64,000 bases of DNA from Akkermansiaceae bacterium (GTDB taxonomy: Bacteria; Verrucomicrobiota; Verrucomicrobiia; Verrucomicrobiales; Akkermansiaceae), in assembly GCA_028822935.1 (NCBI GenBank), contig JAPKCM010000018.1:1-64000 (forward strand), read 5' to 3'. Of the stretch, positions 1 through 64,000 are shown one piece after another. A program made the position numbers and the translations under genes. The stretch's first letter is position 1. Every line of letters begins with the position of its first letter. The notes below the pieces were generated by a model. The model was not told the origin of the DNA. It searched no databases and saw only the letters and a program-made list of their open reading frames with translations.

Positions 1-1
1 C

Positions 2-1084
2 GGATGCCGTGGATTCAAGATGTTCAATACGCCGATATCTCAAACCTATCCCTCATTGCTTCGGAAAGAGGGCTACTTTGTCGGGCACGTCGGCAAGTGG
101 CACAATGGCAAGATCCCAGCAGAGGAGTTCGACTTCAGTCGCTCGTACTTCGGTCGGCACTGGTATAAGGTCGATGGTAAAAGGGTCCATGTGACTCAAA
201 GGAACGAAATGGATTCGCTCCAGTTCTTAGAAGAGCGGCCCAAGGATCAGCCGTTCTGCCTGACGGTCGCCTTTTTCGCGACACATGCTGAGGATTCGCA
301 CAAGGATCAGTTTCTTCCCCAACCAGAGAGCATGAAGCTTTATCGGGATGTCAACGTTCCTGTTCCGGCCAATGCGACGGAGGAATCGTGGAAGCGCTTA
401 CCGAAGTTTTTTGATGAGAAGAACGAAGGGCGCAATCGCTGGCACTGGCGCTTTGATTCGCCCGAGAAATATCAGCGGATGATGAAGAACTACTATCGCT
501 TGGCGACAGAGGTCGATCGCACCTGTGGTAAGATCCTCAAAGAACTCGAGCGCCAGGGTGAGCTTAATAACACCCTCGTTATCTTCACGACTGACAATGG
601 CTACTATCATGCCGAGCACGGATTAGCGGACAAGTGGTATCCCCATCAGGAGAGCATACGGGTTCCCCTTATCATTCGGGATCCTCGGATGTCTGCCGAA
701 AAGAAAGGGAAGACGAACTCCGATTTCACCTTAAGTGTTGATTTAGCCCCCACTCTTTTGGCGGCGGCCGGAGTTGAGGCTCCAGCGGGAATGCAAGGAA
801 CCGATATTGCTCCCCTCTATCTCGCGAGCAAGAAACCCAAATGGCGCGAGGAGTTCTTTTATGAACACCCCACCTTGCGGAACGCCAGTTTCATCCCGGC
901 TTCTGAAGCGCTGGTGCGTAAAGATTGGAAGTATTTCTATTGGCCAGAGAGCAAGACCGAACAGCTCTTTGACATCAAGAATGATCCTCACGAGGAAAAT
1001 GATCTCGCCAATGATCCTAAGCAGGAAAAACGAGTGGAAGAGATGCGCACTCGTTTCAATCAGCTCAAACTAGCAGCTCAGTAA
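2..1084 (+). CDS. Sulfatase (arylsulfatase family), 5' end cut by window edge
   Basis: The reading frame is open from base 2, so the true start lies upstream and only the last 360 or so residues are present. Visible family signatures are GHVGKWHNG near the start and [12 protein letters not shown] with a following [17 protein letters not shown] block, typical of formylglycine-dependent sulfatases acting on exported sulfated carbohydrates. The C-terminal part with [17 protein letters not shown] is the usual sulfatase tail. The catalytic Cys/Ser-x-Pro-x-Arg site lies before the window. Sulfatases are abundant in Verrucomicrobiota that degrade sulfated polysaccharides; the substrate cannot be told from this fragment. 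No terminator is visible in the 93 bases before the convergent esterase gene. Confidence 0.93.
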
Positions 1085-1177
1085 TTTGACCTCCTTCGTG
1101 CCTATACTCTGGTATTCAAGCTCCGTGGGGATCCGGATGAAACGCTCCTTGGTATCAGTCGCGCGCGACTGAAGCGC

Positions 1178-1894
1178 TTAGCGTTTTTTGTTGGCAAGCC
1201 AGTCCCAGAGCTTGGGGCTGGCGTAGGCATCGGACCAGGAATTGTGTCCGACGTCTTTGAGTCTGGTGAAAGTGATCTTTTTACCGCCGGCTATTTTGAC
1301 TGCTTCCACCATTTCCTCTGACTTTGAAATAGGGACGACGGTGTCGGCGTCTCCGTGCCAGTTCCAAATAGGGATGTCGACTAGCTTGGCCGCGTTCTTG
1401 GGATTTCCTCCGCCACAGATGGGGACGACGGCGGCAAAGGTGTCTGGCAGCCGGCTCGCCAGCTCCCAGGACCCGAAGCCTCCCATGCTCAGACCCGTGA
1501 GGTAAATGCGTGAGTCATTGATAGGAAACTGCTTCCGGACCTGGGCGAGCAGTTTGATGAGGATCTCCTGTTGATCATCGTTGGACCACCACGAAGATTT
1601 CGGGCATTGTGGAGAAATGAGGATGTAAGGAAGCCCTTTTTCGGATTCGGCGAGCTTGGGTGGCCCCCATTTCTTTACAATGGAAAGAGGGCCATTGCTC
1701 TCCCCGCGTCCGTGGAGAAACAGGATCAGGGGATATTTTTGTTCCTTCTTGGAAGGATCAAATCCTTTTGGGAGATACTGAAGGTAGGGCACCGAGGTCT
1801 TTTCATCGATTTTCAGCGAGGTTTCGATTTGTTTGCCAGATTGGGCGCAAAGTGGGAGAGACATGAGAAAAAGGGCAATTGAGGACTTAAGCAT
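1178..1894 (-). CDS. Secreted alpha/beta-hydrolase esterase (PHB depolymerase/dienelactone hydrolase-like)
   Basis: A 238-residue protein with a Sec signal peptide (about residues 1-18, ending LCAQ). The alpha/beta-hydrolase catalytic triad is readable: nucleophile Ser136 in GLSMGGF, acid Asp184 in HGDADTVVP, and His217 in VGHNSW. The ILFLHGRGESNG block at about 57-68 is the oxyanion-hole strand. This layout is that of the single-domain esterases often annotated as phospholipase/carboxylesterase or feruloyl-esterase-like proteins in PVC bacteria; the substrate is unknown. The gene converges on the sulfatase and is divergent from accB. The start at ATG 1894 is preceded by an AAGG-like ribosome site. 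Confidence 0.85.
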   Translation of the reverse strand: MLKSSIALFLMSLPLCAQSGKQIETSLKIDEKTSVPYLQYLPKGFDPSKKEQKYPLILFLHGRGESNGPLSIVKKWGPPKLAESEKGLPYILISPQCPKSSWWSNDDQQEILIKLLAQVRKQFPINDSRIYLTGLSMGGFGSWELASRLPDTFAAVVPICGGGNPKNAAKLVDIPIWNWHGDADTVVPISKSEEMVEAVKIAGGKKITFTRLKDVGHNSWSDAYASPKLWDWLANKKR

Positions 1895-2049
1895 GCCGCC
1901 TTTTAAAGGCGGACGCAGGAAAGGGGAACCTCCAAGTGCGGGAGATTTTCGGGCTCTTTGTAGTTCTTAACAAGTCTCTTGCTCCCATCGCCAATTGGTC
2001 CTAGAGTCCCCCCCAGCGCCTCGCGCTTATCCATAACCCGAACTTTCTC

Positions 2050-2508
2050 GTGGACCTCTCTGAAATCCGAAAAATCGTTAAGCTCATGGATGATCATGGG
2101 CTCTCCGTCTTCCAGTTCGAAAAGGAAGATTTTAGTATCAAGCTTAAGAAGGGCGCTGACCTGGAAGACCTCCAGAGGGCTCTGGCGTCTGCTCAGGTGG
2201 CCCCAGCGGTTGCCGTTCCGGCACCTGTCTCTTATCCTGCCGTCGATTCCGCTCCTCCCACTGAGAGTGAGAGTGGCGAAGCAATCAACTCTCCCATGGT
2301 GGGAACCTTCTATCGCAAATCTTCTCCTGAAACTCCTTCCTTTGTGAACGTGGGTGATTCCATTTCCGAAGGGCAGACTTTGTGCATCATTGAAGCAATG
2401 AAGGTGATGAATGAGATCAAGGCGGAGACCTCGGGGACGATTACCGAGATATGCATTGAAGACGGGAATTCCGTCCAATTCGGTGACGTTCTTTTCCGAA
2501 TTAAGTAA
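2050..2508 (+). CDS. accB: Biotin carboxyl carrier protein of acetyl-CoA carboxylase
   Basis: 152 residues, normal length for AccB. The C-terminal biotinyl domain (about 75-152) contains SPMVGTFYR and the biotinylation motif EAMKVMNEI with the acceptor Lys118. An Ala/Pro/Val-rich linker (about 48-72) joins it to the N-terminal helix [18 protein letters not shown]. The start is GTG at 2050; the family N-terminus begins exactly there. It carries carboxybiotin between biotin carboxylase and carboxyltransferase in the first committed step of fatty acid synthesis, in the cytoplasm. It sits 56 bases before accC, as in most bacteria, so the two are almost certainly co-transcribed. Confidence 0.96.
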
Positions 2509-2564
2509 TTAAATTTTGCTGCTCCTTCGTATTTGAGGAAAGTAGCGCACCTTATCTATTCGCC

Positions 2565-3923
2565 ATGTTTAAGCGAGTTCTTGTAGCAAACCGGGGGGAA
2601 ATTGCCCTTCGAATCATCCGCTCCTGTCGTGAGTTGGGAGTCGAATCTGTCGCCGTTTACTCGGAGGCCGATGTGGATTCAATGCACGTCCATCTCGCCG
2701 ATGAGGCGGTCTGCATCGGCAGGTGGCCGAGTAGCGAAAGCTATCTCAAGCCTGATCGAATCATCGCGGCTGCCGAGATCACCGAGGCGGACGCCATTCA
2801 TCCCGGTTACGGATTCTTATCCGAAAATGCCCGCTTTGCTGAGATCTGCGAGAGTTGCAATATCCAGTTTATCGGACCCTCGGCTGAGGTGATCCGCACC
2901 ATGGGTGACAAAAACACGGCCCGAGCCACTGCTGCGGCCCATGGGGTTCCGGCGACGCCCGGATCTGATGGAATTCTTTCCGGAGTCAAAGAAGGGCTCA
3001 AAGTCGCTGCCGAAGTCGGCTATCCCGTGATGATTAAAGCCACGGCAGGGGGGGGCGGTCGGGGAATGCGGCCTGCCATGAACGAGGGTGAATTTGAGGC
3101 GATGTTTAACGCCGCTTCGCAGGAGGCGATCGCTTGTTTCGGCAACGGTGATTGCTATATCGAGAAATTCGTTCTCAACCCACATCACATCGAGTTTCAA
3201 GTCCTCGGTGATAGTCATGGGAATTACATTCATCTCGGTGAGCGCGATTGTTCGATGCAGCGCAGGAATCAAAAGATCATTGAGGAGTGTCCAAGCCCGC
3301 TCATTTCCGAGGAGCTTCGTCAGCGTATGGGCGACGCCTCGCAGCGCTTGATTGAGGCAATTGATTATCAAAATGCCGGGACGATCGAGTATCTCGTCGA
3401 TGAGAAGGCTGAGAATTTTTACTTCATGGAGATGAACACCCGGATCCAGGTGGAGCATCCCGTGACCGAAGAGGTGATGGGTTGCGAGCTGATTAAGGAG
3501 CAGATCCGAATTGCGGCTGGAGAGCCGATGTCCGATCACGTGTTGGACGCAACGCCGCGGGGTCATTCGATCGAGTGCCGTATTAACGCCGAAGATCCTT
3601 ACAATAATTTCTGCCCCAGTCCTGGAACGATTGATCTGTGGTATGCCCCTGGAGGAAAAGGGGTGCGGGTCGATACCCACGTTTATGCGGGTTACACCGT
3701 GCCTCCCTATTACGACTCGATGATTGCCAAACTAATTGTCACGGCGTCCTCGCGAGAGGTGGCCATTGCCCGCATGAAGCGTGCTTTGTCCGAGTTCCGG
3801 ATTAGGGGTATCAAAACGACGATTCCTTTTCAGCAGGAAATCATCGATCATCCCGATTTCATCAACGGGAAGTATGACATCGCATGGGTGTCTAGGTTTC
3901 TCGAAGGGAAATCCCTGTCCTGA
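2565..3923 (+). CDS. accC: Biotin carboxylase subunit of acetyl-CoA carboxylase
   Basis: 452 residues, full length. It opens with [20 protein letters not shown], carries the ATP-grasp glycine loop AGGGGRGMR at 161-169, the [15 protein letters not shown] segment and [15 protein letters not shown], all diagnostic of AccC. It carboxylates the biotin on AccB using ATP and bicarbonate. The stop codon overlaps the thiE start (TGATG at 3921-3925), so translation of the next gene is probably coupled. The C-terminal end at GKSLS is normal, so this is the single-function enzyme and not the N-terminal part of a longer acyl-CoA carboxylase. Confidence 0.97.
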
Positions 3924-4555
3924 TGACCCTCTCCCCCGACGCCCTTCTCTACGGCATCCTCGATCTCGGCTATGTCGAAAGAGAACGTGCCTTGGAAGTC
4001 GCGGAGCAGCTCATCCTCGGAGGAGTGAGTCTCCTCCAGCTTCGGGCAAAAGGTCACGATCCCGAAACTCTTCTCAACCTTGCAAAGGAACTCACGACCC
4101 TTTGCTCAAAGCATCACGTGCCCTTCATCGTGAACGACCATGTTCAGCTGGCAAAGGATTGCGGCGCACCCGGTCTCCATTTGGGCCAGGACGATGGCTC
4201 CTTGGACGAAGCCCGATCCATTCTAGGTCAGCATGTCCTGGTCGGACGCTCGACTCACTCGGTAGCGCAGGCTCAGGCCGCTTTGGCGGAAGGTGCCGAT
4301 TACATTGGCTTCGGGCCACTCTTTCCAACGCCAACCAAGAAAGGGCGCCCCGGCATTGGTTTGGAGAATATCGGCATCGTCGAAGAAACGGTGGGCTATG
4401 CCATTCCGGTCTTCTGTATCGGCGGAATTAAGCCAGGCAACCTTGCCGAGGTAAAAGCTGCTGGTGCAAAGCGTGTCGTCGTCGTCTCCCATCTTTTGCA
4501 AACCGCAGATGTGGCTGCTGAAACTCGAAATATCCTCAAGCAATTATCCTCATGA
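3923..4555 (+). CDS. thiE: Thiamine-phosphate synthase
   Basis: 210 residues, a TIM-barrel of the ThiE/TenI group. Recognisable blocks are LLQLRAKGHD, FIVNDHVQLAKD, GLHLGQDDG, VGRSTHS and DYIGFGPLFPTPTKKGR, which bind the pyrimidine pyrophosphate and thiazole phosphate. It joins these two to give thiamine phosphate. It overlaps accC upstream (TGATG) and the kinase downstream (ATGA), so it lies in the middle of a tightly packed operon. No other thiamine gene is nearby. TenI, the non-catalytic relative, usually lacks the pyrophosphate-site residues that are present here, so ThiE is the better call. Confidence 0.9.
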   Translation: MTLSPDALLYGILDLGYVERERALEVAEQLILGGVSLLQLRAKGHDPETLLNLAKELTTLCSKHHVPFIVNDHVQLAKDCGAPGLHLGQDDGSLDEARSILGQHVLVGRSTHSVAQAQAALAEGADYIGFGPLFPTPTKKGRPGIGLENIGIVEETVGYAIPVFCIGGIKPGNLAEVKAAGAKRVVVVSHLLQTADVAAETRNILKQLSS

Positions 4556-5469
4556 AAATTCTCGTCGGCGGCTCGGTCGCTATTGATAACGTTAAAACCC
4601 CTTCCGCAGATGAAAAGAACCTCCTCGGTGGTTCGGCATCTTACGCGGCCCTCGCCGCTTCCAAGCTTTCTTCGCCAGTTCATCTAGTCGGAGTGGTAGG
4701 TCACGATTTTCCGGAGGAGCACCTTGAAATGCTTTCCTCAAAGGGAGTGGACCTTTCGGGTCTGGAGCGTTCCGAAAAAGCCTCCTTCACCTGGACCGGA
4801 GAATACCATGAAAACATGAACGATCGCACCACTCACGAAGTGGCGATCAACGTTCTGGAAGACTGGCAGGTGAAGGTTCCCTCCGATCTCAAGGATGCCG
4901 AATTCGTCCTCCTCGCCAACATGGCTCCGCTAAACCAGCTTCAAATGCTCGATCAGTGCAACGCCAAGGAGAAATTTGTCCTCGCCGACACGATGGATCT
5001 TTGGATCACAGTGGCAAACGCCGAGCTGCACCAAGTTCTCAAGCGCATTGATTTGCTGGTGATCAACGAAGGGGAAGCACGTGAGTTTGCTGGGACCAAT
5101 AATTTGGTCCTCGCGGGTGAAATTCTTCGAGAAAAAGGTCCTGAGTTCGTGGTGATCAAGCTCGGTGAGTTTGGCGCGCTTCTTTTTGGACCGGGAGAGA
5201 AAGACTTCTTCCGCTGTGGTGCCTGGCCTCTGCGTGAGCTCGCTGATCCGACTGGAGCAGGCGATACCTTTCTTGGTGGGATGGCCGGATATCTTGCCAA
5301 AGAGAAAGCGACAAAGCCGACCTTCGATCAACTTCGCAAAGCGGTGGTTCAAGGTTCGATGCTCGCGTCCTTCACTTGCGAAGCGTTCTCGACCCGCGCC
5401 TTGGAAGACATCGATTCAGATATTCTGAACAAGCGGCTTGCGACCTTCCGCGAGATTTCCGCCTGGTAG
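4552..5469 (+). CDS. PfkB-family sugar/nucleoside kinase
   Basis: 305 residues of ribokinase fold. The PfkB signature DPTGAGDTFLGG is at 232 onward with the catalytic base Asp238, and the N-terminal GGSASYAALAASKL block forms the substrate glycine motif. NEGEAREFAG in the middle is also typical. It phosphorylates a small hydroxylated substrate with ATP; which one is not clear from sequence. Related proteins are often annotated as sugar kinases in Verrucomicrobiota. The start overlaps the thiE stop by four bases. Placement after thiE could hint at a hydroxymethylpyrimidine-like or other vitamin precursor substrate, but that is only inference. Confidence 0.88.
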   Translation: MKILVGGSVAIDNVKTPSADEKNLLGGSASYAALAASKLSSPVHLVGVVGHDFPEEHLEMLSSKGVDLSGLERSEKASFTWTGEYHENMNDRTTHEVAINVLEDWQVKVPSDLKDAEFVLLANMAPLNQLQMLDQCNAKEKFVLADTMDLWITVANAELHQVLKRIDLLVINEGEAREFAGTNNLVLAGEILREKGPEFVVIKLGEFGALLFGPGEKDFFRCGAWPLRELADPTGAGDTFLGGMAGYLAKEKATKPTFDQLRKAVVQGSMLASFTCEAFSTRALEDIDSDILNKRLATFREISAW

Positions 5470-5560
5470 TCCCCGAAGGAGGAGGTGCGGAGCCACGGTG
5501 TTTTGCGAGAGTTGACGGAGTAGCGTTGCTTTTTGAAAGAGGCCATGCAGGGTCGCTTCT

Positions 5561-8065
5561 GTGCCGTCCCTCGATCCTTCTCGCGTCGCTGATCCGTCTT
5601 CGAACTCCGAAATTCTTGATGCGTTTCTTGAGTTCCTGATCGAGAGCGGAATCGAGCCGTATGATCATCAAGAGGAGGCGATTCTTGAGCTCTACGAGGG
5701 GAAGAATGTTATTCTGAATACCCCGACGGGATCGGGGAAATCGTTGGTGGCGCTGGCCTTGCACTTTCGCGCGATCTGTCAGAAGCGGCGGTCGTATTAC
5801 ACCGTGCCGATCAAGGCGCTCGCGAATGAGAAGTTTCTATCGCTGTGCGAAAGCTTCGGGCCGGAGAACGTGGGGATGATTACGGGAGACGCGACGGTCA
5901 ACGCGCAGGCTCCGGTGATTTGCTGCACGGCGGAGATTCTATCGAACCTCGCGCTGCGTGAGGGGTCGCGGGCGCAGGTGGATGAGGTGATCATGGACGA
6001 GTTCCATTATTACTCGGACTTGGAGCGTGGCGTGGCGTGGCAGGTGCCCTTGCTGACGATGTCACAGGCGAGATTTCTACTGATGTCGGCGACGCTCGGG
6101 GATACTTCGTTTTTTGAGAAAGAGCTGACCGAATTGACGGGAGTGGAAACGGTGTTGGTAAAGTCGGAGATTCGACCGGTGCCGCTGGAGTTTGAGTATA
6201 GCCTCACTCCGCTGGAGGAAAAGGTTGAGGAGTTGGTTGATGCCGGGAGAGCGCCGATTTACTTGGTACATTTCACCCAACTGGCGTGTGCGCGGACGGC
6301 GCAGAATTTGATGAGCCGGAATTTCTGCTCGAAGGAGGAGAAGGCTGGAATTGCAGAGGTGCTGGAGGGAGCGGATTTTCGAAGTCCCTATGGCAAGGAG
6401 ATGAAGAAGCTCCTGCGGCACGGGCTGGGGATTCATCATGCGGGCTTGCTGCCGAAGTATCGCGTGCTGGTGGAGAAGCTGGCGCAGCGGGGGTTGATGA
6501 AGGTGATTTGTGGGACCGATACCCTGGGGGTTGGCGTGAATGTGCCGATTCGGACAGTCTTATTTACGCAGCTCTATAAATTTGGGGGTCAAAGTACGAA
6601 AATTCTCGCTGTGCGGGATTTTCGGCAGATTTGTGGTCGAGCCGGACGGAAGGGGTTTGACGATGTGGGCTACGTGGTGGCGCAGGCTCCGGAATATGTC
6701 ATCGATAACAAACGGGCCGGCGAGAAGGCCGCAGCGAAGGGGAAGAAGAGCAAGGGAGCGAAGAAGAAGCCTCCTGAGAGGGGCTTTGTGAACTGGGATG
6801 AGAAAACTTTCCAAAAGCTCCAGGTAGCACCGCCGGAGAAATTGATTTCGAGCTTCAACGTGCGGCACGGCACTTTGCTGAATGTGCTGAGTCGGAGTGA
6901 AGAGGATGGGTGCGCGGAGTTGCGTCGGATGATCACGGCGTCGCATGAGACCGAGACCAAGAAGAAGGGCCTGCGGCGAAAGGCTTTTGCGCTCTTTAAA
7001 GGATTGGTGGAAGGCAAGGTGCTCACGATTATTCCGAAGGAGGAGCGGAGTGGGTCGGCGAAGGTGAAGTTGAATGTGGAGTTGCAGGATGACTTCACGA
7101 TGAACCAGGCGCTGGGCTTGTATTTGCTGGAGACAATTCCGCAGTTGGAACAGGAAGGATCGGAATTCACGCTAAATGTGCTGTCCTTGGTGGAGGCAAT
7201 TTTGGAGGACCCGACGGTGGTGCTGCGGAAGCAGACGGATAAGGTTAAGACGGCGCTGGTGACACAGATGAAGGCGGATGGGGTGGAATACGATGACCGG
7301 ATGGAGGCGCTTGATGAAGTGGAGCACCCGAAGCCGGGGAAGGATTTCATTTACGACACTTATAATCAGTTTGTCCTCCTGAATCCGTGGGCGAAGGAAG
7401 CGGGAGTGCGGCCGAAGTCGGTGGCACGGGAGATGTTTGAGAACTGGTTGAGCTTCGAGGACTACGTGAAGATTTATGGCTTGGAGCGGAGTGAGGCGGT
7501 GCTCCTCCGACATCTTTCTGAAGTTTACAAAGTGCTGGCGCAAACGGTGCCTCCGGCGCTGAAGACTGAGGAGATGGAAGAAGCAGAAGCTTTCTTTGGT
7601 GAGATGCTACGCGGGGTGGACTCGAGTTTGATTGATGAGTGGGAGAAGCTGAAGGATCCGGAGGGAGAAGTGACCAAGAAGGTGGCGGAGCCCAAGAGGG
7701 TGGTGCCGTTTACACGGAAGAAACTGGAGTTCGAGCGCGCAGTGCGGCGGACAGTCTTTGATTTTGTGAAGCTGCTCTCAAGAGAGGATTGCGAGGGAGC
7801 GCTTTCTCTCGTGGAGGGGGAATGGAAGATTCCCCAGCTTAAGGCGCGGCTTACGGATTACCACGAAGAGCACGGGATGATCCGGCTTGATCCGGAGGCG
7901 CGGAGTACGAAGTTCTTCCGAAAAGAGGGGGGCAAAGTCGAGCAGATGCTCGTCGATGACCAAGAACTCAACGACTGGCAGGTCGTGCTTGAGGTGGACT
8001 TCGTAAAGTCAGACGAGGAAGAGCGAGCCGTCCTCGATCTCGTAGAACTGGGCCCCCTCGTTTGA
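5561..8065 (+). CDS. Ski2-like DEAD/DEAH-box helicase with DUF3516-type C-terminus
   Basis: 834 residues. Motifs in order: Walker A TPTGSGKS at 54-61, the motif II variant DEFH at 146-149, SAT at 176-178, [26 protein letters not shown] and the motif VI stretch [19 protein letters not shown] and the motif V/VI spacing place it with the Ski2/Mtr4/Brr2 superfamily 2 helicases and not with RecQ or Lhr. A lysine-rich linker ([19 protein letters not shown]) follows the helicase core, then about 400 residues resembling the DUF3516 extension of bacterial relatives. The role is probably RNA or DNP remodelling and is not established for this family. The start is GTG at 5561; the window shows no operon partner. 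Confidence 0.85.
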
Positions 8066-8223
8066 GCCACCCACCAGCTCTCAGCTTCAGCGTCGGGAAC
8101 CAAAACCAGAATCAGGGAAACTCGATCCGCCGATTACGCCGATGATCGCAGATTAGGTTGAGGACCTTGGTTGCCGAGTTCATGAAAAAACTGCGGACCA
8201 CCAGCTCTGCATCATTCTCCAAA

Positions 8224-9258
8224 TTAGCCCGGCAAAGCGCGGTAGTAGGCACCACGCCCTTTGCCTCGGCGTTCGGCATGGCCACTCTCCACGAGTTCTG
8301 TGAATTTGTCCTTCAGGGTGTTTCGGTTCGCATTGAGTTGCTCAACCGCTTCCCGAACCGTGAGACTGCCCTGCGTCTTCAGCAGATCAAGCAAGCGACC
8401 TGCCAGTGGGGAAAGGTTGTCAGAAATAGGCGAAACTGAAGGCGTTTCTCTCGATCTTTCCAAGCGCTCCTTAAGGCGTCCGATTTGAGACTTCATTGCT
8501 CTCAGGAAAAAGATGACCCACGGTTCCCAATCCGATGTCTTGCCAAAGGATATCTGAGTCCTCCGGAGAGCGAGGTAGTAAGCTTCCTTATTATGCTCCA
8601 CGACGCTTTCGAGCGAGGCATACGAAGCGTAGGTATATCCCGAACGGAGAAGCATCAGGTTGGTGAGCACGCGAGAAAGTCTTCCATTTCCGTCCTGGAA
8701 CGGATGAATCGCGAGGAACACCACGTTGAAGATCGCGATGCGTATGAGCGGATGAAGGATCGGATCGGCTTCTTCCTTGGTATTCCAATTTAGAAGGAAC
8801 TCCATCAGCTGGGATGTTTTGAATGGCGAAGCGGTCTCAAAGACGATCCCGATCTGCTGGCCTTCGGCATCGAAGGCGGCGACGTGATTGTCGAGGGTCT
8901 TCCATTGCCCGCGATGCCGTTCATCCTTGTCGCTATACCTCAGAAGATCACGGTGGAGTTGAAAGAGAATATTCTCGGAGATACGCAGGTCTTGCCACGT
9001 GGTCTGAACCGAATCCATGACGTAGGCATAGCCTACCACCTCCTGTTCATCGCGAGACTGAAAGGACTCCTTCCCGAGATCGCCAATGAGCGTTTCGACC
9101 TCACTATCACTGAGCTTCGCCCCCTCAATTCGAGTCGATGACCCAGCACTCTCGATCGTCGCGATCCGGCGAAGGGAGCGTAGTGTTTCTCTCCCGAGAT
9201 CACCCAGTGCTCTCCATTCGCCTTTGAACTCGTCGATCCCGGCAATCAAGGTGAGCAT
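8224..9258 (-). CDS. Fic-domain AMP-transferase with C-terminal winged helix
   Basis: 344 residues. The Fic active-site motif HPFQDGNGRLSR is at 185-196 with the catalytic His185. The autoinhibitory motif S-x-x-x-E-G (STRIEG, 41-46) lies N-terminal of the Fic core, which makes it a class II, self-restrained Fic protein. Residues from about 275 to the end look like a winged-helix DNA-binding domain (QGSLTVREAVEQLNANRNTL). Such proteins transfer AMP to protein hydroxyls; targets are unknown. No antitoxin partner is adjacent. The ATG at 9258 is the first ATG; the frame stays open upstream without another ATG, so a non-ATG start slightly upstream is possible. Confidence 0.9.
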   Translation of the reverse strand: MLTLIAGIDEFKGEWRALGDLGRETLRSLRRIATIESAGSSTRIEGAKLSDSEVETLIGDLGKESFQSRDEQEVVGYAYVMDSVQTTWQDLRISENILFQLHRDLLRYSDKDERHRGQWKTLDNHVAAFDAEGQQIGIVFETASPFKTSQLMEFLLNWNTKEEADPILHPLIRIAIFNVVFLAIHPFQDGNGRLSRVLTNLMLLRSGYTYASYASLESVVEHNKEAYYLALRRTQISFGKTSDWEPWVIFFLRAMKSQIGRLKERLERSRETPSVSPISDNLSPLAGRLLDLLKTQGSLTVREAVEQLNANRNTLKDKFTELVESGHAERRGKGRGAYYRALPG

Positions 9259-9450
9259 CTCATTGCTTGGCTGGAAATCGGGTGGAAGCGGAGTTGAAAG
9301 CAGATGGCACGGGAGTTGCCTCGCTCTGAAGCAGCGACGCTCAACCTGAAAGAATTTGAAGGGGTTCCCAATCTTTCGCTCGCGAAGGTTGGACCTTATG
9401 AGCTTGGAGCCTGAAGTGAGGCGGAAGAATGAGGGACTCGAGGCTTTGGT

Positions 9451-10884
9451 TTAGGCGAAGATGTTTAGGGCGGGTTTTCCGATGCCGTCTTTGGTGGCGT
9501 AGAAGGGGCGGCCTTCGATGTCGAAGTTGGTTTTGGGCGAGATGCCCATGGAGTGGAAGATGGTGGCGTGGAGGTCTTCGATGCCGAGGGGGTTTTCGAT
9601 GGCGATGAAGGGGCGTTCGTTGGCGGTTTTACCGTATTGGAATCCTTTTTTGACGCCGCCCCCGAACATGAGGACGCTGGTTCCGCCGGTGAAGTGGCGG
9701 TGTTGGCCGTAGTGCTTCATCTCGGTGATGATGTCGACTTTGTGGGAGGTTTGATCGCGGGCATTGGAGCCCGGGACGCCTTCGATCATCATGTCGCGGC
9801 TGAACTCGCTGGCGACGATGACGAGGGTGCGGTCGAGCATGCCGCGCTCTTCGAGGTCCCGGATGAGTTGGGCGATGGGGAGATCGATCTCCGACTTGAC
9901 GCGCTTGACCGTTTCGTGACCTTTTTCGTGAGTGTCCCAAGTTTTGAAGGGCTGGTATTCGGTGGTGACTTCGATGAAGCGAGCACCGGATTCGGCGAGG
10001 CGGCGCGCGAGGAGGCAGCCTTGGCCGAAGCGGCCCTTACCGTATGGGGTGGCGGATTTTTCGGGTTCCTGGGTGAGGTCAAAGGCGGAAGCTTCCTTGG
10101 AGCTGAGGAGGCGGTGGGCTTTGTCCATGGAGCGGAGCATGGATTCCTGCTGGAAGGCGCCGGCGCTCTTGCCGGCTTTACTTTCGGCGACGAGTTTTTG
10201 GTAGAACTTGTAGCGATTGGCGAAGCGGCCGGGGGTCATGCCTTCGGGTGGCTGGACCGCTCCGATCGCTTGGTCGGGGTAGGGGAGGAGGAAGGGGCCG
10301 AATTCGCTGCCGAAGAATCCGCCGGTGTGGAAGGCCTTGAGTTCTTCTTTTTCGCCCACGCCTTCGAGTCGCTGTCCGATATCGATGAAGGCGGGCATGG
10401 CGTCATTTTGCTGGCCGAGGACCTTGGCCATCCAGGCACCGATGTGGGGGGCGGCGACGGTTTGGGGCGGGACGTATCCGGTGTGCCAATGATACTGGTG
10501 GCGTGAGTGGAGGATGTGGCCGAGGTCGGGTTGGACGGCGGAGCGGATGAGGGTGCCGCGGTCCATCACTTTGGCGAGTTCCTCGAAGCCTTCGGTGAAA
10601 TTGATCCCGCTGACGGCGGTGGGGATGGCGGGGAAAGTGCTGCCGACGTCGGCGACGGGGAGGCCTTTTCTAAAGGGCTCGTAGTGTTTGGGGTCGAAGG
10701 TGTCGGGTGCGGCCATGCCTCCGGCCATCCAGATGAGGATGCAGCAGTCGGCCTTGGCGGCGGGCTGGTCGATCGCTTCGTTGCCGAAGAGGCGGGGCGC
10801 GCCCATAGTGAGGGTGGCGGCGGATGCGGCACCGAGTTTTTTGAGGAAGTCCCGGCGGTTTTCGAATTCGAGTGGAGTGGACAT
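9451..10884 (-). CDS. DUF1501 family exported protein
   Basis: 477 residues counted from ATG 10884. The N-terminus ENRRDFLKKLGAASAATLTMGAPRL is a twin-arginine-type signal (only its key residues RR and the Ala-rich core matter), fitting export of a folded protein. The body has the alkaline-phosphatase-like fold signatures of DUF1501: LIWMAGGMAAPDTFDPK, SEFSRD and GGGVKKGFQYG. The frame is open 67 codons further upstream but that extension lies inside the preceding gene and is low-complexity, so it is rejected. It follows the PSD1 gene by only seven bases. DUF1501 with a DUF1549/DUF1553 cytochrome is the standard planctomycete/verrucomicrobial pair; the biochemical function is unproven. Confidence 0.9.
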   Translation of the reverse strand: MSTPLEFENRRDFLKKLGAASAATLTMGAPRLFGNEAIDQPAAKADCCILIWMAGGMAAPDTFDPKHYEPFRKGLPVADVGSTFPAIPTAVSGINFTEGFEELAKVMDRGTLIRSAVQPDLGHILHSRHQYHWHTGYVPPQTVAAPHIGAWMAKVLGQQNDAMPAFIDIGQRLEGVGEKEELKAFHTGGFFGSEFGPFLLPYPDQAIGAVQPPEGMTPGRFANRYKFYQKLVAESKAGKSAGAFQQESMLRSMDKAHRLLSSKEASAFDLTQEPEKSATPYGKGRFGQGCLLARRLAESGARFIEVTTEYQPFKTWDTHEKGHETVKRVKSEIDLPIAQLIRDLEERGMLDRTLVIVASEFSRDMMIEGVPGSNARDQTSHKVDIITEMKHYGQHRHFTGGTSVLMFGGGVKKGFQYGKTANERPFIAIENPLGIEDLHATIFHSMGISPKTNFDIEGRPFYATKDGIGKPALNIFA

Positions 10885-10891
10885 GGCGACG

Positions 10892-13210
10892 TTAGTTGAT
10901 GAATTGGAATTCGGGGAGCATGAGGACCGTCCAGAGGAGATCGGCAACACGTTCCTGGGTGTATTTTGCGCCGAGGATTTCATGGGCGACGGAGATTTCG
11001 AATTCGGTGGGCGGGCGGGAAAGGGCGGTGAGGTAGAGATCTTCGATGAGGCTGCCTTTTTGGAGAATGAGTTTGGAGGAACCACGATTCAGGTAGTTGA
11101 CGAACTCGGCTCCGTTGTTGAGTTCAAGCGCCTGGAGGGTGGTGAGATCGGAGGGTCGGGAGGTGACCACTTGTTCGCGATTGGGGCGTCCGAGGGCGCG
11201 CATGAGGAGGGTGGAATTGACGAGAGAGGCGCGGACGCTGCGGGCGAAGGATCGCTCTTGATCGGCTGGGCGGGGAAGGAGATTGGTGATGTGTTGATTG
11301 ACTTGGGAGGCCCAGATGTCGCTGGGCATTTCGACGGCGGGTTTTCCGTCGGCGAGCCACTTTGAGTCGGTAGTCACGGTGGTGGATTTCCCTTCGGAAA
11401 TGAGATGGAGGTGGGCGTAGAGGGCTGAGGCGTTGGGGGCGTTGCCGAGGTTTGTCCCTTGGATCGTGATGGTGTTTTTTCCGGGGCGGAGGGCCGGGGA
11501 GAGGTCGTAGGATTCGACGCTGGTCCATTCGTCGTCCTGGCCAATTTGTTGTCCGTTGACGCTGAGGGTGTATTGGTTGTCGCAGGTGATGACGATCTTG
11601 GCGGTGACCTCGGCCGGGAGCTTGAGGGTGCGGGTGAAGGTCACCTTTTCACCGACGGGACGGGCGCCGGGGGCGGACCAAATCCACTTGCCGGGGATCG
11701 TGGTGGTCGGGGATGCGGAGCCGCGTGCGACCTTGGCATTGATCTTTCCGGGGGCGGTTCCGGTGATGCCCCAGATGGCGTCGATGAATTGCTCGGCGGT
11801 CATGCGCTTGGCGACGGGGCCGTGGAAGATGAAGCCGTCGCTTTTTTCCGGAGGGGCGACGGGGGCGCTTTGGTAGATGCGGGAGGTGGTGATGAGAGTG
11901 AAGGTGCGCTTGAGATCGTAGCCGGTGTGGGCGAGGTCCCAGGCGAGGTAGTCGAGAAGGTCTTCGCTCCAGGGTCGGTTGCCCATCATGTCGACGGGTT
12001 CGACAAGGCCGCGGCCCATGAGGCGGGACCACAGGCGGTTGACGATGGTGCGGGCGAGGCGGCCGTTGCCCCCGGAGGTCGAGAGTTCGGCAGCACGGGC
12101 GAGGCGCTTGTCGCGGGGGAGGGAGGGGTCGATGGAGCCGAGGGAATCGAAGAGGAACTTGGCGTCCATTTTTTCGCCGGTGGGTTTATCGCAGCGGAAC
12201 ATCTCGAGGGGTTTTCCGGCGAAGATGGCGGCCATGCCGTAGGCGTCCACGAGTTTCCAGTCGTCGATGAAGCTATCGTGACAGGAGGCGCACTTCATGT
12301 TTTCGCCGAAGAAGATTTGGGAGACGTTTTGCGCGAACTGGATTTCGGGAACCTGGGAGGCGTTGACATCGCCGCGCCATTTGATGCCCTTGATGAAACC
12401 CTCGGAAGCGCCGGTGGGGTTCATGAGTTCGCGGACGAATTGATCGTAGGGTTTGTTTTCGGTGAGTGCTTGGTAGAGCCAGCCGGTGATTTGCTTGCGG
12501 CCTCCGTCGATGAAGCCGGTGCCGGCGTAGTCGTTGCGCAGGAGGTCGTTCCAGAAAGTCATCCAGTGGTCGGCGTAGTCGAATTTTCGCACGAGGAGTT
12601 CGGCGATTTTTTCGCTACGCTTATTGGCCGATTCGGAGGTGAGGAAAACTGCGAGTTCGTCCTTGGCGGGGAGGAGGCCGATGAGATCGAGGTGGGCGCG
12701 GCGGAGGAAGGCTGCGTCGGAGATGGGTTCGGGTGGCTGGACGCGGTTCTCTTTAAAGTAGGCGCGGAGGAGGCGATCGATGGGATTCTCATCGGGCGCG
12801 ATGGCTGCGGGCAGGTCGGGCTTGCGATGAGCGAGGGGGGCTTGCCATTTTTTTTCGCGGAAGGTGAACCCGGGTTCCCAGGCGAGGCCTTCATTGACCC
12901 ATTGGGTGAGGAGGGCAATTTGCGCGGCGGGGAGAGGATCGGCTTTGTGCGGCATGCGTTCGTCGGGGTCCTCGGCGGTGAGGACTTCGATCAAGATGCT
13001 CTCATTGGCGTTGCCGACCTCGACGGTCTCGGAGTCTAGAAGGGAGTCACGGGTTTCGAGAGAGAGGCCGCCTTTGTGTTTTCCATTGGTGTGGCACTCG
13101 ATGCAATTGTCGCGGAGGAGGGGGAGGATCTGGTGCGCGAAATCGATCTTGGCCTGAGCGGTGAGGGTCAGGAAGGAAGCGAGGAAGGGGATGGGTTTCC
13201 TGAGGGTCAT
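10892..13210 (-). CDS. PSD1-type cytochrome c protein (DUF1549/DUF1553)
   Basis: 772 residues from ATG 13210, which starts a clear Sec signal peptide (MTLRKPIPFLASFLTLTAQA). A planctomycete-type cytochrome c domain follows with heme site CIECH at 36-40. DUF1549 covers about 135-340 (ENPIDRLLRAYFKENRV onward, and CASCHDSFIDDWK), then DUF1553 (GGNGRLARTIVNRLWSRLMG) and a C-terminal part ending in WTVLMLPEFQFIN. An inserted beta-rich, carbohydrate-binding-like segment at about 500-600 (ITCDNQYTLSVNGQQIG) splits the DUF1553 region. Periplasmic, probably heme-bearing, and coupled to the DUF1501 protein downstream. It is shorter than many PSD1 proteins. The upstream in-frame ATG at 13258 would bury the signal peptide and is not used here. 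Confidence 0.9.
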   Translation of the reverse strand: MTLRKPIPFLASFLTLTAQAKIDFAHQILPLLRDNCIECHTNGKHKGGLSLETRDSLLDSETVEVGNANESILIEVLTAEDPDERMPHKADPLPAAQIALLTQWVNEGLAWEPGFTFREKKWQAPLAHRKPDLPAAIAPDENPIDRLLRAYFKENRVQPPEPISDAAFLRRAHLDLIGLLPAKDELAVFLTSESANKRSEKIAELLVRKFDYADHWMTFWNDLLRNDYAGTGFIDGGRKQITGWLYQALTENKPYDQFVRELMNPTGASEGFIKGIKWRGDVNASQVPEIQFAQNVSQIFFGENMKCASCHDSFIDDWKLVDAYGMAAIFAGKPLEMFRCDKPTGEKMDAKFLFDSLGSIDPSLPRDKRLARAAELSTSGGNGRLARTIVNRLWSRLMGRGLVEPVDMMGNRPWSEDLLDYLAWDLAHTGYDLKRTFTLITTSRIYQSAPVAPPEKSDGFIFHGPVAKRMTAEQFIDAIWGITGTAPGKINAKVARGSASPTTTIPGKWIWSAPGARPVGEKVTFTRTLKLPAEVTAKIVITCDNQYTLSVNGQQIGQDDEWTSVESYDLSPALRPGKNTITIQGTNLGNAPNASALYAHLHLISEGKSTTVTTDSKWLADGKPAVEMPSDIWASQVNQHITNLLPRPADQERSFARSVRASLVNSTLLMRALGRPNREQVVTSRPSDLTTLQALELNNGAEFVNYLNRGSSKLILQKGSLIEDLYLTALSRPPTEFEISVAHEILGAKYTQERVADLLWTVLMLPEFQFIN

Positions 13211-13310
13211 GCTTGTGTAGTTGCGTGATGGAGAGATCGATTGGTAGAACGGCTGCACCTTAGGAAACCTTTCGTTTCTTAAGCAGAAATCATTTTTGGG
13301 ACGTTTGATT

Positions 13311-15131
13311 CTATCGATCCAGGGAGATGGCCTCGGCGTAGGCTAGTTCTCCGGTGCGACCGTGGTAATATTGGAAGACGATTTGCGGATGGGGGTAGGC
13401 CACGAGTCGCTTGTCGCCGAGCTTTTTGGGCATGTTGAAGACGTTGTTCACCTGGACGACGCAGAAGTAAGGGTGGAGTCGCTCAAGGCGCTCAAGATCC
13501 GGAAGAATGTAGGAACTCCAGCGGATGTCACATTTGCGCGGGCCCCAGTCGAAAATACCCGTTGCAGGGCGGTCCATTTCGTCGTTTTTGGGAACGTGGT
13601 TCACGCTGTTGTGAGGGCCGCAGCAGAATTCCCAAACGTTGTCGGTGATCTTGATGGCGAAGCTGTTGTGGAGATCGCCGGTGAGGACGAAAACTTTTTT
13701 GCCAAGCTTGTCGAATTCCTCAATGAGTTGCTCGCGTTCGTGAAGGAATCCGGTCCAGGCTTCTTCTTTATTTCCAGATGCTTCAAAGCCTCCGGCACCG
13801 CTGTGGGGAATCATGAAGGGGACGGAGGAGGTGAGGAAGAAGAAGTCAGCGTCGCTTTCCTTCATCGATTTGATGAGCCACTCACGTTGGGTTTTTCCGA
13901 GCATGGAGACGTCTTCTTTTCCTCGGTTGGTGACATCGTGCATGTCGCGGGAGCCCCGGGTATCGAGGAGAAAGAAGTCGCAGTTGGAGACGCTGAATTT
14001 TCCGTAAGAACTGCGGCCGATCGAGTAGCTTACTTCGTCGGTGATCTTGGCTGCCATGTGGAGCTGGACGGTGTGCTTGTCGATGACTTTGACGATTTGG
14101 TAGACGTAGGAATTTTTGTGACCTTCGTCGTTGTCGAAGGTCATGACATTGACGCCCGCTTCGGGGGTTCCCCAGTGAACGTGCAAGGTTCCCATTTGAG
14201 TGAGCGGGAGTTTGGTGAAGTCGGCAGAGGGATCAACGAGGAGGTCGCTTCGGGCGGTCATTTTCCCTTTTGAAAAGTGAACCTCTTGAGAGTGCTCCAT
14301 GGGATTGGCCCAGCCCAGGTAGTCGAACCAAGCCTGGGTTCCGATATCACGGAAAACGGTGCGGCGATGACGCTTGCCGACTTCGGCCGAGCCCCAGATG
14401 TCGTTGACGAGTTCGTGGTCATCGAAGGTGAAGTAGCTGGGGACATTGCGGTGCCACTGGGCGCGACTGACACCGCGGCTCAGGTAGAGTTTGTAGTTTT
14501 CCCACACTCCCACGATGGAAGGCATTACTTCGACACTTCTGGGAAATTGCTCAACGCCTTGGAGCAAGCGCCAAGCTTCTGGTGGATAGGTGCGGAGCTC
14601 TTCGTAGAGCCAGTCGCCGTTCATGATGTGGAAGTGGGTTTTATCGGCCCAGCTCTTGTTGAGGTTCTCGTAAGTGGGTTCCCGGTGGCCGATTCCGTGA
14701 AGGGGGTTTTGGTTCGAGCAGGAGCCGACCTCGAAGCGGAAGTTGAAGAGTCCTTTTGGATTGTGCTCGGTATTGATGCTGCCCTTGACCGAGGGAAGGG
14801 TGAGGAAAGAACCGGGGAGACCGTGGGGATTTCCGAGAACGAAAATCTGATAATGGTAACGGGTGTCGGCCTTGAGATCGGTGAGTTCGGCGACGCCGGT
14901 ATTGTCGTGGTCGATCGAGGTGGTGGCCACGGGACTCGTCTGCGTGAGGGAATCGGCAGTGGTGCCATACTTTACCACGAAATCGCCGGGGTCCGAGGTC
15001 CTTCCCCAGACTGAGACCGAGTGTGCGGTGGGTTTTCCGAGCATCGGTCCGTGGGTGAGTCGGATGGGATCACGATGTTGCGCGAATCCGGACAGAGTTA
15101 GGGTGCAGAAAAGGAGGAGGCGAATGGGCAT
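13311..15131 (-). CDS. PhoD-like alkaline phosphatase/phosphodiesterase
   Basis: 606 residues with a Sec signal peptide (about 1-17, LTLSGFAQ). An N-terminal fibronectin-like domain (LTHGPMLGKPTAHSVSVWGR) precedes the metallophosphatase domain. Metal-site blocks of the PhoD group are visible: MNGDWLYEE, FDDHELVNDIWG and TGDLHNSFAIKI with FCCGPHNS. PhoD enzymes release phosphate from organic phosphodiesters or monoesters outside the cytoplasmic membrane, usually with Fe and Ca. The gene is divergent from the selenoprotein gene at 15210 and sits 52 bases from the PSD1 gene ORF, but no phosphate-regulation box is evident. Confidence 0.87.
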   Translation of the reverse strand: MPIRLLLFCTLTLSGFAQHRDPIRLTHGPMLGKPTAHSVSVWGRTSDPGDFVVKYGTTADSLTQTSPVATTSIDHDNTGVAELTDLKADTRYHYQIFVLGNPHGLPGSFLTLPSVKGSINTEHNPKGLFNFRFEVGSCSNQNPLHGIGHREPTYENLNKSWADKTHFHIMNGDWLYEELRTYPPEAWRLLQGVEQFPRSVEVMPSIVGVWENYKLYLSRGVSRAQWHRNVPSYFTFDDHELVNDIWGSAEVGKRHRRTVFRDIGTQAWFDYLGWANPMEHSQEVHFSKGKMTARSDLLVDPSADFTKLPLTQMGTLHVHWGTPEAGVNVMTFDNDEGHKNSYVYQIVKVIDKHTVQLHMAAKITDEVSYSIGRSSYGKFSVSNCDFFLLDTRGSRDMHDVTNRGKEDVSMLGKTQREWLIKSMKESDADFFFLTSSVPFMIPHSGAGGFEASGNKEEAWTGFLHEREQLIEEFDKLGKKVFVLTGDLHNSFAIKITDNVWEFCCGPHNSVNHVPKNDEMDRPATGIFDWGPRKCDIRWSSYILPDLERLERLHPYFCVVQVNNVFNMPKKLGDKRLVAYPHPQIVFQYYHGRTGELAYAEAISLDR

Positions 15132-15209
15132 GGAAGTATTTTGAACGCTCGCTCGCCTGATTGCACTGTGATTCTTTGCAAGCGGGAGATTTTCGTTCTA
15201 AAGTCCGGC

Positions 15210-15425
15210 ATGGCGATTGAGATCGAATACTGTCAGCAGTGAAATTACCGAGGTGATGCGGATCGTGTATCTGCAGAAATTGAGCGAGTTACCGGAGAAT
15301 CAGTCACCCTCGTTGGAGGTGGTGGCGGGATTTTTGAGATCCGTAAGGATGGCGAGGTGATCTGGAAAAAGCATCCAGACGGGGACTTTCCCTCGCCGGG
15401 TGAAGCCGCGGCGCTTTTTACTTAG
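15210..15425 (+). CDS. SelW-type (Rdx family) selenoprotein with in-frame TGA for selenocysteine
   Basis: Translating through the TGA at 15240-15242 gives a complete 71-residue protein: MAIEIEYCQQ, then the TGA at position 11, then NYRGDADRV and onward to TAG at 15423. The CxxU site (Cys8-Gln-Gln-Sec11 followed by Asn-Tyr) sits exactly where Rdx/SelW proteins have the redox CxxC or CxxU after the first beta strand. The rest matches the family: GGGGGIFEIRKDGEVIW and HPDGDFPSPGEAAALF. A hairpin with a five-base loop lies at 15257-15275 and fits a bacterial SECIS. Likely a small cytosolic thioredoxin-fold redox protein. It is divergent from the phosphatase gene and its end overlaps the end of the large minus-strand gene by four bases. 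The alternative, a nonsense mutation of a CxxC gene, is less likely because the rest is intact. Confidence 0.85.
15257..15275 (+). promoter_or_regulatory. SECIS-like hairpin of the SelW gene
   Basis: Bases 15257-15263 pair with 15269-15275 to give a 7-bp stem (one G-U pair) and the loop CGUGU. The loop starts 21 bases after the TGA and has G as its second base, both in agreement with the rules known for bacterial SECIS elements, which lie inside the coding region just after the UGA and are read by SelB. Confidence 0.65.
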
Positions 15426-18400
15426 TTCGCTTGGAACTTGAGTCGGAGGAAGTGGCGGTCGGCGACTCCGATCGGTGAAGCTAAGCGCGCGGTCACGAGG
15501 GCCCTGCCATCACCGAGGTTTACCTGACTGAGGATGGTTGTTTGAGCGGTGGCGTCCTGCCAGCTTGCGAGTGTCAGGGTCTCTTCAATGAGATGGGAGA
15601 CCTGTTCAGCGCCAAGACTGATCGGGAAGTTGAGAATCAAGTAGTCTTGAGGCCCCTCGCCGAGATCGGCTGTTTCAAAATGGAGTTTGGGTTGGATCGG
15701 GGTGAGACCAAGATCGTTTCCAAGTCCATAGTCGATGAGATCGGCAACTCCGTTTCCGTTGGCATCGCCTGCTGGATTGGCGGGGAGCGCAAGGGCGTCG
15801 CTGGCATTTGGGTTTCCACCGAGCAAGGTGCTGCTGCGCCAGTTTGAAGATCGGTCAGGATCGGAGATGACGCCCGGATTTTTCAGAACGAGACTGTAAC
15901 CTTCATCGGCTGGAAGAGGCCAGGGGGCTGCGTCATTGTATGTGAACTCCCGGATGGTTCCATTGAGGGCATCTTCCAATTTGATTTTGTCACCATCGTT
16001 ATTGAGCTTCGTTTCATTGGCAAAAATTCCGGCGACCGGATGGCCTGATCCATAGACTGCGGTGAAGGCGGCGAGGTCTCGCACGATGAGCACGCGAGCA
16101 CCGGGCGCGAGGCTGGTGATGGCAGAGCCGGTGAAGTTGAAATCGACGCCATCGACAAATTTCACGTCCGTGAGGTCGAGAGTAATGGTCTGGCTGATGT
16201 TGGTGAGCTCAATGAATTCGGCGAGTCCATCTCCTGCCGGGTGATACATGACCTCGCTGATGACGAGGTAGAGCTGTGCGTCGGAGGGGTTGCCCGTGTA
16301 GGTCGTGGTTGAGATGAGGTTGGCTTGGGCGTCGAGAAGGTTGAGTGTTTCGTCAAAAGAAGAAAGATGGCCCTGGTAGCTCCCTTGGATAAAGCGTCCT
16401 TCTCCTCCGGAGGGGCTGGTCGAGCGTGATCGGAATGCGGTGACATCGGGGCTCAGGTAAAGGGTTCCATTGGCGGGAATCACCGTTCCCGGGTGGATGG
16501 TGTGGTTGATTCCTCCGGTGATTTGCCAGTCTGAAAGATCGACCGCGATGCTGAAGGGGTTGGCGATTTCTACAAATTCCTGATCTTGATTTCCTGAGTC
16601 AGGACTGAACTCGATCGCTCCAAACTGTATCGCTGGTTGAGCGGTTGAGCCAGGGATGGATGAGCCGGCAAAGAGGGCTGGGCGGATGATGAAGTCACTG
16701 CTTCCAGTGCTTCGGTTGAGCCCGTGGATGGCGAGGGTGTTTTGGCCCGCTCTCAATGAGCCAAGCGTATCGGTGACATCGTAAAGATTGAAGGAGGCAG
16801 CACTCGCTTCATGATTTGCACTAGAGGCAGCCGACTGCCAGGTGAGAGATTCGGGAGCATTTTGGGAAAAGAGAAAATCGCCATTGAGGTAGGCGACGAA
16901 GCCGTCGTCCCACTGCATCCGAAGTTGTAAGGAATCGAATGTGGATGGGTCGATGACATTGAAGGGAATACGAATGTAGAGACTGTTGTTGGAACTCATT
17001 TGACTTTCAACATTGGTGCCGATGAGAGTTTGGTAGCCGCTGGAATTTTCGTATCCGAATCCGGTGGGTCCGCTGATCCAGCCAGAGGTATCAAAAGGTT
17101 CGTTAGTGGGTGAGCCGGTCCAGGTCAGGCCCAGGTTTCCGTTACTTGGACTGAAGGCAAAGGCAGCTGCGCCAGCTTCGATGAGGGCAGTTTCTGTGAC
17201 CAGATTGGCTGCGGTCTGAGCGCTGGGGATTTCTCCACCGTTGCCCACGGTTTGATTATTGTAGATCTCGTTGCGGCGTCCGGGGAGATATTCGTTTTTC
17301 CAGCGAAGGATGGCTTCGGACATCGATTCGACGGCCGGGTTATTGGTCGTGTAAGGGACCGAGTTGCCGCTTCCTTGCACCCAGGAACCCCATTTTTCAA
17401 AGTCGCGTTGAGCATCTGATTTGGCCATCGCGGGGTCATCGATCAGGGCAGCTTGTTGGTCGAGCCGGGTCTCGAACCAACGTCCCGCCACCGGAGTGCT
17501 GCTTGGCTGGATGAATTGATCCACGAGTGTGCGCACCCGCCGATAGAACATCGCTCGGGTATCGGTGTTATTAAAAAGATGAGAGACGAGCCGGATTGAG
17601 CCGCCGGTTTGAATGGTGCCACTGGTGAAAAGGGCGTTGTCGAAGTAGTTGTCGGAGGAGTTCCATTTCCGTCCGCCGGAGAGATCGAGATCCCAGGGGA
17701 GAATGGCCCACTCGTCGCTCTTTCCCGTGTCGCGGTAGATATACCAATTCTTGCTGTGCATATCGGTGTTCCGAATGATGGCATTTCCGGCGAGAATGTT
17801 GATGGTCTTGGGGATGTCGATGTTGTCGTAGAGATAATCTTCGAGCGAATTTCCGGTGAGATCGAGTCCATCAATGAGAGCCTGGAGATCAGCGTTTCCC
17901 TCTGATTTACGGTTCTTCTTCTCCACTCCGGTGGTGCCGGAATCTCCGTTGTCCTTGTTGAGCCGGTTTCCGTAAACTTTGTAGAGCGCGCCCTCCTTAT
18001 TGAGGCCGGCGCGGTCGAGGTAGATGCCATCGCCGTCTTCTACGAAATCTGCCGTACTAAAGAACGTTCCGTTCTGCTCGACCCGGATGGTAAAGGCGAA
18101 GTGCGCGTGGACTCCCGACTCACGCATGATTTCCCACGCGATGGGATGCCGGACTTTTGATTTATCGGCCCAGTTGGTGAGGAGGTCAATGTCGGCGACT
18201 CTTGGCGTATCGGCGCTCCACTGGAAGCGCTGTGTTTTATTGAAATCGAGATTGTAGCTCTTCTTGATAAAGCCGCCGGTGGATTGGCCGTGGCGATTGA
18301 AGTGCACGTTGTCGTAGAATTGATCGAGATAGTAGACCGCGCCCCGGGTTCCGGTCGTGTTGTTGGCGGCGGAGGGATTTTGGACAAACCAATGGAGAAC

Positions 18401-19891
18401 ACTGAGATTGGAATCGAGGACGGGATCGATGCCGACAGTCCCGTAGTATTGGTGGGAGTCGAGAGTGTCGCGATAGGCGGGCTCCTTGGTTTGTGCGCCG
18501 TCTGGATCGATGGCAACGAAGCGCCAGCGGGTCATCTCGCCGTCTTGCACTGCTGAGGCGGGAATAGTCGCGGTCCAAATGTTATCTCCCGCTACCGCAT
18601 CCGGAGCCACGCCATTATCAATCATTGAGACCTGGTTCTCGGATCCAAAGCCAAGGCGGTAGTATGTCGAGACAGTGGTGACGGGATTGACGAAGCTTGC
18701 GGTGACGGCGAAGGCTCCAGAAGGACGGGGAGGGTTTTCGGTGACCTCATCGAAGATAGGACCCGCAATTTGGCCGCCGGAGTTCGTTGCGCCGGGGGTG
18801 GGGGAGTCGAAGTAGTTTGGTGGGGTGCTTTCGGAATCTGACGTCGTTTGAACGGCCGCTTGAAGCGTCGGTTTTCCGGCGCCGTCGGTATCCCAATCCA
18901 TGAACATGGGCTGAGCGCTGGTGACGATCATGATTTGGCCCCGCTGGGGAGCCGAGGGATTGTCCTTCCAGTTTTCGATGAGACTTTTTATGTTCCAGGT
19001 CGTCGTGGGCATCTGACCGGGGACAGCGACGAAGGAGTCCACGGGAGTGTTTGCGGCGGAGTAGTCGACAAGGAGGTGATCGTTGAAGCTTGCGGCGATG
19101 GTGTCGATGCCGCGATTGGCGTCGGGCACTGCAAAAAGGTTGAGGTTTGAGGTGACGGCGTTGGGTCCAAAGATGGTGCCGCTTACGGCCCCACTCCAAG
19201 TGAGGGTGGCGGAGTCGATGGTGCTGCTTGCTGGAATGGAGCCAAGGGCTGACGAGAAATCGAACCACATATAATACTGCAGTTGATTGCCATTGAGGTT
19301 GGCATCGATGGAGTCCGGTGAGCCGGAGAGATTTCCTGATTGGACGCCACTGAGCTGCACGTTGGCGTAGTTGGTGGCGAAGTCCCAAAGTGGGGTGATA
19401 TTGATCTGGCTGGAATCTCCGGGATTACCGTAGCCGAATGATTGGTCGCGATATTGCGGGGGAAATTGAGGTGCGAACCCGGTTTCAACGGTGTTTCCAT
19501 CGGGTGAGATGAGGGCGAGATATTCTCCACCGGACGAAAGCTTGAAATTAGTGTGGAGTTCGCTGGCCGGGTCAATGCGGTCTTTGTTCGAGGCGAAGAC
19601 GATGATCCTTTCGTCGGCCGCAAGGATCACGGCGGGGAAAGTCCATTTAGTGGCATTGGTGGAATCGTCGGTCAGAGAGTAACCTTCTAGAAAGATTGCG
19701 CTGGTATCGGGGTTGTGGATTTCGATCCAGTCGCTGAAGTCTCCGTTTTCATCGGCTAGGGTGCTGCTATTCACCGCCATGAATTCCGAGATTACGGGCG
19801 CGGCGATGGAGAGCTGGGCAAAGGCCAAAAAGCCAAAAATTTGGAGAAGGTTCGTCACGGGGGGAGTGTGTGTGGATTGGTTATAGACCAA
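15422..19891 (-). CDS. Giant secreted lamin-tail/CotH-kinase-like protein
   Basis: 1489 residues. An N-terminal signal (LLQIFGFLAFAQLSIAA) is followed by a lamin-tail domain (about 30-140; VISEFMAVNSSTLADENGDF, WIEIHNP). A CotH-type domain spans about 500-830, with RFQWSADTPRV, GNAIIRNTDMHSKNW and the acidic WAILPWDLDLSGG metal/nucleotide-binding stretch. Two further lamin-tail domains lie near 1085-1190 (IQFGAIEFSPDSGNQDQEFV) and 1205-1320 (LVISEVMYHPAGDGLAEFIE). The C-terminus ends in a PVC-style beta sandwich (HFLRLKF). Such proteins are common, exported and very large in Verrucomicrobiota, possibly surface or spore-coat-kinase-like; function unproven. A GTG a few codons downstream of ATG 19891 could be the real start. 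It is the last gene of a minus-strand run starting at the Ldh gene. Confidence 0.88.
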   Translation of the reverse strand: MVYNQSTHTPPVTNLLQIFGFLAFAQLSIAAPVISEFMAVNSSTLADENGDFSDWIEIHNPDTSAIFLEGYSLTDDSTNATKWTFPAVILAADERIIVFASNKDRIDPASELHTNFKLSSGGEYLALISPDGNTVETGFAPQFPPQYRDQSFGYGNPGDSSQINITPLWDFATNYANVQLSGVQSGNLSGSPDSIDANLNGNQLQYYMWFDFSSALGSIPASSTIDSATLTWSGAVSGTIFGPNAVTSNLNLFAVPDANRGIDTIAASFNDHLLVDYSAANTPVDSFVAVPGQMPTTTWNIKSLIENWKDNPSAPQRGQIMIVTSAQPMFMDWDTDGAGKPTLQAAVQTTSDSESTPPNYFDSPTPGATNSGGQIAGPIFDEVTENPPRPSGAFAVTASFVNPVTTVSTYYRLGFGSENQVSMIDNGVAPDAVAGDNIWTATIPASAVQDGEMTRWRFVAIDPDGAQTKEPAYRDTLDSHQYYGTVGIDPVLDSNLSVLHWFVQNPSAANNTTGTRGAVYYLDQFYDNVHFNRHGQSTGGFIKKSYNLDFNKTQRFQWSADTPRVADIDLLTNWADKSKVRHPIAWEIMRESGVHAHFAFTIRVEQNGTFFSTADFVEDGDGIYLDRAGLNKEGALYKVYGNRLNKDNGDSGTTGVEKKNRKSEGNADLQALIDGLDLTGNSLEDYLYDNIDIPKTINILAGNAIIRNTDMHSKNWYIYRDTGKSDEWAILPWDLDLSGGRKWNSSDNYFDNALFTSGTIQTGGSIRLVSHLFNNTDTRAMFYRRVRTLVDQFIQPSSTPVAGRWFETRLDQQAALIDDPAMAKSDAQRDFEKWGSWVQGSGNSVPYTTNNPAVESMSEAILRWKNEYLPGRRNEIYNNQTVGNGGEIPSAQTAANLVTETALIEAGAAAFAFSPSNGNLGLTWTGSPTNEPFDTSGWISGPTGFGYENSSGYQTLIGTNVESQMSSNNSLYIRIPFNVIDPSTFDSLQLRMQWDDGFVAYLNGDFLFSQNAPESLTWQSAASSANHEASAASFNLYDVTDTLGSLRAGQNTLAIHGLNRSTGSSDFIIRPALFAGSSIPGSTAQPAIQFGAIEFSPDSGNQDQEFVEIANPFSIAVDLSDWQITGGINHTIHPGTVIPANGTLYLSPDVTAFRSRSTSPSGGEGRFIQGSYQGHLSSFDETLNLLDAQANLISTTTYTGNPSDAQLYLVISEVMYHPAGDGLAEFIELTNISQTITLDLTDVKFVDGVDFNFTGSAITSLAPGARVLIVRDLAAFTAVYGSGHPVAGIFANETKLNNDGDKIKLEDALNGTIREFTYNDAAPWPLPADEGYSLVLKNPGVISDPDRSSNWRSSTLLGGNPNASDALALPANPAGDANGNGVADLIDYGLGNDLGLTPIQPKLHFETADLGEGPQDYLILNFPISLGAEQVSHLIEETLTLASWQDATAQTTILSQVNLGDGRALVTARLASPIGVADRHFLRLKFQAN

Positions 19892-19900
19892 CGAAATCTC

Positions 19901-20563
19901 TTAGTCTGGGAAGTCGATGCGCATTTTCTTCTCTTCGAAGACGATGCGACCGGCTCCTTCTTTGATGATGTTTTGCTCGATCATCTGGAACTCCTCTTCA
20001 AAGAGGGCGCCCAAGTTGGCATAGGCGTCTTGAGTGAAGAGAAGGAAGCCTTGCGGGATTTTTAGTTTGCCGAAGCGGCCACCGATTAGGACGGTGCCGA
20101 GGAAACTTCCGCCGTCCTTGCGGACGGTGGTGGTAAATGAGTCGTCTTCTTTTTTCCTCCGCTGGAAACGGAGGAACATGGAAGAGGTGTGAGTGATGTT
20201 GCGCACCTTGCGCTCGATGATGAACTCGGCGCGCCCGCCCTCGGCTTCATCGAAGCGGATCCAGACTCCCTTGAGCTCTGTTTCTTTGGCGAAGTTTCCT
20301 TCCTGTCGAACCTTGAGGTTTTCGGCCAACCAGCTGTTGACCTGTTTTTCGGAAAGGACGATGGGCTGACGGTTCTTCGCGGCCAGACGAATCATGGCGG
20401 GCACGTCGGTGGCGCGCTCGCTGCGGTCGTCGGGCGAATAGCCGCTGATCGTGGTGAGATCTTGAGGCTGGAAGCTCAGGTAGACCCCCATTCCAAGACC
20501 GGCAACCATGAGGAACGCGATGAGAATGAAGAGGCGCTTGAGTGCCTTGCCGCGATGTTCCAT
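19901..20563 (-). CDS. Membrane-anchored hypothetical protein
   Basis: 220 residues that I cannot assign to a named family. Residues 11-30 (LFILIAFLMVAGLGMGVYL) form one transmembrane or signal-anchor helix after a basic N-terminus, leaving a soluble domain of about 185 residues outside the membrane. The soluble part has alternating strands with charged residues (FIIERKVRNITHTSSMFL, VLIGGRFGKLKIP) and VLSEKQVNSWLAEN, which reminds of lipid-binding or DUF2140-like periplasmic domains. It is nine bases before the lamin-tail/CotH gene and 42 after FmdB, so it is probably co-transcribed with both. Confidence 0.7.
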   Translation of the reverse strand: MEHRGKALKRLFILIAFLMVAGLGMGVYLSFQPQDLTTISGYSPDDRSERATDVPAMIRLAAKNRQPIVLSEKQVNSWLAENLKVRQEGNFAKETELKGVWIRFDEAEGGRAEFIIERKVRNITHTSSMFLRFQRRKKEDDSFTTTVRKDGGSFLGTVLIGGRFGKLKIPQGFLLFTQDAYANLGALFEEEFQMIEQNIIKEGAGRIVFEEKKMRIDFPD

Positions 20564-20605
20564 GGCTCTAGAATCACCGAAGGAGTCGCAGGTGACAAGT
20601 ACCCA

Positions 20606-20884
20606 TCACGAATCCTTGGACTTGCTCTCCTTAGTCTCTGATTTTTTCGCGGGCTTGGCGTCCGAGGAGGCCTTCTTTTCACCAGCCTTATAGGAGTCTG
20701 AACGGTAGTCGGTTTGGTAAAATCCGCTTCCTTTGAAAATGAGTCCAGATCCAGTGCCCAAAAGGCGCTTCACTTCACCGTCGCAATCTTCCTGCGGGCA
20801 GTCGGTGAGCTTGGGGTCGTTCATCCCCTGAAAGACCTCAAAGATGTGCTCACATTTTTGGCACTTGTAGTCGTAGTTTGGCAT
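20606..20884 (-). CDS. FmdB-family zinc-ribbon regulatory protein
   Basis: 92 residues from ATG 20884. The N-terminus PNYDYKCQKCEHIFEVFQ is the FmdB/Regulatory_CxxC zinc ribbon, with the second pair in DCPQEDC (spacing CxxC...CxxxxC), followed by KRLLGTGSGLIFKGSGFYQTDYR, the conserved 'GSGFY.TDY' tail. The last 30 residues are Lys/Ser/Glu-rich and disordered. The family is widespread, about 70-110 residues long, with no proven biochemical role. An in-frame ATG 45 bases upstream overlaps the end of the Ldh gene and is not conserved in the family, so the shorter start is used. It lies 11 bases after the Ldh gene. Confidence 0.88.
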   Translation of the reverse strand: MPNYDYKCQKCEHIFEVFQGMNDPKLTDCPQEDCDGEVKRLLGTGSGLIFKGSGFYQTDYRSDSYKAGEKKASSDAKPAKKSETKESKSKDS

Positions 20885-20895
20885 CGCGGGGTAAT

Positions 20896-21975
20896 CTAGG
20901 CTTCGGGAGCGAAGTTTTCCAACTCCCATCCAGAAATTTCGACTTCATCAGCCAGTTTCTTGAACTCGGCGATCTCAGCGGCGGAGAAAAGGAGGCCGCC
21001 GCTTGCTTCGGTACGTTTTCGGAACTCGGCTTCCATTTGTCCGGGGAGGAGGCACTTTTCATTTCCGTGACCGAGGACGTCATCGATGACGGTTTTGAGG
21101 TTTTCCTGCTGGGAAATTCCGCCCGCGAATTGGCCACTGGACCAAGCATCAGGGTGGATGCACTGGAAGTAGAAACAAGTGGTGGTCTTGGCGCCTTCAC
21201 GGCCCCGCTGGGTGGGAAGGCTGCCGCCGATGTATCCACCAACGAGTTCGTTGATGAGGCACATCGCGTAGCCCTTGTGCCTTCCGAAAGGAAGAAGGGC
21301 GGCGACTTCATTCGGGTCGCGGGTTTCCTTACCATCCTTATCGACGGCGGCACCCGGAGGGAGTTCCTTACCCTCGCGCTTGAGCTGCTGCACGCGGCCC
21401 ATGGCGACGGTGGAGGTGGCCCAGTCGATCACGATGGGGAAGCCATTGGCCTCTTGAGTTGGGAAGCCCCATGAGTGGGGGTTGGTGCCCATCGTGGGGT
21501 GCTTTCCAAAAAATGGCACCACCTCGGCGAGTGTCGAGGTGCAGTTGGTGTAAGCGATGTAGCCTTTTTCGGCGGCCTTCATGACGTAGCCGCCACCCCA
21601 GAGGTAGTGGAAGGCGTCATCGACAGCGACCTGGCCGACTCCGTATTCGTCGGCCATCTCCATGCAGCGATCCATCGCGGCGACGGCGACAGCTTGACCA
21701 AGTTTCTTGTTGGCATTCCAAACCTCGGAGGCCTTGAAGCGCGAGTTCACGACTTCGATCTCTGCTCCTGGAACGCAGCCCCCTTTTTCCGAGCCGAAAA
21801 GATGATCAAGGTGGAGGGCTTTGAGGGCGTTGTGGGTCCGGATTCCGTGGCGGGTGGCGTCCTGACAAACCTCAGCAGCTACGGCGGCTTCCGCAGTCGT
21901 GTATCCGCGAGCCTCGTAGGCGGCCTTTACCAAAACATCATGCTTCTCTGCTGGAACAACGTGGAATTCGCTCAT
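20896..21975 (-). CDS. Ldh-family oxidoreductase (malate/L-lactate dehydrogenase type)
   Basis: 359 residues, normal for the LDH2/MDH2 family, which does not share the Rossmann fold of ordinary lactate dehydrogenases. Visible markers are RHGIRTHNALKALHLDHL near the N-terminus, the NAD(P) and substrate-site stretch GTNPHSWGFPTQEANGFPIV, DWATSTVAMGRVQ, and LLPFGRHKGYAMCLINELVGG. Family members reduce or oxidise 2-oxo/2-hydroxy acids such as malate, sulfolactate or ureidoglycolate with NAD(P); the substrate here is unknown. It is the first gene of the run Ldh-FmdB-220 aa protein-lamin-tail protein. Confidence 0.9.
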   Translation of the reverse strand: MSEFHVVPAEKHDVLVKAAYEARGYTTAEAAVAAEVCQDATRHGIRTHNALKALHLDHLFGSEKGGCVPGAEIEVVNSRFKASEVWNANKKLGQAVAVAAMDRCMEMADEYGVGQVAVDDAFHYLWGGGYVMKAAEKGYIAYTNCTSTLAEVVPFFGKHPTMGTNPHSWGFPTQEANGFPIVIDWATSTVAMGRVQQLKREGKELPPGAAVDKDGKETRDPNEVAALLPFGRHKGYAMCLINELVGGYIGGSLPTQRGREGAKTTTCFYFQCIHPDAWSSGQFAGGISQQENLKTVIDDVLGHGNEKCLLPGQMEAEFRKRTEASGGLLFSAAEIAEFKKLADEVEISGWELENFAPEA

Positions 21976-22035
21976 AATTCGATGGGCAAAAAGGTGAATG
22001 CTGTCCGACAGAAGGCAAGAGCGAAGGGTCGCGGA

Positions 22036-22509
22036 CTAGAGATTGAAGTGCTCTTTTAAGCGGGTCGCCAGTTCTTCGGGGGAATCGCTGATCTCAAGCC
22101 TGAAGGCATCCTTGGGCGTTTCGAGTGCGGCGAATTGCGAATCAAGGAGGCTCGGGGGCATGTAGTGATTTTCGCGCGCCTTGAGGCGGCTTTCGATCAG
22201 GTCCCGGGAGCCATCGAGAAAGACGAATTCTGCTCCGGAAAGAACCTCACGGTATTTTGCCTTCAGGGCCGAGCAGGCAATAATGGTGGTGCCCGTTGCT
22301 TTCTGGATGAGGCCCGAAAGGCGGTTGAGCCAGACGGCGCGGTCTTTGTCGCTTAGGGGCTCACCGGAGGCCATTTTGGCGACATTTTCCGGAGGGTGGA
22401 AATCGTCACCGTCGAAAAATTGACCTCCCGCCTTTTGGGCGAGAAGAGAGCCGATGGTGGATTTTCCCGATCCACTCACGCCCATGAGGACAATGACGGT
22501 GGGCTTCAT
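22036..22509 (-). CDS. gntK: Gluconokinase
   Basis: 157 residues from ATG 22509. Walker A GVSGSGKST is at 10-18; FDGDDFHPPENVAKMASG and CSALKAKYREVLSG are gluconokinase signatures for binding gluconate and ATP. It phosphorylates gluconate to 6-phosphogluconate, which feeds the pentose phosphate or Entner-Doudoroff route. The ATG overlaps the last base of the permease stop codon (TAATG), so translation is coupled. The frame is open further upstream, but the extension is the permease in another frame and is rejected. Confidence 0.94.
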   Translation of the reverse strand: MKPTVIVLMGVSGSGKSTIGSLLAQKAGGQFFDGDDFHPPENVAKMASGEPLSDKDRAVWLNRLSGLIQKATGTTIIACSALKAKYREVLSGAEFVFLDGSRDLIESRLKARENHYMPPSLLDSQFAALETPKDAFRLEISDSPEELATRLKEHFNL

Positions 22510-23936
22510 TAGGAAATAACGAGCCAAAGGAGAGACGCGAAGGTGACTCCGATGACGCCGACGGCGGTGGAAACGAGGCTCCAGGTTTGGAAAGTCTGCT
22601 TTTCGTTCATACGGAAATAGCGGCTCACCATCCAAAATCCGCTGTCGTTTACATGAGAGAAGCCGGCTGCTCCGGAAGCGATGGCGACGACAACTAAGGA
22701 AAGGCGGGCGTCGGAGAGATCCATCTTTTCAAGAATGGGAGTCATGAGAGCGGCGGCCATCACCATGGCCACGGTGGCCGATCCTTGCGCAATGCGCGAG
22801 ATGGCGGAGAAGAGAAAGGCGAGAAGAACCGGAGTGACTCCGAGTCCGCCCAAGAGATCGGCTAGGGCATCGCCTACTCCGGTTTTACCAAGCATTCCTT
22901 TGAAAACACCGCCTGCACCGGTGATGAGAATGATGATTCCGGCAGGTCCCAGAGCGCGGGTCGCGACCTCCATGAGTTGATCTTTTTGAACGCCTCGCTT
23001 TGCCCCCAGAACCCAGAGGGTGAGAACGGTCGAGAGAAGAAGAGCGAGAATCGGATGTCCAAAAAAGGCCATCGCTTGCTGCCAGGCGGGGGCCGACTTC
23101 ATAAGATCCTTGAGCTGGTCACCTCGATCACCCTTGGTGAGCCCATCGGCCAGACCACTACCAACGGACTGCTCCACGAGAGAACCGGCCACGATCAGGA
23201 TGATGGGGAGGAGAAGAATTCCGGTGATGGTCCAGAAGGAAGGGGGATGTTCCTCTTCCGCTTCTTCGATCTCAGGAGGATCGATGTCGATGCGGTTGGC
23301 AATTTTTCCACCGAGGAAAATTCCGGAAATGATGGCGGTCGGAAGGCCGACCAAGATGCCGTAGAGAATCACGGTCCCGATTGGGATGCCGAACTGATAG
23401 GCGACCCAGGTCGGTCCGGGAGTGGGTGGGACAAAGGAGTGCGTCACCACCATTCCTGCGAGGAGGGGAAGTCCGAAAGTGAGGAGGGAGCGCCCCGTGC
23501 GCCTTGAAAGGGCGTAGAGAATGGGGGCGATGATGACCAAGGCGACATCGAGAAAGACCGGGATGGAAATGAGGAAGCCCGTCATGAGCATGGCCCAGTT
23601 GGCTTTTTTTTCGCCGAAGAATCTCAGGAGGCCATTGGCGAGACTCTGGGCGCCGCCGCTGTGCTCGATCATCGCTCCGAAAATGGCGCCGAGGCCAATG
23701 ATGGTCGCGATGAAGCCTAGGTTGTCGCCCATGCTCTGCTGGATCGTGGAGCCGACCTCGGTCAATTCCATGGTGCCGGAAACCACGCCGACGAAGACGC
23801 TGGCAAGCAAGAGGGCGACGAATGCCTGGACCCGCCATTTCAAAATGAGAAAGAGGATGAGGGCGATGGCGGCCACCAAGGTGCCAATCAGCCAGCCTGT
23901 GCTGACGTTCTGAGAAGTCGCTGCTAAGAAGTGCAT
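22509..23936 (-). CDS. GntP-family gluconate:proton permease
   Basis: 475 residues with about 12-14 hydrophobic segments across the length. Family marks are GMVVTHSFVPPTPGP, LVGLPTAIISGIFLG, LITGAGGVFKGMLGKTGVGDAL and FLFSAISRIAQGSATVAMVM. It imports gluconate or a related sugar acid by proton symport at the cytoplasmic membrane. A Shine-Dalgarno-like AGAGG lies just before the ATG. With the overlapping gluconokinase it forms a two-gene gluconate-use operon; the window shows no GntR regulator. It is divergent from the ABC-F gene; a G/C-rich inverted repeat lies in the shared 144-base promoter space. Confidence 0.92.
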   Translation of the reverse strand: MHFLAATSQNVSTGWLIGTLVAAIALILFLILKWRVQAFVALLLASVFVGVVSGTMELTEVGSTIQQSMGDNLGFIATIIGLGAIFGAMIEHSGGAQSLANGLLRFFGEKKANWAMLMTGFLISIPVFLDVALVIIAPILYALSRRTGRSLLTFGLPLLAGMVVTHSFVPPTPGPTWVAYQFGIPIGTVILYGILVGLPTAIISGIFLGGKIANRIDIDPPEIEEAEEEHPPSFWTITGILLLPIILIVAGSLVEQSVGSGLADGLTKGDRGDQLKDLMKSAPAWQQAMAFFGHPILALLLSTVLTLWVLGAKRGVQKDQLMEVATRALGPAGIIILITGAGGVFKGMLGKTGVGDALADLLGGLGVTPVLLAFLFSAISRIAQGSATVAMVMAAALMTPILEKMDLSDARLSLVVVAIASGAAGFSHVNDSGFWMVSRYFRMNEKQTFQTWSLVSTAVGVIGVTFASLLWLVIS

Positions 23937-24080
23937 TGCCCAACCTCTTCTGTCTCCCCCCTCTTCGCCAAGCGCGAAGTTGTTTTTCTGGCGGGAGAGG
24001 GCTGATTTTTGGCGGATTAGAAATCACTCTTCTTACTCTTGCGAGTTGGCGTTCGATCCCTAGTCTGCGGCCCGCTGCCC

Positions 24081-25943
24081 ATGTCCACTCTTTTATCTGC
24101 TAACGAAATCCGACTTTCCTATGGCCCTCAGACTCTCCTTGATGGGGTGACCTTGGCGGTTGCGGCGGGTGAAAAGGTTGGGCTGGTGGGACGCAATGGC
24201 TGTGGAAAGACCTCCTTGCTGAAGATTCTCGCTGGCGAGAATGGCGCGGACTCCGGGGATATTTCGGCCCGACGCGAATTGCGGGTGGGCTATCTTCCTC
24301 AGGAATTCGAACTCGATTCTAGTCTCTCGGTCCACGAGAACATCCAAGCGGGTGCAGCGGATGTCGCCAATGCGGTGACGCGCTATGAGAACGGCGATGG
24401 GACCGAGCACGAACTGGGAGAGCTTCTGGAGCTGATCGATCATGCCGATGGCTGGAATCTGGACGCCCGCATCACCGCTCTTTCGAATGCCCTGGGCACT
24501 CCTCCGCTTGACGCCGAGACCGGTCCTCTTTCCGGAGGAGAGAAGCGACGGGTGGCTCTCTGCCAGGCTCTCGCTTCGCAGCCTGATCTTCTTCTTCTTG
24601 ATGAGCCGACGAACCACCTTGATGCCGATTCGATCCGTTGGTTGGAGAGCTTCCTCGCGACCTACGGCGGGGCCGTCATCTTCGTGACGCACGATCGCTA
24701 CTTTTTGAACGTCATCGCGACGCGTATCATCGAGATTGACAACGGAAAGGCCTATTCCCATCCGGGAAATTACACCGCCTTTTTGGAATCGAAAGCGATT
24801 CGGCAAGGGATTGCCCGGAATTCGGAGAAGAAGCGTCAGAAATTTCTTAAGGACGAACTCGAGTGGGTGCGTGCGGGGGTGAAAGCGCGCACGACGAAGT
24901 CGCGTTCGCGGCTCGATTCTTTCTACGAGATCAAGAATAAGGATGCTCCGGTCGAGGAAGGTGAGATGGATTTGCTCATTCCACCGCCGCCTCGTTTGGG
25001 CGATACGATTGTCGAGTTGGAAAAGGTGGGGATCACTTTGGGCGATCGGACTCTTTTTCGGAACATGGACCTCTCGCTTGAAGCGGGTCAATGCACTGGC
25101 ATCGTGGGGCGTAACGGGGTTGGTAAAACCACCTTGCTGAAGATCTGCCTGAACCAACTTGAGCCGACTCAAGGGAAGGCGACCCTGGGGAAGCAGGTCA
25201 GGATCAATTACATCGATCAGACGCGCATGCAGCTTGATGGAACGGGGTCTCTTTTGGATGAGATTTCCAATGGGAGCGAGAAGATTGAATTTGGCGAGGA
25301 AACGCTTGGGGCACGCGCTTATCTGAAACGATTCCTCTTTTCCGACGACCGCATCAACGAGCGGGTCGACCTTTTATCGGGTGGCGAGCGCGCACGGCTG
25401 ATGCTGGCGAAGGTTCTCAAGACGGGCGGCAATTTGATTGTCCTCGATGAGCCGACGAACGACCTCGACCTTCCTTCGTTGCGCATGCTTGAGGAAGCCC
25501 TTGCGGCCTTTGGTGGCACCGTCATCGTGGTTTCCCACGATCGCTATTTTCTGGATCGTATTTGTGATCAGATCATCGCCTTCGAGGAAGACGGGGTGAA
25601 GGTCACTCCCGGAAACTATTCCTACTATTTGGAAAAACGACAGCAGCGTGAGAATGCCGAGCGCGCCCAGACGGCAGCCTATGCCAAGGCGAAGAAGTCG
25701 GCCCCGAAGAAAAATAAGCCGCGTAAAATCACGATGGCCGAAGCGATTGAACTCAAGGGGATGGAAGAGCGCATCCTGGAGGCTGAGGAAGCTTGTTCTG
25801 TTGCGGAGGCGCACCTCGCCGAAGTGCAGACTGACTACGAGAAACTCCCCGGGGCGACTGCTGCGCTCGGCAGAGCGCAAGCGTCAGTCGCCAAGCTTTA
25901 CGCGCGCTGGGAGGAGCTTGGCGCGCTTCCGGAGAAGGTTTGA
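24081..25943 (+). CDS. ABC-F type ATPase, Uup-like
   Basis: 620 residues, starting at the ATG 24081 where the family N-terminus (LLSANEIRLSYG) begins. Two ABC domains in one chain, no membrane segments: Walker A GRNGCGKTS at 37-45 and GRNGVGKTT at 343-351, signatures LSGGEKRRVAL and LSGGERARLML, Walker B LLLLDEPTNHLD and LIVLDEPTNDLD. The C-terminal part (about 530-620) is charged and forms a coiled coil (AIELKGMEERILEAEEACSV), as in Uup/EttA relatives. ABC-F proteins act on the ribosome in translation; Uup is also linked to transposon excision and ribosome assembly. No antibiotic resistance subtype can be assigned. Confidence 0.93.
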   Translation: MSTLLSANEIRLSYGPQTLLDGVTLAVAAGEKVGLVGRNGCGKTSLLKILAGENGADSGDISARRELRVGYLPQEFELDSSLSVHENIQAGAADVANAVTRYENGDGTEHELGELLELIDHADGWNLDARITALSNALGTPPLDAETGPLSGGEKRRVALCQALASQPDLLLLDEPTNHLDADSIRWLESFLATYGGAVIFVTHDRYFLNVIATRIIEIDNGKAYSHPGNYTAFLESKAIRQGIARNSEKKRQKFLKDELEWVRAGVKARTTKSRSRLDSFYEIKNKDAPVEEGEMDLLIPPPPRLGDTIVELEKVGITLGDRTLFRNMDLSLEAGQCTGIVGRNGVGKTTLLKICLNQLEPTQGKATLGKQVRINYIDQTRMQLDGTGSLLDEISNGSEKIEFGEETLGARAYLKRFLFSDDRINERVDLLSGGERARLMLAKVLKTGGNLIVLDEPTNDLDLPSLRMLEEALAAFGGTVIVVSHDRYFLDRICDQIIAFEEDGVKVTPGNYSYYLEKRQQRENAERAQTAAYAKAKKSAPKKNKPRKITMAEAIELKGMEERILEAEEACSVAEAHLAEVQTDYEKLPGATAALGRAQASVAKLYARWEELGALPEKV

Positions 25944-26104
25944 TGGGCTGTCGCGGAGAGCAATGAGCGTCGAATGACGTTTTCATCACCCGTGACTTTC
26001 CTGAAAATCATCCCGTCATTGGGCCTTTTTGTTCATAACAGCGGCACTTCGCATCCCCAAAACCGTCTTTCTCCCCCCGAAAGGACATTTTTTAGAATCC
26101 GACA

Positions 26105-26133
26105 TTGATTTAAGTCTCTCAAGTTGCTATCAT
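26105..26133 (+). promoter_or_regulatory. Candidate sigma-70 type promoter of the PEP-CTERM gene
   Basis: TTGATT at 26105-26110 and TATCAT at 26128-26133 are separated by exactly 17 bases, with the coding start at 26204. This would leave a leader of roughly 65 bases containing a short GAGAAATTCTC inverted repeat. The match is good but based on eye alone. Confidence 0.45.
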
Positions 26134-26203
26134 TAAGATTACGAGGGAGAAATTCTCTTTATTTGTGAGCTTTATTCACTCTCCAGAACACATAATATAC
26201 ACA

Positions 26204-27046
26204 ATGAAACGAAAATTACTCATGCTGGCCGGCGCTTCGCTGGCCATGTTGACAACATCTTCCCAGGCCGCCCTCGTTGATGGTCTGGTAAACTACTGGA
26301 ATTTTGATGGCAATGCCAATGACCAAGCGCACGGCCTTGCAGGTTCCGCGAGTACCAATGCAGACAACGGCACGTTCGGTGGTGCCAACGGCACAGGAGG
26401 CATTAGCTACGTTGCTGGTCGTTTCGGTTCTGCCATCGGACTTGACGGAGCCGCAGGTGTGGCACAGGACAACGGTCACGTAGTCGTCCCTCGCAGTGGC
26501 GACACTCTCTTCGGTGCCACAAGCGCTCACACGCCCAATACATTGACGACTTCCTTGTGGGTGAGTGTCGCCGGTGACGACACCGGCTGGCAGACCGTCC
26601 TTTCTCATGGAGAAGGAAACCAGTATCGCGTGGCCATGCGCGGCGGCTCGAACGTTCCAGGATATGCAGGTGGCAGCGGCGAAGGTCCTGACAACGGTCC
26701 TGACATCACCGGTGGTGATTGGCACAGTATCATTGCGATCAGTGACGGCGTTGCAGGCAACACCCGCCTCTACGTCGATGGCCTTTTGACGAGCACAGGC
26801 GGTGCCCCCGTCATTGATGATGCTAAAAACGATTTTGACTTCTTCATCGGCGGGAACCCGGACACCGGTGCCCAGACCCGCGAGTGGTTTGGCGGTATCG
26901 ACGATGTCGCCCAGTGGAACCGTGTGCTGACTGAATCTGAGATTACTTCTATTGCCGGCGGCGCTGCGATTATCCCCGAGCCCTCGACCGGTATTCTGAT
27001 GGGACTCTCAGGAATCGCCCTCTTGCTCAGACGCCGTCGCGGATAA
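26204..27046 (+). CDS. LamG-domain PEP-CTERM surface protein
   Basis: 280 residues from ATG 26204. A signal peptide (MKRKLLMLAGASLAMLTTSSQA) is followed by a concanavalin-like LamG domain (about 23-245; LVNYWNFDGNANDQAHG, WHSIIAISDG, NTRLYVDGLL, WFGGIDDVAQWNRVLTESEI). The C-terminus is a verrucomicrobial PEP-CTERM sorting signal: PEPST, a hydrophobic helix GILMGLSGIALLL, and RRRRG. Such proteins are sorted by exosortase and often attached to exopolysaccharide; LamG suggests glycan or protein binding. An upstream in-frame ATG at 26165 would place 13 residues before the signal peptide and is rejected. The gene has its own candidate promoter and a strong terminator after it. Confidence 0.92.
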   Translation: MKRKLLMLAGASLAMLTTSSQAALVDGLVNYWNFDGNANDQAHGLAGSASTNADNGTFGGANGTGGISYVAGRFGSAIGLDGAAGVAQDNGHVVVPRSGDTLFGATSAHTPNTLTTSLWVSVAGDDTGWQTVLSHGEGNQYRVAMRGGSNVPGYAGGSGEGPDNGPDITGGDWHSIIAISDGVAGNTRLYVDGLLTSTGGAPVIDDAKNDFDFFIGGNPDTGAQTREWFGGIDDVAQWNRVLTESEITSIAGGAAIIPEPSTGILMGLSGIALLLRRRRG

Positions 27047-27071
27047 ACTGCCCGGTCCTCTGACAGGCTGT

Positions 27072-27103
27072 AAAAAAAACGCGGGCATGCAATTTTGTAT
27101 GCC
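27072..27103 (-). terminator. Rho-independent terminator on the minus strand, probably for alaS
   Basis: Read on the minus strand, 27103-27084 folds into a GGCAT/ATGCC-based hairpin with a further G-U and A-T pairs, followed a few bases on by eight T (complement of the A run 27072-27079). It lies about 195 bases past the alaS stop with nothing between. Confidence 0.6.
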
Positions 27104-27116
27104 AGCTTTCCCGAAG

Positions 27117-27149
27117 GGAGTTACGAGAGATCGTGACTCCTTTTTCTTT
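27117..27149 (+). terminator. Rho-independent terminator after the PEP-CTERM gene
   Basis: A 10-bp stem (27117-27126 with 27131-27140, one G-U pair) closes a GAGA tetraloop and is followed directly by TTTTTCTTT. It lies 70 bases after the PEP-CTERM stop codon. Confidence 0.85.
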
Positions 27150-27297
27150 GGGGTGAATGGGATTCCGCTGTCAATTTTGAACCCGGGGGCAGAGGGGGAA
27201 AGTTGCTCCACAAACGCCATTCCACATCTGGCCAAAAATTCCGCTCTTTCTCCGAACTGCGTGTTCGTTGAAATAGCGGAATTATTATGTCCGAGAG

Positions 27298-30033
<2,736 letters not shown>

Positions 30034-30109
30034 GATGTTGGTGCTTCAAGACCATAAAACGGGGGGGATTTCGATAGAAAAAGCGGTTGGGGGGAGGAGA
30101 GTTGAGATT

Positions 30110-30300
30110 TGAACGCGAATCTGGCGAATGGGACGAATCTTGGTTGGGGATGAAATTTGAGCGAGTTGGGTCGAGGGGCTTCAACCACGAAAGGCACGAA
30201 ACAATGTGGGAGGGTGGGCCTGCGGGTTGACGGAAGAACTACTGCGGGTTGCAGCGCATCCTCCTACGCCCTTCGGGCTACCGCGGGCATGAGACAAACG
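30110..30300. other. Non-coding patchwork between alaS and a gene remnant
   Basis: The 570-base gap 30034-30603 holds no intact gene. This first part has word-like stretches (CGCGAATCTGGCGAATGGG, CAACCACGAAAGGCACGAAA, CGCCCTTCGGGCTACCGCGG) of a kind that recurs between genes in related genomes. Not conserved coding by eye. The alaS promoter must lie in its left part. Confidence 0.4.
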
Positions 30301-30330
30301 GGGCGAGATGCTCCGGCTCTTTTGGGTCTT

Positions 30331-30480
30331 TTACTCGACGATCCAGATGCCGACGCTTTCGGGCGGGAGATCGATGCGGGCGCGGGGGTTCTCTTCCCAG
30401 GTGACGGGATTGAGTTTTCTGCGGATGCCGAGGAGAGGGAGCCGTTTGAGGTTTTTTAGACAGATTCTTTTGCTGGGTGA
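30331..30480 (-). pseudogene. Possible C-terminal remnant of a lost gene
   Basis: On the minus strand a frame closed by TAA at 30331-30333 reads LKNLKRLPLLGIRRKLNP, then VTWEENPRARIDLPPESVG and IWIVE before the stop. It looks like the last beta strands of a carbohydrate-active enzyme, but there is no start codon, no upstream domain, and the frame decays beyond about 30480. I cannot name the family. Confidence 0.35.
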
Positions 30481-30550
30481 TTCTGGAAAAGAGAGTGATT
30501 ATACGTGTCCCTGACAAGGGAGGAGATTTGGAAAGTTTATGGCGTGACAC

Positions 30551-30578
30551 AAAAACGCCCCGGTGGTGTTCCGGGGCG
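30551..30578 (-). terminator. Rho-independent terminator of the ThuA/DUF1080 gene
   Basis: On the minus strand an 8-bp GC stem (30578-30571 with 30563-30556; CGCCCCGG/CCGGGGCG) with a 7-base loop is followed by TTTTT. It starts 25 bases after the gene's stop codon. Confidence 0.85.
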
Positions 30579-30603
30579 CTGAGGGTTTGATTGAGAGGGA
30601 AGT

Positions 30604-33315
30604 TTACTTCAGGGCGCTGGCGATGCCGGTGGGGAACTTGCTGATGGGGCGGATCTTGATCTCGCGGTAGTAGCACTCGGCGGCTTCTGATTGGATTTGG
30701 ATCTGACCTTTGGTGAGGGGTGCGGGGCCGTACTGGGTCTTTTGGCGGGTGTTATGGAGGACCATGTTAACTTTGCCATTCACGGCGAAGGCCATTTTGT
30801 CTCCGACGGTGTAAATATCGATGGTGTTCCACTCTCCGTGGGTGCGTTCGGTGGAGGGGCCGTGATCGGTGTAGCCGGGATTGGGATCCAGTTTTCCTTT
30901 GGGGTTCCAGGCGGTATGTTTTTCTTCGTTGGGTGCGACGGTGATGTCGGCTCCGGAGGCGGCGAGGGCGATGAAGTCGCCGATGTCTTCTTCCTGGATC
31001 TGGCATCCGAGGGAGCGCTTCCAGACATTCCAGAAAGCGCCGTGTTTTCCGACGCAGTGGAGGAGGATGCCGGAGTCGCGGCGGCGCTGGAGGCGGGGTT
31101 CCCATTTTTTGTCGCCCCACTTGAATTGCATCGTGAGATGGTAGTTTTCGAATTCGGCCTTGGTGGTGAGTCCGGCGTAGATTTCTCCGGTGATCTTGAG
31201 GACGTCGTGGCCGTCTTCCTGAATGACGGAGAAGATGCGGAGGGGGTCGTTGTTGAGGCCAAGGGGGGTGCCTTTGACGCCGTCTTCACTGGTTGAGGCG
31301 GGTCGGCCGGGGATTTTGACGGTTTTATGGGGAACGCCGGTCCAAGTGTCCCAGGCGCTGAGGTTCTTATCGAGGAGGGGTTTCCAGACAGATTTGGGAG
31401 CGCTCGGGGCAGCTACTTTTTTCTTCTTCTTGGCCGGTTTTTTAGGAGCGGCGGGACGGGGCTTGAGCATTTCCTGCATGTATTCGTCGGCGCTTTTTAG
31501 CGGAAGCTTGATGCGCTTCATGCCGGGTTTCTCGTCGAGGTTGGCGTTGATCTCATCCTCGCTGGGGGTCTTTGATTTTAGGCCTCCTTCAGGCACGTCG
31601 AGGCCGGAGATCCAGACGATGGTGTTGAGGATCATGGTGCGGATGCCGTCGTTTGCCCAGTTGCGGTGATAGTGGCCTCCGGTGTAGCCGGCACCTCGAA
31701 CGCCACTTTTTTGTTCGAATCCCCAGAGGAGAGACTGGGGTTTTCCGAAGCCAGCGGGGCCGTTTTCGTTCCAAAGATTGATGGTCTTCATCTTGTCTTT
31801 GTTCGGAATGGCAGTGGCGAGTGGGATGACTTTGTCGGCGAAGCGCATGTTGTAGTAAAATTCGTCGACGACCTTGATGGGCTTTTCGCAGCCGCGGCGA
31901 ATGGGGTGATCGCTGGCGACCTTGATGTTGGCAACCCAGTGGGGGTTCACCGAGAAACCAGATTCCATGAATCCACCGATGGTGGGGAGGTAGTAGTTTC
32001 TTCCGTCCTCCGGCTTACTTGGGTGCACTCCGTAGTGCATGAAGAAGAGGCCGGTGCCATTTTTAGAGAGCTCCATGAGGCGGGGGTAGTGGTTCCGCAC
32101 GACGGAGTCGGAGTCGCAGTAGATAATGATGGCGGCGGCTCCTTCGAGGATCTTGTCATCCTTGGGCCAACCCGAGATGACCTCGGCTTGGATGGGGAGG
32201 TCGCTTTGCGCATTGAGACTCTTGGCGAGAAGAAGAGATCCGGCACGGAATTCGTGATCTCCTGAGCCATGGCTTCTTCCTCCCGCGAGAAAGACGACCT
32301 TTTTCGCGGGAGCGAGTTTGGTGAGCACTTGGTTGAGCTCGGCGGATGGGGTGGCATCGGCGTCAAGGTCGCCGAGGGCATATTGGATGCCGTCGAGGAA
32401 GTGTTGGAGGACCTTGGGATTCCAGTAGGTGGCGTGATTGTGTCCGAGATTGGAGTAGAAGACGCGGCCTTGGCCGACTTCATGAATCCAGGCGATGGGG
32501 TAGTCTCCGTCAGCCTTGACAGAATCGCGAAGCTTGGCGGCCATTCCTTGTCCTTCGAAATTGCGCTGCTTTGACATGTCGAGGCTGAGGAGGACGCGTG
32601 AGCGCTTCCGGGTGAAGGTGCCATCGCGGTAGTGGTAGATTTCGTCGTTGAGGAAGTCTCCTTTTCCGCCCCATGCGCCGTTGAGAGGGTGGAGGGGAGA
32701 TTCGACTTTAACAGCCCAGGTGCCGCCAGCGGTCCAGGGATGGGAGCCGAAGCCGCCGCCGATGACATCGGAGCCTTCTTGCCATTCTTTACAGGAATCC
32801 GAGGCGGCGTGGATACCGATGAGGCCCTTGCCGGATTTTATGAATTCGAGAAAGGCGCTACGTTGTTCCCCGGAGAGGAAGGTTTCGAAGTCGACCGAAT
32901 TGAGGAGAAGGAGGGCGTCGTATTGATCGAGATTTGCGGTGGTGAACTCTGCGGGATCGTCGGTGAACTCGATCTCGTAGGCCTTCGTTTTCTCGGCCAT
33001 CATCTTGAAGGTGGCGAGGCCGGTGGCGATGGAGGAGTGCGGCCAATTGCACTTATAAAAGGCGAGGATTTTGCGTGCCTTACGTGGCGTCGCGGTGAGT
33101 TTCTTGGGGATGGCCTTTTCGACGAGAGTGAGTTCCTCCTCGGTGGGGGCGTAGGTGGTAAAGAGGATCTTTTTCTTTTCAGGCCAATCGAACTTGGCCC
33201 AACCTTTCGGGGCGGCGGTGCGTTGGTCGCTTTTTTTCTGGAGCTGACCGAGAAGAGGAATGGCGATGACGCCGATGAGGGTGAGGATGGCGACTAGGAG
33301 TGCGGGCCGTTTCAT
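30604..33315 (-). CDS. Secreted ThuA-ThuA-DUF1080 fusion protein
   Basis: 903 residues from ATG 33315. An N-terminal hydrophobic anchor (LLVAILTLIGVIAIPLLG) precedes two ThuA-like domains: the first at about 45-290 (KILAFYKCNWPHSSIATGLA, GKGLIGIHAASDS, IYHYRDG), the second at about 315-590 (KKVVFLAGGRSHGSGDHEFR, GTGLFFMHYGVHPSK, GAGYTGGHYHRNW). A Lys/Ala/Pro linker (PAAPKKPAKKKKK) leads to a DUF1080 (3-keto-disaccharide hydrolase-like) beta sandwich from about 655 (YHLTMQFKWGDKKW, DSGILLHCVGKHGAFWN). ThuA and DUF1080 are tied to 3-keto-sugar metabolism in other bacteria. An upstream in-frame ATG at 33339 adds only eight residues. Ends with a strong terminator. Confidence 0.88.
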   Translation of the reverse strand: MKRPALLVAILTLIGVIAIPLLGQLQKKSDQRTAAPKGWAKFDWPEKKKILFTTYAPTEEELTLVEKAIPKKLTATPRKARKILAFYKCNWPHSSIATGLATFKMMAEKTKAYEIEFTDDPAEFTTANLDQYDALLLLNSVDFETFLSGEQRSAFLEFIKSGKGLIGIHAASDSCKEWQEGSDVIGGGFGSHPWTAGGTWAVKVESPLHPLNGAWGGKGDFLNDEIYHYRDGTFTRKRSRVLLSLDMSKQRNFEGQGMAAKLRDSVKADGDYPIAWIHEVGQGRVFYSNLGHNHATYWNPKVLQHFLDGIQYALGDLDADATPSAELNQVLTKLAPAKKVVFLAGGRSHGSGDHEFRAGSLLLAKSLNAQSDLPIQAEVISGWPKDDKILEGAAAIIIYCDSDSVVRNHYPRLMELSKNGTGLFFMHYGVHPSKPEDGRNYYLPTIGGFMESGFSVNPHWVANIKVASDHPIRRGCEKPIKVVDEFYYNMRFADKVIPLATAIPNKDKMKTINLWNENGPAGFGKPQSLLWGFEQKSGVRGAGYTGGHYHRNWANDGIRTMILNTIVWISGLDVPEGGLKSKTPSEDEINANLDEKPGMKRIKLPLKSADEYMQEMLKPRPAAPKKPAKKKKKVAAPSAPKSVWKPLLDKNLSAWDTWTGVPHKTVKIPGRPASTSEDGVKGTPLGLNNDPLRIFSVIQEDGHDVLKITGEIYAGLTTKAEFENYHLTMQFKWGDKKWEPRLQRRRDSGILLHCVGKHGAFWNVWKRSLGCQIQEEDIGDFIALAASGADITVAPNEEKHTAWNPKGKLDPNPGYTDHGPSTERTHGEWNTIDIYTVGDKMAFAVNGKVNMVLHNTRQKTQYGPAPLTKGQIQIQSEAAECYYREIKIRPISKFPTGIASALK

Positions 33316-33466
33316 ATGTGGGAAGTGTGGAGGAATCAATCCGTGGGATCAATGATGGTATTTCAGGGGATGATTCAAAGTGATCGAGGTGGGGGAGAAG
33401 TGTGTTCCGTGGTTTCCGATTAGCCCTTGGCTGTTCGCTTTTTGGGAACCCGGGCCCCAGTAGGGC

Positions 33467-33500
33467 AAAAAAACGCCACCTTTAGTGAGAAGGTGGCGTT
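33467..33500 (-). terminator. Rho-independent terminator downstream of the Gfo/Idh gene
   Basis: An 11-bp stem (33472-33482 with 33490-33500) with a 7-base loop; on the minus strand it is followed by a T run (complement of A 33467-33473). It lies 130 bases after the Gfo/Idh stop and would close the PmoA-like/Gfo-Idh operon. Confidence 0.75.
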
Positions 33501-33574
33501 GGTTGGTTTGGCTGCCTTCAGCATGAACGGAAGAGCAAGTGGCCAGATCAGAGGGGATAGAAAGCTACCAGCAC

Positions 33575-33629
33575 TGAGAAAGAAGGAGTCCGATGAACCA
33601 CATGGTTATTTTTTGGGAGGGACGGGTCC
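33575..33629 (+). pseudogene. Possible fossil of a Phd-type antitoxin 3' end
   Basis: The 17 bases AAGGAGTCCGATGAACC and, 12 bases later, TTTGGGAGG are also found near the end of the intact antitoxin gene at 49512-49781, with a 2-base difference in spacing. Both translate as KKESDEP. The rest of the antitoxin and the toxin are absent here. Confidence 0.35.
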
Positions 33630-35057
33630 TTAAGCATTCGGGAGCTTGAACTCGTCGCGGTAGGTTTCGTGGTCGAGCTTGGTGGCGGCTTTTGCGAATT
33701 CGCCGGTGAGTTTCACGCCGTCGGTGGTGAGTGGGACTCCCATGGTGATGCCTCCCTTGACTCCATTGGCAGCGAGGTGCTCCTGCATGCGTCCGAAGGC
33801 GTCGGTGAGGGCGGGCGTCTTGGAGAAAGCGGCCTTGATCTGATCGGGGTCGGCCTTCTTTCCGAGGTTTAAGGCGTGGGTACCGAGGTGGGCGAGGGCG
33901 GAGGAATGGTGGCCATTTTGTGCGCCGCGCAGGGCATCTTGTTTTCCTCTGAGGGCGTCATCGATGAATTTGTGGATCGAGTCGCCGCCACCGGAGAACT
34001 TCTTAATTTCTTTTCCATCGTTGTCGACGACGGTGCACGAAGAGCCGTGTCCGCCGAGGATTTTTCCGCCCTCGTATTCGAGCACATTGCCAATGGTGAC
34101 GCCTTGGTAGTTCGGCATGCCGTTTTTCCAATCGAGGCCTTTTTTGGGAAGTCCGCGGACTTCGAAGAGGATGGGGGCGGGTTTGGCGTCGATGTAAAGG
34201 ATCTGGGTGTTGGCGGTGTCGCCATCGTCATTATAGCCGAGTCTTCCGCCTGCGGTGAGGACTCCGGCGGGGTATTCCATGGGGTCATCGAGGGCCCAGC
34301 GGCAGACGTCGAATTGGTGCGGGCCTTGGTTGCCCAAGTCGCCGTTTCCGTAGGGTGATTGCCAGTGCCAGTCGTAGTGAAATTGCTTTCGGTTTACGGG
34401 GAGAATTTCGCGCGGGCCGGACCAGAGGTTGTAGTCGACAGTTTTGGGCGGGGCGATGGGGGCAGCGAGCTTGCCGATGGATTTGCGGGGTTTGTAGCAG
34501 AAGCCACGGGCGAGGGTGAGCTTGCCGAGGTGGCCTTCTTTTACCCACGCAAAGACGTCGTTCCAGGCCTTTTCGGAGCGGCGTTGGAATCCGTGGGCGA
34601 TGACGACGCCGTAGTCGGCTTGGCCGAGGGCGAGCTTTTCGCCTTCCCAGATGTTATGGGAGACGGGCTTTTCGACGTAGACGTGCTTTCCTTGAGCGGC
34701 GGCGCTAAGGGCGATGAGGGTGTGGGTGTGGTTGCAGGTGGCGATGCAGACGGCATCGACATCGGGGTCTTGGCAGACCTTGCGGTAGTCGGTGTAGGTC
34801 TTGAGGCCGGTGAGCTTACTCCGTTTTTCGAGTTCTTTCTTTTTGCGGTCGAGTTGGTCGGTGTCGATATCGCAGAGGCCCACGAGTCGCGCTTTTTTAT
34901 GAGAAAGGACGCCACCAATGTGCGAGCCGCCCCGGCCTTTGACGCCGATCACGACGACGCGGAGTTCACCATTGGCACCGGCGGCGCGGGCATGGGGAGC
35001 GAGGAGGGAAAAGGTGCCTGCGTAGAGGGAGGAGCGGAGGAGGTTACGGCGATTCAT
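33630..35057 (-). CDS. Gfo/Idh/MocA-family oxidoreductase, exported
   Basis: 475 residues. The N-terminus NRRNLLRSSLYAGTFSLLAP is a twin-arginine-like signal. The NAD(P)-binding domain begins with VVVIGVKGRGGSHIG, and the substrate-site EKPVSHNIWEGEKLA carries the EKP motif of the family. The C-terminal part (GNGDLGNQGPHQFDVCRWAL) matches the secreted Gfo/Idh group common in PVC bacteria. The family oxidises or epimerises sugars with a bound nicotinamide cofactor; substrate unknown. Its ATG overlaps the stop of the PmoA-like gene (TAATG), so the two are translated together. Confidence 0.9.
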   Translation of the reverse strand: MNRRNLLRSSLYAGTFSLLAPHARAAGANGELRVVVIGVKGRGGSHIGGVLSHKKARLVGLCDIDTDQLDRKKKELEKRSKLTGLKTYTDYRKVCQDPDVDAVCIATCNHTHTLIALSAAAQGKHVYVEKPVSHNIWEGEKLALGQADYGVVIAHGFQRRSEKAWNDVFAWVKEGHLGKLTLARGFCYKPRKSIGKLAAPIAPPKTVDYNLWSGPREILPVNRKQFHYDWHWQSPYGNGDLGNQGPHQFDVCRWALDDPMEYPAGVLTAGGRLGYNDDGDTANTQILYIDAKPAPILFEVRGLPKKGLDWKNGMPNYQGVTIGNVLEYEGGKILGGHGSSCTVVDNDGKEIKKFSGGGDSIHKFIDDALRGKQDALRGAQNGHHSSALAHLGTHALNLGKKADPDQIKAAFSKTPALTDAFGRMQEHLAANGVKGGITMGVPLTTDGVKLTGEFAKAATKLDHETYRDEFKLPNA

Positions 35058-35971
35058 TATTTTGAGAAGTTCGTGAAGTTGGTCTTGAGAGAGTCGGCGC
35101 TAAAGCTGCCGTGTTGAATGATGAGGCGGTATTTTTGGGTGAGTGATTTTCCTTTTTCGAGCAAATGATCGCCGAGATGGGGCTCCTTTTTTTTACCTTC
35201 GAAATCATGTTGGCCAAAGGGGTTGGCGGCGAGGAGACCGTAGTCGCGGGCGTGCCACCAGGTTGGGTGGCGCAGGTTGTCGGGGTGATCCATGAGAGCG
35301 ACGACGGTCGCTTCGCCCTCAGAATTGGGACCGTGGTAGGCGACCCACTTGGCGCGCTTGCCCCAAGCGGCACCGTTTTTGTGGCCTTCGGAGTTTTCGA
35401 TGGAGCCCTTGGCGACCTCGCCCTTGAGGCGGAGGGAGGGAGTGAGGCGAAGGCCGAGAGAGCCTTCCTTGGTGTCGCCGAAGGTGACGTCCTCGAGCGC
35501 GGTGAGAGTGGAGGTGAGATCGATGATGAGATCCTTTTCACCCACGGAAAAAGAATAGCTGCGCTTTTCGTTGAGGAGGGCTTTGCTATCGTGTTCCCAA
35601 GCGAGATTGGCGGTGAAGGAATTTTTGGCGATCTCGCCGTAGGATTTCAGGACGATTTTTGAAGGCGGGGCTCCTTTTCTATCATGCCAAAAGTCGTGTC
35701 CATTCACGAGGCCATGGGTGAACCAGAAGGAGATGTGGTGCGGGTGGTCGCTTTGTTCGCCCGCGACGTCTTTTTTAAAAGGAAAGTGGCGGGTGACATT
35801 GGAGCCGCCAGGGCCGATGAGGGGATAGAGGCAGGGGACTTGCTGATCGGCCCGGAAGATGGTGACGAGTTGGTCGCCATTTTTGACTTCAATGGTTTGA
35901 TTGACTTGCTTGAGAGCGAGTTGGCCGGAAGCCGGGAGGATGAGAGTGAGAGCTAAAAAGGGAATGCGCAT
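35057..35971 (-). CDS. PmoA-like DUF6807 exported protein
   Basis: 304 residues with a signal peptide (FLALTLILPASGQ). The sequence CLYPLIGPGGSNVTRHFPF and QSDHPHHISFWFTHGLVNGHD is typical of the secreted family named 'PmoA' in databases (no proven link to methane oxidation), usually encoded next to Gfo/Idh oxidoreductases, as here. Later blocks VVALMDHPDNLRHPTWWHAR and LTQKYRLIIQHG also match. The conserved His-rich HPHHISFWF suggests a metal or sugar site. It is probably part of a periplasmic sugar-processing pair with the downstream oxidoreductase. Confidence 0.82.
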   Translation of the reverse strand: MRIPFLALTLILPASGQLALKQVNQTIEVKNGDQLVTIFRADQQVPCLYPLIGPGGSNVTRHFPFKKDVAGEQSDHPHHISFWFTHGLVNGHDFWHDRKGAPPSKIVLKSYGEIAKNSFTANLAWEHDSKALLNEKRSYSFSVGEKDLIIDLTSTLTALEDVTFGDTKEGSLGLRLTPSLRLKGEVAKGSIENSEGHKNGAAWGKRAKWVAYHGPNSEGEATVVALMDHPDNLRHPTWWHARDYGLLAANPFGQHDFEGKKKEPHLGDHLLEKGKSLTQKYRLIIQHGSFSADSLKTNFTNFSK

Positions 35972-36049
35972 AGTGGAAGATTAGGGAATTTAGGGATACG
36001 TGAAGTAAGGTCTCGTTTTTTCAATTTTCCAACTCAGGCGGTTGAAGAT

Positions 36050-36262
36050 TTAGTCCAGCTCGTGAACGCTGCCCTTTTCGCCCATGAGTTCCTTGAGGTG
36101 GGCGTGGTGGGTGAAGATGAGAACTTGTGTCTTTTTACTCAGTTCCGCGAGCACGGGGAGGAGGGCTTTGGTTCGCTCGTTATCAAAAGTCATCAGGAGG
36201 TCCTCGAGAATCAGCGGAATGGCCTGGTGATTCTCGAGGTGAACATCGACCGCGGAAGAGGG
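36050..36262 (-). pseudogene. Remnant of an AAA/SMC-like (YhaN-type) ATPase
   Basis: Read on the minus strand to TAA 36050-36052, this short stretch gives VDVHLENHQAIPLILEDLL, MTFDNERTKALLPVLAEL, SKKTQVLIFTHHAHLKEL. This is the Walker B, D-loop and H-loop end of large AAA ATPases of the YhaN/SbcC kind (LILDDLLxxFD, LIFTHH). Only about 70 codons remain, with no Walker A and no start, so the gene has been lost. It fills most of the gap 35972-36359. Confidence 0.7.
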
Positions 36263-36359
36263 GTGAAATTGGCAGGGGCCGTCGAGTGGGGGATCACTGA
36301 GCTATTTTATTGGAATAGAACTGGTAGGGGTGACTCTCATTATCAGAATCACGAAAGCA

Positions 36360-36905
36360 ATGGACGAATTTCAAGAACTCGTGGATACCTATTATCAAAA
36401 GCTTTATCGCTTTGGTTTTTCCCTCGCAAAGAACCCGGATCGGGCGGCCGATCTGGTCCAGCAGACTTTCTGCATTTGGGCTCAGAAAGGGCACCGGCTC
36501 AAGGATCGCACGAAAGCCAAGACTTGGCTCTTCACCACGCTCTATCGTGAGCATCTCGGTCAGGCGCGCCGCTCTCAGCGGCACCCTGAAAGCGAGATTG
36601 GCGAGGTCGAGCATGAGATCCCGGGCGTCGAAGACGGCTCGGACCGCCAGATGGATGCCCAACAAGCGGTCGATCTTCTCGGTAAGCTCGACGAGACTTT
36701 CCGCGCTCCTCTCACTCTTTTCTATCTCCAGCAACACTCTTATAAAGAGATCGCCTCCATTCTCGATGTGCCCATCGGCACCGTGATGTCCCGAATTTCC
36801 CGCGGCAAAGAACAGCTCCGCAAAAAGATGACCGCCGAGCCGAGCAGTGCGCCGCAAAAAATCGTCAATTTCCAACCCGAATCCTTCAAGCAGACCCATG
36901 GATAA
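36360..36905 (+). CDS. ECF-type RNA polymerase sigma factor
   Basis: 181 residues from ATG 36360. Region 2 is DEFQELVDTYYQKLYRFGFSL with NPDRAADLVQQTFCIWAQKG; region 4 is ETFRAPLTLFYLQQHSYKEI with ILDVPIGTVMSRISRGKEQL, a clear helix-turn-helix for -35 recognition. No sigma region 3 is present, as expected for ECF factors. The GTG at 36330 gives ten more residues before this ATG and is less likely. It overlaps the next gene, which encodes a one-pass membrane protein, by eight bases, the classic sigma/anti-sigma arrangement. The signal it answers to is unknown. Confidence 0.92.
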   Translation: MDEFQELVDTYYQKLYRFGFSLAKNPDRAADLVQQTFCIWAQKGHRLKDRTKAKTWLFTTLYREHLGQARRSQRHPESEIGEVEHEIPGVEDGSDRQMDAQQAVDLLGKLDETFRAPLTLFYLQQHSYKEIASILDVPIGTVMSRISRGKEQLRKKMTAEPSSAPQKIVNFQPESFKQTHG

Positions 36906-37797
36906 GCAACGTGCAAAATTCATCCTCCAAAGCTTCCGTCCCGATGGGGCCGATGCTCATGATCCTGACTTCGCCGAGGCCCTGGGTCTTGCGGCTGAAG
37001 ACCGTGAACTTGGCGCGTGGCTCGCGAAAGAACGGGCGCGTGATGCGGCTTTCGCATTGGCTCTTGGCAAACTACCGATTCCCGAAAATCTCCGTGAAGC
37101 TATCTTTGGCGTCCTTCAAGAGGGAGATCTTGAGCTGACCGAGCTCGATGCTGCCTTCGTGGGAGCCTTGGCCTCGGTGCATCCGCCTGAAGGCTTACGT
37201 GATCAGATTCTAACTGCGATGGAAGTGGAGCAGAAGATCGAGCGCCCGACCTTCGGTCAGAAGTTTGGCCGTTTGAAATGGGTCTCCTCGGCTGTGGCTG
37301 CGGTGATCGCTATCTCTCTCGTCGCCGTCTTCACCTTTGGTGGAGGAAATGCGGTGGCTGGAACGACGGTTGCGGAATTGGAAAGCTCCACGATTGCGCT
37401 TCTGAGTAACCCGCTCTTCTCGCTCGATCTCAAAAATGATCGGCAGGCCGAGCTCTATACGTGGCTGAAAGGAAAAGCCCTGCCTGCTCCCGAAGTTCTC
37501 CCTGAAGGACTTCAAGGACTCGAAGGAGTGGGTTGCAAGTATCTTGAAATCGGGGGGAAGAAGACCGGAGCCTCGCTCATCTGCTATCGTCAAACCGACG
37601 GACCGATCGTCCATCTCGTGATGCTGAAGAAAGAGGAACTCAGTGGGGAAAAGCTCCCCCGGATCGCCGCCGCCGCAAGAAAGTGTGGCGGTTGCAAAAG
37701 TAGTGGGTGGGCGACGACCCAGTGGTCTGACGAGCAACACGCCTTCTTGATGCTCAGCCAGATGGAGCCGACGCAACTGGCAGCGCTCTTCGAGTAA
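36898..37797 (+). CDS. One-pass membrane protein, probable anti-sigma factor
   Basis: 299 residues from ATG 36898. The first 125 residues are cytoplasmic and helical; one transmembrane helix lies at about 128-149 (WVSSAVAAVIAISLVAVFTF); the rest is outside. The C-terminus has a Cys pair (KCGGCKSSGW). No zinc anti-sigma (HxxxCxxC) motif is visible in the N-terminal part. Role as the anti-sigma partner is inferred from its overlap with the ECF gene and the topology, not from a recognised domain. A strong terminator follows 15 bases after the stop. Confidence 0.75.
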   Translation: MDKQRAKFILQSFRPDGADAHDPDFAEALGLAAEDRELGAWLAKERARDAAFALALGKLPIPENLREAIFGVLQEGDLELTELDAAFVGALASVHPPEGLRDQILTAMEVEQKIERPTFGQKFGRLKWVSSAVAAVIAISLVAVFTFGGGNAVAGTTVAELESSTIALLSNPLFSLDLKNDRQAELYTWLKGKALPAPEVLPEGLQGLEGVGCKYLEIGGKKTGASLICYRQTDGPIVHLVMLKKEELSGEKLPRIAAAARKCGGCKSSGWATTQWSDEQHAFLMLSQMEPTQLAALFE

Positions 37798-37811
37798 GGG
37801 CAGATTTTCCA

Positions 37812-37845
37812 AAGGCAGTCACCCAAGCGGGTGGCTGCCTTTTTT
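37812..37845 (+). terminator. Rho-independent terminator of the sigma/anti-sigma operon
   Basis: A 13-bp stem (37812-37824 with 37829-37841; one G-U pair) with an AAGC loop runs directly into a T tract ending at 37845. Confidence 0.9.
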
Positions 37846-37885
37846 ATGAGCAATGAGCCGTGATTTGGATTCGCTGACCTCGGGA

Positions 37886-38400
37886 TCAGGCGGATTTGCG
37901 GTAGAGCTTCTTATTGAGCCGAATAAACGAGTGGATCCAACTCGATAGCAATCCGTTCCCTCCTCGTTTTTCGAGATAGAAAAACCCAGCGAGGGAGCCG
38001 GCAAGGGCCCCGAGACAGTCCACCATGAGATCCCACATAGTATCGACGAGGCCGGATTTCTGCATGTTCATTCCAAAGAATTAATCCATGGAGAATTCGA
38101 AGATTTCCCAGACCGCTCCGATGGAAACCGCGAAACAGAAACTGAGGACGGCCAGGGCGACCGGGGGCGCTTTGAAACGGTCGCCTTCGAAGAGCATGAA
38201 GATTCCGAGGAAGCCAATGAGCCCGAAACCCACGAAACGGTCCCGATAGACAACTGGCAGAGCTGTCAGCAGGAGGGTGATGGTGGAATGCGGTAATCTA
38301 GGATTTCCCAAAAATGGAATAGCAGATGGAAATGAGGAGAGCTAACCAGATTAGGAGGACGACCTTTGGAGTTTTCGAAAAGTCGCTTATGGGTGTGGTT
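37886..38400 (-). pseudogene. Broken DUF2238/YjdF-like membrane protein gene
   Basis: Three pieces of one membrane protein are readable on the minus strand. The N-terminal piece (DFSKTPKVVLLIWLALLI) ends at TAG 38298-38300. The middle piece in another frame (ITLLLTALPVVYRDRF ... GAVWEIFEFSMD) ends at TAA 38081-38083, and the next codons in the same frame continue as FFGMNMQKSGLVDTMWDLMV and DCLGALAGSLAGFFYLEKRG. In relatives the motif WEIFEFxMD-x-xFGxNMQ is unbroken, so the TAA is a nonsense mutation, with a frameshift and probably an internal deletion upstream. No intact start is visible. The 626-base gap 37798-38423 is filled mainly by this. Confidence 0.72.
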
Positions 38401-38423
38401 TTGGTTGCCTCCGAAAGCCTCGC

Positions 38424-38834
38424 TTAGCGCGTGGCAGAGCTTTTCCGTCTCGATTGCCAGAGCTGGAAAACGACAGCGGAGAGTGCGATGAGAGCGCCGA
38501 AGAATTCGCGGGACAGTTCGACGCGGGGATCCTCGGCGGACATCGATGTTTGCGTCATGTTGAACTTATCCTCGCCGAAAAGGTTATCCCAAAGCCCGGG
38601 GCCGCACGTCGCCATTTCGATCAGGCAGGCGACGACGGCGAGGACGAAATACCACTTCTGCAGCTTGCGGAAGCAGACCACAATAAATGCGATTCCAATG
38701 ATGAGGTAGAAAAGGAGCCACAGGGCCGCATCAAGCGAGGAAGGATTCGTGTAGATCTCGGGGGCGATGTCATTTCGCTGGAACCAGGCGAAGACGACGA
38801 AAATGAGGGCGAGGGCGTAGTTGAGGAACTTCAT
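38424..38834 (-). CDS. TMEM220-family membrane protein
   Basis: 136 residues with three to four hydrophobic helices: FLNYALALIFVVFAWFQ, LDAALWLLFYLIIGIAFIVV, WYFVLAVVACLIEMA and FGALIALSAVVFQLW. The order, the short loops and the final REFFGALIAL segment match the small TMEM220 family found in bacteria and animals, whose function is unknown. It lies just upstream of the broken DUF2238-like gene on the same strand and is divergent from the phosphatase gene with only 52 bases between the two starts. Confidence 0.75.
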   Translation of the reverse strand: MKFLNYALALIFVVFAWFQRNDIAPEIYTNPSSLDAALWLLFYLIIGIAFIVVCFRKLQKWYFVLAVVACLIEMATCGPGLWDNLFGEDKFNMTQTSMSAEDPRVELSREFFGALIALSAVVFQLWQSRRKSSATR

Positions 38835-38886
38835 CTTGTTGGGGATTGTAGTTTATTAGCTTACGTGAAAAGGGTAATCTCCTGTC

Positions 38887-39363
38887 ATGTCGAAGGACGC
38901 GCGTAAGGTCTTGTTTGTCTGCACTGGAAATACCTGCCGCAGCCCGATGGCGGAAGGGATCTTTCGACGGGCGACCGAGGGCTCGGATTACGAGGTGAGC
39001 TCGGCAGGAGTGGCTGCGCAGTCGGGAAGCTCTGCGAGCTGCGATACCTTGAACGTTTTATCAGATCTCAATATCGGCCTTGAGGGCTTCCGCAGTCGCA
39101 TGGTGGATGACGAGATGCTTGCCGAAGCGGAAGCGGTCTTCTGCATGACCGAGGGTCACCTTGAAATGCTCGAAATGATGTTTCCCGAGCAGGAGGAAAA
39201 ATATCACCTCGTCTGCGATTTCGCGGAAATCGATGGGAAAGTCGGGGCCGATGTCCCGGATCCTATCGGGATGGGCCGCCCGGCCTATAATTCCTGTGCC
39301 AACGTTATAGACGAAGCGATTGTCGGAATCATCGGCTTCCTTGATGAGCGGGGAAAATCCTGA
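38887..39363 (+). CDS. Low-molecular-weight phosphatase, YwlE (protein-arginine phosphatase)-like
   Basis: 158 residues. The phosphate loop CTGNTCRS is at 12-19, with nucleophile Cys12 and Arg18, and the general acid region is VPDPIGMG. The residue before the second Cys is Thr (GNTCRSP). In Bacillus YwlE this Thr selects phospho-arginine, whereas tyrosine phosphatases have Ile (GNICRSP); the arginine specificity here is therefore inferred. It stands just before an rpiB-glyA gene, as ywlE does before ywlF(rpiB) and glyA in Bacillus. Cytoplasmic. No McsB-type arginine kinase is in the window. Confidence 0.88.
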   Translation: MSKDARKVLFVCTGNTCRSPMAEGIFRRATEGSDYEVSSAGVAAQSGSSASCDTLNVLSDLNIGLEGFRSRMVDDEMLAEAEAVFCMTEGHLEMLEMMFPEQEEKYHLVCDFAEIDGKVGADVPDPIGMGRPAYNSCANVIDEAIVGIIGFLDERGKS

Positions 39364-39449
39364 GCGCTCGGCGAAAAGCGGCTGATGTTTGATAGGATTT
39401 TGGAGTCATCGGAATAGGGGATGAGTCCAGTCAGGAAAAGGAAGGGATG

Positions 39450-39489
39450 GCGCGAGGCGTCGTTGACTCTGTGTAATGATGCCTCGTGC
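39450..39489 (+). promoter_or_regulatory. Long hairpin in the leader of the rpiB-glyA gene
   Basis: Bases 39450-39464 pair with 39475-39489 over 15 positions (three G-U pairs) around a 10-base loop, about 145 bases before the start codon. No T run follows, so it is not a standard terminator. It does not match the glycine, ZTP or THF riboswitch consensus by eye. Confidence 0.4.
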
Positions 39490-39634
39490 GAGAGCCTCCC
39501 CGATATAGTAGCCCGACTTCACCTGTTTTCATGGCAAGGAGGATGGGGGAGGGGGCAATTTAGCCTTCGAGGGGGGCTTTCCCACGTAAGCGCTTGCCAT
39601 TTTCCTCCTGAGGCCTCACGTAAGGTCTCTCTTT

Positions 39635-41308
39635 ATGAGTGCAAATGCCATTCGAATTGCTGTTGGGGCCGATCACGGCGGAGTTGAGTTGAAAAACGCA
39701 ATCGTGGAGGCTCTTAAGGGTAGTGGCCATGAGATCGTCGATTACGGCACGCATGGCAGCGAATCGGTGGATTATTCCGACTTTGCCAATGAGGTCGCCC
39801 GGGCGGTCAATGAAGAGCGCGCTGATCGTGGAATTCTTGTCTGCACTTCGGGCGTGGGTGTCTGCCTCACGGCGAATCGTTTCCGTGATGTCCGCGCTGC
39901 CAATGTTCGGACGGTGGAGGAATCCAAGACGACCCGTTCTCACAATAATGCCAATGTTCTTTGCCTCGGGCAGAAGGTGGTGACGATCGAAGTGGGGCTG
40001 GAAATGGTGGAGACTTTTCTTTCATCTGACTTTGAAGGCGGTCGCCATGAAGCGCGTCTTTGTAAGGCTTCGGGAAGTCGTCTCGCGATGACGGATTCGG
40101 AGGTTTTCGAGGCGATCGTGGGTGAGGAGAAGCGCCAGCGCAGTCATATCGAGCTGATTGCTTCGGAGAACTTCTGCAGCCCAGCGGTGATGGAAGCGCA
40201 GGGATCGCTTCTCACCAATAAGTATGCCGAGGGATATCCCGGGCGTCGTTGGTATGGAGGGTGCGAGAATGTCGATGTCGTCGAGGAACTCGCGATTGCC
40301 CGGCTGAAGGAAATTTTTGGAGCGGATCACGCGAATGTGCAGCCACACTCGGGGAGCCAGGCGAATACCGCGGTTTACTTCGCGGTGCTCGATCCCGGTG
40401 ACAAGATTCTCACGATGGACCTCGCCCACGGTGGTCACTTGACCCACGGGCATCCGGCGAACTTTTCGGGTCGTCTTTATGACGTGACCCACTACGGCGT
40501 GAGCGCCGAGGATGAGCGGATTGATTATGATGCTCTCGAAGCGCAAGCCAAGGAGGTCATGCCGAAGCTTATTACTTGTGGAGCGAGCGCTTATTCGCGT
40601 GAGATTGACTTCGAGCGCATGGGGCAGATTGCCAAAGCGGTTGGCGCTTATCTTTTCGTGGACATGGCGCACATCGCCGGTCTGGTGGCGGCGGGAGTTC
40701 ATCCGAGCCCAGTGCCGCATGCGGACTTTGTCACTTCGACGACACACAAATCACTCCGCGGACCTCGTGGAGGGATCATTCTCTGCAAACAGAAGTATGC
40801 TAAGAAGATCGATGGGCGCGTTTTCCCCGGCGTCCAAGGTGGACCGCTGATGCATGTCATCGCGGCCAAGGCAGTGTGCTTTGGCGAAGTGCTCAAGCCT
40901 GGCTTCAAAGAGTATCAGGAGCAGGTTATCAAGAATGCCCAGGCGATGTCCGCGCGTCTCGAATCGCACGGCTACCGGGTCGTTTCTGGCGGCACCGATA
41001 ACCACGTCTTCATGCTCGATCTCCGCCCGGCGGGTCTCGATGGCTCGATCGTTTCCGATACTCTCGATAAGGTCGGCATCACGGTGAACAAGAACTCGAT
41101 TCCTTTCGATGAAGCGAGCCCGATGAAGCCGAGTGGCATTCGGATTGGAACTCCTGCAGTCACGACCCGTGGGATGAAGGAGGCTGATGCTGAAAAGGTC
41201 GCCGATTTGATCCACGAAGCGCTCGTAGCGCGCGAGGATGATGCCAAGCTTGCCGAGATTAAGGAGCGCGTCTTCGCCTTTAATGCGGCGTTTCCGATGC
41301 CTTGGTAG
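39635..41308 (+). CDS. Fused ribose-5-phosphate isomerase B / serine hydroxymethyltransferase
   Basis: 557 residues without an internal stop. Residues 1-about 140 are Rpi[11 protein letters not shown], the active-site [13 protein letters not shown] (Cys70) and RSHNNAN with His103, interconverting ribose 5-phosphate and ribulose 5-phosphate. From about 152 the full GlyA follows: [32 protein letters not shown], and the PLP lysine 372 in [12 protein letters not shown], making glycine and methylene-THF from serine. Each half has its normal length and key residues. Met152 starts the usual GlyA N-terminus ([10 protein letters not shown]) and a GGGAAG-like site lies ten bases before it, so a separate GlyA may also be made. 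It follows the YwlE-like gene after a 271-base leader. Confidence 0.92.
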
Positions 41309-41686
41309 GTTTCGGTTTTAAGATTTTCAGCGCAGCGTGGCCTTTGGTTCACGCTGCGGAAACTGGAAGCATTTCTAAACCGGAGGTTGTCGACGAATTG
41401 ATCAGGGAGCTAGGTAAACTGGCAGCAGCAAAGAAGATAGAGAAAGGTGGGTAAGGCGACTTCTGTGATAGCTCGTTGATTTAGATTGACTTTTCAGGCC
41501 TCGGATTCTGTTGGGGGCGGGATACGAGGGCGTCGCGAGTGCCTCGCTTTGCCCTTCGCTAAGTTAGGACGCACCTCTGGCGCTGCTTGAAGAGCGGATT
41601 CTCGTGAGCTACGACGACCTTTGCTCATGAGCCAAAATCGCTGCTCCGGTATTGCGAATGGTACGAAAGAGTGGCAGGTAGGGGTT
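41309..41686. other. Gap between rpiB-glyA and zwf
   Basis: No convincing gene. An inverted repeat CGCAGCGTG/CACGCTGCG (9 bp, 10-base loop) lies at about 41331-41358 without a T run and may close the rpiB-glyA transcript. Further on, the codons from about 41360 to 41453 read KPEVVDELIRELGKLAAAKK in one frame without a start, and 41494-41640 holds word-like repeat text. The zwf promoter must lie here. Confidence 0.4.
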
Positions 41687-43219
41687 GTGAGTAATCCTTT
41701 CCGTGAAGACCTCGTCTCCCGCAATCGTCCTGAGGCGTGCACGGTTGTAATTTTCGGGGCCACCGGTGATTTGACCCACCGGAAGCTCATTCCGGCGCTT
41801 TATAATCAGGCGGCCGATGGTGAACTGCCGGCTGGGGTGAAAATTATCGGCTTCGCACGGCGCGATTGGACCGATGAATTTTTTCGCGAAGGACTGGAGA
41901 AGCTGAATCGCGAGGTTTCCCGCACCGGGCATGATGAGGTCGTCTGGGCGTCTTTGGCTCCGAATATTGAGTATCACCAGAGCGAGTTTCAGGATGATGA
42001 CGGGTATCGCCGATTGGCGGAGCGGCTCGATGCGATCGATCAGGAACGCGGCGGAAAAGGGAATCGCCTTTTCTATGTTGCGAGTGCGCCAGAGTATTTC
42101 GACGACATTCTTCTTCATCTTAAAAAGGCGGGCTTGAGTGACGAGCGAGAGGGTTGTTGGTCCCGCGTGATTGTTGAGAAACCCTTCGGCACCACCCTTG
42201 CGACAGCCCAGCATCTCAACGAGGTGGTGAACGGAACCTTCGAGGAAAAGGACACCTATCGCATCGATCACTATCTCGGCAAGGAGACGGCGCAGAACAT
42301 CATGGTGCTCCGCTTTGCCAACGCGATTTTCGAGCCGATGTGGAACAAGCAGTTTATTGATCACGTCCAGATCACCTGTGCCGAGCATCTCGGGATGGAA
42401 GGGGGACGCGGTGGTTATTACGATAAAGCGGGAGCGCTTCGGGACATGGTGCAAAACCATCTTCTTCAGCTGCTCAGTCTCGTTGCGATGGAGCCGCCGA
42501 CCGATCTCTCTGCCGATGGCGTGCGGGATGAAAAGGTGAAGGTGATTCGCTCTCTTCGTCAGTGGGACACTCCCGAGCTGGTGGCTGAGAATGTCACCCG
42601 CGGGCAGTATACTTCGGGCAATATCAACGGGAAGGAAGTCCCGGGATACTGTGAAGAAGACCGGGTTGATCCCGAGTCCGAGACAGAAGCTTTTGTCGCG
42701 GTGCGCTGCATGATCGACACCTGGCGCTGGAGCGGGGTGCCCTTCTACGTGCGCGTGGGCAAGCGTCTGCCGAAGAAAGCCACCGAGATTTCCATTCATT
42801 TTAAAGAGACCCCGAGTGTCTTGTTCAATGCCGCTCCCGGAGGGGTGCCCGATGGCAATGTCCTCGTGATCCGCATTCAACCGGACGAGGGGATATCGTT
42901 TCGCATCAATTCCAAGCTTCCCGGGACCACGCTGCGGATGGAACCGGTGAAGATGGATTTCCACTATTCCAGTAGCTTTGGAAAGAGCAGTCCGGAAGCT
43001 TACGAGCGTCTTTTGCTCGATGCGATGGCCGGGGATGCCACTCTCTTTGCGCGTCGCGACGAAGTGGAAGAAGCGTGGCGCTTCGTCGACAACATCGAGA
43101 ACGCCTGGCACGAGAGCGACAATCCGCCGCCGATGGCTGAGTTCCCTGCGGGTTCGTGGGGACCGAAGGAAGCCGATGAAATGCTCAAGAGCGAAGGACG
43201 GAAATGGAGGAGGCTCTAA
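41687..43219 (+). CDS. zwf: Glucose-6-phosphate 1-dehydrogenase
   Basis: 510 residues when started at GTG 41687, which has an AGGGG ribosome site four bases upstream and begins SNPFREDLVSRNRPEACT. The NADP-binding start VVIFGATGDLTHRKLIPALY and the active-site RIDHYLGKETAQN are diagnostic. It oxidises glucose 6-phosphate to 6-phosphogluconolactone, yielding NADPH. An ATG at 41627 or 41621 in frame would add 20 residues that look like repeat-derived text and not the family N-terminus. The stop overlaps the opcA start (TAATG at 43217-43221). Confidence 0.95.
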   Translation: MSNPFREDLVSRNRPEACTVVIFGATGDLTHRKLIPALYNQAADGELPAGVKIIGFARRDWTDEFFREGLEKLNREVSRTGHDEVVWASLAPNIEYHQSEFQDDDGYRRLAERLDAIDQERGGKGNRLFYVASAPEYFDDILLHLKKAGLSDEREGCWSRVIVEKPFGTTLATAQHLNEVVNGTFEEKDTYRIDHYLGKETAQNIMVLRFANAIFEPMWNKQFIDHVQITCAEHLGMEGGRGGYYDKAGALRDMVQNHLLQLLSLVAMEPPTDLSADGVRDEKVKVIRSLRQWDTPELVAENVTRGQYTSGNINGKEVPGYCEEDRVDPESETEAFVAVRCMIDTWRWSGVPFYVRVGKRLPKKATEISIHFKETPSVLFNAAPGGVPDGNVLVIRIQPDEGISFRINSKLPGTTLRMEPVKMDFHYSSSFGKSSPEAYERLLLDAMAGDATLFARRDEVEEAWRFVDNIENAWHESDNPPPMAEFPAGSWGPKEADEMLKSEGRKWRRL

Positions 43220-44298
43220 TGAGAGGCAAGATTTCAACCGAAGGGCTGGGAATGCCTGTCGAGATCGCAGCGATCGATGGCGAACTCAAGAAGCTTTGGG
43301 AAGCGGATGAGGCGAGCACGAATGCTTCGCTGATGAACTTTCTCGTTTATACTGAGGATCCGCATGAGCTGTCGGCGAACTCGGAAATGATTCAGGAGTT
43401 CACGCGTGAGCATGCCTGTCGGGCGGTTCTGATTGCGATGGACCGCAAAGCTCCCGAGCCTTCGGTGGCAGCGTGGATCACGGCGCACTGTCATCTTGCG
43501 CACGGGAAGAAATCGATTTGCTCCGAGCAGATTTCCTTTCTCCTAAGTGGCTACTCTTTTGGTCGACTTCGCAACACCGTTTTTGCGCATCTCAACAGCG
43601 ACCTGCCTCTTGTGTTTTGGTGGCAGGGTGAGATCTCCGATCTTTTCGAAGAGCGGCTTTACAGTATTTTGGATCGTTTCATTTTCGATAGCTCCACGTG
43701 GTCGAATCCGACGGAAGGTTTTGCCAAAATCATGGAAGCGCGTGAGCAGACGAATGATCACATGGTGACGCAGGACCTTTCCTGGACGCGCAGCTATCAC
43801 TATCGTCTTACGATTGCCGGGCTCTTCGATGACCCCGCGGCCGAACGGGCCTTTCCTGAGGTTGAGGAGGTCAATATTGCGGCTCAAAAGAGTCAGCGGC
43901 TATCGGCTCTTCTATTGTTGGCTTGGGTGACGGAGCAGGCGGGTTGGAAGTCAGGCCTCGAGCTGGGCTTGGCTACTGAGACCAATCCGGAGAACGGAGA
44001 ATCGTTTCTCTTCGAGTCCAAAGAGGGCCGGAGCATCGTGGCTAAAATCACGTGGGATGATGACGGTGCTCCTCTGAGTTTGCTTTCGATCAAGTCGCCT
44101 GATTGTGAAGTCAAAGTGAGCCGTAAAAAAGGAAACTCCCATCTCTGCCAGGCGATCTGCACCGATGGGCATTGTCTCTATGTGAGCGGTCCTGCGGATG
44201 CGGATGACTCGGAAGGGCTTGTGGCGGATCAGTTATCGCGTGGTGGGAAGAACTCTCTTTTCTTGAGAGTGCTTCCGCGGTTTTTGGAGCTGCTTTAG
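43219..44298 (+). CDS. opcA: OpcA-like glucose-6-phosphate dehydrogenase assembly protein
   Basis: 359 residues. The central block LPLVFWWQGEISDLFEERLY, with DRFIFDSSTWSNP after it, is the OpcA signature, and the gene sits directly after zwf as in cyanobacteria and actinobacteria. OpcA binds and redox-activates G6PDH in cyanobacteria; whether it does so here is inference. The start is ATG 43219 with GGAGG seven bases before it and a TAATG overlap with zwf; an ATG 15 bases upstream is less likely. It converges on the next gene with a 21-base gap. Confidence 0.87.
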   Translation: MRGKISTEGLGMPVEIAAIDGELKKLWEADEASTNASLMNFLVYTEDPHELSANSEMIQEFTREHACRAVLIAMDRKAPEPSVAAWITAHCHLAHGKKSICSEQISFLLSGYSFGRLRNTVFAHLNSDLPLVFWWQGEISDLFEERLYSILDRFIFDSSTWSNPTEGFAKIMEAREQTNDHMVTQDLSWTRSYHYRLTIAGLFDDPAAERAFPEVEEVNIAAQKSQRLSALLLLAWVTEQAGWKSGLELGLATETNPENGESFLFESKEGRSIVAKITWDDDGAPLSLLSIKSPDCEVKVSRKKGNSHLCQAICTDGHCLYVSGPADADDSEGLVADQLSRGGKNSLFLRVLPRFLELL

Positions 44299-44319
44299 GC
44301 CGACACTACGAACTGGAGA

Positions 44320-45456
44320 TTACTCGTGGCGAGTGACGGCTTGGCGGGGCATTTTCAGAAGGGCGCGTTGCTCAGCCTGATGAAGCTTCATTTCGCGGAG
44401 GAGGTCTCGGGATTGCTCATACTCTTCTTTGGCGGAATTGTATTCGTGCTGACGCATCGCTCGCTCGAGCGATATTTCCTTTTTGTTGAGAATGGTTTCC
44501 TTCATTCGCTCCACTTGACGGCCCACAAGATTCAGCCGGGTATTCAAGGTCTCTTTGAGAGAAATTACCGCTTTCTTGGCATTACCCATTAACTCGTTCG
44601 CTTGGGTTGTCAGAGCCACTTGGCTTGGGTGGTCTTCTGCCAATCCTTGGGCGGCGAGCTTTTCGCTCTCGCGGAGGGTCTCGAGATACTGCGTGTATAA
44701 TATACTCACCTGGTTTTCAGGGAGTTCGAGCGCAGCTACGGTCGGAATCATTTCTTCAGCACTGGTTTTTATCAGCTGATCAATCTGGATTTTGAGACGA
44801 TCACGATCTTGTTCGAGCTGGTCCAAGCGTTGTTGTGCATTCAGGTGCATTTTCTCTTCGGTGGCCTCATTCTGAGTGGAGTCATGAGGATCAAAGTAGG
44901 GAATTCCGTAGCTTTGAATCAGGGGGGTGAGGTTCTTTCTCTTGTCATTTACGAGGTCTCCTTGCTCCTGAAGTTCTTTATCAAGCGCTTCGATCGCCTT
45001 TTTAGCACGAGCCATTTCCATTTTGTTTCGGCGTGCGATATAGCTATCGACGACGGCATTCACGATGTCGTGGGCATCTTCCTGATTGTGGCTGCGGGCT
45101 TTGATTTCAATGAAATCTGTGCCCCGCCGAGGTTCCGCAGAAACCATCGTTTTTACTTTCTCGAGGGTTTCTTCCAGAGAGAGATCCCAGCGCTGAGCAA
45201 GCGCAATTGCTTCGATGGCGGAGTTGAGCGTCGCGTTGGAAGTGATCGTTTCGAATTCGTTTACCATGTAGTTTCTCGTCATCAACGTTCCGTGGGTGGA
45301 GCCCTTTGATGAAGGAAGAGCAAAGACAGTATAATGAACCTGAACGACTACGGTGGATTCATATTTGAAACCCATCAGTCCGCCTAGGCTCATGATGCGA
45401 ATTCCGGCTACCGCGACGAGGGCGATGATGGCAAGGGCGGTGAGAAATATTTTCAT
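44320..45456 (-). CDS. Wzz/GNVR-type chain-length-determinant-like protein
   Basis: 378 residues. One N-terminal membrane helix (FLTALAIIALVAVAGIRI) is followed by a Wzz-like segment (YESTVVVQV, FIEIKARSHNQEDAHDIVNA) and long coiled-coil helices (about 145-235 and 300-365). Polysaccharide co-polymerases normally have a second membrane helix near the C-terminus; here the chain ends in PRQAVTRHE with no second helix, so it is either a truncated or a one-helix variant. No polysaccharide genes are adjacent. It is divergent from the Fur-type regulator. Confidence 0.8.
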   Translation of the reverse strand: MKIFLTALAIIALVAVAGIRIMSLGGLMGFKYESTVVVQVHYTVFALPSSKGSTHGTLMTRNYMVNEFETITSNATLNSAIEAIALAQRWDLSLEETLEKVKTMVSAEPRRGTDFIEIKARSHNQEDAHDIVNAVVDSYIARRNKMEMARAKKAIEALDKELQEQGDLVNDKRKNLTPLIQSYGIPYFDPHDSTQNEATEEKMHLNAQQRLDQLEQDRDRLKIQIDQLIKTSAEEMIPTVAALELPENQVSILYTQYLETLRESEKLAAQGLAEDHPSQVALTTQANELMGNAKKAVISLKETLNTRLNLVGRQVERMKETILNKKEISLERAMRQHEYNSAKEEYEQSRDLLREMKLHQAEQRALLKMPRQAVTRHE

Positions 45457-45557
45457 GAATCAAGATTGTGATCTCTTGGGAGCTTAGAGTGATGGACCCG
45501 GTGAGAGTTCAAAATGTTTTGGTAAAGTGAAGGAATCGTGGGTGCTCCGATCCCGAA

Positions 45558-45572
45558 TTAGAATAATTCCAA
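45558..45572. promoter_or_regulatory. PerR/Fur-box-like operator ahead of the Fur-family gene
   Basis: TTAGAATAATTCCAA is a 7-1-7 inverted repeat with one mismatch, and it matches 14 of 15 positions of the Bacillus PerR box TTAnAATnATTnTAA. The symmetry extends by two more pairs on each side. It lies 46 bases before the regulator's start codon, so autoregulation and control of the following suf genes are likely. Confidence 0.6.
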
Positions 45573-45617
45573 TTTCCGCTTGATCGTGCTCCCAGCATGG
45601 CTAGGTTCCCGCCGTAG

Positions 45618-46046
45618 ATGATTGCGTTTGATCACCATAGCAGCCCAGCACCGGAGGAACTTCCTTCGCTGCTTGAGGGCTTGCGCATGACGAAGCAGCG
45701 CCGGGAGGTGCTCTCGGTCATTCTTGCTGAACGCGATCACCCCACTGCAAATGATGTCTTCACACGCTCGAAAGAGCGGATGCCGACGATCTCGCTCGCG
45801 ACGGTCTATAATTGCCTGGAAGCCCTGGTTTCGCACAAGCTGGTGAAGCAGGTGAACTTCGAGCGCGAGTCATCCCGCTACTGCCCGAACTTGAGTGATC
45901 ACTGCCATTTTCAGGATGAAAAGACCGGGACGATCCACGATGTTGTCTTTAAAAAAGGAGTTAAGCTTGAAGATTTCCTCGAACTCCCTCAAGGCACCGA
46001 AATCAGCCACCTCGAACTCAGCCTGAAGGGCCGGATCGGATACTAA
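45618..46046 (+). CDS. Fur-family metalloregulator, PerR-like
   Basis: 142 residues. The winged helix runs from [17 protein letters not shown] through [20 protein letters not shown] and [19 protein letters not shown]. The metal site is partly kept: the His of HPTA, the pair in SDHCHF and the Asp of TIHDV. The structural zinc CxxC that usually follows HHHFI is replaced here by DxxT (QDEKTG), so this regulator lacks the standard Cys4 site. It is 16 bases before sufC, with a PerR-box-like repeat upstream. The best reading is an iron or peroxide sensor governing the Fe-S assembly genes; a Zur-type role cannot be excluded. Confidence 0.88.
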
Positions 46047-46062
46047 AAACTTTCTCAAAAAC

Positions 46063-46803
46063 ATGAGTCTCACCATCGAAAACCTACACGCCACCGTCGG
46101 TGGAACTCCCATCCTCAAGGGCCTCAATCTGGAAATTCCAGCGGGAGAAGTCCATGCCATCATGGGTCCCAACGGTTCTGGTAAATCCACTCTTTCCAAG
46201 GTCATCGCTGGTCATGAGGACTACGTTGTGACGGATGGAAAAGTTCTCCTTGATGGTGTCGATATCGCCGAACTCGAAGTCGATGAGCGTTCACGTGCCG
46301 GAATTTTTCTCGCCTTCCAGTATCCTGCTGAAGTTCCTGGAGTTTCTAATGCCAACTTCCTTCGGGCGGCTCTACAGGCTCGCATGCCCGACGGCGAAGA
46401 GATCGATGCGGTGGCCTTCTACAAATCGATGTATGCCAAGATGGATGAGCTCGAAATGGACCGCAAGTTCACCAAGCGTGCTGTTAACGAAGGCTTCTCC
46501 GGTGGTGAGAAAAAGCGCAACGAAATCCTTCAGATGATGATGCTCGATCCGCGCTATGCTTTGCTCGATGAGACCGACTCTGGTCTCGATATCGACGCGC
46601 TCAAGGTGGTTGCAAAAGGGGTCAACTCGATGCGTTCTCCGGGCCGCGGCTTCTTGATCATCACCCATTACCAGCGTCTTCTCGACTATATCAAGCCGGA
46701 CGCTGTTCACGTGATGTCCGATGGCCAGATTGTCAAATCCGGCGGTGCCGAACTCGCCCTCGAACTCGAGGAGAGCGGCTACGATTTCCTTAAAACTGCC
46801 TAA
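46063..46803 (+). CDS. sufC: SUF Fe-S cluster assembly ATPase SufC
   Basis: 246 residues, one ABC ATPase domain without membrane segments. Walker [10 protein letters not shown] at 35-43, signature [17 protein letters not shown] and Walker [21 protein letters not shown], which includes the SufC-specific ETDSGLD. SufC powers the SufBCD scaffold that builds Fe-S clusters in the cytoplasm. It is followed by sufB and sufD on the same strand; no cysteine desulfurase SufS or SufE is found in the window, so sulfur delivery must come from elsewhere in the genome. Confidence 0.97.
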
Positions 46804-46818
46804 ATTTTCTACCCGGCC

Positions 46819-46876
46819 TTTAGCTCATAGCTCCGGTCGGCCTGCCACTTAAAACCCTGGAGCTAAATGATAGCTC
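46819..46876 (+). repeat. Nested inverted repeats between sufC and sufB
   Basis: TAGCTC occurs at 46821, 46828 and 46871 and its complement GAGCTA at 46860. GAGCTA-AATGA-TAGCTC (46860-46876) is a perfect hairpin, and TTTAGCTC (46819-46826) can pair instead with GAGCTAAA (46860-46867), so two alternative folds are possible just before sufB. Confidence 0.5.
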
Positions 46877-46902
46877 TGTATTCCTTTGACTCACTTTTTG
46901 AA

Positions 46903-48324
46903 ATGAACTCAGAAACCGCCACCGTCCAGCAAGTCGCTCTTGAGAAAGACAACATCGGAGATTTTTCGTTTCCGGAAAATCATAAATTTGATGCCGGGAC
47001 CGGTCTCAACGGGGATACCCTCGACTACATCTCTAAGGTTAAGGATGAACCGGCTTGGGTGAACGAGTTTCGTCACAAGGCGCTCGCAGTTTTTGAATCC
47101 AAACCGATGCCAACGAACTGGGCGACGGAGGATCTCAACGCGATCGATTTCGATAAAATCCGCTACTACCTTTCTGATGGAGCGACGCCCAAGCGTTCTT
47201 GGGACGACGTGCCTCCTGAGGTTCTTGAAACCTTTGACCGCCTCGGTGTGCCCGAGCAGGAGCGGGCCTTTCTCGCTGGTGTGGAAGCGCAATACGACTC
47301 CGAAGCCGCTTACTCGAACGTCAAGGAAGCGCTCGCTGAAGAAGGCGTGATTTTCGTGACCTGTTCCGAAGGCCTCAAGGAGCACGCAGATATTTTCCGC
47401 CCTTGGTTTGGAAAAGTGATCCCGGTGGGCGACAATAAATTTTCCGCACTGAACTCCGCGGTAATGTCCGGTGGATCCTTCATCTACATTCCAAAAGGAG
47501 TGAAAGTGAAGCACCCGCTACAGGCATACTTCCGCATTAACTCCGAGAACTTTGGTCAGTTTGAGCGCACGCTCATCATCGCCGATGAAGGTTCCGAGGT
47601 CATGTATATGGAAGGCTGCACCGCTCCAAAATTTGAGACGGCCACGCTTCACTCGGCTGTCGTCGAGTTGGTGGCAATGAAGGGGGCTAAGATTCAATAC
47701 ATCACCGTTCAGAATTGGTCCTCCAATGTCTTCAACCTCGTCACGAAGCGTGGCCTGGCACACGAAGACGCCGAGATTCGCTGGATCGATTGTAATATTG
47801 GGTCCCGTCTCACCATGAAATATCCCGGTGTTGTTATGAAAGGGGAGCGCGCTCGTGGCGAAGTGATTTCCATTGCTCTCGCAAACGACGGTCAGCATCA
47901 GGACACCGGTGCGAAAATGATTCACGCCGCGAACAACACGACTTCCAACGTGATCTCCAAGTCGATCTCCATCGGCGCAGGTCGCTCGACTTATCGTGGT
48001 CAGGTTCACATTCCCAAGCACCTCAAGGGCTGTAAGAACAACACCGAATGTGATGCCTTGCTCATCAATCCGAAGAGCCGCACTGATACCTATCCTGCGA
48101 TCTCCGTCAAAGGAAACCAGCACGTCACGCAGCACGAAGCGAGTGTGAGTCAGGTCTCCAAGGAAATGCTCTTCTACATGCAGCAGCGTGGCCTCTCCGA
48201 GACCCAGGCGATGTCGCTCGCGGTGAATGGTTTTATCAACGACCTCGTCGAAGAATTCCCGATGGAATACTCGGTCGAACTCAAGCGCCTCATCGATCTC
48301 GAGATGGAAGGCTCGGTTGGTTAA
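46903..48324 (+). CDS. sufB: SUF scaffold protein SufB
   Basis: 473 residues from ATG 46903 ([18 protein letters not shown]). SufB blocks are clear: [76 protein letters not shown] and [19 protein letters not shown]. It is the site where Fe-S clusters form, together with SufC and SufD. In-frame ATG 46867 lies within the upstream inverted repeats and is not part of the family N-terminus. It is the second gene of the sufCBD set. Confidence 0.97.
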
Positions 48325-48340
48325 TTTCTAGTTTTAAAAG

Positions 48341-49483
48341 ATGTCCGCAACTCTCACGTCTCCTGCACTCGAGAAATTCGAGGCTCTCAAATGGCCCGTT
48401 CGCACGGTGGAAAACTGGCGCTTTGGTGCCTGGAAAGAAGCAAATCTTTCCGGGGTCGAACCCATCGGATATGGCACTGCTGCAGATCTCCCTGCTGAGA
48501 TCGAAGGCGCGACCCGCTTCGTGTTTCAGAATGCCGAGCTTGTCTCTGGTTCTCATGATTCCGTGACCCTTCTCAGCGAGTCCTTTGGACCTGAGTCTCG
48601 TCTTGGTTCTCCAAAACTTGCTGCGCTTCACTCGGTTCAGTCAGATCATGGCATTTCCATCACCGCTTCTGGTAAAGAGATCATCGAAATCATTCATCTC
48701 GTTACTGGTGAAGGTCTCCTTCTCCCTAGCCTTGTCATTAATGCCGAGGCCGGCGCGAAGCTTCGAGTGATCCAACGTTTCGTCTCGACTGATGACGCGG
48801 CTGCTGTCGTTCTCACGGCTGTTGATGTGAACGTCGGCGAAAAGGCCGAGGTCAAATATCTCGTTACTCAGGAGCTTAATCGCGCCAGTAGGTTCATTCG
48901 TATTGCTGATTCCTGTCTCCAGACTGGCGCGAGTGCCAAGCAAGCGGTCATTCACACGGGCTCGAAGTGGCTTCGTGAAGAAACCTATTCTACGCTCGAT
49001 GGATCCGATAGCCAATCCCACATCCTCTCGGTCGCTCTTCCTGACACGGGTCAGGAGTTCGACCAGCGCACCTTCCAGCACCACGGAGCGCGCGACACCT
49101 ACTCTGATCTCCTTTTCAAGAACACGCTCTTTGGAAAAGGGAAGACGATTTTTTCAGGTCTCATCTTCGTTGATGAAGGCGCCCACGGAACTGATGCCTA
49201 CCAGACTTGTCGCAATCTTATGATGTCCGATGACTGCGAAGCGCACTCCATGCCTGGTCTCGAGATCAATGCGGACGACGTGAAGTGCTCGCACGGTTCG
49301 ACCAGTGCGCGCGTGAGTGATGAAGAAATTTTCTACCTCATGGCTCGCGGCATCCAGCCCAAGCTGGCTCGTAGTCTCGTGGCGCAGGGATTCTCTGCGG
49401 AAGCGGTTGAAAAGCTGGAGGACGGAACCCTTGAAACCCTCGCGATCGAAGTGATCGAGCGGAAGTTCCAGGCGGTTGATTAA
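48341..49483 (+). CDS. sufD: SUF assembly protein SufD
   Basis: 380 residues, right-handed beta-helix paralogue of SufB. TVENWRFGAWKEANLSG near the start is the conserved SufD N-terminal block; VDEGAHGTDAYQTCRNLMM and KCSHGSTSARVSDEEIFYLM near the C-terminus are typical, with the conserved His in CSHG. It binds SufB and SufC and is needed for iron acquisition by the complex. It starts 16 bases after sufB. The order C-B-D is regular. Confidence 0.93.
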   Translation: MSATLTSPALEKFEALKWPVRTVENWRFGAWKEANLSGVEPIGYGTAADLPAEIEGATRFVFQNAELVSGSHDSVTLLSESFGPESRLGSPKLAALHSVQSDHGISITASGKEIIEIIHLVTGEGLLLPSLVINAEAGAKLRVIQRFVSTDDAAAVVLTAVDVNVGEKAEVKYLVTQELNRASRFIRIADSCLQTGASAKQAVIHTGSKWLREETYSTLDGSDSQSHILSVALPDTGQEFDQRTFQHHGARDTYSDLLFKNTLFGKGKTIFSGLIFVDEGAHGTDAYQTCRNLMMSDDCEAHSMPGLEINADDVKCSHGSTSARVSDEEIFYLMARGIQPKLARSLVAQGFSAEAVEKLEDGTLETLAIEVIERKFQAVD

Positions 49484-49511
49484 GTTGAGGAAAACGCCTT
49501 GGTTGGCGTTT

Positions 49512-49781
49512 ATGAGGATGATTGGAATTTTCGAGGCAAAGACGCATTTGCCGACTGTCTGCGACCAAGTGGTCGCTTCTGGTCAGTCAATTACGATCCC
49601 TCGTCGTGGGAAACCACTCGTCGTCATTTCCCGTGTTTCTCCAGAAAAAGGCGACCGAGAGGGGATACTGACGGCTCTAAAACAGTGGAATGCTGGGAAA
49701 AAGGAGTCCGATGAACCGGATTTCCCGGACGTTTGGGAGGATCGGACCAGCTCAGGGGAACATTCACCTCTTGAAGATTGA
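49512..49781 (+). CDS. Phd/YefM-type antitoxin
   Basis: 89 residues from ATG 49512. MIGIFEAKTHLPTVCDQV and SGQSITIPRRGKPLVVI is the Phd/YefM N-terminal DNA-binding fold; the C-terminal part (KKESDEPDFPDVWEDRTS) is acidic and disordered and would wrap the toxin. The stop overlaps the toxin start. It begins 28 bases after sufD but is unlikely to be functionally tied to it. A second in-frame ATG is two codons downstream. A short stretch near 33.6 kb matches its 3' end, which suggests a lost second copy. Confidence 0.87.
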   Translation: MRMIGIFEAKTHLPTVCDQVVASGQSITIPRRGKPLVVISRVSPEKGDREGILTALKQWNAGKKESDEPDFPDVWEDRTSSGEHSPLED

Positions 49782-50185
49782 TGGGCTGGCTCCTTGATAC
49801 ATCGATCTATTCCCAGGTCCTCAAAAAACGACCTATTCTAGAGTGTCTGAGGAAGTGGGAAGAGATGGGCGATGCGCAATGTGTCGTCTCGGCGGTTTGC
49901 CTTGCGCAGGTCGAATGGGGCCTAAATTACGCTGCCAATGAAAGGCTATGGGAACGATATCGTGAGTTGCTAGAAGGACGACTGGAGGTCCTTGATGTTA
50001 CCACGGTGACATGGAGACATTTTTCACGAATGAAGGCCCGCCAGCGATTGATTGGCCAGGCAGTTGGAGACCTCGATCTCTTAATAGCGGCTTCTGCGGT
50101 GGAGCATGGGCTTAGCGTTGCGACCCTGAATAAGCAGGATTTTTCTAGGATCGAAGGTGTCTCTTGGGAGGATTGGGCGATTTAA
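49781..50185 (+). CDS. PIN-domain (VapC-type) toxin
   Basis: 134 residues from ATG 49781, overlapping the antitoxin stop as TGATG. The PIN domain acidic residues are visible: WLLDTSIYSQ at the start, AVCLAQVEWGLNYA in the middle, GDLDLLIAASAVEHGL and TLNKQDFSRI at the end. Such proteins are Mg-dependent RNases that attack tRNA or rRNA and are neutralised by the paired antitoxin. The pair mixes a Phd-type antitoxin with a VapC-type toxin, which is common. Confidence 0.9.
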   Translation: MGWLLDTSIYSQVLKKRPILECLRKWEEMGDAQCVVSAVCLAQVEWGLNYAANERLWERYRELLEGRLEVLDVTTVTWRHFSRMKARQRLIGQAVGDLDLLIAASAVEHGLSVATLNKQDFSRIEGVSWEDWAI

Positions 50186-50189
50186 ATAT

Positions 50190-50471
50190 CAGAAAAATGC
50201 GTGAATTGGGCGACCTTAGTTTAAGTGCCAGCAATTAGAGGACGTTCCCATGAATCCTGATTCCCGTGATCCTTCTGCGCTGCCGACCCGGTGGCAGGGC
50301 TTTACCTTTCAGCTCAAGACGAGCGTCTTCCGGGTTCAGCGTGGTCTTCGGGAGCTTCGAAATCGGCCGGAAAGACACGAAGAAGGAGCGGAACTTCGGG
50401 ACGCTGCGATTTTGGTGTTTAGGAAGAGTGGGCTTGGATTCCGGGTCCTGAAAAGTACATACCAAAGCCTC
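50190..50471. other. Gap before the PVC-type fusion gene
   Basis: The frame 50250-50471 is open and in phase with the next gene but its text (for example PTRWQGFTFQLKTSVFRV and AGAAGAGGAG-like stretches) has no signal-peptide or family character and resembles recombined repeat-like spacer text. I see no separate gene here. Confidence 0.4.
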
Positions 50472-53400
50472 ATGATCGATCGGCTGATTACCTGCTCAAA
50501 ATTTCTTGTCCTGGGTTTCCTCGTGGCATCTCCGTCCGGAGCGGAAGTCCTGCCGCTTGAAAAAGGCAACCATGTCGTCCTGATCGGCAACGGACTGGGC
50601 TCGCGCATGATGCAGTTTGGTTATTTTGAAACCGAAGTGCAGCGGAGACATGCCGGGAAGGAGCTGATCATCCGCAATATGTGCGACGAAGGGAATACCC
50701 CCGGTTTTCGTCCCCACTCCGCGCGCCCTTCACCATGGGCCTTTCCCGGTGCGGAAAAGTATCGTCCGGCACTTTCTAAAGTGAAAGATCGCTGGGGTTC
50801 CGGAAACACCGGAAACGGGATCTTTGAAACTCCTGATCAATGGCTCAGCAAGCTAAAGGCGGATGTTATCGTGGGTTTCTTTGGTTTCAACGCATCCTTC
50901 AATGGACTGGATGGGATTGAATCGTTTGAAGGCGAGTTGCGGGATTTCATCTGTCACACCCGTTCGCAAAAATACAACGGGAGCTCTGCGCCTCGCCTCG
51001 CGTTGGTTTCACCTATCGCGTTTGAAAACCTCTCCGCGAGCCATGGCACGCCGGAGGGCTTGAAGCAAAATGCCAATCTTGCCCTTTACACCGCCGCCAT
51101 GAAAAAGGTGGCGGCCGAAGAGAAGGTGCCTTTTGTCGATTTATTCCAAGGCACCTTGAAATGGTATGCCGAAACCGCCGAGCCGCTGACACAAGACGGG
51201 GCATTACTCGCTGATAGCGGGTATCGCAAACTGGCTCCGGTGTTGGCGACGGCCTTGTTCGGGAAGTCTCGCGCATCGGGTGACTCCAAAAGGGTTCTCG
51301 CAGCGGTGCAGGAGAAGGATTGGATGTGGCACAAGTACTACAAGACTCCCAACGGCGTGCATGTTTATGGCCGTCGGATGAAGCCCTATGGTCCGGTCAA
51401 TTATCCCAGCGAACTGCAAAAGCTCTCCGAGATGACCGCAAACCGCGACGCAGCCATCCATGCGATCTTGTCTGGCAGGTCCTACGATCTGGCCGCGGCC
51501 GATGCCAAGACCTCTCCGCTCGCGGAGGTGAAAAGTAATTATCGTCCCAGCAGTAAAAACGGGACCTTGAAATACAACTACGGCGAAGAAGCGCTGGCCA
51601 CGATGAAGGTTGCCGAAGGCTACCGCATCGAGTTGTTTGCTTCCGAAAAGGAGTTCGAAAACCTCGCCAATCCAGTGCAGATGTCCTTCGACAATCAAGG
51701 GCGACTTTGGGTGGCGACCATGCCGACCTATCCGCACTACAAGCCGGGCAATGGCATGCCTTCCGATAAGCTTCTCATTTTGGAAGACACCGATGGCGAT
51801 GGAAGAGCAGATAAGGAGACTGTTTTTGTCGACGACCTTCACCTTCCCACTGGTTTCGAACTGGCTCACGATGGTGTTTATGTCGCGCAAGGAAACCACC
51901 TCATCTTGCTCAAGGACACCAACGGCGACGACAAGGCGGACGAGCGTGAGGTGATCCTGAGCGGCTTCGATGATCACGATACTCACCATGTCATCAGTGC
52001 CTTCTGCGCCGATCCTTCAGGTGCGATCTTCATGGGCGAGGGAACCTTCCTTCATAGTAATGTCGAAACTGCCTACGGCCCTGAGCGCAGTTCCAATGGT
52101 GGCTTTTTCCGCTACCAACCGAATCGTCGGCATCTGGAACGGACCGCCCGGATCTCGATTCCTAATCCTTGGGGCACCGCCTTCGATCAATGGGGGCAGC
52201 CCTTCTTCCTCGATACTTCCGACCCCAACATGCGTTGGATGCGGCCCGGGACAAACAAGGTCCGCTACGGTGATTTCTCTCCCTTGTGGGAGAGTTTGAT
52301 TGAAAAAGCACATCGCGTCCGCCCGACTTCCGGTTTGGAGTTTGTTGCGAGCCGTCATTTCCCGGATGAGGTGCAGGGAGATCTCCTTTTCAATAACACC
52401 ATCGGGTATCTTGGAATCAAGCAGCACACCCTCGAAGACAGTGGCACCGGTTATTCCAGTAAGCACCGACAGGACCTCTTGACGTCGACCGATGGTAACT
52501 TTCGCCCCGTCGATCTCGAGTTCGCCCCTGATGGCTCACTCTATCTTCTCGACTGGCACAATGTCCTCGTGGGCCACATGCAGCACAGCGCGCGCGATCC
52601 TTATCGCGACCACAAACATGGCCGCGTCTATCGCATTACTTATCCTTCCCGTCCTCTTCTGAAGCCTGTTTCAGTCAAGGGTGCGGAATTGAGTGAACTA
52701 CTCGATCACCTCAAGCTGCCTGAGGATCGGGTTCGCTATCGCGTGCGTCGCGAGCTTCGTGGTCGTCCGGTAGGCGAAGTGTCTATCGAACTTAAAACCT
52801 GGCTCAAAGGACTCGATGCCTCTGATCCCCGGGTGGACCATCATCGCCTCGAAGCCTTGTGGGTTGGTTGGGGCCTCAATCAGGTGGATGCGGATTTGCT
52901 CAAGGAACTCCTCGTTTCCAAAAACCACCGCGTGCGTGCGGCCGCCGTCAATGTCCTGCGCTATTCAGGGCATCAAATTACTGAGCAAGCAGGCCTCTTG
53001 ATGAAAGCGGCGCATGATCCCGAAGGTCGGGTGCGGCTTGAAGCGATCACCGCTGCGTCTTGGCTTGAACCTTCAGTTGGTCTGCCCATCGTGGAAGCAG
53101 CTGGAAAGTTGCCGCAGGACCGTCTTCTCAAGCCCGTCTATGAAACGGCCCTTTCCCAACTCAAGGGACTGGCGATGAAGGAGGAAGCGAAAGAGAAAAT
53201 GCGCAAGCCGACCAAGCCACTCAAGGGCGAAGCGAAGCGCCTCTACGTGAAAGGCGCCGAGGTTTATGGCAGGGAAGGGCACTGCACCACCTGCCACCAG
53301 CCCGATGGTGAAGGACTCCCGGCCGCGATGTTCCCACCCCTCTCCGAAACGAAGTGGGTGAACGGAAGCGATGAGCGCCTGATTAAACTCACTCTCCACG

Positions 53401-53639
53401 GATTGATGGGCCCCATTGAAATCAAAGGGAAAAAGTATCCCGGCCAGGTGCCCATGACCTCGTTTAAAGGATTGTCGGATGAAGAAGTCGCGGCCGTCTT
53501 AACCTACGTTCGAAACACCTTTGGCAACCACGCGCCGATGGTGAGGTCGGAAAAAGTGAAAGAGGTCCGCAAAGCCACCGCCGCTCGCGAGGGCTTCTAT
53601 CTTCCGGAAAATCTCTTAAATGAGCATCCCCACGATTAG
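50472..53639 (+). CDS. Secreted SGNH / PVC-type dehydrogenase / cytochrome c fusion
   Basis: 1055 residues from ATG 50472, which starts a signal peptide (LITCSKFLVLGFLVASPSGA). An SGNH-like hydrolase domain is at about 25-300 (HVVLIGNGLGSRMMQF; block I reads GNGLGS where classic enzymes have GDS). The PVC membrane-bound dehydrogenase beta-propeller covers about 370-745 (AEGYRIELFASEKEFENLA, ILEDTDGDGRADKETVF, LLDWHNVLVGHMQHSARDP). HEAT-type repeats follow (about 745-880), then a cytochrome c with CTTCH at 938-942. Such fusions are exported, bind one heme and are thought to oxidise sugars; evidence for substrate is absent. It opens the plus-strand run of exported proteins. Confidence 0.9.
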   Translation: MIDRLITCSKFLVLGFLVASPSGAEVLPLEKGNHVVLIGNGLGSRMMQFGYFETEVQRRHAGKELIIRNMCDEGNTPGFRPHSARPSPWAFPGAEKYRPALSKVKDRWGSGNTGNGIFETPDQWLSKLKADVIVGFFGFNASFNGLDGIESFEGELRDFICHTRSQKYNGSSAPRLALVSPIAFENLSASHGTPEGLKQNANLALYTAAMKKVAAEEKVPFVDLFQGTLKWYAETAEPLTQDGALLADSGYRKLAPVLATALFGKSRASGDSKRVLAAVQEKDWMWHKYYKTPNGVHVYGRRMKPYGPVNYPSELQKLSEMTANRDAAIHAILSGRSYDLAAADAKTSPLAEVKSNYRPSSKNGTLKYNYGEEALATMKVAEGYRIELFASEKEFENLANPVQMSFDNQGRLWVATMPTYPHYKPGNGMPSDKLLILEDTDGDGRADKETVFVDDLHLPTGFELAHDGVYVAQGNHLILLKDTNGDDKADEREVILSGFDDHDTHHVISAFCADPSGAIFMGEGTFLHSNVETAYGPERSSNGGFFRYQPNRRHLERTARISIPNPWGTAFDQWGQPFFLDTSDPNMRWMRPGTNKVRYGDFSPLWESLIEKAHRVRPTSGLEFVASRHFPDEVQGDLLFNNTIGYLGIKQHTLEDSGTGYSSKHRQDLLTSTDGNFRPVDLEFAPDGSLYLLDWHNVLVGHMQHSARDPYRDHKHGRVYRITYPSRPLLKPVSVKGAELSELLDHLKLPEDRVRYRVRRELRGRPVGEVSIELKTWLKGLDASDPRVDHHRLEALWVGWGLNQVDADLLKELLVSKNHRVRAAAVNVLRYSGHQITEQAGLLMKAAHDPEGRVRLEAITAASWLEPSVGLPIVEAAGKLPQDRLLKPVYETALSQLKGLAMKEEAKEKMRKPTKPLKGEAKRLYVKGAEVYGREGHCTTCHQPDGEGLPAAMFPPLSETKWVNGSDERLIKLTLHGLMGPIEIKGKKYPGQVPMTSFKGLSDEEVAAVLTYVRNTFGNHAPMVRSEKVKEVRKATAAREGFYLPENLLNEHPHD

Positions 53640-53825
53640 TCTTTTGTCGAAGGAGTGAGTTTCAGTATCGAAAACACCCATCTGACCGAACCGGGTCTGG
53701 AATTGCAGGACCACTTTCCCATCAAAACTGAACTCATCGATCTCACGAAGATCGTGTTCCGGAGAGCCAGCGGGGACAAAAGCCATCGAATTGTTGAAGA
53801 CGTGGATCCGGCCCGGTGATATCCT
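53636..53825 (-). pseudogene. Possible remnant in the 574-base gap before the zinc peptidase
   Basis: On the minus strand the words GRIHVFNNSMAFVPAGSP and EHDLREIDEFSFDGKVVLQF resemble a fragment of a beta-propeller such as an arylsulfotransferase, with no start and no continuation. The rest of the gap, 53826-54213, shows nothing convincing apart from the promoter region of the next gene. Confidence 0.3.
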
Positions 53826-54213
53826 CGTCTGTCCTCCCAAGCAAAACATCTCCTGGCAGCAGCGGAGCTCGTATATGAGCGCGGCGCAGGACTCCGAGAT
53901 CGGAAGTCTTATCAATCTGGTCAAGCCCACCCCGCGCGCTAACCCTAACGGCGTCCCAGTTCCCAAAAAAGCAAAGACAGCAACCCAGTCAAAGACGTCA
54001 ACCAGCCGGGGGAAGGCGGTGCCCCCGAAATCCCGGTAGGGACTGGATTCCTCCGAGCAATTGTTGGTCTAGCTCGACCGGTTTGTATTCACCACCGGCA
54101 CTTCCTTGGCGTAGATCCGAGTGAGTTAGGTTTTCCGTTCATGAAAATTATTATTCTTTTTACGCGGCACTTATTTTTAAGAATGAAGGGAAGTTGCGAG
54201 TATCTGTAGGAGA

Positions 54214-54978
54214 ATGACCAAACGATACGGAATTCCAGTCCAGCTCCTGCTTGCAACCATGGCGACGGTATTGGTCGCGGTCTTTGCGGCGAACGCTGAA
54301 CCGGAGGCGGGGAGGGAAGTTGCCAAGAAGGCTCACTTCGATCCTGTCATCAAGAAGATTGAGGGCTGGAACATCCACATCGACCCAAAGTTGCTCGAGA
54401 GCGGGCATGCGGAGGAAGGTGCGAAGGCGCTGAAGATGCTCGCCAGTCACTTACAACGAATCACCATCATGATCCCGAGAGACCGCCTCAAGCAGTTGCA
54501 GACCCTGGAAATCTGGATCGAATACGATCACCCCGAGATCAATGTGGAACCAGGACCTTACCATCCCGGTGCCGATTGGCTCATCGAGCGAGGCTACGAT
54601 CCTCGCTTGGCCAAAAAAGTCCATGTGACCCGGGCCGCGGCGCTTCTGGATCGAAATCAGCTGGCAAAACATCCGTCCGTCATCCTGCACGAATTGAGCC
54701 ACGCCTATCACGATCAAATCCTCGGTGGCTATGAGGAGCCACGCATTATCGCGGCTTACCAAAAGGCGATGAAGGCAGGCCTCTACGACGAGGTATTAGC
54801 GCACACCGGCAGGAAAGTGCGCGCCTATGCGGCCTCAACTCACATGGAATACTTCGCCGAAGGAACCGAGGCCTATTTTGATCGAAACGATTTCTACCCT
54901 TTCGTGCGGGCAGAACTCAAGGAACATGATCCCGTCCTGCATGACCTGCTGGAAGAAATTTGGGGAATTAAGAAGTAA
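54214..54978 (+). CDS. Secreted HExxH zinc metallopeptidase-like protein
   Basis: 254 residues. N-terminal signal (about 1-28, LLLATMATVLVAVFAANA). The metal site VILHELSHAYHDQ puts HELSH at 159-163, and a third ligand candidate Glu216 lies in MEYFAEGTEAYF, the order seen in gluzincins. The chain resembles bacterial proteins loosely assigned to the anthrax-toxin-lethal-factor-like peptidase group, but I cannot name its family with certainty. Active site residues are complete, so it should be a working peptidase outside the cytoplasm; substrate unknown. It stands 33 bases before the first DUF1592 gene, inside the cytochrome cassette. Confidence 0.72.
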   Translation: MTKRYGIPVQLLLATMATVLVAVFAANAEPEAGREVAKKAHFDPVIKKIEGWNIHIDPKLLESGHAEEGAKALKMLASHLQRITIMIPRDRLKQLQTLEIWIEYDHPEINVEPGPYHPGADWLIERGYDPRLAKKVHVTRAAALLDRNQLAKHPSVILHELSHAYHDQILGGYEEPRIIAAYQKAMKAGLYDEVLAHTGRKVRAYAASTHMEYFAEGTEAYFDRNDFYPFVRAELKEHDPVLHDLLEEIWGIKK

Positions 54979-55011
54979 ACCCGCGATTCCATTCGTAAGG
55001 GAAATCCAACG

Positions 55012-57339
55012 ATGATCAGCAAGCAAATCAACACTGCATGGGCTCTGCTCATCGCGCTTGTGCTTCTGCCGATTATGGCGGCAGCTTCCGGCTTCGAGGA
55101 GGTAGTGCAGCCTTACCTGAAGGAGAACTGTATTCGTTGCCACGGGCCGGAGAAGCAGAAAGGCAAGCTGACCCTCCATCAGATCACCGAGCACTTTGGC
55201 ACCGACGCGGAAGTTGAGGGATGGGTCGATATTCTGGACATGCTTTCGTTTGGGGAAATGCCGCCACCGGACGAGGAAAAACAACCGGATCCGCTTGCGA
55301 CAGCCCAGATCGTTAGCTGGATCAAGCAGAAGCTTCAAGAGGCGGGTAAAGCGGAAGCCTATCTGAAGAAACTCTTGGCACCCGAATACGGGAATTGGGT
55401 CAGCCACGAAAAACTGTTCTCGGGGGAAATCAACACGCTTCCATTTTCGCCGTCCCGTTTGTGGCGATTGAGCCCCGAAATCTTCAAGCATCAAGGATTT
55501 GGTCGCGCTCGAAGTCCCTTCACTTATGTCACTCCAGAATCGGGAATTCGCGACTATGCGACGATGTCAGCGGTTGACCAAAGCACGGTGCAGATGATCC
55601 TCATCAACGCGGGTCAATATCTCGAGGGTCGTGAGCAGGGAGGTGACTTCAAACGTTTTGCAGAAGATCAACCAAGGCCCTCGGATCAGGTCCTCTCCGA
55701 CACCGTCCGGGCTGAATTTCGGAGAGTGATCGGACGAGAGGCGAACCCGCAGGAACTTTCCAAATATCTCGGGTTCCTCCTGAAAAACATCGAGATCGGT
55801 GGTAATCTGGATGGTCTCAACACGACAATCAAGACGATGTTCCTGAGCCCCGAGGCGATCTACCGGATGGAATTCGGCCTTGGAGAAAAGGACCAATACG
55901 GCCGCCGTCATCTTTCGCCCCAAGAGATCGCTTACACCATTTCCTACGCCTTAACCGACCGGGGGCCTGAACACCTCCCGGCCATCAGGAAGGCCTTGGC
56001 GGAAGGGAAACTGACCAAAAAGAAAGATGTCGCCCGGGTCCTCCGGGAAGTGCTTGATGAGGAACTCGCAACGGGGCACTGGGCCCATCGTAATCTCCCT
56101 CGCATCATGCGCTTCTTCGACGAATTTTTTGGATTCGACCGGGCCGGCAGCGTGTTCAAGGACAACGAGCGAATACGCAGCGAAGGAATCCCTCAATGGA
56201 ATACCGAAATGCTGATCCACGATGCGCGCATGCTCATCGAACATCACCTCAGAAGTGATCAGGACGTCATCGCCAATCTCTTGACGACCGATCACTACTT
56301 CGTTGCGCACCCCGGTAACAATCAGTTTGCGCGTGAGTTCTATGAGGAGAGGATCACCGAATACACCGCATCGGAATATGTCAGCGATCAAGTCGCCAAG
56401 AAAAAAGAACAGCTGGATAGGGAGCAGAAAGAATGGAACTACTCGTCAGAGGAACGTAAAAAACGCCTCGACGAGGCGAGTAAGCGCGCGGAACTTAAAG
56501 TCACCCATGTGAAGACTGCGATGAAAAATGGCCTCAACCCACACCCGAACTTCCCCTTTTCGAAACGCTCTCGTGGGATCGCAGACTTGATCTACATCGA
56601 ACCTTACAATCTGCCCAGCAGTGGCGGGGGCTCTCTTCAACGCTGGAAGTGGCCGATCGAACAACCTTTCGAGATGCCTAAAGGCCAGCGTGCCGGTTTG
56701 CTGACACATCCGGCCTGGCTCGCCACCCACTCGCTGAATGAGGGCAACGATCCAATTCGTCGGGGCATTTGGATCCGTGAGAAACTGCTCGCCGGAGTGA
56801 TTAAGGACGTCCCCCCGGACGTCGATGCCAATGTGCCGCCGGATCCTCACAAAACCCTGCGTGAACGACTCGACATTCTACGGGCCGAACGTTGTTGGAC
56901 CTGCCACCGCAAGATCAACCCGCTTGGCGAGGCCTTTGAAATCTTCGACGACTGGGGGCGCTATCGAACCCACGTCTATTTCGATGAAGAAAAGAAACTC
57001 CTTACCCGCCGGGATGCAGCCTTCGACAAAATGCTCGAAAAGGGCACACTGACTGCTCACTCGATCAACGCGTCCGGAGCCATCACGGGATCAGGAAATC
57101 CCAAGGTCGATGGTGAAGTGAAGGACGCGATCGAACTGATGCATCGCTTGGGCCGCTCCGACCGTGCGAGACAATCTTTCATTCGCTATTTGTTCCGATA
57201 CTTTATGGGAAGAAACGAAATGCTCAGTGATTCAAAAACCCTAATCGAGGCAGAGAAAGCATACCAGGATAACGGAGGAAGCTTTAAGGCGCTCGTCGTC
57301 TCGTTGTTGAGTTCAGACTCGTTTCTCTACCGCCGCTAA
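55012..57339 (+). CDS. DUF1592/DUF1588 cytochrome c protein, divergent
   Basis: 775 residues with a signal peptide (WALLIALVLLPIMAAASG). The planctomycete-type cytochrome domain holds CIRCH at 40-44. It then has a long region matching DUF1592 (HLSPQEIAYTISYALTDRG, RIMRFFDEFFGFDRAGSVF) and DUF1588 (GLLTHPAWLATHSLNEGNDP, RGIWIREKLLAG, CWTCHRKINPLGEAFE) and a DUF1585-like tail ending in LLSSDSFLYRR. The DUF1587 and DUF1595 parts seen in the second copy are missing or unrecognisable here, and the middle contains an extra charged stretch (KKKEQLDREQKEWNYSSEE). Probably heme-binding and periplasmic; followed by its DUF1552 partner after 20 bases. Confidence 0.86.
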   Translation: MISKQINTAWALLIALVLLPIMAAASGFEEVVQPYLKENCIRCHGPEKQKGKLTLHQITEHFGTDAEVEGWVDILDMLSFGEMPPPDEEKQPDPLATAQIVSWIKQKLQEAGKAEAYLKKLLAPEYGNWVSHEKLFSGEINTLPFSPSRLWRLSPEIFKHQGFGRARSPFTYVTPESGIRDYATMSAVDQSTVQMILINAGQYLEGREQGGDFKRFAEDQPRPSDQVLSDTVRAEFRRVIGREANPQELSKYLGFLLKNIEIGGNLDGLNTTIKTMFLSPEAIYRMEFGLGEKDQYGRRHLSPQEIAYTISYALTDRGPEHLPAIRKALAEGKLTKKKDVARVLREVLDEELATGHWAHRNLPRIMRFFDEFFGFDRAGSVFKDNERIRSEGIPQWNTEMLIHDARMLIEHHLRSDQDVIANLLTTDHYFVAHPGNNQFAREFYEERITEYTASEYVSDQVAKKKEQLDREQKEWNYSSEERKKRLDEASKRAELKVTHVKTAMKNGLNPHPNFPFSKRSRGIADLIYIEPYNLPSSGGGSLQRWKWPIEQPFEMPKGQRAGLLTHPAWLATHSLNEGNDPIRRGIWIREKLLAGVIKDVPPDVDANVPPDPHKTLRERLDILRAERCWTCHRKINPLGEAFEIFDDWGRYRTHVYFDEEKKLLTRRDAAFDKMLEKGTLTAHSINASGAITGSGNPKVDGEVKDAIELMHRLGRSDRARQSFIRYLFRYFMGRNEMLSDSKTLIEAEKAYQDNGGSFKALVVSLLSSDSFLYRR

Positions 57340-57359
57340 CGAACCCCAAATCTAGACCG

Positions 57360-58793
57360 ATGACATTCACAAGACGAAGTGCACTTAAGAACCTATCGAT
57401 GGGCGGAGCATCGATCGCGATGGCGCCATTTTTACAGTCGCTCCAAGCGCACGCGGCAGGGAGAGAACAGGGACTTCCGAAGCGCTTTGTTTTCGTCGTA
57501 AAATCGTCCGGGGTCGAAAAATTCAACCTCGTCCCCGAAGGGATCGAAAACCACTTCCTTGGAGACGACGGAGAAAAACTAGGGAACAAGGGGCGCAAAT
57601 TGGGCGAAGCAATCAACGTATCCCTGAAAGATCACAAGCTCCCGGAAAAGCTGGCCGCCCTGGAACGGTTCAAGGATCGCATGACGATCATCCAGAGTTT
57701 GTCGGGTGACACCTTTCGCGGCAATCATACCTCGGGCTTTGGAGCCCTCTCCTGCCACTTTTCCGAGCGGGTGGCGATCGCCCCTTCGATCGATTGCCTC
57801 TTGGGCCAACACCTCTCCCCCGGCCCTTACCCTATGTATGGCATGGCACTCAAAGGAGGGCTCTTGGAAGCGGGAGGGAAACTCGACGACAGCTATTGCT
57901 ACCCCAACCTTTCGGCCTATAAGGGTGGAATGCCCGTGGCCTATCAGGCCTCGCCTCGGAAGGCCTATCTTGAGCTGTTTGGCGCTGCCGTGGACACACC
58001 GAAGCAGCTGGAGCGAAAGCTGGCCCTTAATGGCAGCATGATGGATTTCCTAAAGGACGACACCCGAAGAATCGAGCGACAGCTCTCCGCTGAAGATAAG
58101 GAACGGTTCGCGGTTTACACGGATTCCTTCGACTCCTTGCAAAGGATCGAGCGGGAGAAGGCCAAGCTGACCGACAAAATCAAAAAGCACGCGCCTCCCT
58201 TGACTAAGCGCTACGATAGCGAGCTTCCTTCGGATCGGATTGCCTCGCACTTTGAGATCGGAAGTGCGGCATTGATTGCCGGCATGACAAACGTCCTGAC
58301 CTTGCGCATGGACACCTTGGGCGTGACTTACAGGGACCTTGGCATCCAAAAGCATGTCCACGCCCTAGGGCACAACGATCCCGGTATCTCATCGAACGGA
58401 TGGGACGGATTGCGTTGCCGAATGGAAATCGAAAAGCTGCATCTGAAACACATCGCGGACATGGCTGATAAACTCGATCGCATCCCCGAAGGAAACGGCA
58501 CGATGCTCGACAACACGCTCATCGTCTACATGTCCTGTAACGGGGGCGACCACCATGGCGGGCAAGCCGATTGGCCCTTTGTGTTGGTTGGCGGCATGGC
58601 CAACAAACTGAAGATGGGGCGCTACCTCGAGTATCCCAAGTATCAGGAGAAAGGTCATCGCACGATTGCCAACCTGTACCTTTCCATGATGCAGGCCGCC
58701 GGAATGGAAACAGCGGAAACCTTCGGGCAACTGGATACCAATCTCAAGGATCTTGATGTGACCGGACCGCTGGCAGAGTTGATGGTGGGTTAG
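57360..58793 (+). CDS. DUF1552 exported protein (first copy)
   Basis: 477 residues. The N-terminus TRRSALKNLSMGGASIAMAP is a twin-arginine-like signal. DUF1552 marks: FVFVVKSSGVEKFNLVPEGI, TIIQSLSGDTFRGNHTSGFG, and the C-terminal VYMSCNGGDHHGGQADWPFV with LVGGMANKLKMGRYLEYP. The fold is related to DUF1501 and alkaline phosphatases; the reaction is unknown. It always accompanies DUF1592 proteins in PVC genomes. It starts right after the 775-residue cytochrome and is followed by the second cytochrome gene after 21 bases. Confidence 0.88.
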   Translation: MTFTRRSALKNLSMGGASIAMAPFLQSLQAHAAGREQGLPKRFVFVVKSSGVEKFNLVPEGIENHFLGDDGEKLGNKGRKLGEAINVSLKDHKLPEKLAALERFKDRMTIIQSLSGDTFRGNHTSGFGALSCHFSERVAIAPSIDCLLGQHLSPGPYPMYGMALKGGLLEAGGKLDDSYCYPNLSAYKGGMPVAYQASPRKAYLELFGAAVDTPKQLERKLALNGSMMDFLKDDTRRIERQLSAEDKERFAVYTDSFDSLQRIEREKAKLTDKIKKHAPPLTKRYDSELPSDRIASHFEIGSAALIAGMTNVLTLRMDTLGVTYRDLGIQKHVHALGHNDPGISSNGWDGLRCRMEIEKLHLKHIADMADKLDRIPEGNGTMLDNTLIVYMSCNGGDHHGGQADWPFVLVGGMANKLKMGRYLEYPKYQEKGHRTIANLYLSMMQAAGMETAETFGQLDTNLKDLDVTGPLAELMVG

Positions 58794-58814
58794 AGAAAAA
58801 ATTGATTAGTAACG

Positions 58815-61448
58815 ATGTCTCACAGAATTAGAACGATCTTGGCTCTGGCTGTCGTCACCCTAGCGGGCTTCGGATTCCCTGTCGCGGCGGATGAGATACG
58901 GCCTGAGTCCGTCAATGATCCAGTGCCTAAAGCGAACCTCTCGAATTTTGAAAAATTCGTCGCGCCGATCTTTGAAAAATCCTGCCTTGATTGTCATGGC
59001 CCGAAAAAATCCAAAGGAAGGTTTCGTGTCGATGAACTCGATCCGAATCTCTTGACGGGTGCAGATATCGATCGCTGGGTCGAGGTCTATGAGGTATTGA
59101 GCAATTCTGAAATGCCTCCGGATGACGAACCGGATTATCATCTCGTCGATGAAGACCGCGCCAGAATCGTCGATTGGCTCGGGACTGAAATGAACAAGGC
59201 GTCTCAGGTTCGTCGCAATGAAGGCCTTCATACTTCATTTCGTCGCATGGCGAATTATGAATACAACTATGCCCTGCAAGACTTGCTTGGGCTTAACCTG
59301 GAGTTTTCAGAACCACTGCCGCCCGAATCCGTTTCCGAGGATGGATTTAAGAACAGTTCGGAGTTATTGCAGATGTCGGCGATGCAGTTTGAAACCTATC
59401 GTGAAATTGCTCTGAACGCTCTCAAGAAAGCAACGATTCAAGGGGCGCGTCCCGAAGTTGTCACCTATCAGATCCCGATGCAGGAGGCCATGGCTAAAGC
59501 CAGCGTGTTGAAGCAGAAGCCAATCAATCGAAGTGATTCTGACTACTCGAATAAGAAAAAAAGAACCCACATCTTTAACAAGGAAACAGGGGAAGGTTTT
59601 TTCTATCGATGGTCTTACTATGTCGTTCTGGACGGTGCCCAACATGGCATCTGGAACCTCAAGCCGGACAAGGTCGTCATCGATGTTCCCACCGTTTCCA
59701 AGGTCGTGGCGGTGCTCCCGTCTTCGCAACAAATCAAATTGGACCTGGGAAATTCTGTTCCGGATGAAGGCATCATGCGTGTTCGGATGAGAGTTGGAGC
59801 GACGACCCATCAAGCCAATCAGGATGCCAGCCTTCGCTTGATATTTGGTTTTCAAACCAACAATGAAGGAAAAATGTCTGCGAGGGTGAGCCAACGTGAC
59901 ATCCCCGTGAGAGCGTCTCTAGATGATCCTCAGTTCATCACTTTTGAGATCTCCCTCAATGAAATCCCCCGGAATCCTTTTCGCCGAATTCATGAAGTTG
60001 GGGACTCTCCAAATGCCACCGAGTATCTCGAGATTCAAAATATCTCCAATGCCGGGATGACCCGGGGAGGGGACCCGATTGATGTCCATATTGATTATGT
60101 CGAAATCGAAGCCGGGGTTCATGAAAGTTGGCCGCCAAAGTCCCATGCTGCAATTTTCTTCGAGAGCCCGAACAAGAACGATGAGAAAAAATACAGCAAG
60201 GAAATCCTAAAAAGGTTTATGACGAGAGCCTGGCGGCGCCCAGTCAAGGATAAGGATGTTGAGCTCTACTCCGACTTGTTTTCGAAATACCGTCCGGAGT
60301 TTGCGAGCTTTGAAGAGACCATCATTGAAGTACTTGCAACCGTCTTGGCGGCGCCCGAGTTCCTTTACCTAATTCAGGGGGACTCTGGAGATCAGGCCAA
60401 TGGATCAACGACGGTCAGCGATCTTGAACTGGCCAGTCGGCTGTCATTTTTTCTGTGGTCCAGTATTCCGGATTCACCGCTTCTGGAGCTTGCTCTTGAG
60501 GGGAAGCTAAAGAACCCGGAAGTCTTGCATTCCCAGATTGAAAGAATGTTAGCGGACTCCCGCTCACAGCGTTTTTCTCAGAATTTTATGGAGCAGTGGC
60601 TCGGTCTTGAAGCGCTCGAAACGGTCATTATCGATCAAACAAAGTTCAAAGGTTATGACGACCTATTCAAAGAGAATATCCAGCAAGAACCTCTGACCTT
60701 TTTTGAGGAAGTCCTGAAGAAGAACAGCAGCATTATGGACTTCCTTCACTCAGACTATCTCATGATCAATGAGGCCTTGGCCCGGCACTATGGGATTCCT
60801 GAAGTTTACGGTCAGGAATTTCGCAAAGTTGCGGTCAGCCCTGAGTCAAATCGTGGTGGGCTTTTAACCACTGCGGCGGTCATGACGATGAATTCAACCG
60901 GGGTTGATTCGAATCCTCTGAAAAGGGGGATCTGGCTGCTTGAGAGAATTCTTCATGATCCGCCACCGCCACCACCGCCCAATGTTCCGGAGGTTGACTT
61001 AACTGACCCAAGAATTCTGAGTATGACCCAGAAAGAGCGCATGGCGGACCATCGGAATCAGGCCGCCTGTAGATCATGTCATGCCAAGATCGACCCTTGG
61101 GGAATCGCTCTTGAAAATTACGACGCGATTGGTTCCTACCGGACCACAATCAAGGATAAGCCGGTTGATGCGACGGCCGTTTTATACAACAGGAAAAAGC
61201 TCGCCGGAGTCGGAAGCATGAAAGATTACCTCTTGGCCAAGCGACAGGATCAGTTTGCCAGAGCAATGGTGCACAAACTCAGTTCGTATGCCTTGGGCCG
61301 TCCGATGTCTTTTAGTGACCGGGGTGAGATTGACAAGATGACTCAAGAACTCAGGAAGAGTGGTGATGGTTTAAAAGATTTGGTATCGATCATCATCCGG
61401 AGCGAACTATTTAGTAATAAGATCACGAGAGGAGCCGACGATGAATAA
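58815..61448 (+). CDS. DUF1592/DUF1588 cytochrome c protein (second copy)
   Basis: 877 residues, full-length for the family. Signal peptide (TILALAVVTLAGFGFPVAA), cytochrome site CLDCH at 57-61, DUF1587 (FRRMANYEYNYALQDLLGLN), a carbohydrate-binding-like DUF1595 beta region (about 240-430), DUF1592 (LASRLSFFLWSSIPDSPLLE), DUF1588 with its proline run (PPPPPPPNVPEVDLTDP) and CRSCHAKIDPWGIALENYDA, and a DUF1585 tail (LSSYALGRPMSFSDRGEIDK). The same architecture as copy one but with every domain present. Likely periplasmic and paired with the DUF1552 gene that follows after 12 bases. Confidence 0.93.
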   Translation: MSHRIRTILALAVVTLAGFGFPVAADEIRPESVNDPVPKANLSNFEKFVAPIFEKSCLDCHGPKKSKGRFRVDELDPNLLTGADIDRWVEVYEVLSNSEMPPDDEPDYHLVDEDRARIVDWLGTEMNKASQVRRNEGLHTSFRRMANYEYNYALQDLLGLNLEFSEPLPPESVSEDGFKNSSELLQMSAMQFETYREIALNALKKATIQGARPEVVTYQIPMQEAMAKASVLKQKPINRSDSDYSNKKKRTHIFNKETGEGFFYRWSYYVVLDGAQHGIWNLKPDKVVIDVPTVSKVVAVLPSSQQIKLDLGNSVPDEGIMRVRMRVGATTHQANQDASLRLIFGFQTNNEGKMSARVSQRDIPVRASLDDPQFITFEISLNEIPRNPFRRIHEVGDSPNATEYLEIQNISNAGMTRGGDPIDVHIDYVEIEAGVHESWPPKSHAAIFFESPNKNDEKKYSKEILKRFMTRAWRRPVKDKDVELYSDLFSKYRPEFASFEETIIEVLATVLAAPEFLYLIQGDSGDQANGSTTVSDLELASRLSFFLWSSIPDSPLLELALEGKLKNPEVLHSQIERMLADSRSQRFSQNFMEQWLGLEALETVIIDQTKFKGYDDLFKENIQQEPLTFFEEVLKKNSSIMDFLHSDYLMINEALARHYGIPEVYGQEFRKVAVSPESNRGGLLTTAAVMTMNSTGVDSNPLKRGIWLLERILHDPPPPPPPNVPEVDLTDPRILSMTQKERMADHRNQAACRSCHAKIDPWGIALENYDAIGSYRTTIKDKPVDATAVLYNRKKLAGVGSMKDYLLAKRQDQFARAMVHKLSSYALGRPMSFSDRGEIDKMTQELRKSGDGLKDLVSIIIRSELFSNKITRGADDE

Positions 61449-61460
61449 AAAACAATTCTC

Positions 61461-62834
61461 ATGAAAAGACGAAATTTTCTCCAATGTGCCGGTATCGGCT
61501 TGGCGTTGCCGTGGATGGAAACCTTTGCCGCAAAAGAGGATCAGGATCATAAGCTCGCTCGCTTTATGAGTGTTTATCACCCCGATGGAGTGGGTCTGCC
61601 CCGGGAGGATGATCCTGCCTGGAAAGACTGGAGCTGGTTTCCACAAGGTGGCGAAAGGGACTTCCGCTTGTCCAAGGTTCTCGATGTCCTGGAACCTCTC
61701 CGCAGTGAAATTACCTTTTATTCAGGACTCTCACATCCCTCCGTCCGAAAAGTGATTGGCCATGCGAATGCCGACCAGTATCTCACCGCCGCTGATACCG
61801 GGAGTCACGGGCCCTACAAAAACTCAGTCTCACTTGATCAGATTCTTGCCGCCAATCTCGGCGAAGAGACCCGTCATTCCTCCTTGGTCATGTCCACGAA
61901 TGCCGGGACGGGAGCCCCCCGAGCCACTCACACCTCTTCCTTTGATCACCAGGGCCGCCCGATCCCGTCGCTGAATCGGCCCAAGCGGATTTTCGACATG
62001 CTTTTCGTGACCGGGGGAAAGAATACTCGCGACAAGCTGGCACGAAGTAAGAGTTCGCTGGATCTCCTCATTGCCAATGTCCGCTCTCTCAATAAGAAAA
62101 TTTCGAGCCACGATCGGCGGACCCTTGAACAGTATCTCGATGCCGTCCGCGATACCGAGATCAAGCTGCTTAAAGCAGAACAGTGGATTGATGCCCCCTT
62201 GCCGGAAGTCGATGCGGGTCACCTGAAACTCGATGTGACGGTTCGCGATAGCAGAGCTTATATCCAAACAATTTACGAACTGACCTACCTGGCTTTCTTG
62301 AGTGATTCCACCCGCGTGGCAACCTATATGATGGGCCGGGAAAACACCGGAGGCCCTCAGGATCTCCTGGCGAGAGCGGTGGGCCTCAATAATGCCCATG
62401 GCTTAACTCACGATGTCAAGAAGCCCAATGGCTGGAGAAATCTAGGCACCTATAATCGCTTTCAGGCAGAAGAGTTTGGGCGCTTCGTTCAAAAGTTAAA
62501 GGACACGCCGGAGCCGAATGGAAATGGCACGATGCTTGATAACACCTTTGCCATGCACGGCTCTGCCTCAAGTAGTTTTCACCTCTCTCGAAATTACCCG
62601 ATCATTTCCGCCGGTGGCAAAAATCTCGGTTTCAATAATGGCCGCTACCTCAAGTTCGGTAAAGGGAATGAGGACAACCAGGCTGGAGCCGGAATTTCGT
62701 CAGACATAGGATGGAGGAGTGATCTTGAGCATGACGAGATTCCGCTCGCTCACCTCTTCGTCACCATTCTGAAAAGACTGGGGGTCGAAACGGATGAGTT
62801 CGCCGGTTTTCAAGGCGGTTTGGATCGAGTTTAG
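61461..62834 (+). CDS. DUF1552 exported protein (second copy)
   Basis: 457 residues. The start KRRNFLQCAGIGLALPWMET is a twin-arginine-like signal. The body matches DUF1552: ARFMSVYHPDGVGLPRED, ITFYSGLSHPSVRKVIGHAN, SLDQILAANLGEETRHSSLV, GAPRATHTSSFDHQGRPIP and DNTFAMHGSASSSFHLSRNY. It differs clearly from the first DUF1552 protein, so the two pairs are old paralogues and not a recent duplication. No terminator is certain; a short GGGGCATGCCCC palindrome lies 20 bases downstream. Confidence 0.9.
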   Translation: MKRRNFLQCAGIGLALPWMETFAAKEDQDHKLARFMSVYHPDGVGLPREDDPAWKDWSWFPQGGERDFRLSKVLDVLEPLRSEITFYSGLSHPSVRKVIGHANADQYLTAADTGSHGPYKNSVSLDQILAANLGEETRHSSLVMSTNAGTGAPRATHTSSFDHQGRPIPSLNRPKRIFDMLFVTGGKNTRDKLARSKSSLDLLIANVRSLNKKISSHDRRTLEQYLDAVRDTEIKLLKAEQWIDAPLPEVDAGHLKLDVTVRDSRAYIQTIYELTYLAFLSDSTRVATYMMGRENTGGPQDLLARAVGLNNAHGLTHDVKKPNGWRNLGTYNRFQAEEFGRFVQKLKDTPEPNGNGTMLDNTFAMHGSASSSFHLSRNYPIISAGGKNLGFNNGRYLKFGKGNEDNQAGAGISSDIGWRSDLEHDEIPLAHLFVTILKRLGVETDEFAGFQGGLDRV

Positions 62835-62880
62835 CGTTCCAATCCCGATGCGGGGCATGCCCCCCTCTATTCCTTAATTT

Positions 62881-63369
62881 TTAATGGGTTTCCGGCGGTG
62901 TGAGATAGTTGAATTTGGAGAAGATTTGGGATCGTGGGGGACTGATAACGGAGTTTGAGGAATCACTTTTCATTGCGGCACAGCGCTCATTGACTTGACG
63001 CTGTTCATCAGGACTCAGCACTCCATAGCTACGCGGATAGGACCACCCGAAGCCCCATCGCCATGGAGTCGGCCACCACGGAGCACCCCCGATTCGCATA
63101 CCAAAACACATGCAACGAGCCAGCACAGGATGCCCCTCCGCACGGACACTGCGCACCAACTCGCGATCTGCCTCACGGCGTTGCTCACGCGTGCCGCCCT
63201 GCCAATAGGCAAGATCGTGCTTCACACAATGCGCCTGCCATTTCTGAGGATGATTCAACGTCCCATCCGGAAAGACGGAGCAGCCATCAGACTGGAAATC
63301 CTTCAACTCGCTAGGACGTGTCGTGCAACTCGCAAAAGCAGCCACACAGATAAGAAGTAGCCATCGCAT
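62881..63369 (-). CDS. PLA2-like lipoprotein, function unclear
   Basis: 162 residues. The N-terminus LLLICVAAFASC is a lipoprotein signal with Cys15 as the lipid site. The core SDGCSVFPDGTLNHPQKW and HCVKHDLAYWQGGTREQR carries a His-Asp pair like the active site of phospholipase A2-type proteins; small proteins of this kind are annotated as PLA2-superfamily in Proteobacteria and Verrucomicrobia. The C-terminus is short and disordered. It converges on the DUF1552 gene, leaving 46 bases between, and is not part of the cassette. Confidence 0.72.
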   Translation of the reverse strand: MRWLLLICVAAFASCTTRPSELKDFQSDGCSVFPDGTLNHPQKWQAHCVKHDLAYWQGGTREQRREADRELVRSVRAEGHPVLARCMCFGMRIGGAPWWPTPWRWGFGWSYPRSYGVLSPDEQRQVNERCAAMKSDSSNSVISPPRSQIFSKFNYLTPPETH

Positions 63370-63570
63370 GATCTAAGAAGAGGCAAATCGGAGGGCATTT
63401 GCAACCAATCATTCAATTGCGAGACACGACGCCGTTGTTTGAAGGCCTGCCTCCGCCTACAGCTTTTTCATCACCCAGTTCAAAGAACGCGGGTTGCTAA
63501 AATCCGCCCTCGCGCTCTTAGGCTTGTTCAGAATCAGAAGAATGGTTTCAATCGCGACGTGCCTCTCACT

Positions 63571-64000
63571 TTGAAGATCATTTGCCGCGAGTTGGGTTGG
63601 CTTCCCTTAGGATTTATTACCGTCGCGGAAGCCATTCCCACCTTGCTCGTTGAGAAGGAGAGCGAGAATGCCATCAATGTGTCGGTAGTTGGGGGCGTGG
63701 TTGAGCCGGGGTGGATTCTTCAGGACACCTACAACGGCGATGACTGGCGTGACCTCAAAGTCCTGGAAGGAACTCCGGGTCGATTTGCCCTGTCCTCGGT
63801 GCCTACGTCGACGCGATTCTTTCGGGCCACTCAGAAGTCACTCGCAACCCACCAGGAAGCGTTGACCCAGGCGCGCGCAAACTGGCAGGCGCTGGGATTG
63901 ATGAACTATCAGTATCGTTCGAAAACCAGCGTAAGTGGATTCCTTACCGACGATTTAACCTTGGTGGAAGGTCGAAGGGTGAAGGAATGGACCTCCTTGC
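63571..64000 (+). CDS. Exported protein, 3' end cut by the window; DUF6174-like
   Basis: The frame is open without a stop from about 63430 to the end of the window. A TTG at 63571 gives KIICRELGWLPLGFITVAEA, which works as a signal peptide with cleavage after AEA; no better start is visible, so the start is uncertain. The mature part has a beta region ending in the PVC-style STRFFRAT, then ALTQARANWQALGLMNYQYR, which resembles the DUF6174 start. Beyond that the window ends. Plausible but unproven; no ribosome site is obvious. Confidence 0.5.
   Translation, partial: MKIICRELGWLPLGFITVAEAIPTLLVEKESENAINVSVVGGVVEPGWILQDTYNGDDWRDLKVLEGTPGRFALSSVPTSTRFFRATQKSLATHQEALTQARANWQALGLMNYQYRSKTSVSGFLTDDLTLVEGRRVKEWTSL

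Follow-up and report, generated by a model that had tools for sequence, protein, structure and literature searches.

The window, i.e., the whole stretch of 64,000 nucleotides analyzed here, contains a forward-strand cluster in which a PerR-like Fur-family regulator of 142 amino acids (45618–46046) is followed by sufC (46063–46803), sufB (46867–48324) and a sufD-like gene (48341–49483). A first-pass annotation, made from the sequence alone, had described a Fur-family regulator leading sufCBD, and the profile matches bear this out. The regulator matches Pfam FUR (PF01475) with 81.3 bits against a cut-off of 23.1, which places it in the Fur superfamily, and the sufC and sufB products reach 356 bits with TIGR01978 (cut-off 212.8) and 599.8 bits with TIGR01980 (cut-off 346.4), respectively. 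The sufD-like product falls just under the cut-off of TIGR01981 (215 versus 222 bits) and scores 212.3 bits with Pfam SUFBD_core (cut-off 27). The sufB coordinates begin at the first ATG of the ORF, and the true start may instead be a later in-frame ATG. Directly after sufD lies a toxin–antitoxin-like pair (49494–50185) that combines a Phd/YefM-type protein (29.4 bits, just under the cut-off of 29.8) with a PIN domain, and an ORF at 55012–57339 carries planctomycete-type cytochrome and PSD domains (PF07635, PF07627, PF07624).

Upstream of the regulator is a 19-bp near-palindrome, AATTAGAATAATTCCAATT (45556–45574, no strand assigned), which we treat as a putative operator. The operator is the 19-bp palindrome AATTnGAATnATTCnAATT centered at 45565, and a 15-mer (45558–45572) forms its core, with 45 bases between the end of the 15-mer and the ATG of the regulator. 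The palindrome had been noted to extend past the 15-mer, which is borne out by the full 19 bp and by its conservation before orthologues described below. The resemblance of the 15-mer to the Bacillus PerR box, given earlier as 14 of 15 consensus positions, was overstated: TTAGAATAATTCCAA has three mismatches to the consensus TTATAATNATTATAA as printed in PMC11631912, and thus agrees at 11 of the 14 defined positions. A match at this three-mismatch stringency is present in 28 of 100 shuffled windows, so that likeness to the Bacillus PerR box alone proves little, and it was rejected as stand-alone evidence. The operator's own symmetrical form, AATTNGAATNATTCNAATT, is matched without mismatch; 0.01 matches to it are expected in the window at two or fewer mismatches, and the operator is the sole zero-mismatch site across the 4.59-Mb genome. 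An inverted-repeat finder at its settings did not report the site. Judged at the sequence level, by its exact symmetry, its uniqueness in the genome and its conservation before orthologues, the operator is more than a chance palindrome.

Conservation was assessed in a protein search of 58 genomes, the window's own included, which returned a match in 57. Fifty-two of these, with E 1.4e-27 or better, were judged to be one and the same gene (the remainder lie at E 8.7e-4 to 1.1e-9), and 50 of the 52 loci were examined, 30 from the window's family and 20 from elsewhere in the order. The core box TTAGAATNRTTCYWR, a pattern drawn from the loci on which it was scored, precedes the orthologous regulator at 13–14 of 14 positions in all 50 (43 at 14 and seven at 13), and a sufC motif follows the regulator in 48, the contig ending first in the other two. 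G045 and G049, which stand outside the count of 50, both show an exact box at the expected place. Among 80 loci from named genomes, which are mostly Akkermansiaceae and other Verrucomicrobia and partly repeat genomes or species of the 58-genome set, all 80 have the box at 13–14 and 79 have sufC. At the class level, 15 of 20 loci carry the box at 13–14 and 17 have sufC downstream by reading; the exceptions include L269, with sufB further on, and L258, where no suf gene was seen.

The box has changed in one genus of the window's family (g3), where 11 loci reach only 11 of 14 positions and share the form AA[TG]AAC[AC]GGAATTGTTCTT; co-evolution of protein and site is a possible explanation. At these loci (L185–L187 and L190–L197) the box is now AACAGGAATTGTTCTT-like, with the regulator and sufC still in place. 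Elsewhere, two tandem box-like palindromes precede the regulator at L047, and at L116, L133 and L150 the regulator and sufC are separated by an ORF of roughly 100 residues that looks membrane-like to the eye.

Regulator and box are jointly present or jointly absent in most genomes. Twenty further genomes have sufC but, at a threshold of E 1e-22, no regulator of the kind, and in 18 of them the best box before sufC scores 11 of 14 or less (1.4 kb upstream of sufC was scanned; about 0.3 kb in L314). The other two retain a box with no regulator in the assembly, at 13 positions in L302 (genome G331) and at 14 in L313 (G328), which argues against strict pairing. Four genomes of the window's genus are without both the regulator and sufC, so this gap is probably one of assembly.

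A promoter is predicted just downstream of the operator, consisting of TTGATC, a 16-base spacer and TAGGTT (45580–45607, forward strand), and the motif recurs in the loci of relatives. A search with TTGN3-N15/18-TAN3T, in which every match had a 16-base spacer (TTGN3-N16-TAN3T), located the pattern 3′ of the box in 35 of 50 loci, including 30 of 30 in the window's family, compared with two of 50 reversed control stretches of somewhat different length; a generic promoter scan gave no promoter at its threshold. Two registers were observed, about one helical turn apart. The first hexamer starts five bases past the box center in seven loci, overlapping the right half-site, and 14–16 bases past it in 28 loci, the window included. 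The overlap of box and −35 element in the seven loci argues for repression, and the window's register, with the box upstream of the −35 element, would be compatible with both repression and activation. Only 10 bases separate the end of the predicted −10 element (45602–45607) from the ATG, so that the operon may be transcribed into a nearly leaderless mRNA; among relatives of the window's genus, the distance from −10 to ATG is similar.

FUR is the only Pfam family matched by the regulator, which is therefore not an Rrf2 protein such as IscR. The single Rrf2 match in the window's genome scores 47.7 against the IscR cut-off of 207.55 and was rejected as an IscR by this score, so that the PerR-like regulator is left as the evident local controller of suf. 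This fits the earlier proposal that the regulator takes the role played by IscR in other bacteria. The nearest solved relative by sequence in the PDB is B. subtilis PerR, and in the alignment its ligands His37, Asp85, His91, His93 and Asp104 correspond to His41, Cys89, His95, His97 and Asp108, the predicted ligands of the window protein. Four of the five PerR ligands are therefore kept, as the first-pass annotation had partly recognized in speaking of retained metal ligands, but it missed the cysteine at the Asp85 position. Because Asp85 is replaced by Cys, the metal site is not a PerR site. The DxxT reported in place of the CxxC was recovered as D-E-K-T at residues 100–103, where the first CxxC would lie. 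Asn65 and Asp108 align with Asn61 and Asp104, the canonical PerR residues (PMC8638851). A combination of these PerR marks with one Zur ligand was not found in the Fur-family literature searched, as far as its accessible parts go.

The ligand pattern is strongly conserved. Among 145 distinct ortholog cores, which include loci of the same species group and are biased in that one of the two peptide search patterns contains the Cys and the search profile derives from Cys proteins, His41, Cys89, His97, Asp108 and Asn65 are each present in 145, His95 in 144 and Pro90 in 118. Cys89 is the only invariant cysteine across the orthologs. The query of the 58-genome search carried the Cys and the search did not require it; all 50 loci have it. 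All 19 outgroup proteins have Asp at position 89, and all 19 also have the first cysteine pair; as the CxxC occurs in only 20 of 145 orthologs, it was probably lost within the clade. A phylum sample of 288 genomes, searched with a profile built from Cys proteins, gave 99 matches at E 1e-22 or better, which separate into 73 genomes at E 8.8e-39 or better and 26 at 8.5e-28 or worse. Nineteen of the 26 lower-scoring proteins were inspected, with Asp in all 19. Within the class, as counted by kinship, 75 of 94 genomes match, two of which (G204 and G230) are of the Asp type, and the 73 others fall in the score range of the Cys type (E 8.8e-39 or better), with Cys in all 50 inspected. No sufC or sufB motif was found at the Asp-type loci in 19 of 19 fetched stretches (1.8–3.6 kb each). 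Upstream of three Asp-type PerR-like genes of the phylum (L292, L293 and L294) are AT-rich palindromes, e.g., GTAATAATTATTAC, nearer the classical PerR box.

How the regulator relates to the known members of its superfamily was judged from residues, profiles, structure and phylogeny. Fur proper is marked by Arg and Glu at the positions of PerR Asn61 and Asp104, at which the regulator has Asn and Asp; read from the alignment, a paralog (L001) does carry this Arg and Glu. Fold comparison was rejected as a discriminator, since the AlphaFold model (mean pLDDT 87.5) matches Mur, Fur and PerR structures at Z 12.6–13.4 and Zur structures at Z 11.0–12.2, an overall range of 11.0–13.4 that does not separate the four. 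In a tree of 70 rows, 41 Cys proteins fall on one branch (SH-aLRT 94, short of 95), which is placed among Asp-type PerR-like proteins and apart from the Zur rows (root); this is a quick tree with many deep forks open and several long reference branches.

The regulator could be an ordinary PerR with an Fe(II) site, in which hydrogen peroxide oxidizes a histidine, suf belongs to a peroxide regulon and the Cys is merely tolerated. Such a reading would account for Asn65 and Asp108, for PerR as the nearest solved relative and for the exact boxes at dps and a peroxiredoxin in three relatives, and PerR-type proteins without the structural CxxC, PerRA and PerRB, are known in Leptospira (PMC8638851). 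The Cys in place of Asp85 in 145 of 145 cores speaks against it, as do the best NCBIfam PerR score, far from its cut-off (72.5 versus 180 bits), and the lack of a second exact box in the window's genome. We regard this explanation as unlikely, while granting it some weight.

Cys89 invites comparison with Zur, where Cys84 replaces PerR Asp85 as a sensing ligand (PMC4866751) and where this cysteine is essential in the E. coli and S. coelicolor proteins (PMC4219657, PMC6103462). Under a zinc-sensor model, Cys89, His95 and His97 would bind Zn(II) and suf would answer to zinc; the C-x5-H-x-H spacing of S. coelicolor Zur is the same as in the window protein. Zur is reported to have no conserved equivalent of His37 (PMC4866751), but His41 is kept in 145 of 145 cores. 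Further, the family profile scores PerR at 85.8 bits and the Zur chains at 52.4 and 43.3, the tree puts the Cys clade among PerR-like rows, a different paralog (L003) has Zur as its nearest PDB relative, and no zinc-uptake gene was seen beside those exact boxes whose context was read. Zinc sensing is thus improbable.

That the regulator leads an Fe-S assembly operon, and would autoregulate it, in a genome whose one Rrf2 protein is no IscR by score, could also point to a sensor that works like IscR or SufR, with an Fe-S cluster held by Cys89 and histidines. E. coli Fur has been reported to bind [2Fe-2S] (PMC12538065), but it does so through a CxxC (site 3) that the window protein lacks, for which reason binding of this kind was rejected. 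With a single invariant Cys in the orthologs, we consider cluster sensing quite improbable.

Least probable of these explanations is an Irr-like response to haem, in which the apo protein would bind the box and haem at Cys89-Pro90 would relieve it. Some relatives carry TTTAGAANNNTTCTAAA, which corresponds to the Irr iron control element, and NCBIfam Irr models match the regulator at 66.4 and 65.9 bits, but the respective cut-offs are 150 and 170. Pro90 is found in only 118 of 145 cores, and the Cys-Pro haem motif was rejected on this ground. Irr binds DNA without metal (PMC7762939), but a potential metal ligand occurs at all five PerR-type positions in at least 144 of 145 cores, as expected for a metal sensor. 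With a defining PerR ligand replaced and the curated cut-offs unreached, the regulator is not to be filed as PerR, nor should it be filed as Zur, Fur or Irr.

Possible targets beyond suf were examined with the same box. The first-pass annotation had made its proposed regulon depend on other copies in the genome, and the window's genome has no second exact copy. With the core pattern at one or fewer mismatches there are seven sites, compared with seven in the reversed control, so a wide regulon is not supported in the window's genome; 21 sites versus nine in the control at three or fewer mismatches to the 19-bp form leave room for weaker sites. For these near sites, flanking ORFs were read at L087 and ORF lengths at L084, L085, L086, L088, L089 and L036. 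Queries with dps and peroxiredoxin found no match in this genome, and no peroxide-defence regulon was seen in it.

Across the 58 genomes, the exact core occurs at 58 distinct sites, 45 of which are the suf site and 13 lie elsewhere; since the reversed pattern yields 32, non-suf boxes are not enriched as a class. The genes next to the 13 boxes were named by eye, except for the Ferritin and AhpC-TSA domain matches that identify dps and peroxiredoxin. They are dps (G037 and G031), a 2-Cys peroxiredoxin (G034), a separate (split) sufB (G054), a sigma-70-like gene (G033), the start of a SelO-like gene (G025) and the vicinity of a Fur paralog (G038); the G005 box is the suf site again, at the edge of a contig, and another five (G028, G009, G030, G056 and G049) seemed unclear or due to chance. 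As a rough judgement, with gene classes picked post hoc, four of 12 boxes at peroxide or Fe-S genes is far above the expected upstream share. The exact box was found at two of 18 dps places and one of 23 peroxiredoxin places, with one more of the latter at 13 (G024); since both queries were taken from genes with a box and G031 had been identified before, only G024 is independent. A Dps gene lies inside the regulator–suf cluster itself at L177 (G032), between sufC and sufB and with 165.9 bits against a Dps cut-off of 114, and at L180 (G300), so that operon structure, too, links iron storage or peroxide defence to Fe-S assembly. The earlier suggestion of a peroxide or iron link to Fe-S assembly is therefore probably right, given exact boxes apart from the main suf site at dps, peroxiredoxin and sufB in four of 58 genomes and Dps within the suf cluster of two, although the metal site, with Cys for Asp85, is not that of PerR.

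The reading we favor, with confidence somewhat above even, is that the regulator acts as a metal-dependent, probably Fe(II)-dependent, PerR-like repressor of its own sufCBD operon, from which iron shortage or oxidation would release it. The conserved operator, the synteny, the family and fold, the ligand pattern and the joint presence or absence of regulator and box in most genomes are observations; the dimeric state, the metal, the signal, the oxidized residue and the preference for repression over activation are what we infer. A dimeric regulator would bind metal, most likely Fe(II), through His41, Cys89, His95, His97 and Asp108, adopt a closed shape and bind the 19-bp palindrome, which overlaps the −35 box of the predicted regulator–suf promoter or lies right next to it. 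Scarcity of Fe(II) or oxidation of the site (at a histidine as in PerR, or at the Cys) would release the protein and raise suf expression, until freshly synthesized regulator closes the operon down once more. Control of dps and a peroxiredoxin by this box is probable, too, in some relatives.

The repressor reading draws support from the box upstream of the regulator at all 50 loci, 48 of them with sufC next, from the poor boxes (11 of 14 or less) in 18 of 20 sufC-bearing genomes without the regulator, from the S. mutans precedent of PerR acting on sufCDSUB, from the exact boxes at dps, peroxiredoxin and split sufB, and from Asn65 and Asp108 in 145 of 145 cores. Against it count the Zur ligand Cys at the Asp85 position, the two box-keeping genomes with no regulator detected, the non-suf boxes that do not exceed the reversed control (13 versus 32), and the low number of dps (two of 18) and peroxiredoxin (two of 23) places with a box of at least 13.

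It is also conceivable, although we hold it with less confidence, that the regulator represents a separate class of Fur-family sensor, widespread in one bacterial class and dedicated to Fe-S assembly in the place of IscR. Its site would hold mononuclear iron with a single thiolate (His3-Cys-Asp), and this thiolate would determine the choice of metal or be the target of oxidants. If so, the chemistry would differ both from the histidine oxidation of PerR and from the zinc chemistry of Zur.

A small number of ligands are believed to decide which metal a Fur-family protein takes. Here a PerR site with one ligand swapped for the Zur cysteine and the rest kept is found in many genera, nearly always before suf, and the Cys89 clade thus offers a natural test of Asp85 versus Cys in metal choice and peroxide sensing. 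This Cys-variant regulator, with its own conserved box before the suf genes in much of one bacterial class, probably raises suf expression under iron shortage or on exposure to oxidants. It may explain how Fe-S assembly is adjusted in these bacteria, or at any rate in the present one, which has no recognizable IscR.

A link between PerR and suf is itself not new: in Streptococcus mutans, sufCDSUB is repressed by a PerR that uses iron as its cofactor (PMC11631912). That protein is the sole Fur-family regulator of its cell and suf is one of its several targets (PMC11631912), whereas the regulator described here is the first gene of the suf cluster, has one exact site and carries a thiolate among its predicted sensing ligands. 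No report of a Fur-family regulator of suf in Verrucomicrobia was found among the titles and opening abstract lines of the open literature. Leptospira PerR (5nl9) has the D-E-K-T-G stretch in common with the window protein, but PerRA and PerRB differ from it in their normal Asp ligand; suf is not mentioned in the available text of PMC8638851. Zur proteins (3mwm, 2o03, 4mtd) share the cysteine at the position of PerR Asp85, but are without a conserved His37 equivalent (PMC4866751) and less similar to the window protein in sequence. B. subtilis PerR (2fe3, 3f8n) has in common with it the fold, the residues Asn61 and Asp104, four of the five regulatory ligands and a box of the 7-1-7 type, and differs from it in that here Asp85 is Cys, the CxxC is absent, the box agrees at 11 of 14 positions and the genome has one exact site. 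IscR and SufR are regulators that control adjacent Fe-S assembly genes, belong to other protein families and bind a cluster. The window protein resembles them in its genetic role beside Fe-S assembly genes and not in family; it would act as a PerR-like local switch that occupies the genetic position of IscR.
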